Assembly: GCA_023145965.1 (NCBI GenBank)
Contig: JAGLDC010000033.1
Coordinates: 1-35,004 of the forward strand
DNA: 35,004 nucleotides
Direction: 5' to 3'
DNA from: a bacterium
GTDB lineage: Bacteria; UBP14; UBA6098
In this document: positions 1 to 35,004 of the stretch, one piece after another
Position numbering within the stretch: the stretch's first letter is position 1
How the letters are laid out: every line of letters starts with the position of its first letter
Position numbers and translations under genes: made by a program
Notes under the pieces: generated by a model
Databases searched by the model: none
What the model was told of the DNA's origin: nothing
What the model saw: the letters and a program-made list of their open reading frames with translations, nothing else

Positions 1-41
1 ACCTTGGCAAGGTGGAGCTCTACCAACTGAGCTACTCCCGC
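1..41 (-). tRNA. tRNA-Gly (GCC), 5' part only, cut by the window edge
   Basis: The reverse complement begins with the 7-nt acceptor strand GCGGGAG, then TA, a D-stem GCTC/GAGC around loop AGTTGGTA, and an anticodon arm CCACC-TTGCCAA-GGT. The seven-base loop TTGCCAA puts GCC at the anticodon, so it reads glycine GGC/GGU codons. The rest of the anticodon stem, variable loop, T arm and acceptor 3' strand lie beyond position 1. It sits 49 nt downstream of the glmU-like stop codon on the same strand, so it could be read through from that operon. No separate promoter is obvious in the short gap. Confidence 0.92.
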
Positions 42-90
42 AAATGCGATGTAAAAATAATTTTGACTTTCGCTGTTGTCAATATGTTTT

Positions 91-1287
91 TTATTTTTTA
101 TTCCAATTCGCTTTATATATATTCTTCAAAAGCGATTCCTCTTCCGGTTGCAACTCTTCACCACGGCGCGACATTACTACTTTTGCGGTGGATATTGCCT
201 TTTCAAATTCATATTCCACATAGCCCTGGGAGGTTCCCCATGAAAAGCTCTTAATAAATTTTGGTGGAAGTCCCGTGCCATAATGATTTACAGACACTCC
301 AATATAAGTTCCCGAGTTTAAAAGCGCACCGATACCAGTTTTCGAATGATCGCCTATAAAACTTCCCACCTTTATTCTTCCAGTGTCTATCTGGCCATCA
401 CCAAAATCGATACGAATTTTTCCATAATTGTTTTTCAGGTCGCTAGTTGTGGTCAATGCGCCAAGATTGACCCATTGGCCAATATAGGAGTGTCCCACGA
501 ATCCCTCGTGGCCTTTATTAGAATAACCTATGAAAATTGATGATTCGACTTCTCCAGCGATTTTGCACATGGGTCCAAAACTGCAGTCTTCGCGAATCCA
601 GCCCGACAACACAACAGTATCCTGCCCAATGAAACAAGGCCCTTGAATAATTGCGCCGGGGCGGATTATCGCACCACGAGACACTATAATAGGCCCTTCG
701 CGAGCATCGAGAACAGCACCAGCGAAAACCTCGGCACCGCGCTCGATTGCAACGGCGTTTTCGCCATAAATCGCGGCCTGCGGATGAACCTGACCATCGA
801 TAGCCCGACGAAAATTCTCGTCGAAATCGGCAGTAATAATGGAGGCATTGATATTAACAAGATCCCAAATTGCAGGCACGATAATAAGATCGAGCTCGAA
901 AACCGGCCAATCGGGTGGAATTTCAAACCAACCTTTATCGAAAGGCTTGTGCGTTAGGATTGCTACAACAGTCTCATCGACTTTAAAAATTGCGTCGCCC
1001 TCGGCTGATTCGACCATCCGTGCAAATTCCAAATTATAGACTACATTTGGCTTCAAATATAATGTGCGCCCAGTCTCGTCCTTCGGAATAAATGATTTAT
1101 TGGATTTAACCGAATAGACTTCAGCCACGCTTGGACAGGCTCTTAACTCTAGTGCTGAATTAGGAAAAAGCTTCCTAATTCGCTCTTCGAATGTAAAACA
1201 TCCGGCCAAAAGAGATACTACCGGCCTTGTCTCCGATAACGGTCGGAAATTACTCGCGCAAAAATCGAGAACAACTATATTCAACAT
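91..1287 (-). CDS. Alternative GlmU-type sugar-1-phosphate nucleotidyltransferase/acetyltransferase
   Basis: A 398-aa two-part protein. The N-terminal region (about 1-160) starts MLNIVVLDFCASNFRPLSET and has the 'RPxxxLLAGxxTFEERIRK' pattern of the alternative bacterial GlmU family, which lacks the usual LAAGxGTRM signature. From about residue 165 hexapeptide-type turns appear (AAIYGENAVAIERGAEVFAG, GAIIRPGAIIQGP, GQDTVVLSG, GYSNKGHEGFVGHSYIG), giving a left-handed beta-helix acyltransferase domain. Known family role: making UDP-GlcNAc or a related sugar nucleotide for the envelope. The start ATG shares one base with the korC stop (TAATG), so translation is probably coupled and this is the last protein gene of the operon. 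Substrate specificity is inferred, not visible. Confidence 0.8.
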   Translation of the reverse strand: MLNIVVLDFCASNFRPLSETRPVVSLLAGCFTFEERIRKLFPNSALELRACPSVAEVYSVKSNKSFIPKDETGRTLYLKPNVVYNLEFARMVESAEGDAIFKVDETVVAILTHKPFDKGWFEIPPDWPVFELDLIIVPAIWDLVNINASIITADFDENFRRAIDGQVHPQAAIYGENAVAIERGAEVFAGAVLDAREGPIIVSRGAIIRPGAIIQGPCFIGQDTVVLSGWIREDCSFGPMCKIAGEVESSIFIGYSNKGHEGFVGHSYIGQWVNLGALTTTSDLKNNYGKIRIDFGDGQIDTGRIKVGSFIGDHSKTGIGALLNSGTYIGVSVNHYGTGLPPKFIKSFSWGTSQGYVEYEFEKAISTAKVVMSRRGEELQPEEESLLKNIYKANWNKK

Positions 1288-1931
1288 TATATTCTGTCGA
1301 TCTCCGTTTCATAGGATTCTTCTTTTAAAGCGCCCGATTCCCCGGCGGCTTCTATCTTCTTTGCCAGATCATAACCAAGCTTAATCGCTTTGAGATTACT
1401 AGCCTCGAACCTTTGAGGAAATCTCTCGGCAAGGAATTTCTCTATGGACTTCTTCGTCACTATCTTTGTGTATTGAGTAATAAATCCCAAACACACAACA
1501 TTGGTAGCAACAACCGAACCAAGTTTTTCCCTTACAATTTCCACAAAAGGCACCTCGATATAAGGGTGTTCGGGTTTTTGTTTCACATTATCGGCATCGA
1601 TAATCATCAAACCATTAAGTTTTAAAAGGTTGGCATAGGCATTGGCCGATGGTTGTGTCAAAGCCAAAAGAAGATCGAGTTCTGTAGCTTCAGGAAAATA
1701 TATTTCCTTAGATGAAATAATTACATCACAACGCGCCATGCCGCCGCGAGCTTCGGGGCCATATGACTGAGTGTGAACAGCATTCTTATTGTCGCCCACA
1801 GAGATAGCCTCGGCAAGAATAACACCTGCCGTAATCAGTCCTTGTCCCCCCGAACCTGATAGACGAATCTCATATCTATCTTCGATAAAGCCATTTTGTC
1901 TTTTCTGTGCGCCGTTTTTATTCTTCGACAT
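1287..1931 (-). CDS. korC: 2-oxoacid:ferredoxin oxidoreductase, gamma subunit
   Basis: A 214-aa protein with the gamma-subunit hallmarks: LSGSGGQGLITAGVILAEA at about 24-42, then HTQSYGPEARGGMARCDVII, then LLLALTQPSANAY. This subunit completes the thiamine-pyrophosphate enzyme that oxidatively decarboxylates a 2-oxoacid to its CoA thioester with ferredoxin as acceptor, or runs in reverse. The start overlaps the korB end by 14 nt and the stop shares a base with the next start, so the gene is embedded in an operon. The neighbouring succinyl-CoA ligase genes favour 2-oxoglutarate as substrate; this is contextual. The last 20 or so residues are Glu-rich and probably flexible. Confidence 0.9.
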   Translation of the reverse strand: MSKNKNGAQKRQNGFIEDRYEIRLSGSGGQGLITAGVILAEAISVGDNKNAVHTQSYGPEARGGMARCDVIISSKEIYFPEATELDLLLALTQPSANAYANLLKLNGLMIIDADNVKQKPEHPYIEVPFVEIVREKLGSVVATNVVCLGFITQYTKIVTKKSIEKFLAERFPQRFEASNLKAIKLGYDLAKKIEAAGESGALKEESYETEIDRI

Positions 1932-2769
1932 TGGTTGCCTCCTCTCTAACTTGATGGCTCATTTCGGCATATATCGTCGTGTATTCCGCTCTGGTATTAT
2001 CCTCGACAAATTCGCCTACCGGGAATTTATCAACTTTTTCCTCATCGCTAAGTTTTTCCCAAGCCTTAAGATTCACGCCCTTTTCTTTTTGCCAATTCAG
2101 CATCTCTACTGGATTTTTAAAATCATTCAATCTTCCGTAAAGCACAGGACACTGGCTAATAACCTCGACCATAGAGAAGCCTTTATGGGTGAGGGCTTTC
2201 TTTATATACTTCGAAGTATGCACGATATGATAATTCGTTCCGCGCGCTACATAGGTAGCTCCAGCGGAGGATGCTAGCTTAACAGCATCGAATGGAGGAT
2301 CGATGCTCCCATAGGGTGCTGTATGAGCATAACTATCAAGCGGAGTAGTGGGAGAGACTTGCCCCCCGGTCATACCATAAATGTAGTTGTTTATCAATAT
2401 CATACTGATATCGATATTTCTACGGCATGCATGAATAAAATGATTGCCTCCTATGGCAAGCGCGTCGCCATCTCCGGAAACAACAATCACCTTCATGTCC
2501 GGGCGCACCATCTTTATTCCGGTAGCGAAGGGCAAGGCCCTTCCGTGCGTGGTATGAAGTGTGTTGAAATCAACATAGATCGGCATTCGAGAACTACAAC
2601 CTATGCCACTTATGAGTGCTACGTTGTTCTTGTTTATCCCTAATTCATGAATAGCACGAATTATAGCACTCATCACAGCCCCTATTCCACAACCGGGACA
2701 CCAGACTGTCGGAAATTTCTTCTGGATTCTCAAATAATCGTGATATGGACTTATTGTTTCGAGTTCCAT
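1918..2769 (-). CDS. korB: 2-oxoacid:ferredoxin oxidoreductase, beta (TPP-binding) subunit
   Basis: A 283-aa subunit binding thiamine pyrophosphate. Visible motifs: WCPGCGIG with C24 and C27, GIGCSSR with C58, and VVSGDGDALAIGGNH, where GDGD at 99-102 followed by LINNYIYGMTGGQ forms the Mg/TPP site. The GMTGGQxSPTTP stretch is typical of 2-oxoglutarate/2-oxoacid enzymes. Start ATG at 2769 is preceded by GGAG eight bases upstream and lies 10 nt after korA. There is no fused ferredoxin domain; the iron-sulphur clusters come from KorD and possibly from cysteines here. Length matches the family. Confidence 0.93.
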   Translation of the reverse strand: MELETISPYHDYLRIQKKFPTVWCPGCGIGAVMSAIIRAIHELGINKNNVALISGIGCSSRMPIYVDFNTLHTTHGRALPFATGIKMVRPDMKVIVVSGDGDALAIGGNHFIHACRRNIDISMILINNYIYGMTGGQVSPTTPLDSYAHTAPYGSIDPPFDAVKLASSAGATYVARGTNYHIVHTSKYIKKALTHKGFSMVEVISQCPVLYGRLNDFKNPVEMLNWQKEKGVNLKAWEKLSDEEKVDKFPVGEFVEDNTRAEYTTIYAEMSHQVREEATNVEE

Positions 2770-2779
2770 TTTAACTCCA

Positions 2780-3940
2780 TTATTTCTTATTATGAAGCTC
2801 TATAAGCTTCTCATATATTTCTTCGGGTTCAATAACGAGACCGTCATAGCGAAAAGCGCCGCTGACCTTACACTGCCCCATAGCATAACGATCAACCTCG
2901 CGAATGATTTGCCCCATGTTCATTTCAGCAACAAGAATACCCTTAACCTTCGCCGCGATCTGATAAACTTTCCTTCCGGGGAAGGGCCAAAGAGTCTTTA
3001 ATTTAAGCAAGCCTACGCGTATCCCGCGTGCTCGTGCCTTCCTAACAGCACTCATGGCAGCTCTTGCAGCGGAACCATAAGAAACCACCGCATAAAGCGC
3101 ATCATCCATGTATTCTTCATCGTAAATAATTATTTCTTTACGATGAGCGTGAATCTTTTTGCGCAGTTTGGTCAACATCTGCTCGACCTCGGAAGGCACA
3201 GAGGTTGGAAAACCAAATTCATCATGCGTAAGACCTGTTACATTATATCTGTAACCCTCACCAAAAGCCACAAACTCGCTAATCTCACTCGGAGTGTTGC
3301 TGTAAGGCTTATAAAATTCAGGTGGAACGCTCGGATAAGCGCGATTCTTTATCTTAATATCCTCGAGATCGGGAATAACAATTTTTTCGCGCATGTGGCC
3401 GAGCATCTCATCCATGAGCAAAATCACCGGAGTGTTGAAGGTCTCCGAACAATTAAACGCGTGAATAGTGAGGTCGTATATCTCCTGCACACTACTCGGC
3501 GAGATAACGATTGAAGTGTAGTCACCGTGAGTTCCCCATCTACTTTGCATAACATCGGATTGAGAAAGCTTGGTCGGAAGGCCTGTGCTCGGCCCGCCAC
3601 GCATAACATTAATTATAACAATAGGGATTTCAGAGATATAGGCGAATCCCAAGTTTTCTTGCATGAGGCTGAATCCCGGGCCGGATGTAGCAGTCATCGC
3701 CTTGGCGCCAGCTAGAGAGGCCCCGATTATCGACGCAATGGAGGCTATCTCATCTTCCATTTGAATAAACGCACCACCGACAAGAGGAAGTTTTTCGGCA
3801 CAACCTTCAGCGATCTCCGTGGAAGGCGTTATAGGGTAACCCCCAAAGAAACTGCAACCCACTGCAAGAGCAGCTTCGACAACAGCTTCATTCCCCTGAA
3901 GGAAGGTCGGCGTTCCTTTCTTATTTGTTTTATTAGCCAT
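2780..3940 (-). CDS. korA: 2-oxoacid:ferredoxin oxidoreductase, alpha subunit
   Basis: A 386-aa subunit containing the pyrimidine-binding and core domains of the KorA/PorA family. Motifs seen: LQGNEAVVEAALAVGCSFFG, GYPITPSTEIAE, TSGPGFSLMQE, NVMRGGPSTGLPTK and SQSDVMQSRWGTHGDY; a C-terminal transketolase-like domain carries AAVSYGSAARAAM and GLLKLKTLWPFP. I chose ATG 3940 rather than the more upstream in-frame ATG at 3964: GAGG sits eight bases before it and it overlaps the korD stop by 8 nt (ATGGCTAA), a typical coupled junction. The GPSTGLPTK pattern plus adjacent sucCD supports 2-oxoglutarate rather than pyruvate. Confidence 0.92.
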   Translation of the reverse strand: MANKTNKKGTPTFLQGNEAVVEAALAVGCSFFGGYPITPSTEIAEGCAEKLPLVGGAFIQMEDEIASIASIIGASLAGAKAMTATSGPGFSLMQENLGFAYISEIPIVIINVMRGGPSTGLPTKLSQSDVMQSRWGTHGDYTSIVISPSSVQEIYDLTIHAFNCSETFNTPVILLMDEMLGHMREKIVIPDLEDIKIKNRAYPSVPPEFYKPYSNTPSEISEFVAFGEGYRYNVTGLTHDEFGFPTSVPSEVEQMLTKLRKKIHAHRKEIIIYDEEYMDDALYAVVSYGSAARAAMSAVRKARARGIRVGLLKLKTLWPFPGRKVYQIAAKVKGILVAEMNMGQIIREVDRYAMGQCKVSGAFRYDGLVIEPEEIYEKLIELHNKK

Positions 3941-4370
3941 TTTTGGCCTCATCTTTCTTATCATTAGCCAAAGCCTTTTTAGCGGCTTTGTTTGCCTCTA
4001 ATTTGCACGACTTATCATCGCCAGCCTCGCACAGGAGTTTCTTAATTCGCACGGTCTCATCCTCTGTTGGCTTATTCTCAGGTAACTCGGGACCTTTAAT
4101 GATGGCCATATCAGGACATCTAAGCCAGCATAGACCACAAAGTGTGCATTTGTCGGGATGTGCTAGATAAGGAAGTCCATCTGCCCTTTCCTCTAGGGCT
4201 TTCGTAGGGCAAAAAGTCGTACAAATCCCGCAACGCTTGCACCATACCTCAAAAATAACAATTTTCCCTTGTGGTCGAACACTCTCCCCCCAAGTAGTAG
4301 GCGCCGCAGTCGTCAAACCGGATCGTATTCGACCCTCGATAGGCACCGTCTTCTTTTTTGGTTTAGCCAT
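3933..4370 (-). CDS. korD: 2-oxoacid:ferredoxin oxidoreductase, delta (2x[4Fe-4S]) subunit
   Basis: A 145-aa ferredoxin-like subunit. Two CxxCxxCxxxC clusters are visible, C44-C47-C50-C54 and C75-C78-C81-C85, each followed by Pro, enough for two [4Fe-4S] centres that pass electrons from the TPP site to free ferredoxin. The N-terminal segment (PIEGRIRSGLTTAAPTTWGE) resembles the delta subunit lead-in. The C-terminal 45 residues are unusual: Lys/Ala/Asp-rich, with extra Cys at 114 and 122 and no obvious fold. The gene starts 15 nt after the sucD stop, which physically joins the Kor complex genes to succinyl-CoA ligase. Confidence 0.92.
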   Translation of the reverse strand: MAKPKKKTVPIEGRIRSGLTTAAPTTWGESVRPQGKIVIFEVWCKRCGICTTFCPTKALEERADGLPYLAHPDKCTLCGLCWLRCPDMAIIKGPELPENKPTEDETVRIKKLLCEAGDDKSCKLEANKAAKKALANDKKDEAKNG

Positions 4371-4385
4371 AATACAATTCCTCCA

Positions 4386-5258
4386 TTATTTATTAAAAAC
4401 TCGTGCGAGAAGTAAAGGAACCTCGCTCGGGATTCTCGCCACAGGAACCGAGGCTTTCTCAAAAACCTCAATCTTATTCAGGGCCGATTCTCCCTCACCA
4501 AATACTATTGCTCCAGCATGCCCCATCTTTTGTCCTTTTGGAGCTGAAATACCGGCAACATAGGCCACCACAGGTTTTGTCATATTTCTAATATATTCGG
4601 CGGCGTGCTGTTCATCATCGCCGCCTATTTCACCAATTAAAACAACAGCACCTGTTTCATCATCACTCTCAAGTCTAGCGAGAACATCGACAAACGAGGT
4701 GCCTACAATAACATCTCCACCAAGGCCGACACACGTGGATTGCCCAAAACCAGCATTAGACAAACAATCCACTATCTCGTATGTCAGAGTACCAGAACGG
4801 GACACCACTCCAACCGAACCTTTTTTAAATATCTTACCGGGCATTATACCCAGCAGTGACTTGCCTACGGAAACCAATCCGGGGCAATTAGGGCCGATAA
4901 GTTCGACCATTTTCGACCGATAGTAATGATGAACCTTTGCCATGTCAATAGTAGGAATTTTTTCTGTTATACAAACAACCAAACTTATATAATCAGAGTC
5001 CACCGCCTCATATAAGGCATCGACCGCTTTATCCGCAGGAACAAAGATTATTGAAGCGTCTGCTTCAGTTGACTGCATTGCTTTATAAATACTATCATAT
5101 ACAGGGATGCCGTGAACCTTACTCCCCCCTTTTCCGGGGGAAATGCCAGCAACAATTCGAGTGCCATATTCGAGCATACGCTTTGTATGGAATGAACCAT
5201 CCCGTCCGGTAATCCCCTGAACAATAACACGAGTATTTTCATCGATATAGATTGACAT
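4386..5258 (-). CDS. sucD: Succinyl-CoA ligase, alpha subunit
   Basis: A 290-aa subunit that carries the phosphohistidine. Start ATG 5258 gives [20 protein letters not shown], the normal SucD N terminus; an in-frame ATG at 5282 lies inside sucC and would add eight unlikely residues. Motifs: [15 protein letters not shown] for CoA binding, GPNCPGLVS at 123-131, SRSGTLTYE, and KMGHAGAIV with the active-site H247. It interconverts succinyl-CoA and succinate with formation of a nucleoside triphosphate. One base separates the sucC stop from this start, so translation is tightly coupled. Directly downstream are the four kor genes whose product would be its substrate. Confidence 0.95.
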
Positions 5259-5259
5259 C

Positions 5260-6381
5260 CTAATACTGCAACGCTTTCTCAATTAAATTATCCATAGAAT
5301 CGAAGATTTTCACTCCTGTTTTCTGGAGTATATCTCTGGCTAAATCGCCATTTGTTCCCTTCATCCTTGCAAAGATAGGGATAGTTAGATGGTCTTTTTC
5401 CATCGATGACGCTATTCCGCGAGCAATTTCATCACACCGAGTTAAACCGCCGAAAATATTTATTATTATTTCTTTGACTTTTTTATTTTCTAAAATCAAT
5501 TCCATAGCAATCTCGACCTTACTGCTACTGCTACTTCCACCGATATCGAGGAAATTTGCCGGCTTTCCGCCGTGGGCGAGAATGCAATCCATGGTGGCCA
5601 TGGCAAGGCCCGCACCATTGACTATACAACCGATATTGCCATCGAGAGGAACATAGCTAATTCCTGCATTTTTGGCTTTAGAACTTAGACTTTTAGCGGA
5701 ATCTGAAAAGCTGGAAAAATCTGGATGGCGGAAAAAGCAATTATCATCGAGAACGATTTTGGCATCAAGGGCGAAAACCTCTCCATGGCTATCTACAGCT
5801 AGCGGATTAATTTCAAGAAGCATCGCATCGAGACCAATAAAAGCGGAATAAAGCCTTTTAATTAGCTCTTCCATTTCCAATAAATGAGGATATCCTTCGA
5901 AAAGGGCCTTGGCAATTTCTCGCGATTTATACTCCCTGAGCCCGATTATTGGATCGACGTAAAATTTCTTAATTGCTTCAGGATTGCTCCTTGCAATAGC
6001 CTCTATTTCCATTCCCCCTGTGGGGGATACCATAATTACAGGAGATTTAGCTAAGCGGTCGATCGATACCGAGATAAACATCTCTCTTTGGACATCGGCA
6101 GCCTTCTGGACGAGTATTCTATCGACAGTGTACCCGCGAATCGTTTTGGCAAAAATCTCTCTAACTGAAGCTTCAACTTCGCTGGGATTATGAGCAATCT
6201 TTATACCGCCAGCTTTGCCTCTTCCTCCACAAGGAACTTGCGCTTTCAGAACTACGGGTGATCCAAGTTCATTATATATTTTCAGCGCACTTTCTTTGTC
6301 GAAACAAACAGCGCTACTCAGTACCGGTATTCCGTATTTATCAGACAAGAGTTTTTGAGCTTGATATTCAAGCAGTTTCAT
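5260..6381 (-). CDS. sucC: Succinyl-CoA ligase, beta subunit
   Basis: A 373-aa ATP-grasp subunit beginning MKLLEYQAQKLLSDKYGIPV. Visible blocks: VVLKAQVPCGGRGKAGGIKIA (nucleotide-binding lobe), LLEINPLAVDSHGEVFALDAKIVLDDN (metal/nucleotide site), GNIGCIVNGAGLAMATMD and PANFLDIGGSSSSSKVEIA (ligase domain contacting the phosphohistidine), and INIFGGLTRCDEIA. Length is normal for SucC. The start ATG overlaps the cca stop by 4 nt (ATGA). No strong SD is seen, which fits translational coupling to cca. ADP versus GDP preference cannot be decided from sequence alone. Confidence 0.95.
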   Translation of the reverse strand: MKLLEYQAQKLLSDKYGIPVLSSAVCFDKESALKIYNELGSPVVLKAQVPCGGRGKAGGIKIAHNPSEVEASVREIFAKTIRGYTVDRILVQKAADVQREMFISVSIDRLAKSPVIMVSPTGGMEIEAIARSNPEAIKKFYVDPIIGLREYKSREIAKALFEGYPHLLEMEELIKRLYSAFIGLDAMLLEINPLAVDSHGEVFALDAKIVLDDNCFFRHPDFSSFSDSAKSLSSKAKNAGISYVPLDGNIGCIVNGAGLAMATMDCILAHGGKPANFLDIGGSSSSSKVEIAMELILENKKVKEIIINIFGGLTRCDEIARGIASSMEKDHLTIPIFARMKGTNGDLARDILQKTGVKIFDSMDNLIEKALQY

Positions 6382-7763
6382 CTATCTGTGCCCGATTTCG
6401 AGTAAGTGTCGATTTGTCTCAATTTTGCTAAGAGCAGTTCGCGCTCATTCATTGATGGATCATCGATAACTAATTCGAGGAAATCATCGAGAATTTTTCC
6501 TACTGTCGGTCCTTGATTGATATTGAGAACGCGCATAACGTCTTCGCCATTAATCTCGAGGTCTTTAACAGAGAGCGGAGGTTTTTCACTCAGAATTTTG
6601 TCGATTTGCCTTTGGTAATACTCGTCGGAGGTCTTATCTCTATCTGTGCCTTGCGCTTCGATATCCGCATAGCGAAGCGCAAAGAGGTCATCAAGAAGGT
6701 CGATACCTACATTGCGAACGAACCTGCGAATACCCTTATCAGTTTGCGCTTGAGTGAACATATGAAACCGAACCAACTTAGCCACGCGCTCGGTGAGGTC
6801 TTTTGAAAACATCAAACGCGCCATAATCCTCCGCGTCATTTTCTCTCCAAGATTTTGATGTCCATAGAATATTGCGCGGTCGCGTTCGGGGAGGTATTTC
6901 CTTCGAGCGGGCTTTCCTATATCGTGAAAAAGAGCCGCGAGACGAACAGGCAAAATAGATGGTGAAAAATCCACCGCTGCCAATAAGTGCTCGAAGACGT
7001 CGTGCGCATGCCAACCGCCTTCCTGCGAAACATCGACACAAACACCGAGCTCTGGAATGAAATACTGTAAAAGTCCCCAATCTTTACAAAGCCTCAAAGC
7101 AACGGATGGTTTAGGAAGAAGTAATATCTTCCGAAGCTCTTCAGCGATCCGCTCGGGCGCAATAGTGGAAATCGAGGCCGCAGAAGATTTAAGCTGTTTT
7201 AAAGTTCTTTCTTCGATATTAAGCCCGCAGCGACCACAAATATATGCTGCGCGAATACATCTCAATGGATCGGCCACAAATGTTGAATCGCTAACCATCC
7301 GTAATACGAAATTTTCAATGTCTTTTGCCCCATTAAAAGGATCGATTAGCTTTCCATTGCGAAGATCAAGGGCCAGGGCATTGACGGTGAAATCCCTTTG
7401 CCCAAGATCCACTTCAATTTTCATTGAAGGATCGAGGCTGTCTTCGGATGTCCTCTGATCTGAGTTAAAGGCCCTCATTGAAGGAATCGAGACATCGATG
7501 GGACCCACTTTATTCTTAGGATACCATTTAATAACTGTAAAACTTTTCCCGACAGGCTCGGCTTTGCCATTATACCTGAGGAACTTCGTCAGTTCCGCGA
7601 GAGGAATAGATGTAACCAGAATATCGAGTTCTCTGTATTTGATACCTAACATAGTATCACGTAAAGCCCCACCCACAAGGTAAATACCGACTTCTTTAGG
7701 CAATTTATCTAGTTGCGATAACGGCAATTCGCGTTCGAAAACTTTTACCGAGACATTTTCCAT
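6378..7763 (-). CDS. tRNA nucleotidyltransferase / poly(A) polymerase family protein with HD domain
   Basis: A 461-aa class II nucleotidyltransferase. The N-terminal catalytic head shows IYLVGGALRDTMLGIKYRELDILVTS, where the acidic pair is Glu-x-Asp, then RDFTVNALALDLRNGKLIDPFNG and ADPLRCIRAAYICGR. The C-terminal half has an HD phosphohydrolase motif, LAALFHDIGKPARRKYL, as in bacterial Cca enzymes with an attached HD domain. The likely role is adding or repairing the CCA tail of tRNAs; poly(A) polymerase and A-adding enzymes share these motifs, so no symbol is given. ATG 7763 is preferred over an in-frame TTG at 7778. It is first in the operon ahead of sucC; no convincing -35/-10 pair was found upstream, only a TATAAT near 7790. 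Confidence 0.85.
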   Translation of the reverse strand: MENVSVKVFERELPLSQLDKLPKEVGIYLVGGALRDTMLGIKYRELDILVTSIPLAELTKFLRYNGKAEPVGKSFTVIKWYPKNKVGPIDVSIPSMRAFNSDQRTSEDSLDPSMKIEVDLGQRDFTVNALALDLRNGKLIDPFNGAKDIENFVLRMVSDSTFVADPLRCIRAAYICGRCGLNIEERTLKQLKSSAASISTIAPERIAEELRKILLLPKPSVALRLCKDWGLLQYFIPELGVCVDVSQEGGWHAHDVFEHLLAAVDFSPSILPVRLAALFHDIGKPARRKYLPERDRAIFYGHQNLGEKMTRRIMARLMFSKDLTERVAKLVRFHMFTQAQTDKGIRRFVRNVGIDLLDDLFALRYADIEAQGTDRDKTSDEYYQRQIDKILSEKPPLSVKDLEINGEDVMRVLNINQGPTVGKILDDFLELVIDDPSMNERELLLAKLRQIDTYSKSGTDR

Positions 7764-7948
7764 TATTCTAGCATTCAAAATTTAAATATCAATTATAGAT
7801 AAACCTTAAAAGTTAGAAATCAACGAATTTTTTAGAAAAGCGCTTTTATTAGCTATTAGTATAATAAAGACGCAATATGCGCTATATTACTTTGTTTTAT
7901 TCTTATCAAGAAAAAACTACTTTCCGCTTTTTCGCTCGCTCGCCGCTC

Positions 7949-7999
7949 GGGGGACGTCGTCGGCCTTTGAAGCCTTCGGCTTAGAAGGCTAGCGTGAAG
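7949..7999. repeat. Dispersed hairpin repeat, copy A
   Basis: A GC-rich element just 3' of the C25 protein gene. Core hairpin 7963-7989: outer stem GCCTTT/GAAGGC, a 2x2 internal loop (GA/TA), inner stem AGCC/GGCT and triloop TTC. It is preceded by GGGGGACGTCG and followed by TAGCGTGAAG. Copy B at 20026-20073 has the same layout with different but still complementary inner-stem bases. Being beside the 3' end of a gene it might act in termination or 3'-end protection, but no T run follows it on either strand. Confidence 0.7.
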
Positions 8000-8007
8000 C
8001 CTATATT

Positions 8008-11000
8008 TTATCTTAAAAGAAGAAGTTTGGTTGTTTTCACTTTATTGCCAGCCCTAAGTCGCGCAAAATAGCATCCACTCGGTAGATTCACTGCATTCCA
8101 TTCGAATGAAAATCTTCCGGCCTTGAGCTTGCCATTGACTATTGAATCTACGTGCCTACCCGAGACATCGTAGATATCGAGCTTTATATTTGAATTAGCG
8201 ATATCCGAGCCAACTGAGAATTCAATATTTACAGCGGAATTAAAGGGGTTGGGATAGTTTGGATAAAGCTCTATTCCCGAAGGCAGAATTATTTTTTCAT
8301 CCACTTCGACACTAGAGCCCACGTGAATCCAGATTTTTGTGTATGTTGAATACCAACCGCCGAGGGCCGAAAGCTCGATCGGAACCTCGATCACCGTATC
8401 GGTCGGGCACAACGGCGAAATGGTTAAGTGCATCGCGTCCGAAAAATTGTATGCCGTATCGCCCGGCATTATATTACCATATAGAGCTTCGATACTCGAC
8501 GAAGTAATATAGGTCGTATCGAGAACAACTCCCTTAGCGGTCGGAGCCATAGCTACGCCTGCGTTATGAACGAATAAACGAATTCCGATGTCCTCTCCCG
8601 GTTCGACGATGCCGTTGTTATTACCGGACGAATCGTCCAATACCGGTAAACCCACATTGAAAAGCCATGGAAGCGAAGGAATGTCCGGTTCAACAGTCGT
8701 AATACGAAGCGCCCTTCCCGCTGTGATGACAGCGGCATTTTCTTCATAGACTCCATCGCGAAAATACTCTAAACCGATGGTTTCTGTGCGCGACTCAATA
8801 CCCACACCCATAACCCCGAGACCAGTAAAAGTATTATAGTAAACATAAAACTCGCTATCCCCTGTAGGAGTGGCCCAATATGCCGGATTGCAAATGCGAA
8901 GCTGATAAGTTACAATACCACCAGCATAATAAAAGCTGCAAGCATCCCACTCTACAACAAACTGGTGATTTGAAGCGTCGTTATATGCGTAGATCTCGCC
9001 ACCGTCTGGGCGATGTGGGGCAAGATCGGACCACACAGGAGCAATAATACCCTGTGGCCCACCAACATTTGGGAAACTCTGAGGTGTTCCTGTTCCACCA
9101 CCAGAATAATCATCCCTTCCCGGACAAATATATCCGTTAGAGGCTACAGTGATAGAATCGTAATTTACACCGTAAAACTTCATTGTGAATGGAAGACCTA
9201 TGGTTGTAATTCGGTCGTCTCCATCGGAAACATTTGTTAACTCATATCCAATAGAAGTAATATCATCCCATGCGTAAGTCGGTTCGATATTCGATTCTTC
9301 ATCGGTATCATCTATAATATAATAGCCGTAACTATCCGGTCCGGTGGGTAAATTCGAAACAGAACCTGTAGCTACCAATGGTATTGGAATTGTATCAAGA
9401 TAATCGTATATCGAACCGGTTCCTCGAATTCTGAGACCAAGCTCGATAGCCTCAGCCGGTTCAATGTCAGGAGAAAGACTTATTGTATAGCATGGATCAA
9501 GAGTAACCTCAGCACCACGCCCCCAATCGTCTATCGATGCTAGTTCCTGAATGACAGCCACACGATCAGTTCCCAAAAGCGTTCCAAGAACATTAGTCAA
9601 CCTGGCTTGCGACACATTGTTCAAAGTGAGGCAAATATCGGCAACTTCGCCGGGAGTGAGCACTCCATCCCCATTACCTAAAGGTCCTGGATCGTTAATT
9701 ACTGCACTCTCGAACATCGGCTCAAAATAAACCACAGAGGGTTGTGGAGTAATGTTCCTTGCCCAGGGGCCATCATGATGACCAACTATGGTCATAGAAA
9801 TGTTGATTGATTCACAATCTAAATAACTCGATGGAATCTGAAAACGAACCTCATCCCCGGTAACTGTATCTCCCGGAGCAACAGCGGAGAAAACCGAAAC
9901 GGAATCTATCCAATCGATAGCCTCAGCACAACGAAGATAACCAGTAAGCCCACTCGCGCTTTCTGTTCCAAGATTACATATCTTTGGGAAAAAGCGTATT
10001 GTCTCACCTGGATTGATTATACCATCGCCATCGCCAACAACATCTTCAAAGGTGACAGGAGCAGCATAAATACCGACTCCCGATACAATAACATCGATGG
10101 TATCCTCGAAGGGATAAATATTCGGCCCTGTAACTACCAAAATAAGCGGTATAGATGGATCCGTAGTAAGCGATATCGACACGTCGCCAGAGCCATCCGT
10201 CATCGCATAAGAGAAATTACTTCCTTTGTGTATCGCAACACGAGCATCTTCCAGCGGCGCTCCACCCACCACCACATTTACGTCGATAGTCACTGCACCC
10301 ACGAAGACCACGGGCGGAAAATCTACCGTCGGCGGCAAAATTGGCGCTGTCCATGTAAGCATCTCCGGTGTTCCGACCAAAGCCGACGAAAGATACTCGT
10401 ATCTCGAATCGGAGGAACCGCCAAATTCCGAATACATGCTGTTTTTTCCATATGTATGCGCAGCTCCGAGTTGGTTAAGGTCCTCTTCAAAAAGCCCTTC
10501 ATAGATATGCTTCGATAGCGAAGAGCGCTCCTCGGAATTCGAACTAACGGCAGTCTGTCCCATAAAGGCCACGCAGCCCTTTGGGTTAGAAATGGTTCCT
10601 GCTCTGGTCGATCTTTCGCACATCCGCGTATCGCCGGACATGAACCCACCGGTTCCGCATGAAATCGAGATATTAACAGGGCATTTGCCGTCATTGTCAA
10701 GCGTATCGAGACCGCCATACGCCGATTCATAGTTGCCGAAGTAATAATAATCCGGCCATGCTTGGCCGCGGAATTGGATCAAGCCGCAACCGGCTTCAAA
10801 ATAAGGTTTTGCCGTGTAAAAATCGTCGCCGTCGTGCCTTCTTAGAAGCTGAACATCGGTAAAACCAGCGGCCGTGCATTGTCCCATGCCATATGTTACT
10901 GCGGCGAGATACGATGAATCTTGCGGCCCAAGAGGATCCCACGTTGGGTCGTCCTCGCTAACAATACCGATTGCACGAGCATACCAATCGTCGGTCGTGT

Positions 11001-12045
11001 CGGGATGGCATTCGTAGTTAAGTTGTTTTTGAACGAGAAGATCGACCTGCGACGAGGCATCGCACGACATCCGCCCGAGAAAGACATCGGGGAAGTAATC
11101 GCTGCCATCGACGCAGCCGTATTCGTTGTCGCCGATGCACGAACCGGTCGATAGGCTCATATATGTTGTGACGTTCTCTGCATCACCCACGAAAAGGACG
11201 TATGCCGGCTTGATGACCCACGTGTCGTATGCGTTTTGGATATATGCCTTGATGGAGGCTGTGTCCGTTCCGGTTTCGGTCGTCGACACAACTTTTGTCG
11301 GCATACCCATGTGAAGTTTCCAATCGAGCCACGGTTCGAACTCGTCAACGAAATATGGATATGCAATAACTAAAAGTTCAGCACCATCATCAGGATCCCA
11401 TTCTGTTGACTCCTGAGGTCGCATTCTCGGAATCGTTTTCGATGGATTAATCAAAGTCGCTCGGAAAAGCTCTTCAAAAGCATAATGATAATATGCCGGG
11501 TCCGGTGCTGTCGAACCACCGCCCGCGTATTTGACAGATATAATTGCGTTGCGCATAAACCTAACACCATATGTGGGATGGTATTCCAGCGGCTGAACAT
11601 CGATATCCGCTATCTCGACACCTCGAATCGTCTTTTTCCCGATGTAATCGATAGTTCCTCCGGAAGGAATTGAATAAAGCCGTGAGTTGCCGGGAACAAT
11701 CTTACTCTTAGAGAATACCTCCTCACAACGGGGAACTGGCAATACTTCAATCCATTCACTCCATTCAACCGACTCGATTTCAACCGAGACGGAAGAACCC
11801 CTCGGTATAGCAAGAGAATATGCCAAACCCGCAAGTTGGGGGCCATACTCTTCGCCCCTCGGCCCGAAATCGGCCAGCGAAATATAAGAATATCCGCCTC
11901 CAAAATCGCGAATCTGCGGTTGCTCAAAATCGACAGAAAAACGAGTCTCAGAGCTATTATCACAAAGCAGGCTCACTCCACTGATTCCTGATACTGTGAA
12001 CGAAATACACATCAAAGCTGTAAGTAGTAAATTATAGCGGGTCAT
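8008..12045 (-). CDS. Secreted C25 (gingipain-like) peptidase-family protein with CTD sorting domain; active-site His replaced by Gln
   Basis: A 1345-aa exported protein. Order: signal peptide (about 1-23), N-terminal propeptide-like region to about 220, C25 domain about 220-560 (ELLVIAYPYFVDEFEPWLDWK, YVLFVGDAENV, DYFPDVFLGRMSC, SISCGTGGF with C463), a carboxypeptidase-regulatory-like domain about 575-660, CARDB-like Ig domains about 665-760 and 780-890, a 'GPDSYGYY' nidogen-like domain 902-1118, another CARDB-like domain 1130-1240, and a sorting domain 1260-1345 (YPNYPNPFNSAV, DVSGRHV, LPSGCYFARL, ending KTTKLLLLR). The usual catalytic His-containing GHG is FRGQAW here, with Q428 in the His position 35 residues before C463. 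The protein may be proteolytically inactive. A lipoprotein gene lies 23 nt upstream. Confidence 0.85.
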   Translation of the reverse strand: MTRYNLLLTALMCISFTVSGISGVSLLCDNSSETRFSVDFEQPQIRDFGGGYSYISLADFGPRGEEYGPQLAGLAYSLAIPRGSSVSVEIESVEWSEWIEVLPVPRCEEVFSKSKIVPGNSRLYSIPSGGTIDYIGKKTIRGVEIADIDVQPLEYHPTYGVRFMRNAIISVKYAGGGSTAPDPAYYHYAFEELFRATLINPSKTIPRMRPQESTEWDPDDGAELLVIAYPYFVDEFEPWLDWKLHMGMPTKVVSTTETGTDTASIKAYIQNAYDTWVIKPAYVLFVGDAENVTTYMSLSTGSCIGDNEYGCVDGSDYFPDVFLGRMSCDASSQVDLLVQKQLNYECHPDTTDDWYARAIGIVSEDDPTWDPLGPQDSSYLAAVTYGMGQCTAAGFTDVQLLRRHDGDDFYTAKPYFEAGCGLIQFRGQAWPDYYYFGNYESAYGGLDTLDNDGKCPVNISISCGTGGFMSGDTRMCERSTRAGTISNPKGCVAFMGQTAVSSNSEERSSLSKHIYEGLFEEDLNQLGAAHTYGKNSMYSEFGGSSDSRYEYLSSALVGTPEMLTWTAPILPPTVDFPPVVFVGAVTIDVNVVVGGAPLEDARVAIHKGSNFSYAMTDGSGDVSISLTTDPSIPLILVVTGPNIYPFEDTIDVIVSGVGIYAAPVTFEDVVGDGDGIINPGETIRFFPKICNLGTESASGLTGYLRCAEAIDWIDSVSVFSAVAPGDTVTGDEVRFQIPSSYLDCESINISMTIVGHHDGPWARNITPQPSVVYFEPMFESAVINDPGPLGNGDGVLTPGEVADICLTLNNVSQARLTNVLGTLLGTDRVAVIQELASIDDWGRGAEVTLDPCYTISLSPDIEPAEAIELGLRIRGTGSIYDYLDTIPIPLVATGSVSNLPTGPDSYGYYIIDDTDEESNIEPTYAWDDITSIGYELTNVSDGDDRITTIGLPFTMKFYGVNYDSITVASNGYICPGRDDYSGGGTGTPQSFPNVGGPQGIIAPVWSDLAPHRPDGGEIYAYNDASNHQFVVEWDACSFYYAGGIVTYQLRICNPAYWATPTGDSEFYVYYNTFTGLGVMGVGIESRTETIGLEYFRDGVYEENAAVITAGRALRITTVEPDIPSLPWLFNVGLPVLDDSSGNNNGIVEPGEDIGIRLFVHNAGVAMAPTAKGVVLDTTYITSSSIEALYGNIMPGDTAYNFSDAMHLTISPLCPTDTVIEVPIELSALGGWYSTYTKIWIHVGSSVEVDEKIILPSGIELYPNYPNPFNSAVNIEFSVGSDIANSNIKLDIYDVSGRHVDSIVNGKLKAGRFSFEWNAVNLPSGCYFARLRAGNKVKTTKLLLLR

Positions 12046-12068
12046 CGGCTAACTCTCCAAAAACAAGA

Positions 12069-13133
12069 CTATTTTTCAAGGGTGAACATAACGCGATTAA
12101 GCTTCGTTGGCGCTACAGCATCATCAAAACAAACAGCAGAACCGGAGGAATCGCTCGGAGCGAGATATTGAAAAGTCTCCACACCAAACCAGAACTCGTA
12201 TTCCTCATTGCCCATTACGTTTAGCGTATCCTCAACAACATGGTTGCCATTTAAATAAAACGCCTCATCGAGCGAAGAAGAATTGAGACTCTTAGAATAT
12301 ATATAATGGGTCCTCGGAAGCCCGTCGGTATGTTGCACAGTAATATATGCGGCATATTCTACCATGTCTTCGCTACCTCCACCCCAAAGATGAAGGGCGC
12401 CTTCAACATCGAAATCGACACTAATCCTCGCTACAAACCAACCGGAACCTTCGATACCGATGCGCTTACCGGTCTCGACTTTCGTGCGAACAATTCTGTA
12501 TCCCGGAGATATATCACAATCAATATAGCTATAGGCGGAAAAAGCGTCGTAACCGTCAGCATAAACACAGGCTGGCACAACATTGTCAGCAATCAAGCCA
12601 AAGCGAAGGAAATCAAAATCCTCGCCGAGCACAGTATCGGTGCTCGCCGCGCGAACAATATGGACTCCTGCACTATCAGCAGTTTCCGGTATCACCGAAA
12701 CCATAGTGCCAGAGCGCTCGATATAACCATCGGCATCCTCGATCTCCAAGGCCGCTGTATATTTACCGCGTTTGCTGTAATTGAAGGTCGGTGCTTCTCC
12801 TGTATCGGTTTGAACAAAAGGATCGGGGCGAAGACCCGAAGGAGTGAAACCACCCTCGGTCACGCTCGAAGGATAGAAATACCCACCTGCCGAAAGATCG
12901 AGATTCCAGCTCTTGCGAAGGATTTCAGCGTCGGAGAGTATCTCACAATAAAATTGCGCTTCATTCCCAACAATAAGCTGGCCAGGCCCTGTTACAGATT
13001 CGATAAATGGCGGATCGACATTCGTGTAATTCGTATCGATAGGTTCGTTTGGATCGCTGCCGTTGCCATTATCGCAACCCACAAAAATGAATAACAAAAA
13101 GAGGCTCAAAAACAAGATAAGAGAGTTCTTCAC
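12069..13133 (-). CDS. Exported lipoprotein of unknown function
   Basis: A 354-aa protein if read from GTG 13133, chosen because AAAGGAAACCA puts a good SD just before it; an in-frame GTG at 13151 lacks one. The N terminus is MKNSLILFLSLFLLFIFVGC, a short hydrophobic segment and lipobox with lipidated C20, then a Gly/Asn/Asp-rich linker. A PKD/Ig-like segment follows (about 35-150: VTGPGQLIVGNEAQFYCEIL ... YSKRGKYTAALEIEDADGYIERSGTMVSVIP). The C-terminal beta-rich part (about 160-354) is not recognised. It is co-oriented with the C25 gene 23 nt downstream, so the two are likely co-transcribed and may act together at the cell surface. Function is not assignable. Confidence 0.8.
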   Translation of the reverse strand: MKNSLILFLSLFLLFIFVGCDNGNGSDPNEPIDTNYTNVDPPFIESVTGPGQLIVGNEAQFYCEILSDAEILRKSWNLDLSAGGYFYPSSVTEGGFTPSGLRPDPFVQTDTGEAPTFNYSKRGKYTAALEIEDADGYIERSGTMVSVIPETADSAGVHIVRAASTDTVLGEDFDFLRFGLIADNVVPACVYADGYDAFSAYSYIDCDISPGYRIVRTKVETGKRIGIEGSGWFVARISVDFDVEGALHLWGGGSEDMVEYAAYITVQHTDGLPRTHYIYSKSLNSSSLDEAFYLNGNHVVEDTLNVMGNEEYEFWFGVETFQYLAPSDSSGSAVCFDDAVAPTKLNRVMFTLEK

Positions 13134-13171
13134 TGGTTTCCTTTCTTTCACTGTTCCTTATAATAATAACT

Positions 13172-13199
13172 ATTATAAATAAACATCATTCAGTTGCAA
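13172..13199 (-). promoter_or_regulatory. Sigma-70-type promoter for the lipoprotein/C25 operon
   Basis: On the minus strand TTGCAA (13194-13199), 16 bp, TATAAT (13172-13177). Predicted start near 13165, leaving a leader of about 30 nt with the SD before GTG 13133. Confidence 0.6.
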
Positions 13200-13367
13200 T
13201 AAAAAATAGCTCCAGTAGATACAAATCCCGCTAATATGAATTTACAAAATATATTCAATATGAATTCGCGAAGAGGCTCTCCACTCGGGCGATTTTGGCC
13301 CTGCTGTAACTCTAAAATTTTCCTTCAATTGGGAAAAAATCGCTATATTGTTATCGGATAATAGCAT

Positions 13368-13412
13368 AAAAAAACAAATAGGATGGTTAAAAACCACCCT
13401 ATTTGTTTTTTT
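13368..13412 (-). terminator. Intrinsic terminator downstream of buk
   Basis: A near-perfect hairpin. Arm AAAAAACAAATAGG pairs with CCTATTTGTTTTTT, and inner TGGTT pairs with AACCA around a short A-rich loop. On the minus strand it ends with a T run, 18 nt after the butyrate kinase stop. The arms are A/T-symmetric, so it could also work on the plus strand. Confidence 0.85.
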
Positions 13413-13429
13413 GAATTCCCCTCACAAGC

Positions 13430-14491
13430 CTATTTATATTCTCGGGGTTCCTCCTCACCGCTTAATATTCTGAGCACCCCCATAACCAAACCCTCCATCT
13501 CGTCTTCGCCGGGGTAGATGTGAACTGGCGCTATCCACTCGACATATTCTTTAACACCATTCATTACAGGATTACAAAAGGCTATACCGCCAGTGAGAAT
13601 AATTGCATCGACCCGGCCCTTGAGTGTGGCAGCGTAGGCGCCGATTTCTTTTGCAATCTGGTAAATAAAAGCCCGGAATATAAATCTTGCCTCCTCGTCG
13701 TTATCGAGATGGTTTTCCAAAGCTACAAGGTCGTCAGTGCCGATTAGGCCTAGAAAACCGCCTTTTTTTATTATCTTTTTCAGCAACTCCTTTTCACTAT
13801 ACTTACCCGAAAAACAGAGCTTAACCAATCCCGTTACAGGGAGTGTTCCACATCGTTGTGGCGAAAAAGGCCCGCCATCATTGGCGTTGCTGGCATCGAT
13901 CATCTTGCCTTTGCGATGAGAAGTTATGCTTATTCCTCCACCGAGATGAGCGATTACAAGATTCATATCCTCATATTTTTTACCGACCGTCTTCGCATGA
14001 CGCTTGGCTATCATTTTGATATTAAGGGCGTGGCTCAATGAAATTCTTGGAAGCTCTTTCATGCCCGAAACATAGGCTACATCATCGAATTCATCCACAC
14101 TAACAGGATCAACAATAAACGATGGAATACCCACCGGCTCTGCGATTTCCTCTGCGAGAAGGCAACCGATATTCGATATATGGTCGGCCTGAACGCGCCC
14201 GTTAATAACATCGGATTTCATTGCGTCATTTATGGGATACGTTCCGGAAACAAGAGGCTTAAAGGGGCCTCCCCTTGCAACCACCGCATCGAGATCATGA
14301 AGATCGATACTATGCTTATCCATGCAGGCGCGTATTGTGTTTGAGCGAAAGGTATGTTGATCGTAAGTATGGTCAAAAACATCGAGTTCTTCAAGAGTGT
14401 GCCTTATGGTTTCGATAAAAAGTGGTTTTTTGTCTTCATAAACAGCTACCTTAGTCGATGTTGCTCCAGGATTGATGGCCATGATTTTCAT
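13430..14491 (-). CDS. buk: Butyrate kinase
   Basis: A 353-aa ASKHA-fold acyl kinase. N-terminal phosphate loop MKIMAINPGATSTKVAVYED, then VVARGGPFKPLVSGTYPIN, VIAHLGGGISITSHRKGKMIDASNANDGGPFSPQRCGTLP (family signature) and AIILTGGIAFCNP near the C terminus. The motifs and length match butyrate kinase rather than acetate kinase (about 400 aa). It converts acyl-phosphate plus ADP to acid plus ATP, or the reverse; branched-chain acyl phosphates are also possible substrates. No phosphotransbutyrylase gene is adjacent, so the partner enzyme must be elsewhere. A GAGGAGG SD lies just before the ATG, and a strong terminator follows, so it looks monocistronic. Confidence 0.92.
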   Translation of the reverse strand: MKIMAINPGATSTKVAVYEDKKPLFIETIRHTLEELDVFDHTYDQHTFRSNTIRACMDKHSIDLHDLDAVVARGGPFKPLVSGTYPINDAMKSDVINGRVQADHISNIGCLLAEEIAEPVGIPSFIVDPVSVDEFDDVAYVSGMKELPRISLSHALNIKMIAKRHAKTVGKKYEDMNLVIAHLGGGISITSHRKGKMIDASNANDGGPFSPQRCGTLPVTGLVKLCFSGKYSEKELLKKIIKKGGFLGLIGTDDLVALENHLDNDEEARFIFRAFIYQIAKEIGAYAATLKGRVDAIILTGGIAFCNPVMNGVKEYVEWIAPVHIYPGEDEMEGLVMGVLRILSGEEEPREYK

Positions 14492-14617
14492 TATTCCTCC
14501 TCGTTATCGTTTAAAATAATAAAGGAACTCTTTGGAGTGTTGATAACTCGCCAATAGAGACTCCTTTGAATATATTTTTCAAGCCTTATGTCGAGTTTCA
14601 TTCAACAAACGCACCGT

Positions 14618-14646
14618 AATATAGATGTTTATTACTACTTGGGCAA
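14618..14646 (-). promoter_or_regulatory. Possible promoter for buk
   Basis: Minus strand TTGCCC (14641-14646), 17 bp, TATATT (14618-14623), which would give a leader of about 120 nt. It is the best of several weak matches in this AT-rich gap. Confidence 0.35.
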
Positions 14647-14691
14647 CCCAAATAAATGGAAAGTAAAAATATTGATAAAATAAAAATAACC

Positions 14692-14720
14692 TTGACAAAG
14701 TTTAGAATTCTTCTTACTTT
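14692..14720 (+). promoter_or_regulatory. Promoter of the small secreted protein gene
   Basis: Consensus TTGACA (14692-14697), 17 bp, TACTTT (14715-14720). The expected start near 14727 leaves a leader of about 130 nt before ATG 14860. The leader contains a 10-bp palindrome GGTTGCAACC (14828-14837) and the strong SD AAGGAGG (14847-14853). Nothing else is recognised in the 14492-14859 gap except the possible buk promoter. Confidence 0.7.
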
Positions 14721-14859
14721 TATTAGTGAAGAAGGAGATTTGTTATTACTTGCTTAGAAAATTAGTCACAAATGGGAAGGGTTTTAAAATTTTAAGCATT
14801 TATCATTTTGAATGTTATTCGAACAAGGGTTGCAACCTATATCCATAAGGAGGATGTAA

Positions 14860-15663
14860 ATGAAGAAATTGTTGTTAGTAGTAGCTCTTTTAGCCGTTGG
14901 TGTTGCCTTCGGTTACACTCAGAGCTTAGGAACCGCCGGTGACGAAGTATCTGGCGGATCTCGTGACGTTCTTGGTGAAGGAACAGCTAACGAGGCTTAT
15001 GTTTATGCCAAGTTCACGCTTACCGGTATTGAATTCCAGGTAATCGACCTTGCCGATGCAACTTGCATGGGCGATGTTGGCACCGACAATCCCGGAAATG
15101 ATGTCTGGATTCTGACTGCTGTCAGATCTGGTGATGACATAGCTCAGTGGGCAACCGCTGATATTCCGTTCGTTATCGAAAATCGTGGCGCTTTGGCGCT
15201 CGACCTCGGTATGTGGAATGATTCCCCTCTCACCATCAGCACAGCTGGTGATGATTGGGATTATCAGCCTGTCACAACTGACATTTCCTATGCCTTAAAC
15301 CAGTACAAGCTGTTTGGTGTTTTCACACAGGGCGATTGGGCACCGGCCACCGAAGCCATCGTTAAAGGCGAAATGGGTGGAGCAGCCGATCTTACAGTAG
15401 CTGGTGGTGGCGCATGGTGGATCGGTACTACCCTTGATTGGTATACCGATGCTACCCATTTCACGCCAGAAACAGAAGCCAACGACGTGTTTGATGGCAG
15501 AACCAACCTTAACCTCCCAGCCGCATGCGGAACCTATAGCGGCCAAGATCTTCTCGACTATTGTCAGCTTCGTCTACGCCTCGCGGTCAGTGAGGGTGGC
15601 ACGGACCAATATGGTCACGCTGTCAAGGTTGCTTTGGTCAGCAGAATCACTGAAGGACTCTAG
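14860..15663 (+). CDS. Secreted protein of unknown function, probably abundant
   Basis: A 267-aa protein with a clear signal peptide (MKKLLLVVALLAVGVAFG, cleavage near residue 18-20). The mature part is acidic, rich in Gly/Ala/Thr/Asp and aromatic residues, with beta-strand-like segments (AYVYAKFTLTGIEFQVIDLA, WTATADI-like stretches, ALALDLGMWND, LRLRLAVSEGG) and few Lys/Arg. No catalytic motif is visible and I do not recognise the family. A consensus promoter, a textbook AAGGAGG SD six bases from ATG and a dedicated terminator mark a strongly expressed single-gene unit. A surface-layer, pilin-like or other structural envelope role is plausible but is an inference from expression signals and composition only. 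Confidence 0.85.
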   Translation: MKKLLLVVALLAVGVAFGYTQSLGTAGDEVSGGSRDVLGEGTANEAYVYAKFTLTGIEFQVIDLADATCMGDVGTDNPGNDVWILTAVRSGDDIAQWATADIPFVIENRGALALDLGMWNDSPLTISTAGDDWDYQPVTTDISYALNQYKLFGVFTQGDWAPATEAIVKGEMGGAADLTVAGGGAWWIGTTLDWYTDATHFTPETEANDVFDGRTNLNLPAACGTYSGQDLLDYCQLRLRLAVSEGGTDQYGHAVKVALVSRITEGL

Positions 15664-15694
15664 TCTCTGAGTATTTAGACTACTGCAACCCTCT

Positions 15695-15726
15695 TGCCCC
15701 TCTCTTTTTGGGAGGGGCATTTTTTT
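15695..15726 (+). terminator. Intrinsic terminator of the small secreted protein gene
   Basis: GCCCCTCTC / GGGAGGGGC stem with a TTTTT loop, followed by A and seven T, 32 nt after the stop codon at 15661-15663. A canonical strong terminator. Confidence 0.93.
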
Positions 15727-15769
15727 ATCCCAAAAAAGAGATTATAATCTAATGTGTCGATCTAAGATA

Positions 15770-15791
15770 CACTCAATTGAAATATTGAGTG
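15770..15791. other. Perfect 8-bp inverted repeat upstream of the glycosyltransferase gene
   Basis: CACTCAAT - TGAAAT - ATTGAGTG, followed by GGTTTTG. Lying between a terminator and the next gene, 111 nt before its start, it could be an operator, a leader hairpin or a weak second terminator. The sequence does not decide between these. Confidence 0.5.
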
Positions 15792-15901
15792 GTTTTGTGC
15801 CGAGCGAGATAAAACCCTATTTTTATTTTTTGATTTAATTTTGCCTAGAAAGAATTATATTTCTTTCCAGTTATCTGCTAATAAACATTACGAGGTAAAA
15901 T

Positions 15902-18199
15902 ATGACCAATACAAAAACTTGTTTTTTAAATGTATTAGAAAACCTTTCAAGATGGCAGTTCATCTTAATTATAGCGCTAATTTGTATCCCACTTTTTTAT
16001 TTTGTTTTTAATCCACAACCGAGTATTCTAGATGACAATTTTCATTATATGAATCTTGCGAGACAATTATCCTCCGGCAAGGGTTATACAAACCCCTATT
16101 CGGTCGAACCGATACCGGAAACACATGTTGCGCCGGGTTATCCATTTGTTCTTTCTTTAATTATTAGAATAACAGGCCACGATAAACCAATAGTCGCATT
16201 TAAACTCTTCAATAATTTTTGTTTTTGGCTAGCCCTCGTTTTAATTGCGTTTATTTTCGATAAGCATTTAAAATTAAACCGTTGGGTAACACTTATATTC
16301 TCCTTATTTTTGTTGTTTAATTCGGAGATAGCCATGTTTGCTTCTATGGTTTCAACCGAAGCTCCCTTCCTTTGCTTTTCCGCTTTAACCATAGTATTTT
16401 TCCTTGAATACAGTATTGAGCGAAAACTTAGATATTTTATTCTAGCTATTTTGGCCACGGTAGCCGCTCTTTATATAAGGATACCCGGTGCGCCATTAGC
16501 AGTTGTATGTTTTATATGGTTGATATGGCGTAAGGAGTATAAAAAAGCTGCTCTTTATGCTCTGGCGGTGGGTTCTCTTGTTGGCATCTGGATATTGCCA
16601 TTATTATTAAAAGGTCAGTTTCTCTACACACAGCAAATTGCTCGCGCCGGGCTCGATACCTCTAAAATTGGGCATTACGATTCTTTTGTTACAAGGTATT
16701 TCCACCATTTTTTATCTTATTTCATGAAGTTTATTCCATCCCTGTTCATCCCAAGACATATTAAATTCCTTTATACCGGTTCCGAGGTTAGTATTTTCAG
16801 CTGGCTTGGATTAATCTTGGGGATTCCGATTTTGGTTTTTTCCATTATAGGTGTTGTAAGGACTTTCAAAGATAATAATAATCTTGTTACCTTTTATGCT
16901 GCTTTATATTTCATGATTTATTCAGTGTTCGCATCTCATGGAACCCGTTATGCAAGCTATGCTTTTCCCTTTCTTTTTTACTTAATCGCTGTTGGTCTAT
17001 GGTCATTCTTAGGCTGGTTGAAACTTGGGAAAAAGGCTCGAACTACATTTGTTATAATCCCCTTAATGTTTTTATTCCTATTTGAAGGTCTCCCTAGATA
17101 TTATGGCGATGTCCAACTTACCTCGAAAACCAGGAACCTATATAAGGCAAACGGCAATAGCTACGCGGAACTGTCAAGATTACACAGATACCAAAGAGAA
17201 GAATCGATTTTTCGAATGCACAAGGCTCTTCGGTGGTGCAAAAGCAATATCCCAAAAGACAAAATAATATTAGGCTCACAAATAAGGTCGGCAACTTTTA
17301 TAACAGACCATCGAGTTGTTTCACCTACATATTTGAAGAAATATTTTACTGCGGGCTATAAAGGATTTATAGCAGATAAAAGTATAACGGAAATAGACTC
17401 GCTTGGGAAATGGATGCTCGATAATCGTGTGGAATATGTTGTTCTCGATAAGGTTTATAATATTACCACCTTTTTTATAAGGCCATTAATGAGCCGTTAC
17501 CAAGACTGTTTTGATCAGGCCTATTCCACGGAAGCGCCAACAACCAGTATCTTCTCGGTCGATACTTCATGTTTAAGGGCTTCAATAACGAAGGGAAATG
17601 AAGATTTTATAAAATATTTTATCGATTTATACAAGGCAAAACTCATTGGTAATAAATATCTTCTCGATTCCCTTTTGAATGAAAATGATGATACTCTGGA
17701 TCAAATAAAAAAGATAATCATAACACACAGTTATCTTATGGACATACAATTGATGGAAAAAGCGGACATGTTTTTCGAAGGTGCTTGCATTAAATACCCT
17801 CACGACCCCGCTATATGGATGGCAAGGGGTATTGACCTAAATCAAAACGACAAGAATGAGCTTTCGATTATATCGCTCGAAAAGGCCAGAATTTTCGGGG
17901 CCAAAGAAGCAGAATGCTATAATAATATGGCTATAGCCTACGCTAACATGGGAGATTTAGAAAACTCCTTAAGGTGCTTTAAGCTTGCTGCAAAAAAAGA
18001 TCCATTCGATCCGGTGATATTTGAGAATATAATATTTGTCTATATTCGTTTGGGTGACGCAAAATCTGCTGAAGCTTTTATAGTAGAACAACTTGCCAGA
18101 ACAGATGTTGATAGCCTTTTCACAAAAAGAATGGAAAAAGCAAAAGGAAATTTTTACGATTGGAAAATCAGGAAAAATTCTAAAGGGTCAAGAGAATAA
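15902..18199 (+). CDS. Multi-spanning GT-C-type membrane glycosyltransferase with C-terminal TPR region
   Basis: A 765-aa membrane protein. The first TM helix is near residues 18-37, directly followed by SILDDNFHYMNLARQL, where D44-D45 and H48 sit in the first periplasmic loop as in ArnT/PMT-type GT-C enzymes using polyprenyl-phosphate sugars; PETHVAPGYPFVLSLI follows. About ten further hydrophobic segments run to about residue 400. A soluble region (about 420-580) is unrecognised. About 590-750 contains TPR-like helical pairs (DPAIWMARGIDLNQNDKNEL, AECYNNMAIAYANMGDLENS, DPVIFENIIFVYIRLGDAKS). It probably glycosylates a lipid or surface protein. Base composition is noticeably AT-rich beside ftsEX. 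A weak SD (GAGGT) precedes the ATG. Donor and acceptor are unknown. Confidence 0.75.
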   Translation: MTNTKTCFLNVLENLSRWQFILIIALICIPLFYFVFNPQPSILDDNFHYMNLARQLSSGKGYTNPYSVEPIPETHVAPGYPFVLSLIIRITGHDKPIVAFKLFNNFCFWLALVLIAFIFDKHLKLNRWVTLIFSLFLLFNSEIAMFASMVSTEAPFLCFSALTIVFFLEYSIERKLRYFILAILATVAALYIRIPGAPLAVVCFIWLIWRKEYKKAALYALAVGSLVGIWILPLLLKGQFLYTQQIARAGLDTSKIGHYDSFVTRYFHHFLSYFMKFIPSLFIPRHIKFLYTGSEVSIFSWLGLILGIPILVFSIIGVVRTFKDNNNLVTFYAALYFMIYSVFASHGTRYASYAFPFLFYLIAVGLWSFLGWLKLGKKARTTFVIIPLMFLFLFEGLPRYYGDVQLTSKTRNLYKANGNSYAELSRLHRYQREESIFRMHKALRWCKSNIPKDKIILGSQIRSATFITDHRVVSPTYLKKYFTAGYKGFIADKSITEIDSLGKWMLDNRVEYVVLDKVYNITTFFIRPLMSRYQDCFDQAYSTEAPTTSIFSVDTSCLRASITKGNEDFIKYFIDLYKAKLIGNKYLLDSLLNENDDTLDQIKKIIITHSYLMDIQLMEKADMFFEGACIKYPHDPAIWMARGIDLNQNDKNELSIISLEKARIFGAKEAECYNNMAIAYANMGDLENSLRCFKLAAKKDPFDPVIFENIIFVYIRLGDAKSAEAFIVEQLARTDVDSLFTKRMEKAKGNFYDWKIRKNSKGSRE

Positions 18200-18441
18200 T
18201 TTTTTTGGCTTTCTGGGTCTTGCTTTTATTTGTATAAAACCGATTAAGACTAATGATGGTATAATATATTGTTGTGTAATGGCTTAAATATATTTTACTT
18301 CTGTTTAATTAACGATCATATGAGATATTTCGATATTCAAAACGGCTAGTTTATCTTTCAAGATCGACGGCATTTCGTTTCATTTTTCTATTGCTTTAAA
18401 TAAGCCCTTGATATTGTTTATTGCAGAATATATCTTGTTTT

Positions 18442-19122
18442 ATGAGTATTTTACGCTTCGATAGAGTTGGCAAAGCATACAGCAAAAGATGGATTGCGCT
18501 TTCAGATGTGAGTTTTACCATCGAAAAAGGAGAATTCGTTTTTCTTGTCGGTTCTTCCGGGGCGGGCAAGAGCACTCTTCTTTCACTTATCTTTATGGAA
18601 CAACACCCTGACTCCGGAACTGTTGAAGTTGTTGGGTTTGACTCGAAATCGATAGATATTTCGGCAGTGCCTAATCTCAGGCGAAAGCTCGGTGTTGTTT
18701 TTCAGAATTTTCGTCTTCTACCGGACATGACTGCTGAAGAGAATGTGGCTTTTGCGCTCAAGGTAACTGGCCAGCCTCGGAAGTTTATTAAGAAAAGAAC
18801 ATTCGAGCTTTTGGCAAAAATGGGGCTTTCGCACAAAGCAAAATCATTCCCACACGAGCTTTCGGGCGGCGAAAAACAGCGCATAGCTATCGCCCGTGCG
18901 CTGGCAAATTCGCCGCTCTTGCTTTTAGCCGATGAACCAACCGGCAATCTTGATCCTCGTGCAACCGACGAGTTTGTCGAGTTGCTGATGGAAATAAACG
19001 CTCAGGGAACAGCAATACTCATGGCCACTCACGACACAGACCTTATAGATCGTGTCCCAATGCGTGTTCTGGAGCTTGAGAACGGTGTTTTAGTGGGTGA
19101 CCGTCCGAGGGGGATCGAATGA
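18442..19122 (+). CDS. ftsE: Cell-division ABC transporter ATP-binding protein FtsE
   Basis: A 226-aa ATPase starting MSILRFDRVGKAYSKRWIAL. Walker A GSSGAGKS at 37-44, Q-loop VVFQNFRLLPDMTAEENV, signature LSGGEKQR, Walker B LLLLADEPTGNLDPR and H-loop ATHD. The QNFRLLPD and PTGNLDP segments are typical of FtsE. With FtsX it couples the division ring to activation of periplasmic peptidoglycan hydrolases. I chose ATG 18442 because FtsE normally starts there; an in-frame TTG at 18421 would add seven residues. No SD is visible. A weak TTGATA-17-TATCTT (18408-18436) would place transcription initiation almost on the ATG. The stop overlaps ftsX by 4 nt. Confidence 0.93.
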   Translation: MSILRFDRVGKAYSKRWIALSDVSFTIEKGEFVFLVGSSGAGKSTLLSLIFMEQHPDSGTVEVVGFDSKSIDISAVPNLRRKLGVVFQNFRLLPDMTAEENVAFALKVTGQPRKFIKKRTFELLAKMGLSHKAKSFPHELSGGEKQRIAIARALANSPLLLLADEPTGNLDPRATDEFVELLMEINAQGTAILMATHDTDLIDRVPMRVLELENGVLVGDRPRGIE

Positions 19123-19976
19123 GGGCGATACTTTTCGCTATAGGGCAGGCATTTTCGTCGTTTTGGAGAAGAAGTTTTATCACTTTTCTGTCGATAGTAA
19201 CTATCACTATAGCAATGGTTATTCTCGGTGCGTTTTTGCTTATTTCACTTAATCTAAGGGGCGCAATAGGCAACCTTAAGAGTCAGGTCCAACTCGAGTT
19301 TTATATTGAGGATGGCGCTACAAAGGCCGATGCATCGACGCTTATAGAGTCTATCAAAGCCGAGAAGGGTGTTGAATCGGTTGAGTTTGTCACTGCAGAA
19401 CGCGCCAAGCTAGAGTTTATCGACGAATATGGGAAGGAGCTTCTTGCAGGACTTCCAAAAAATCCATTTCCCCCATCGATACGTGTCGAACTAGCAAAAG
19501 ACCTTACTATAGGCGATGTTCTCGATTCACTTACGGAGAAATATCGAGATGACAAGCTTATTATCGAGCTCTCTGCGCCTAATAAAATTGCTCACAGCCT
19601 GGCAAAGGCCAGTCAAATATCTCTACTCCTTACAGGGTTGTGGGGTCTCGTTCTTCTTATTGCCGCAACCACTATTATCACTAACACCGTGAAACTTGCT
19701 ATCTCCCAGCGCGGAGAGAGCATTAAGGTGATGCAACTGGTTGGGGCATCTCGGAACTTCGTTCGGCTTCCATTCTTGCTCGAAGGTTTGATTCACGGTC
19801 TTGTATCCGGTGCACTGGCCTGGCTTATTCTTTGGGTGCTTTCGGAGGGTGCGGATTATATTTTACCATCCCTTATTCCCTTACCACTTCCCTGGAATAT
19901 CTCGATAGTATTATTGGGTGGAGTCTTCGGAGCACTTGGTAGCACAATAGCCCTTAGACGATATCTTCGATATTAA
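19119..19976 (+). CDS. ftsX: Cell-division ABC transporter permease FtsX
   Basis: A 285-aa membrane protein with FtsX topology. A first TM is at about 19-44 (FITFLSIVTITIAMVILGAF), then a periplasmic domain about 50-160 (LEFYIEDGATKADASTLIES, GVESVEFVTAERAKLEF, PFPPSIRVEL), then three TMs with the cytoplasmic TVKLAISQRGESIKVMQLVGASRNFVRLPFLLEGL loop characteristic of the family. ATGA overlap with ftsE shows translational coupling. It relays FtsE ATPase action to murein hydrolase activators in the periplasm. A hairpin repeat and a second stem-loop lie just downstream, the likely end of the transcript. Confidence 0.93.
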   Translation: MRAILFAIGQAFSSFWRRSFITFLSIVTITIAMVILGAFLLISLNLRGAIGNLKSQVQLEFYIEDGATKADASTLIESIKAEKGVESVEFVTAERAKLEFIDEYGKELLAGLPKNPFPPSIRVELAKDLTIGDVLDSLTEKYRDDKLIIELSAPNKIAHSLAKASQISLLLTGLWGLVLLIAATTIITNTVKLAISQRGESIKVMQLVGASRNFVRLPFLLEGLIHGLVSGALAWLILWVLSEGADYILPSLIPLPLPWNISIVLLGGVFGALGSTIALRRYLRY

Positions 19977-20025
19977 TCTCCGATTTCTATTTTAAAGCGG
20001 ATATAAAACCTAAACCGCCCTTCCC

Positions 20026-20073
20026 GGGGGGCGTCGGCCTTCTTGACCTTCGGTCTCGAAGGCAAGCATGAGG
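20026..20073. repeat. Dispersed hairpin repeat, copy B
   Basis: Same architecture as the copy at 7949-7999. GGGGGGCGTCG leads into hairpin 20037-20063: outer stem GCCTTC/GAAGGC, internal loop TT/TC, inner stem GACC/GGTC, triloop TTC; then AAGCATGAGG. The inner stem differs from copy A (AGCC/GGCT) but keeps full pairing, so the structure rather than the bases seems conserved. It lies 60 nt after ftsX. Confidence 0.7.
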
Positions 20074-20128
20074 TTGGCTAAAAATCGAGCACATAGGTAT
20101 TATTCCGCACCAACCTCCTGCTAATTTC

Positions 20129-20163
20129 TTCGCCGTTGGAAAGCGAGCTTTCCTTTGGGCGAA
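20129..20163 (+). other. Two-part stem-loop between ftsX and the next promoter
   Basis: TTCGCC pairs with GGCGAA (20129-20134 / 20158-20163), enclosing GGAAAG-CGAG-CTTTCC (20138-20153). It could end ftsEX transcription or insulate the promoter at 20191; there is only a short TTT inside the structure and no downstream T run. The remainder of 19977-20190 shows nothing else. Confidence 0.45.
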
Positions 20164-20190
20164 TAAATCCGACGCCCCCCTGGCGCAGGG

Positions 20191-20219
20191 TTGACATGTT
20201 ATAACTAAAACTGTATTTT
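20191..20219 (+). promoter_or_regulatory. Promoter of the barrel/two-component gene run
   Basis: TTGACA (20191-20196), 17 bp, TATTTT (20214-20219). Predicted start near 20226, with AGGAG directly before ATG 20245, a short leader. Confidence 0.65.
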
Positions 20220-20244
20220 AGTAGAAATTCATTTAGGAGAAAAA

Positions 20245-21390
20245 ATGCGGTATTTAGTTTTATTTTTAACACTGGCTGGTGTTTGTTTTTCGGGGTGGTT
20301 TTTCATTCCTGGGGCTTATTGGACATTTCAGGATGGTGGAATAGGTTTTTTGTATATACAAGGGGAATACGAAAAATTTGGATGGAACGCCGACGCGCGT
20401 TATTCATTTAAAAGTGACTACTGGTTGGACACTGAATTCAGAGCTAAACTAATCGGCGAGATGACTTCTGTTAGATTCGATTATTCGCGCGATTCTCTAG
20501 AGGAGGACTGGCGTCGTTATCTTAGTGATACATCAACCATGTCCGAATATATAGCATCGGAATATTCTATTTATCTTCGCCAGTTTTTCAATTCCGGCAA
20601 GACAAACAAATTTTCGTTATATACTGGAATTAAACATGGTGATTACACTTCTCCCTTGACTTTCATCCCGACATCGAGCACATATGATTCGACAGAGGAA
20701 ATCCGCGTAGCTGACGCTATAGACATTGGTGGCGAGTTTTCTATCGACAGTAGAGACGACCCGGAGAATCCTGAAACGGCGTATTACCTTAAAATCCGCT
20801 TTGGTGGCCTTATTTTTCCCTCAGACAAAAATACGCTTTTCGACTATATGGATGCCGAACAACTAACCGACCCGGACAAAGAATGGCCTCTTAAGGCTAC
20901 GGGCTATATAGAGCTCGACCAACGCTTTTATGGTAAGCTTCAAACCAAGGAAGTTCCATTTCCTCTTATTTTGGCAATGCGAATCGCGGTGGGTCATCAC
21001 CTAACAGAAGTTCCACAGCTCGTAGCCTTTAAAGCCGGGCGGGATAATTTTCTTCGTGGTATCGATAAACGCCACCTTATGGGCACGAGCTATTATATAA
21101 TGTCAGGGGAACTCCGAGCACAGGTCTGGGAGGAGAGTTATACACCATGGATATTGCTTCACTGGATAATCCCGGGATACGAAAACCCAAGGCCGATACT
21201 AGAGCTTGCTCCATTTCTTGAATTTGCTAAGGTTTACGGTGATTATGTCCGTAATGACGAGCAACAGATGACCATCGGTTTGGGACTTCGCTGGGTTTTC
21301 ACCGATTACACAGTCGTTCGTTACGATTTCGCATATTGGCCGAAAGGCAAAACCTTTGGAGCCTATTTCTCGTTTGAGCCGAGCATATAG
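20245..21390 (+). CDS. Outer-membrane beta-barrel protein, D15/Omp85 surface-antigen-like
   Basis: A 381-aa protein with a signal peptide (MRYLVLFLTLAGVCFSG) and alternating-hydrophobicity strands to the end. Segments such as FSLYTGIKHGDYTS, GGEFSIDSRDDPENPETAYYLKIRFGG, RDNFLRGIDKRHLMGTSYYIMSGELRAQ and LGLRWVFTDYTVVRYDFAYW resemble the C-terminal barrel of the bacterial surface antigen (D15) family, including an 'LRG' turn followed by an 'xELR' strand. No POTRA domains are present, so it is a stand-alone barrel and not BamA or TamA. It ends 3 nt before a sensor-kinase gene and shares its promoter, which suggests a linked envelope function. The exact role is unknown. Confidence 0.7.
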   Translation: MRYLVLFLTLAGVCFSGWFFIPGAYWTFQDGGIGFLYIQGEYEKFGWNADARYSFKSDYWLDTEFRAKLIGEMTSVRFDYSRDSLEEDWRRYLSDTSTMSEYIASEYSIYLRQFFNSGKTNKFSLYTGIKHGDYTSPLTFIPTSSTYDSTEEIRVADAIDIGGEFSIDSRDDPENPETAYYLKIRFGGLIFPSDKNTLFDYMDAEQLTDPDKEWPLKATGYIELDQRFYGKLQTKEVPFPLILAMRIAVGHHLTEVPQLVAFKAGRDNFLRGIDKRHLMGTSYYIMSGELRAQVWEESYTPWILLHWIIPGYENPRPILELAPFLEFAKVYGDYVRNDEQQMTIGLGLRWVFTDYTVVRYDFAYWPKGKTFGAYFSFEPSI

Positions 21391-21393
21391 AAA

Positions 21394-23358
21394 GTGAAAA
21401 ACACGCGCAGGATACTCCACCTGATATTGATGCTTTTGGCGATACTCGTGATAGTTATCGCAGTGGAGTGGTTCGCTCTTCGCGCTACCAAACTTGCTTT
21501 CAGCGAGCTTATGTTTCGCAATGGTCTCGGTTCCGCATCGGTATTAATCGAAGCATGCCGGACAGTCTATGGTTTTCAGGTTCTCCGAGAATTTGAGCGA
21601 GAAAGTCGGCTTATATTCGCATCTGAGTCCATCCCGGAATCCATAGGCCCTGGTGATGTCGAGAAAATTGCAAAACAATCACAACTTCCGCTTGTAGTCT
21701 TTACCGATTTCGATGCTAACATTATTTTTAAATCATCCTCAACATATAACGAACTTTTTAGTTGGTTAAACACTGTAAAAACCAACCTTCATCTAATATA
21801 TGACAACACGGAATCAACACAACTTTTTGGAATCGACCGCGAACTTCCGCTTGAAGAAGGGCCTAAAGGTTTAGCTATTCGAGTGAAAAACGGCGTGATT
21901 ATTCTCTTTGCGCCAGAGCCCACCTCGCGCGAACGCGAGGAGCTCACGCTTGGCAGAATGATAGGCCGGCTGGGCGAAAATCCTGAAGTCCGCTACCTCG
22001 CGCTTCAGGATACATCCGGATTTATATTCGCCACAAAAACCGTCAGAAAAATGAGCAGCCTTACCTCGGATGAGTTTCTGCAGAAAGTTGTCGAAACCGG
22101 CGAGGCTAATTCTCGATACGCCGATTTCTCAGGCGAACGCGTCTTCGAATTAGCCCTAAATTTCCCCCAGATGGGCCGATACAAGGGCATCCTTAGGATT
22201 GGTTTCTCAGCTGCGGATTACGACAGGCTTTTTCGAGGTTATGCCTTTCAAATAGGCGCCATCTTGGTGCTTGTTCTGATTGCTGCAGGGGGCATTATTG
22301 CCCTTAGTATGACCACCAGGCGCCTTTCTGCGCAAGTCGGGCTATCTGAAGCCATAGTTTCAGAGATGAATGCGGCTTGTCTTGCAATTAATCCCTCGGG
22401 TAAAATCTCCCTTATTAATCCAGTAGCTGTAAAACTATTTGGCTTGTCCTCGCGCGAGATATGCGGAAAATCATATGTAGCCACTTTTCCCGAGGATATA
22501 CTCGGCCTACAGAAAGTCCTCAAAACCAAAAGGGCCTATATTGCTCGAACCGAGATAAAAACTCCATCGGGTGTTCGTCTTCTAGATATTTCGGCTAACA
22601 AACTCGTCGAAGGCGGCGCATTCGCAGTTGCAGAAGATATCACTGATATTATCGAATTGAAAAAAGAGGCCGCAAGTGTCGAACATCTCAGAGCCTTGGG
22701 CGAGCTTACTGCTGGCGTTGCACACGAAATACGCAATCCCCTTAATGCGATAGGAATAGTCGCACAAAGACTTTCAGCCGAATTCACCCCGATGGAAGAC
22801 GAAGTCGAATACCTCGATATGCTTAAAAATCTACGAGTCGAGATTTCTCGTCTGGATAATATCGTTAGGGAATTTATTGGGCTTTCCGCGCCGTTGGCGC
22901 CCAACTTATCCTTTAAGCCAATAGACCCCTTGCTTGCCGAGATAGAAGCCGCCGGAAGGCTCCGTGCCGAGGGTTCGGGTATAGATTTCGAGTCGAAAAT
23001 AGATTTTTCCGGCCACATCGAATTCGATGACGATCAACTTAAAAAGGCCCTTCTTAACCTTATTAAAAATGCTGTCGAGGCCACGCCTAAAGGCGGTAAA
23101 ATAAAATTAAAAGCCTATAAACTTGCTGACGAATTATGTATTTCCGTTTGGGATAGCGGGCCACCAGTTCCAAATAAAATAATCGAAAAATTAGGAAAAC
23201 CTTTCGTCAGTGCAGGCAAGGAGGGTGGCACAGGGATAGGCCTGTTTGTTACGTTCCGCGTTGCAAAAGACCACGGAGGAAGAATAGAGGTTGACACTGG
23301 AGAAAACGGCACCGACTTCCGCTGCGTTTTACCAATACCCACAAAAGGAAGGAAATAA
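21394..23358 (+). CDS. Membrane sensor histidine kinase (periplasmic sensor, PAS, HisKA, HATPase)
   Basis: A 654-aa kinase starting at GTG 21394, three bases after the barrel gene. TM1 about 7-30, periplasmic sensor about 31-283, TM2 about 284-306, PAS about 318-420 (EMNAACLAINPSGKISLINP), HisKA with phospho-acceptor H444 in GVAHEIRNPLNAIGI, and HATPase with N-box NLIKNAVEATPKGG, G1 WDSGPPVP and G2 GGTGIGLF. This is the NtrB/AtoS-like type that pairs with sigma-54 activators, and the next gene is one. The sensor region is not a recognised domain and the signal is unknown. Placement behind an outer-membrane barrel suggests it monitors the envelope; that is inference. Confidence 0.92.
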   Translation: MKNTRRILHLILMLLAILVIVIAVEWFALRATKLAFSELMFRNGLGSASVLIEACRTVYGFQVLREFERESRLIFASESIPESIGPGDVEKIAKQSQLPLVVFTDFDANIIFKSSSTYNELFSWLNTVKTNLHLIYDNTESTQLFGIDRELPLEEGPKGLAIRVKNGVIILFAPEPTSREREELTLGRMIGRLGENPEVRYLALQDTSGFIFATKTVRKMSSLTSDEFLQKVVETGEANSRYADFSGERVFELALNFPQMGRYKGILRIGFSAADYDRLFRGYAFQIGAILVLVLIAAGGIIALSMTTRRLSAQVGLSEAIVSEMNAACLAINPSGKISLINPVAVKLFGLSSREICGKSYVATFPEDILGLQKVLKTKRAYIARTEIKTPSGVRLLDISANKLVEGGAFAVAEDITDIIELKKEAASVEHLRALGELTAGVAHEIRNPLNAIGIVAQRLSAEFTPMEDEVEYLDMLKNLRVEISRLDNIVREFIGLSAPLAPNLSFKPIDPLLAEIEAAGRLRAEGSGIDFESKIDFSGHIEFDDDQLKKALLNLIKNAVEATPKGGKIKLKAYKLADELCISVWDSGPPVPNKIIEKLGKPFVSAGKEGGTGIGLFVTFRVAKDHGGRIEVDTGENGTDFRCVLPIPTKGRK

Positions 23359-24681
23359 ATGCAACCGAATATAATGTTGGTCGATGATGAGAGTAGCGGT
23401 AGAAAGCTATTGGGCAAATTTTTAAGCAAAAACGGATACGATGTCGCCGATTTCGCCAACGCCGAAAAGGCTTTGGAACAGTTTAAAAAACGGGGATTTG
23501 ATATTGCTCTCCTCGATGTCAAACTTCCGGGAATGAGCGGTATCGAACTCACTTCGAAACTCGTGGAAATAGACCCGAACCTTCCTGTGGTTCTCATTAC
23601 TGCGTTTGGCGGAGTAGATACTGCAGTGCAAGGCATGAAGGCCGGCGCGCAGGATTATCTCGTGAAACCCATAGACCTTGAAGAATTGAAGGTCGTCATC
23701 ATTAAACAGCTTGAAAAACGCCGTCTAGAAGACGAAAACCGCATACTTCGGGAGCAACTCGATGATCGCTTTTCAGAAGAAATGGTCGCCGAATCACCAC
23801 AGATGAATGAGGTTCTTTCCATAATATCCCGAGTGGCTCCTACCGACGCGCCAGTTCTTATAACCGGCGAATCTGGAGTGGGCAAAGAACTTGTTGCAAG
23901 AACAATACACGATGCCAGCGGGCGCAAAGGCGCGTTTATTCCGATTAATTGTGCCGCAATCCCCGATAATCTCATCGAGAGCGAACTTTTCGGTGCTGAA
24001 CCGGGGGCATACACTGGCGCAACAAAAAGAATGCGCGGAAAAATCGAACTTGCCGATGGCGGAACACTATTTCTAGACGAAGTAGCGGAGATAGCTCTCA
24101 AACTTCAACCGAAAATGCTTCGATTCCTGCAAGAAGGATCGTTTTTCCGACTGGGAGGTAACACTCAAGTTACACCATCGGTGAGGTTGATTTCGGCCAC
24201 CAATCGGGATGTCCGAGCGATGGTCGAGAAGGGCGAGATGCGCGATGACCTATATTACCGCCTTGCTGTAATAAGCCTTGAAATACCACCGCTAAGAGAA
24301 CGCAGACAAGACCTAATCGCCCTCACAAATAAAATCGTTGAGAAATTTATTAAGAAACACGGCAAGAACATAAAGGGATTATCTAAAGCCGCACATGACG
24401 TCTTGATTCGTCATACATGGCCGGGAAATGTTCGCGAGCTTATTAACACTCTCGAACGTGCCATAATCCTGGCGCGCGGTGATCTAATCATACCAGAAGA
24501 TTTGCAGCTTACAAATTCGATATATTCAGCAACTTCAGAGCTCTTAACCGATGTCGAACGCGCACATATAAATCGCGTGTTGGAAGAAACCGACTGGCAA
24601 ATGAACCTCGCAGCCGATCGCCTCGGCATCCATCGCAACACACTCAGAAACAAGATAAACGAATACGGGCTTGAACAGTAG
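23359..24681 (+). CDS. NtrC-family sigma-54-dependent response regulator
   Basis: A 440-aa regulator. Receiver domain 1-120 has the acidic pocket D9-D10, phospho-acceptor D53 and K103. The AAA+ domain about 145-370 has Walker A GESGVGKE at 170-177, the sigma-54 contact loop GAYTGA at 216-221 (Tyr for the common Phe, a tolerated variant), Walker B GGTLFLDEVAEI, and HTWPGNVREL. A Fis-type helix-turn-helix ends the protein (NLAADRLGIHRNTLRNKINE). ATG follows the kinase stop without a gap, with GGAAGG as SD. It is the cognate partner of the upstream kinase. Target promoters were not found in this window. Confidence 0.94.
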   Translation: MQPNIMLVDDESSGRKLLGKFLSKNGYDVADFANAEKALEQFKKRGFDIALLDVKLPGMSGIELTSKLVEIDPNLPVVLITAFGGVDTAVQGMKAGAQDYLVKPIDLEELKVVIIKQLEKRRLEDENRILREQLDDRFSEEMVAESPQMNEVLSIISRVAPTDAPVLITGESGVGKELVARTIHDASGRKGAFIPINCAAIPDNLIESELFGAEPGAYTGATKRMRGKIELADGGTLFLDEVAEIALKLQPKMLRFLQEGSFFRLGGNTQVTPSVRLISATNRDVRAMVEKGEMRDDLYYRLAVISLEIPPLRERRQDLIALTNKIVEKFIKKHGKNIKGLSKAAHDVLIRHTWPGNVRELINTLERAIILARGDLIIPEDLQLTNSIYSATSELLTDVERAHINRVLEETDWQMNLAADRLGIHRNTLRNKINEYGLEQ

Positions 24682-24705
24682 AGCTAAAAAGTGTTAATTA
24701 AAAAA

Positions 24706-25213
24706 CTAATTCAACTCCTCTTTTTGAGCTGTGGAGATTATGAATTTTGCTCGTTCGTATCCAATTAACTCAAGATTTTTCATTATTGACTCGTAAATTT
24801 CTTTCTCCATTCTGGGTTCCCTGCACAGTATCCATATATTTCCGGGAAAGCCCACTGACAACCGTATAATTATAGTTCTCATCGAGATCTATAATCCAAT
24901 AATGCGCCCAAAAAGGCCAGAAAAAGGTAACCTTGAGTTTGGCATTAGATTCCGATACTGATTTTGCTCGGCCTTTGGCATTATTAAGTTTTTCGCCACC
25001 TGCGAAATCCTTCCAGCATGTATTAAGGACGCGTATCTAGCCATTGCTCATGAGCTTATACTCGGCTGTTGCTGCCACACAATCATCTTTCTGAAATCTA
25101 ATTGGATAGCGCGCTATTTCGTGCCATTTCCCTAGATAGCGCTGAATATCGACCTTTTCCACTGTCTCTAATTCACCCTTAGGTTCCTGCTTGCATGCGT
25201 TAAAACCTAATAC
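24706..25213 (-). pseudogene. Lipocalin (Blc-like outer-membrane lipoprotein) pseudogene
   Basis: Reading the minus strand from 25213 gives VLGFNACKQEPKG, a lipobox remnant with its Cys, then VDIQRYLGKWHEIARYPIRF, the GxW lipocalin signature, then VAATAEYKLMSNG. A TAG at 25037-25039 interrupts the frame. It continues IRVLNTCWKDFAGGEKLNNA and VTFFWPFWAHYWIIDLDENY up to YTVVSG; near 24856-24861 the reading frame shifts, and the other frame carries on as FPGNIWILCREPRMEKEIYE and KNLELIGYERAKFIISTAQK to a stop at 24706. So one nonsense codon and one frameshift are present. The signal-peptide start is also missing: a TAG lies directly before the lipobox and the upstream Cache gene stop is only 5 nt away. 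Sequencing error could explain the internal lesions but not easily the lost N terminus. Confidence 0.85.
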
Positions 25214-25218
25214 CTATC

Positions 25219-26085
25219 CTATTTATCAGGGTAATATCCTGCACCGACGACATATACTATATCTCCAAAAGGTGCCTTTTTTAAAAATACTCGCTTGGTG
25301 TTTACCTTACCGTTGTTGGGACGTGGCCATTTATATTCATACCAAAGCTCATCTTGTTCAACTAAAAGTCCCAGCTCCTCTTTGACAAAAAGTTTGCCAT
25401 CGGCATCCGTAAGGTCGATTATATTCTTCCCTTCCAAGCCAGGGTTCAATGGATTTAATATTTCATTGCCCTTCATATCTTTAATGAAGACATAGCTGTT
25501 CAGGAAAATAAACTCGCCATTTTGGTCGGATATTTCATCGAAGGCCTCAGGGCCGTTAGCTACAATCAGATCCACCGCCCTGATAACAATATCCTTAATA
25601 AAAGCCGGCTCACAGGGCATATCATATTTCCCGCTACCAACAAGATAAGCGTTGCCTTCAAGGGTTATAGCTTTTGCAATGTAGGTTGTTTTCCATGTTG
25701 GAATCTCATCGTTGGGTTTGGGCCATCTATAATGAACCCATCCGGCGCCAACATTGGCTCTCTCAATAAAAAGCTTACCAATGGGCCTCCCATCGACATC
25801 CTCGAGGTCTATCATATTCTGGCCCTCACCGGCAACATCTGGAGGATAGACATAGCGCATCCCATTGAGCCCCCATACAAAAATATAATCGTCGCCTTTA
25901 AACCACTCAGAATTTTCTTCTCTAAATCGAGTAAAAACCGAAGTTCCTTCGCTTTGAATTAATTGAACCGCTTTCTCGACAAACTTAACCAATTCTTTTG
26001 TTTGTTGATGTTCATATTCGACCTCGGTCGACAGAACAGATAAAACCATTAAGAGCGAAACAACGATACTGATGACCAAGCGCAT
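25219..26085 (-). CDS. Secreted protein with two tandem Cache-like domains
   Basis: A 288-aa protein. ATG 26085 is chosen because AAGGAGG sits just before it; an in-frame ATG at 26124 lacks an SD and would spoil the signal peptide MRLVISIVVSLLMVLSVLST. Two repeats follow: about 30-155 (KFVEKAVQLIQSEG, DDYIFVWGLNGMRYVYPPDV, GQNMIDLEDVDGRPI, WVHYRWPKPND, YLVGSGKYDM) and about 162-288 (IVIRAVDLIVANG, NSYVFIKDMKGNEILNPLNP, GKNIIDLTDADGKLF, WYEYKWPRPNN, VYVVGAGYYPDK). These match single-Cache (Cache_2-like) extracellular sensor domains, which bind small ligands in receptors. No transmembrane output module is present, so it is probably periplasmic, perhaps a binding protein for another receptor. 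Confidence 0.8.
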   Translation of the reverse strand: MRLVISIVVSLLMVLSVLSTEVEYEHQQTKELVKFVEKAVQLIQSEGTSVFTRFREENSEWFKGDDYIFVWGLNGMRYVYPPDVAGEGQNMIDLEDVDGRPIGKLFIERANVGAGWVHYRWPKPNDEIPTWKTTYIAKAITLEGNAYLVGSGKYDMPCEPAFIKDIVIRAVDLIVANGPEAFDEISDQNGEFIFLNSYVFIKDMKGNEILNPLNPGLEGKNIIDLTDADGKLFVKEELGLLVEQDELWYEYKWPRPNNGKVNTKRVFLKKAPFGDIVYVVGAGYYPDK

Positions 26086-26122
26086 TTCTTCCTCCTTAGT
26101 TCTAAACATATTGCATACAAAC

Positions 26123-26150
26123 AATTTAGCCTTTTAAAGGATGCGTGCAA
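26123..26150 (-). promoter_or_regulatory. Promoter of the tandem-Cache gene
   Basis: Minus strand TTGCAC (26145-26150), 16 bp, TAAATT (26123-26128). Start near 26116, giving a leader of about 30 nt to ATG 26085. Confidence 0.5.
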
Positions 26151-26232
26151 ACACTTTTTTCCTTTGCATATATGTCGTTTAATAACCCTAAATTTGATTT
26201 TAGAAAGAATGAAACAAAAACTCTTTTAGATA

Positions 26233-26260
26233 TTGACAAATTCTAGTTTATAAATATTAT
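26233..26260 (+). promoter_or_regulatory. Promoter of the structured RNA
   Basis: TTGACA (26233-26238), 16 bp, TATTAT (26255-26260). The expected start at about 26266 coincides with the 5' side of the RNA's closing stem (26264-26275), which supports the boundaries. Confidence 0.75.
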
Positions 26261-26263
26261 GAC

Positions 26264-26502
26264 TTGATCTTCGATAACGTTCTTTTCGGTATTTGCCCTA
26301 CTCCTAAACGCTTAATAGCGTTAACGCCGTTGGAAAATGCGGGATTAGTGAGTGCCGCTTTTTGGGGTTCATCGTTGTATTTCCCCTCCTTTCCCCAGCG
26401 ATGGCCCCACTCCGACGGTTTAGGAGCTTTTTCCCTTCATTTTCTGCCCCTGGATCGAAGATTAAAATCTCACTTAAAAGCGCCGCTCTTGCGGCGCTTT
26501 TT
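26264..26502 (+). ncRNA. Structured non-coding RNA with long-range helices and an anti-Shine-Dalgarno loop; family not recognised
   Basis: No convincing ORF lies here, but helices nest cleanly. P1 26264-26275 with 26454-26465 (12 bp, one G-U). P2 26301-26309 CTCCTAAAC with 26418-26426 GTTTAGGAG (9 bp). A small hairpin at 26307-26323 uses AACGC/GCGTT and partly competes with P2. P3 26327-26333 CCGTTGG with 26412-26418 CCGACGG (one G-U). P4 26334-26342 with 26355-26363 (AAAAtGCGG/CCGCtTTTT). P5 26364-26374 with 26399-26408 (GGGG/CCCC and CATCG/CGATG). The P5 loop (26375-26398) is C/T-rich and contains CCTCCTTT at 26385-26392, identical to the 16S rRNA anti-SD. Between P1 and P2 is a large 25x27-nt bubble. 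A strong promoter precedes it and a terminator ends it. A closing stem plus bubble recalls 6S RNA, but the branched apical part does not; tmRNA, RNase P and SRP motifs were not seen. Confidence 0.75.
26476..26502 (+). terminator. Intrinsic terminator of the structured RNA
   Basis: AAAAGCGCCGC - TCTT - GCGGCGCTTTTT: seven G-C pairs plus A-T extension and a T run. No plus-strand protein gene precedes it within 1.7 kb, and the upstream protein genes 24706-26085 run the other way, so it must serve the RNA unit starting near 26266. Confidence 0.93.
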
Positions 26503-26508
26503 ATTTAT

Positions 26509-26537
26509 TTGATTTTCTTTTAAATGTGCTATATAAT
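26509..26537 (+). promoter_or_regulatory. Promoter of the serpin gene
   Basis: TTGATT (26509-26514), 17 bp, TATAAT (26532-26537), directly after the RNA terminator. Leader about 60 nt to ATG 26602, with GGAG seven bases upstream of the ATG. Confidence 0.65.
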
Positions 26538-26601
26538 ATAAAATTAAAGCCTCGCTGTTAGTTATGAAATTTCGCTAATATCTTTATATGGATGGAGAAA
26601 T

Positions 26602-27810
26602 ATGTATAGAATCTCAAGCCTAATATTTGTTTTGGTTTTCGCTTTAATTTCAGTTTTGAATGCCGGGTCGAAATCGCCCGAAAAAACTGATGTCATAATA
26701 ATTCCATCGCTCATCGAGGGCAATAATTTGTTCGCCTCCGAGATGTATAAGCAACTTGCAACCGAAGAAGGCAACATCTTTTTTTCGCCTTATAGCATCT
26801 CGTCGGCAATGGCAATGACCTATGGCGGCGCAAAGGGTAATACCGCAATCGAGATAACCTCAGCACTGAATTTTTACCTCGAAAACGACATACATCCTGC
26901 CTTCGGCAACCTCCAAAACCAGCTACAAACAACCGCTAAAACCTCCGGAATAAAACTCGATATAGCCAACGCCCTTTGCCTCACCGGCGGCGATGTTGAA
27001 AGTAGTTATAAATCTCTCCTTGAAAAATACTACTTTGCCGAGGTTTTCAAAGGCGACCTTAAAAAAATTAATTCTTGGGTTAAGGATAAAACCGAGGACA
27101 AAATCGAAAAAATCCTCGACAAGCTCGATGCTAACTCTGTGTGTGTAATTCTGAACGCAATTTATTTCAAAGGAACATGGAACAACTCATTTAAAAAAGA
27201 ATATACATACGATTCAGAATTTTATACCTCTGATGAATCTAGCGTTCCGGTGAAACTTATGTATCAAAATGAGCAATTTAAGCTTGTCGATATGTCAAAT
27301 TATCGTGCGCTGGAATTACCTTACAGCGAAAATGCTATGTCTATGGTCATCCTCCTACCCGAGGAGATCGGCGGTCTTACAAAACTCGAAAAAAAGCTCG
27401 ATTTGAAAGAGTGCCTATCTAAATTGGATGCCGAGAAACCCAAGGATGTGAAGGTTTATATTCCAAAATTCAAACTCGAAACTTCCTACAGTCTTATTCC
27501 TGCTTTTCAACAGCTTGGCATGGTCGATGCGTTTAAACCAGATGTTGCGGATTTCAGCGGTATGGGTTGGCCCAAAGGCGATTTATGGATATCGCAGATT
27601 ATGCATAAAGCCATTGTCGAAGTCAGCGAGGAGGGCACCGAAGCCGCTGCAGCTACTGCTGTTGAAATGGTTACAAAGGCGGTTTACCATGATACAACCC
27701 CCGTTTTCCGTGTTGATCATCCGATTATTTTCATTATTCGAGACAACCAAACCGGGAGTATCCTTTTCATAGGAAGGCTAGTCGAACCAAGCTATGAGGA
27801 TAAAAAATAA
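26602..27810 (+). CDS. Secreted serpin (serine/cysteine protease inhibitor family)
   Basis: A 402-aa protein: signal peptide (MYRISSLIFVLVFALISVLNA, about 21 aa) followed by a full serpin fold. Motifs: NIFFSPYSISSAMAMTYGGA, NAIYFKGTWNNSF, ELPYSENAMSMVILLPEE, IMHKAIVEVSEEGTEAAAAT (breach and hinge) and the C-terminal HPIIFIIRDNQTGSILFIGR. The hinge EEGTEAAAAT (343-352) has the small residues needed for loop insertion, so it should be inhibitory. Counting from P14 T346 puts P1 at K359, suggesting trypsin-like targets, but the loop is a few residues longer on the primed side than in antitrypsin, so P1 could differ. Bacterial serpins are uncommon. It may protect the cell from its own or foreign proteases. 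Confidence 0.95.
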   Translation: MYRISSLIFVLVFALISVLNAGSKSPEKTDVIIIPSLIEGNNLFASEMYKQLATEEGNIFFSPYSISSAMAMTYGGAKGNTAIEITSALNFYLENDIHPAFGNLQNQLQTTAKTSGIKLDIANALCLTGGDVESSYKSLLEKYYFAEVFKGDLKKINSWVKDKTEDKIEKILDKLDANSVCVILNAIYFKGTWNNSFKKEYTYDSEFYTSDESSVPVKLMYQNEQFKLVDMSNYRALELPYSENAMSMVILLPEEIGGLTKLEKKLDLKECLSKLDAEKPKDVKVYIPKFKLETSYSLIPAFQQLGMVDAFKPDVADFSGMGWPKGDLWISQIMHKAIVEVSEEGTEAAAATAVEMVTKAVYHDTTPVFRVDHPIIFIIRDNQTGSILFIGRLVEPSYEDKK

Positions 27811-27868
27811 GAAGCGAAGTGTATCATGTATTGAATTTTTGAGCCTTCGCTGGCATTAAACTTAAGAA

Positions 27869-27881
27869 CACAACGGTTGTG
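27869..27881. other. 13-bp palindrome upstream of the dnaJ-like gene
   Basis: CACAACGGTTGTG, 60 nt before ATG 27942. It could be a repressor site; it does not match CIRCE and no clear promoter overlaps it. Single occurrence, so weak. Confidence 0.25.
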
Positions 27882-27941
27882 CACCCGAAAACAACCCGGA
27901 AATCACAAAAATAATTGGTTTAACTAAATTGCATTAAAAAT

Positions 27942-28856
27942 ATGGACCCAAGTAAAAATTATTATACAATTTTATCTCTAAAAAAAGATGCCTCCGAAGC
28001 CGATATAAAAAAGGCCTTCCATCGTCTTGCAAAAGAGTTCCATCCTGACCTTAACCCCGACAAACCTGAAGCCGAGGCGCGCTTTAAAGAGATTAATGAG
28101 GCATATGACGTTCTTTCCGATTCAAAAAAGCGAGCTGAATATGACCAAATTCAAAAATACGGCGCTGGCTTTAACGCCCCTCCAGGGGCCGGTGGAAGAC
28201 ACCCTCGGAGTAATGGGACTGTTTTTGATGGTAACCTAGAAGACCTTTTCGGGGGAGCAAGAGGTAATCTAGGTGATATTTTCTCCCAATTTTTCAATAT
28301 GGGCGGAGGCAAAAAAAGGCGTAATTATGCCCAAAAAGGACAAGATTTCAAGGCAAGCGTCAAAGTGCCGTTCAAGACAGCAGTTAATGGCGGAAAAAGC
28401 AGGGTGCAGTTCGGGATTCCGGGAAAGGGACAAAAAACTATCGAGATAAACATTCCCACCGGGATTAGAAACGGCGGCAAAATACGCCTTCGCGGATTAG
28501 GTGCGCCTGGAATCAACGGGGGAGCTGCGGGAGACCTTATTGTCATTGTGCAAGTTGCTACTGACTCCTTTTTCCGAAGAGAAGGCAACGATATTTACGC
28601 AGACATCACAATCGGTTTAAAAATAGCAATCGAAGGCGCAAAAATACTCGTGCGTGTGCCTAGTGGAGAAAAAGTAAAACTCACTATTCCCCCCGGAACC
28701 CAACCCGGCACAAAATTTCGTATCCCAGAGAGAGGTATCGTTTCAAAAGCAAAAAAAGGGGATTTCTTTATCGTTGTTAATGTCAAAATCCCAGAAAAAC
28801 TCGATAATAAATCAAAAGAACTTTTTGAAAAATTTGTAAAAAAGGCCGGTTTATGA
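27942..28856 (+). CDS. DnaJ/CbpA-like J-domain co-chaperone without zinc finger
   Basis: A 304-aa type B Hsp40. The J domain at 1-70 (NYYTILSLKKDASEADIKKA) has HPD at 34-36, then a Gly-rich linker about 75-130, then two beta-sandwich substrate-binding domains (GQDFKASVKVPFKTAVNGGK, TIEINIPTGIRNGGKIRLRG, GDLIVIVQVATDSFFRREGN, LTIPPGTQPGTKFRIPERGI). The CxxCxGxG zinc repeats of DnaJ are absent. It stimulates Hsp70 (DnaK) ATPase and delivers substrates. The stop overlaps the next gene's start by 4 nt, tying it to an exported protein. No heat-shock promoter or CIRCE is visible. Confidence 0.9.
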   Translation: MDPSKNYYTILSLKKDASEADIKKAFHRLAKEFHPDLNPDKPEAEARFKEINEAYDVLSDSKKRAEYDQIQKYGAGFNAPPGAGGRHPRSNGTVFDGNLEDLFGGARGNLGDIFSQFFNMGGGKKRRNYAQKGQDFKASVKVPFKTAVNGGKSRVQFGIPGKGQKTIEINIPTGIRNGGKIRLRGLGAPGINGGAAGDLIVIVQVATDSFFRREGNDIYADITIGLKIAIEGAKILVRVPSGEKVKLTIPPGTQPGTKFRIPERGIVSKAKKGDFFIVVNVKIPEKLDNKSKELFEKFVKKAGL

Positions 28857-29773
28857 AATCGAATAATATTATCAAATTATTATTCTTATTAATTATTGCT
28901 TTTAATATCACATCGGCGAAAGTGATGGAGCCTATCGATTCGATGCGCGATGCAATTAAATTTATCTGGCTTCAACCTTCAGAGCCTTTCATGATGGGCG
29001 AGACCATGTTTTTTGAAGTTTATGCCGAGAACATCGCCACGGATAGCGCGGTGGTTTATGATCTCGATCCCGCATCGGTGCGCATGGACAGTATCGAACC
29101 CTTCGTTATGGTTCGAGCTTATGAACAACACCCATACGACACCCTTGCCCCCGGAGATACTGTTCATTATCGCTATATTCTCTCCGATGGCCCAAATTGG
29201 CTCTATGACCCATACCGCGAAATTCGCTCTTATGCCTCTGAGGTAGGTCTTTCATGCATTCCCTCCGGTGAATACCATTTAGTTTACCGCAAGAGGTGGA
29301 GCGAATCGGATTCCATCAGTTTTATAATAGTCGAACCACCGGAAACCGAACGAGCACTTGTGGACAGCCTGGCAGAGATGTATGTAGCATATCAGGTCGG
29401 GCGCAAGGAAGATGCTGTCGCCTTAGGATTTAAACTCGCGGAGATGTCCACGGGGTCACCATATACTGCTCGCGGTCTTATTTTTGCACGCGGAGTAGCA
29501 TGGGAAATTAACGATTGCAAGAATGCCCTCACCCTCGATTCTATGTTCTGGGATTATTTTGGGGAACCTTCGGTTAGATATAGATTCCTGCCTCACCCCG
29601 GTATTTTGCGAGCAACTGCTGGGATTCTGGGCAAATGTGCAGGGAAAACTGAGCAATTAAATTATATCGACCGCCTCGCGAACCGTTTTGGGGACGCAAA
29701 GTTGAAAAAGGAACTAGATTATTATAGAAACGCATTTCAGGGCAAGGTCGAATGCCCGACATGCCCAAAATAA
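28853..29773 (+). CDS. Exported protein of unknown function
   Basis: A 306-aa protein with a signal peptide (MKSNNIIKLLFLLIIAFNIT, cleavage near residue 22). The first half is Ig-like: FIWLQPSEPFMMGETMFFEV, APGDTVHYRYILSDG and PSGEYHLVYRKRWSESDSIS suggest a CARDB/transglutaminase-type beta-sandwich. The second half (about 165-295) is helical, with a TPR-like look (LVDSLAEMYVAYQVGRKEDA, ARGLIFARGVAWEINDCKNA). It ends CPTCPK, a lone CxxC. ATGA overlap with the dnaJ-like gene indicates coupled expression. The stop abuts the proS stop on the other strand with no gap. I do not recognise the family. Confidence 0.75.
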   Translation: MKSNNIIKLLFLLIIAFNITSAKVMEPIDSMRDAIKFIWLQPSEPFMMGETMFFEVYAENIATDSAVVYDLDPASVRMDSIEPFVMVRAYEQHPYDTLAPGDTVHYRYILSDGPNWLYDPYREIRSYASEVGLSCIPSGEYHLVYRKRWSESDSISFIIVEPPETERALVDSLAEMYVAYQVGRKEDAVALGFKLAEMSTGSPYTARGLIFARGVAWEINDCKNALTLDSMFWDYFGEPSVRYRFLPHPGILRATAGILGKCAGKTEQLNYIDRLANRFGDAKLKKELDYYRNAFQGKVECPTCPK

Positions 29774-31486
29774 CTAATCTATTAACTCTTCGAAAAGCCT
29801 CTCCCAAAGACTGATTATTTCGTTGATAGCGTCTTCGATGGAAACCTCGGCTGTTGTTTTCGTTCTTCGGTTAAATATTTCTATCATGCCATTCTTCACG
29901 CCTTTACCGACAGTCACTCTAATCGGTGCACCGATAAGATCGGCATCTTTGAATTTAACTCCAGCTCGAAGGTCTCTGTCGTCGAGTAGGACATCGATTC
30001 CTTCGTCGATAAGCTCTTCATAGATCGCTGTCGCGACCGTCATGATCTTTTCATCGGAGATATTCACCGGTGTAATAATTACTTCAAACGGCGCTATTGT
30101 TATCGGCCAAGAAATTCCATCTTTATCAGCATAAAGCTCTATCGCCGCAGCGAGAATTCGTCCAATACCAATACCGTAACTTCCCATCTGAATTGGCTTT
30201 GCATTGCCTTCTTCGTCGAGGAATGTCGCTCCCATGGGTTTGGAGTATTTAGTGCCAAGTTTAAATATATGGCCTATTTCAATGGTTCTGATAAGCTTGA
30301 GAGCTTTACCGCAATTCTTGCAGAGATCGCCTTCGGCCACCATGCGTAAATCGGTTTTGCGGAATTGGTTGATATCGGCTAATTTATAACCAACAAGATG
30401 GTAATCGACCTCGTTGGCACCAGTTGCAAATGGCATATCATCATCGAGCGCTGAATCTACGAGAATATCTATTTTTGATTGAAAATTTATAGGCCCTAAA
30501 AAGCCGATAGGTAAACCGGCAATCTTGAGAACTTCTTCTGCTTCTGCCGGACGAATAACCTCTCCAGCTGCTATTTGGAGTTTTTCCTCAGAAAGCTCAT
30601 GATCGCCGCGAAGACATGCCATTACTTGTCTCCCCGATTGCGTAATATAGATGAGTGACTTAACGAGCTGCCCTTTCGGCAATTCTAAAAATTCTGATAC
30701 CTGTTCGATAGTTTTTTGATTTAGCGTATGAATTTTTGCTTTCTCCAAAGGCTTCCAATTCACTACAGATGGCACCGATTCAGCAACTTCGAGGTTCTGA
30801 GCGAAGCCGCATTCGCAGGTTGCTATGATATCTTCACCGGAATCCGATGGTACCATAAATTCCTCCGAACCTGTCCCACCCATCAGACCACTTGATGCTC
30901 CCACGACGAAGTATTTAATTCCGCAACGTTTGAATATCCGCCGGTATGCTTTATTATGTAGCTGATAAGCTTCGTCCAACTGGGCTTCATCTGAGCAAAG
31001 CGTATATGAGTCTTTCATCAAGAATTCGCGGACACGAAGTATCCCTGAACGCGGGCGCGGTTCGTCGCGGAACTTATTCTGTATTTGATACCATATCTGT
31101 GGTAGTTCTTTATAGCTTCGTATCTCCCCACGCACGAGATCTGTAATGATTTCCTCGTGTGTGGGAGCAAGAACGAAACTTGTGCCACGGCGGTCTTTGA
31201 AGTGATACATTATCTCACCCATGTCGGTGTCTCTACCGGTTTCCGCCCAAAGCTCGACAGGGGTAGTCGATGGCATGAATATTTCTTGCCCGCCTATCTC
31301 ATCCATTTCCTCGCGTATTATATCCATCACGCGGGTCATCGAGCGCCACCCAAGTGGCAGATAGGTGTATATACCCGCCGAAAGTTGGCGTATAAGCCCA
31401 GCGCGAAGCATAAGGATATGCGATTTTACCTGCGCATCGGCAGGGGTTTCTTTAAGAGTCGGGATAAAGGCCTTTGACCAGAGCAT
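29774..31486 (-). CDS. proS: Prolyl-tRNA synthetase
   Basis: A 570-aa bacterial-type ProRS starting MLWSKAFIPTLKETPADAQV. Class II motif 1 is GIYTYLPLGWRSMTRVMDII, motif 2 NKFRDEPRPRSGILRVREF (FRDE at 139-142) and motif 3 GIGIGRILAAAIE. Between them, about 220-400, is the YbaK-like editing insertion (KGQLVKSLIYIT, VMACLRGDHELSEEKLQIA, FLGPINF) that removes misacylated alanine. A C-terminal anticodon-binding domain follows (FEVIITPVNISDEKIMTVAT, DVLLDDRDLRAGVKFKDADL, IGAPIRVTVGKG). Length and order are normal. Its stop directly abuts the stop of the convergent upstream gene. Confidence 0.97.
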   Translation of the reverse strand: MLWSKAFIPTLKETPADAQVKSHILMLRAGLIRQLSAGIYTYLPLGWRSMTRVMDIIREEMDEIGGQEIFMPSTTPVELWAETGRDTDMGEIMYHFKDRRGTSFVLAPTHEEIITDLVRGEIRSYKELPQIWYQIQNKFRDEPRPRSGILRVREFLMKDSYTLCSDEAQLDEAYQLHNKAYRRIFKRCGIKYFVVGASSGLMGGTGSEEFMVPSDSGEDIIATCECGFAQNLEVAESVPSVVNWKPLEKAKIHTLNQKTIEQVSEFLELPKGQLVKSLIYITQSGRQVMACLRGDHELSEEKLQIAAGEVIRPAEAEEVLKIAGLPIGFLGPINFQSKIDILVDSALDDDMPFATGANEVDYHLVGYKLADINQFRKTDLRMVAEGDLCKNCGKALKLIRTIEIGHIFKLGTKYSKPMGATFLDEEGNAKPIQMGSYGIGIGRILAAAIELYADKDGISWPITIAPFEVIITPVNISDEKIMTVATAIYEELIDEGIDVLLDDRDLRAGVKFKDADLIGAPIRVTVGKGVKNGMIEIFNRRTKTTAEVSIEDAINEIISLWERLFEELID

Positions 31487-31520
31487 AATTCTTTCCTAAC
31501 GTGGCGTTAATTTTGAGGCA

Positions 31521-31549
31521 AAGATATAGAAAAAAGTTGGTTTTTGCAA
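31521..31549 (-). promoter_or_regulatory. Promoter of proS
   Basis: Minus strand TTGCAA (31544-31549), 17 bp, TATCTT (31521-31526), with TTTG completing a TAnnTTTG -10 like that of Bacteroidetes promoters. Leader about 30 nt. Confidence 0.55.
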
Positions 31550-31859
31550 GAGGTTCGTTAAAGAAGAATTACCGCTTCGATAAGGGCCGGCACGCTCCGT
31601 GCGTGTGGCACATTTTGCTATTATTTCGATTTTCTTTTTTGCACGGACTCCCAAATTTTCCCTACCACATCCCTCGCGCCAACCCACTTTTTATAAGGTT
31701 TATAATTTTATCATTTGGTTATAAACACATTTTATTTATAAATAACCCAAATTTTCATGAACAATACTTAGGATTTAATCAGCGATATACGATCTTGCTA
31801 AAAACCTGTATATAATTATATTGAAAATACTGCATTTACACATAATAAAGGAGGCTCGC
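31550..31859. other. Intergenic region with one small GC hairpin
   Basis: AT-rich gap between the divergent proS and repeat-protein genes. It contains an isolated hairpin at 31586-31609 (GCC..CACGC / GCGTG.GGC) and a TATAAT at 31811-31816 with no matching -35. The SD AAAGGAGG for GTG 31860 lies at the end. No RNA gene, repeat array or extra ORF was recognised. Confidence 0.5.
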
Positions 31860-34793
31860 GTGAGGTTTTTCCGAGTTTTATTTGCTATTGTTTTATTTAC
31901 TACTATTATATCGGCAGTTGGAGGCCCGGACGATTATGGTTATTATTGGGTTGACGATCTCGACAGCACTGGATTGTTCGATTGGATAGAACCTGACACG
32001 ACCAATGTGATTGTTTTTCCGGGAACCGATGATGAATACTCTACGGCACCATTGCCTTTCCCTGTAAAATTCTATGGAATTACCTACACAGTCGAGGTTT
32101 ATGTATCGACCAATTGTGCACTGGGTTTTGATGATCGTTCCATCGACGCGTATAGTAATCAGCCTATACCAACCGGCTCGATGCCTAATTCTGCTCTTTT
32201 CCCTTATTGGGATGATATGAGTATGATCGATTCCATATCTCATGCTTATTATCAAACCGAGGATACAGCACCAAATCGTAAATTTATTGTTACATGGTCG
32301 AATTGGTTTTTTCTTGGGGAATATGGCGACCCAGAGGATCCTTTGACATTTCAGGTTATTATATACGAGAATGCCACGGGCAGAGATAACGAAATAAAAT
32401 TCCAATATTTCGATCCATATGGTGGCGAAATTTTCGATGCTAATGGAGTCGGTGCGACAATTGGCATAGAGTCTGAGGATGGAATCGATGGCCTTGAATA
32501 TTCTTACAATGTGGCCTCTCTCGACTCGGGTCGCGCGATTCTTTTCAATAAACCCTTTTTCATGGGTCACGATTGCGCTCTCAATTCAATAATTTCACCA
32601 TCCGGTTCTCATGTTATCGGCGATAGTATTGAAGTTGCTGCTGTTGTTTCAAACCGTGGGACATTAGATGAGTCATCTGTGCCCGTCACCATGGTCATTG
32701 TCGATTCCACAAGCGACACGGTCTATAATGAAACAGCGATTACCGCATTGACTGTTGGCGAGATGGATACAATTGAATTCATTGATTGGATGCCTACAGA
32801 AGGTGGCGAATTCAATGTATATTGTGAAGTATCTGTCGCCAGCGACTCTATTACTATAAATGATTCCCGTTCGACAAGCACAACGGTATGGTCACATATA
32901 AGTTCTGGTGGTCCAGATTCAGCCGGTTACAGATGGTTTGATTCTTTTGATCCCTCCGGGCCGATCTATGTTGCCCCGCCATTCGATTCAGCTATTGATG
33001 TTCCCGAGCTTTTTGGCGATGACGAATACACTCAAATTGAACTTCCATTCACCTTTAATTTTTACGGAGAAGACTTCGATAGCATATGGGTATCGACCAA
33101 CGGTTGGGCAGCATTTGGAGCTGACCCATTAAGCGCTTATTATTCAAACGATTCTATTCCAGATGTCGGTGGTCCCGATGGTGGAATGCTCGCGATTTTT
33201 TGGGATGACTGCGATGTCGATACTGCTTTTGATGCTACTGCTTCGATTAAAACCTACGATACCGGGGCTTCGTTCTGGATAATTTGGTATAATATATATT
33301 GCCCTTATACCTTCTCAGACCCGACTGGCCAGGTAACCTTTGGAATCCATCTTTTCTCTAATGGGATAATCGAATATCATTATCTCGATATGCATACACC
33401 TGAAGCGCCTCTTCATGATTATGGTGGCCAGGCAACGGTGGGCATGGAGAATCCAGGCGAAACCGATGGATTACTTTATGAATATAATGGTTTTCCACCA
33501 GGGAATCCGTTATTCGACAATTTCGCTATAAGGTTTCTTCCGCCATCTGCCGGACCGGATACAGTTGGTCCTTCAATCGCTCATGCGGGTGTTACAGAAA
33601 ACTACTCCGAACCGCCGGATTTTTGTCTTCATCTTACTGCACAAATATCCGATTATAATGCTGTTGCGGCTGGTTCTCTTTATATCGAAGGCGGAATTGC
33701 TTTAGCCCCGGAATCGGTAACCGGTTCAAATTATAGTTTTTCCTTATGCGGGGTTTATCCCGGAGACACTGTTTGGTATCATTTCACAGCCTGCGATACT
33801 CTAGGCAATTGCAGTGAAAGTATGGAGTATTATACTATTATTCAAAATCCACATAATGGTGGCCCCGATATGATCGACTATAAATTCGTCGATAGTTGGG
33901 CGACATGGGACACGATGGCACCGGCATACAATTGGTTCGAGATTAATCCCGATTCAGGTGGCCCGGGAATGCATCTAGATATAAGCACCGAAATAGTTTC
34001 CGATCCAATAATCGTTGGAGGAGCATTTCCATTTTACGCCGATGTAGCTAATAGTTTCGTTATCTGCAAGAATGGTTGGATTTCCACCGACACAACCGCA
34101 AGCGCAGGAGACCCTTACCCCGAGGACCCCTTCCCGGACCCAGCATCACCTAACGCAATAATAGCACCTCTTTGGACATATCTTGTGTATGGCTCAAACG
34201 GCTCTATCTCTTATTTCGAAGATCATTCTGCACAATTATTCTATGTTCAATGGGAAATGTTCGATTCAACGGGAACAGATGAGCTTTTGCAATTCCAAAC
34301 AGTTATAGACCTGAGTGGCGATGGCTCTTGGATTATTTTCTATTACAAAAATGTCGATGGGTATAATCGCGATTTTTCAGCGGCAATAATCGAAGACCAA
34401 TACGGCGTAGATGGGCTTTCGTATTTTTACATGGACGACCCCTCTGGTTCATATGTTCCAAAGAACAGCACAGCTGTTCTTTTTTACAACCCAACTCTAT
34501 ATGGTATAGATGAAAAACCCGAGCTCCCGGAAGAATTATCGATATCCGCCTATCCTAACCCGTTTAATAATGCGGTATCAATCGATGTTAGAGGCGCGGA
34601 GGCAAGCTCGAGACTCGACATATTTGACATTTCAGGTCGTGTGGTTAATTCTTTCGATCTTGAGGGAGGAAAAAACAGAATCATCTGGCAGGGCGACAAC
34701 CAAACAGGGGAAGGCCTTTCTTCGGGCATTTACTTTGCGCGTTTAATATCGGGCGAGAAGATACTTAAAGAAAGACTGTTGCTACTTAAATAA
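31860..34793 (+). CDS. Secreted three-repeat surface protein with CTD sorting domain
   Basis: A 977-aa protein. GTG 31860 is chosen because AAAGGAGG lies five bases upstream and it gives a clean signal peptide (MRFFRVLFAIVLFTTIISAV); an in-frame TTG at 31821 would put a charged extension before it. Three copies of a beta-rich domain begin at GGPDDYGYYWVDD (about 22-230), GGPDSAGYRWFDS (351-560) and GGPDMIDYKFVDS (668-878), each with an 'LPFxxxFYG...VSTNGW' nidogen-like core. CARDB/Ig-like spacers lie at about 238-345 and 568-662. The C terminus (895-977: AYPNPFNNAVSID, IFDISGRVV, GLSSGIYFARL, ERLLLLK) is a Por/T9SS-like sorting domain. A fourth copy of the repeat lies in the C25-family protein of this window. 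Probably adhesive or structural; no catalytic site seen. Confidence 0.85.
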   Translation: MRFFRVLFAIVLFTTIISAVGGPDDYGYYWVDDLDSTGLFDWIEPDTTNVIVFPGTDDEYSTAPLPFPVKFYGITYTVEVYVSTNCALGFDDRSIDAYSNQPIPTGSMPNSALFPYWDDMSMIDSISHAYYQTEDTAPNRKFIVTWSNWFFLGEYGDPEDPLTFQVIIYENATGRDNEIKFQYFDPYGGEIFDANGVGATIGIESEDGIDGLEYSYNVASLDSGRAILFNKPFFMGHDCALNSIISPSGSHVIGDSIEVAAVVSNRGTLDESSVPVTMVIVDSTSDTVYNETAITALTVGEMDTIEFIDWMPTEGGEFNVYCEVSVASDSITINDSRSTSTTVWSHISSGGPDSAGYRWFDSFDPSGPIYVAPPFDSAIDVPELFGDDEYTQIELPFTFNFYGEDFDSIWVSTNGWAAFGADPLSAYYSNDSIPDVGGPDGGMLAIFWDDCDVDTAFDATASIKTYDTGASFWIIWYNIYCPYTFSDPTGQVTFGIHLFSNGIIEYHYLDMHTPEAPLHDYGGQATVGMENPGETDGLLYEYNGFPPGNPLFDNFAIRFLPPSAGPDTVGPSIAHAGVTENYSEPPDFCLHLTAQISDYNAVAAGSLYIEGGIALAPESVTGSNYSFSLCGVYPGDTVWYHFTACDTLGNCSESMEYYTIIQNPHNGGPDMIDYKFVDSWATWDTMAPAYNWFEINPDSGGPGMHLDISTEIVSDPIIVGGAFPFYADVANSFVICKNGWISTDTTASAGDPYPEDPFPDPASPNAIIAPLWTYLVYGSNGSISYFEDHSAQLFYVQWEMFDSTGTDELLQFQTVIDLSGDGSWIIFYYKNVDGYNRDFSAAIIEDQYGVDGLSYFYMDDPSGSYVPKNSTAVLFYNPTLYGIDEKPELPEELSISAYPNPFNNAVSIDVRGAEASSRLDIFDISGRVVNSFDLEGGKNRIIWQGDNQTGEGLSSGIYFARLISGEKILKERLLLLK

Positions 34794-34818
34794 CAAAGAA
34801 TATAGGAATTTCTTGTGG

Positions 34819-34852
34819 GGCGATATAGTAAGTATATGAGTGCTATATCGCC
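34819..34852 (+). terminator. Stem-loop after the surface-protein gene
   Basis: Perfect 10-bp stem GGCGATATAG / CTATATCGCC with a 14-nt loop, 25 nt after the stop. The following bases (TTCACTCTTT) are T-rich but not a clean run, so termination is probable rather than certain. Confidence 0.55.
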
Positions 34853-34910
34853 TTCACTCTTTGGAACTTCCCAAAAAAATCCCCCCCCTTCCAACAACGC
34901 CCCATTTTAG

Positions 34911-34937
34911 CGGGAGGGTCTCAGACCCTCCCCTACG
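34911..34937. repeat. GC-rich palindrome of the mobile-hairpin type
   Basis: GGGAGGGTCT - C - AGACCCTCCC (34912-34932), a 10-bp perfect palindrome, followed by CCTACG. It resembles the terminal palindromes of small dispersed repeats common in uncultured bacterial genomes. No second copy lies in this window, so mobility is an inference. The rest of 34938-35004 shows nothing definite. Confidence 0.5.
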
Positions 34938-35004
34938 GAATTACACATTATTTCAGGTATATTATTCTCTTGACCGATTTTTCGCCGCTGTCGAACCTCG
35001 CTCG

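Follow-up and report, generated by a model that had tools for sequence, protein, structure and literature searches.

A lineage-restricted RNA family in UBP14 bacteria with an invariant loop complementary to a ribosome-binding site and start codon

The DNA analyzed here, termed the window, is a stretch of 35,004 nucleotides from contig JAGLDC010000033.1 of a bacterium of the UBA6098 group in the phylum UBP14 (assembly GCA_023145965.1). On its forward strand, between the start of a divergent sCache gene (26085, − strand) and that of a co-oriented serpin gene (26602, + strand), lies an RNA gene at 26233–26505. The unit is single-copy in the 2.5-Mb, 139-contig draft genome (contig C33). Transcription is predicted to begin at about 26266 from a sigma-70-type promoter composed of TTGACA (26233–26238), a 16-nt spacer, and TATTAT (26255–26260). 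This promoter, described in an earlier note on the same DNA, was confirmed by a scan with 11 of 12 consensus matches. The gene closes with an intrinsic terminator (26476–26508), which consists of an 11-bp stem (26476–26501) and a U tail and is the sole terminator in the scan.

The RNA is predicted to fold into nested long-range helices that carry local hairpins. The closing stem P1 pairs 26264–26275 with 26454–26465 over 12 bp, and the predicted transcription start falls inside its 5′ arm. P2 pairs 26301–26309 with 26418–26426 (9/9 pairs) in the centroid fold, and P3 pairs 26326–26334 with 26411–26419. Nucleotides 26418–26419 are contested by these two helices; the MFE fold contains the full P3, whereas the centroid contains both in part. 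Three local hairpins are counted: a small one at 26307–26322 (AACGCU-UAAU-AGCGUU), the length of which varies among relatives; hairpin A at 26339–26358; and the apical hairpin B at 26364–26408, with its stem formed by 26364–26377 and 26396–26408. All of the helices, local hairpins, and terminator that the earlier note had drawn are found in the sequence and the fold, with P3 amounting to nine pairs. Hairpin A carries the near-invariant GGGAUnnGUGAGUGCC, which keeps its sequence while its pairing register differs by genus, a pattern that may point to a partner recognizing it. The single-stranded stretch at 26427–26451 (UCCCUUCAUUUyCUGCCCC), the second one rich in pyrimidines, is strongly conserved within the genus in the alignment and might offer an additional site for pairing.

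Excluding the terminator, the segment 26266–26466 has a folding energy of −66.9 kcal/mol compared with −47.8 ± 4.0 kcal/mol for shuffled sequences (z = −4.7), and 0 of 200 shuffles are as stable. The reverse strand of the same segment reaches only z = −1.1, which means that the fold is strand-specific and not due to chance, bearing out the earlier claim that such complementarity is unlikely to be accidental. With the terminator included, the z-score is −6.6. An open reading frame of 82 aa (26264–26512) also spans the unit, as would be the case if the locus were a small protein gene in this or a shorter frame. That explanation is scarcely credible and was rejected, since every frame is broken or shifted across the homologues described below. 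The conserved frame that the earlier note had named as counting against a structured RNA is therefore absent. Moreover, the lengths of the homologous cores are 94, 95, 95, 98, and 102 nt, their variation follows the stems, and the unit’s open reading frame has no match in Pfam.

Homologues of the RNA are found in 5/5 genomes of the GTDB family. Three belong to one genus (the window’s genome, G000, together with G001 and G002), and G003 and G004 represent two other genera. DNA similarity locates the four relatives and nothing else among 98 genomes. A covariance model of the core, with 95 positions, gives E-values from 1e-17 to 1e-26 in the five family genomes. Within a sample of 386 genomes, the model has no convincing match in the 12 other genomes of the phylum (0/12) or in the remaining 369 (0/369). 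A GTDB-wide pattern scan recovers the four other family members and no additional ones supported by the model. Pattern matches outside UBP14 and three matches from a viral pattern scan were rejected because the covariance model does not match them.

The cmscan check proposed in the earlier note gives no Rfam family for the unit. At the gathering threshold, Rfam has no match in the whole window, and at E ≤ 10 the RNA region has only sub-threshold chance matches, located mostly on the terminator, with 6S, SRP, RNase P, and tmRNA absent from them. ARAGORN detects no tRNA or tmRNA. The unit was thus rightly described as being of no recognized family, and its homologues could be collected as had been suggested. 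We conclude with high confidence that this is a real, new, and lineage-restricted family of structured RNA that Rfam lacks; its host phylum is known from metagenomes alone.

Conservation is concentrated in the inner part of the molecule. P3, the apical hairpin, and the terminator are common to all five homologues, with an overall core identity of 85% and variable flanks. P3 retains 9/9 pairs in 5/5 sequences, and hairpin B has 98% of its cells paired, including A-U, U-G, and G-U at one position. The outer helices are less constant. P2 is kept in part within the genus, where alignments show an A-U pair replaced by U-A in G001 and a reduction to 4 bp in G002. P1 undergoes one-sided consistent changes in two homologues of the genus and is gone from G003 and G004, where the ends fold locally. 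The covariation that the earlier note had asked for is borne out in direction, as the changes are consistent, but not in strength (47/500 in a shuffle control), because there are only five homologues.

The loss of P1 bears on a resemblance to 6S RNA that the earlier note had pointed out. In the window and its genus, a 12-bp closing stem and a large internal loop recall 6S RNA (RF00013), and an RNA of this kind would hold RNA polymerase through its long closing stem and internal bubble. In addition, RF00013 detects no 6S RNA in the window, its genome, or any of the phylum’s 16 further genomes, which counts in favor of this reading; however, the model matched only 6 of 14 control genomes, so a missing 6S elsewhere says little. 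The long closing stem around a bubble forms in the three members of the genus but in neither of the remaining two genera. The likeness accordingly fails as a trait of the family, and the conserved part is the branched apical region, the reverse of what is seen in 6S RNA. Given that RF00013 does not match the RNA itself either, a 6S-like function is very improbable.

The genomic neighborhood was considered for a role as a cis-acting leader of a downstream gene, dnaJ (serpin-dnaJ in the window). The RNA lies upstream of a co-oriented dnaJ-type gene in G002, G003, and G004, and in the window dnaJ follows beyond the serpin gene. In G004, the end of a dnaK gene is found upstream of the RNA. However, the link to a downstream gene is not constant, as the RNA of G001 is relocated: there it ends against a convergent gene of the metallo-beta-lactamase fold, followed by neither serpin nor dnaJ, with dnaJ on another contig. 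The loop of the RNA also pairs poorly with most dnaJ start regions. A G+C-rich terminator hairpin is present in 5/5 homologues, and together with the relocation in G001 it favors a free-standing gene and makes a leader quite unlikely. TTGACA and TATTAT elements precede the RNA in G001 and G002 as well, and TTGCAA-16-TATAGT in G004. The stand-alone gene proposed in the earlier note is therefore upheld by promoter and terminator in the relatives and by the relocation. Its argument that the unit is not a leader for lying between oppositely oriented genes stands in its conclusion and only partly in its reasoning: the serpin gene is co-oriented, and it is the conserved terminator and the relatives, rather than gene orientation alone, that speak against a leader. 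Only in the window does the bacterial serpin gene itself (26602–27810) separate the RNA from dnaJ; G002, G003, and G004 lack it at that position.

The most telling part of the apical region, overlooked in the earlier note, is an invariant C-rich loop. This loop, GYAUUUCCCCUCCUUUCC (26377–26394), is 18 nt long and identical in 5/5 genomes apart from a C/U difference at position 2. Read as its reverse complement, GGAAAGGAGGGGAAAUGC, the loop gives an ideal Shine-Dalgarno sequence followed by a short spacer and AUG, and the C/U variant still pairs with AUG through a wobble. The loop includes the core of the 16S anti-Shine-Dalgarno (anti-SD), CCUCCUUUC, which is present at the 3′ end of the family’s own 16S rRNA (GGATCACCTCCTTTCT). 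A conserved anti-SD motif is thus exposed in a loop of the predicted fold. The loop offers a clear functional handle, as it is complementary to an entire ribosome-binding site together with the start codon.

These features suggest that the RNA is most probably a translational regulator acting through an anti-ribosome-binding-site loop, which we hold with moderate confidence. More specifically, there is about an even chance that it is a trans-acting anti-SD sRNA of ~240 nt, restricted to this family and encoded by a free-standing gene; the independent promoter and terminator, which are features of the DNA sequence, agree with this. Transcription of the ~240-nt RNA would start at the gene’s own strong promoter and stop at the gene’s own terminator. 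A rigid arm formed by P3 and hairpin B would present the unpaired 18-nt loop, and the loop would pair with some mRNAs across their Shine-Dalgarno sequence and start codon. Such pairing would block ribosome entry and repress translation initiation.

Comparable designs are found among characterized sRNAs. NfeR1, of the alpha-r14 family, bears the same CCUCCUCCC loop on three hairpins whose stems have diverged, and it silences ntrB at the start site of that gene (PMC10746234, PMC3927594). Along with AbcR1/2 of rhizobia, it is trans-acting, carries an ultraconserved anti-SD loop motif on variable stems, and blocks translation initiation (PMC10746234, PMC3927594), which is the function proposed for the RNA here. 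In contrast to the three hairpins and 9-nt loops of alpha-r14, the RNA of UBP14 has a single main hairpin, and its 18-nt loop extends as far as the start codon. These rhizobial RNAs belong to another phylum and have no sequence or model relation to it; among the Rfam models for alpha-r14 and alpha-r15 (AbcR), only ar15 gives a match, at 20.1 bits against a gathering threshold of 40 (E 0.088). IsrR of Staphylococcus, a terminator-ended sRNA, has C-rich, single-stranded loops that pair with the Shine-Dalgarno and AUG (PMC9410917), as is predicted here. It is grouped with RsaE/RoxS and FsrA as a comparable C-rich-loop sRNA, and no sequence relation to these was found. By analogy, the RNA most likely works like NfeR1/alpha-r14 or IsrR without being related to them.

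Any C-rich loop matches Shine-Dalgarno sequences, which counts against reading the complementarity as specific anti-SD action. In favor of that reading, searches of the five genomes with the loop complement AAAGGAGGGGAAATG at ≤2 mismatches give 79 sites compared with 12 for a backward control, and most of the 60 sites inspected are real gene starts. Against it, the flanks of the loop contribute little to pairing with translation start sites beyond the core: relative to loops that keep the anti-SD core but have shuffled flanks, the loop ranks 21/150 by mean and 5/150 by strong sites. Across 139 orthologous gene-start pairs, conserved targets show no excess over flank-shuffled loops. In G000, G001, G002, and G004, near-perfect mRNA targets are lacking apart from the antisense strands of the loop in the RNA itself (E1) and of its second copy (E2, described below). 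Tests for target specificity beyond the anti-SD core were mostly negative, so while the RNA family is firm, we infer that the RNA is made, binds mRNAs, and represses their translation.

Several genes are candidate targets. The start region of the neighboring sCache gene (25219–26085, − strand), which encodes an exported protein, contains AAGGAGGAAGAAATGC and pairs with the loop at −20.2 kcal/mol. Its ortholog in G002 is 60% identical, carries AAAGGAGGAGAGATG, and was matched independently, despite a distance of 57 kb between it and the RNA in that genome. The other candidates are the gene for acyl carrier protein, matched in both G000 and G002, and a gene for a membrane protein of ~113 aa, matched in G000 and G001; the best sites of G002 include a gene of similar appearance. 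Many signal peptides among the loop-complement matches had raised the idea that mRNAs of exported proteins are specifically targeted. This idea was rejected, as the residual preference has p = 0.98 after accounting for Shine-Dalgarno strength. Genes with predicted signal peptides have stronger Shine-Dalgarno sequences than other genes (mean −8.4 versus −6.9 kcal/mol, p = 6e-6, in stretches L201–L240 of G002), which explains the preference.

The exact 18-mer of the loop recurs in a second conserved hairpin, E2, once per genome in 3/3 genomes of the genus (G000, contig C109, 10560–10680; G001, C44; G002, C16), in the sense orientation. E2 is located between a gene for a DUF401 membrane protein and a gene for a 158-aa membrane protein. 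Its consensus fold has a 9-bp outer stem that leaves the motif open, and this stem is unrelated to that of hairpin B. With the core covariance model, weak matches outside the five homologues (E 0.2–8) are attributable to chance, except for two that overlap E2. The presence of one loop on two scaffolds argues that the loop is the working part, and its reuse on a second RNA indicates that the loop, not the scaffold, is what is selected. This reuse also yields a simple prediction, open to testing, about post-transcriptional regulation in uncultured bacteria.

The shared loop gives rise to the main rival of the anti-SD sRNA, in which the loop is a protein-binding site and the RNA titrates a regulator off E2 in the DUF401 operon, in the manner of a CsrB sponge. 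The same 18-mer is displayed as a loop on two stems of no common origin, of which one belongs to a free RNA and the other to the intergenic region of an mRNA. Since both copies have the sense orientation, pairing between them is not possible. The invariance of 18 nt exceeds what an anti-SD seed needs, and the lack of specificity in the target tests fits as well. Yet each RNA bears a single copy, unlike sponges, which usually have many; a candidate protein is lacking; and at ≤2 mismatches E2 is absent from G003 and G004 despite the presence of the RNA. Titration of a protein is thus possible, though doubtful. A broader arrangement is rather unlikely: a two-part RNA circuit in which the 18-nt loop serves as an address on two scaffolds read by the same partner, which could be a protein or else the ribosome-binding site of one particular mRNA, and in which the free RNA competes with E2 of the DUF401 operon. 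In G000 and G002, a small hairpin (GCAC..GUGC) precedes E2, following the stop codon of the DUF401 gene.
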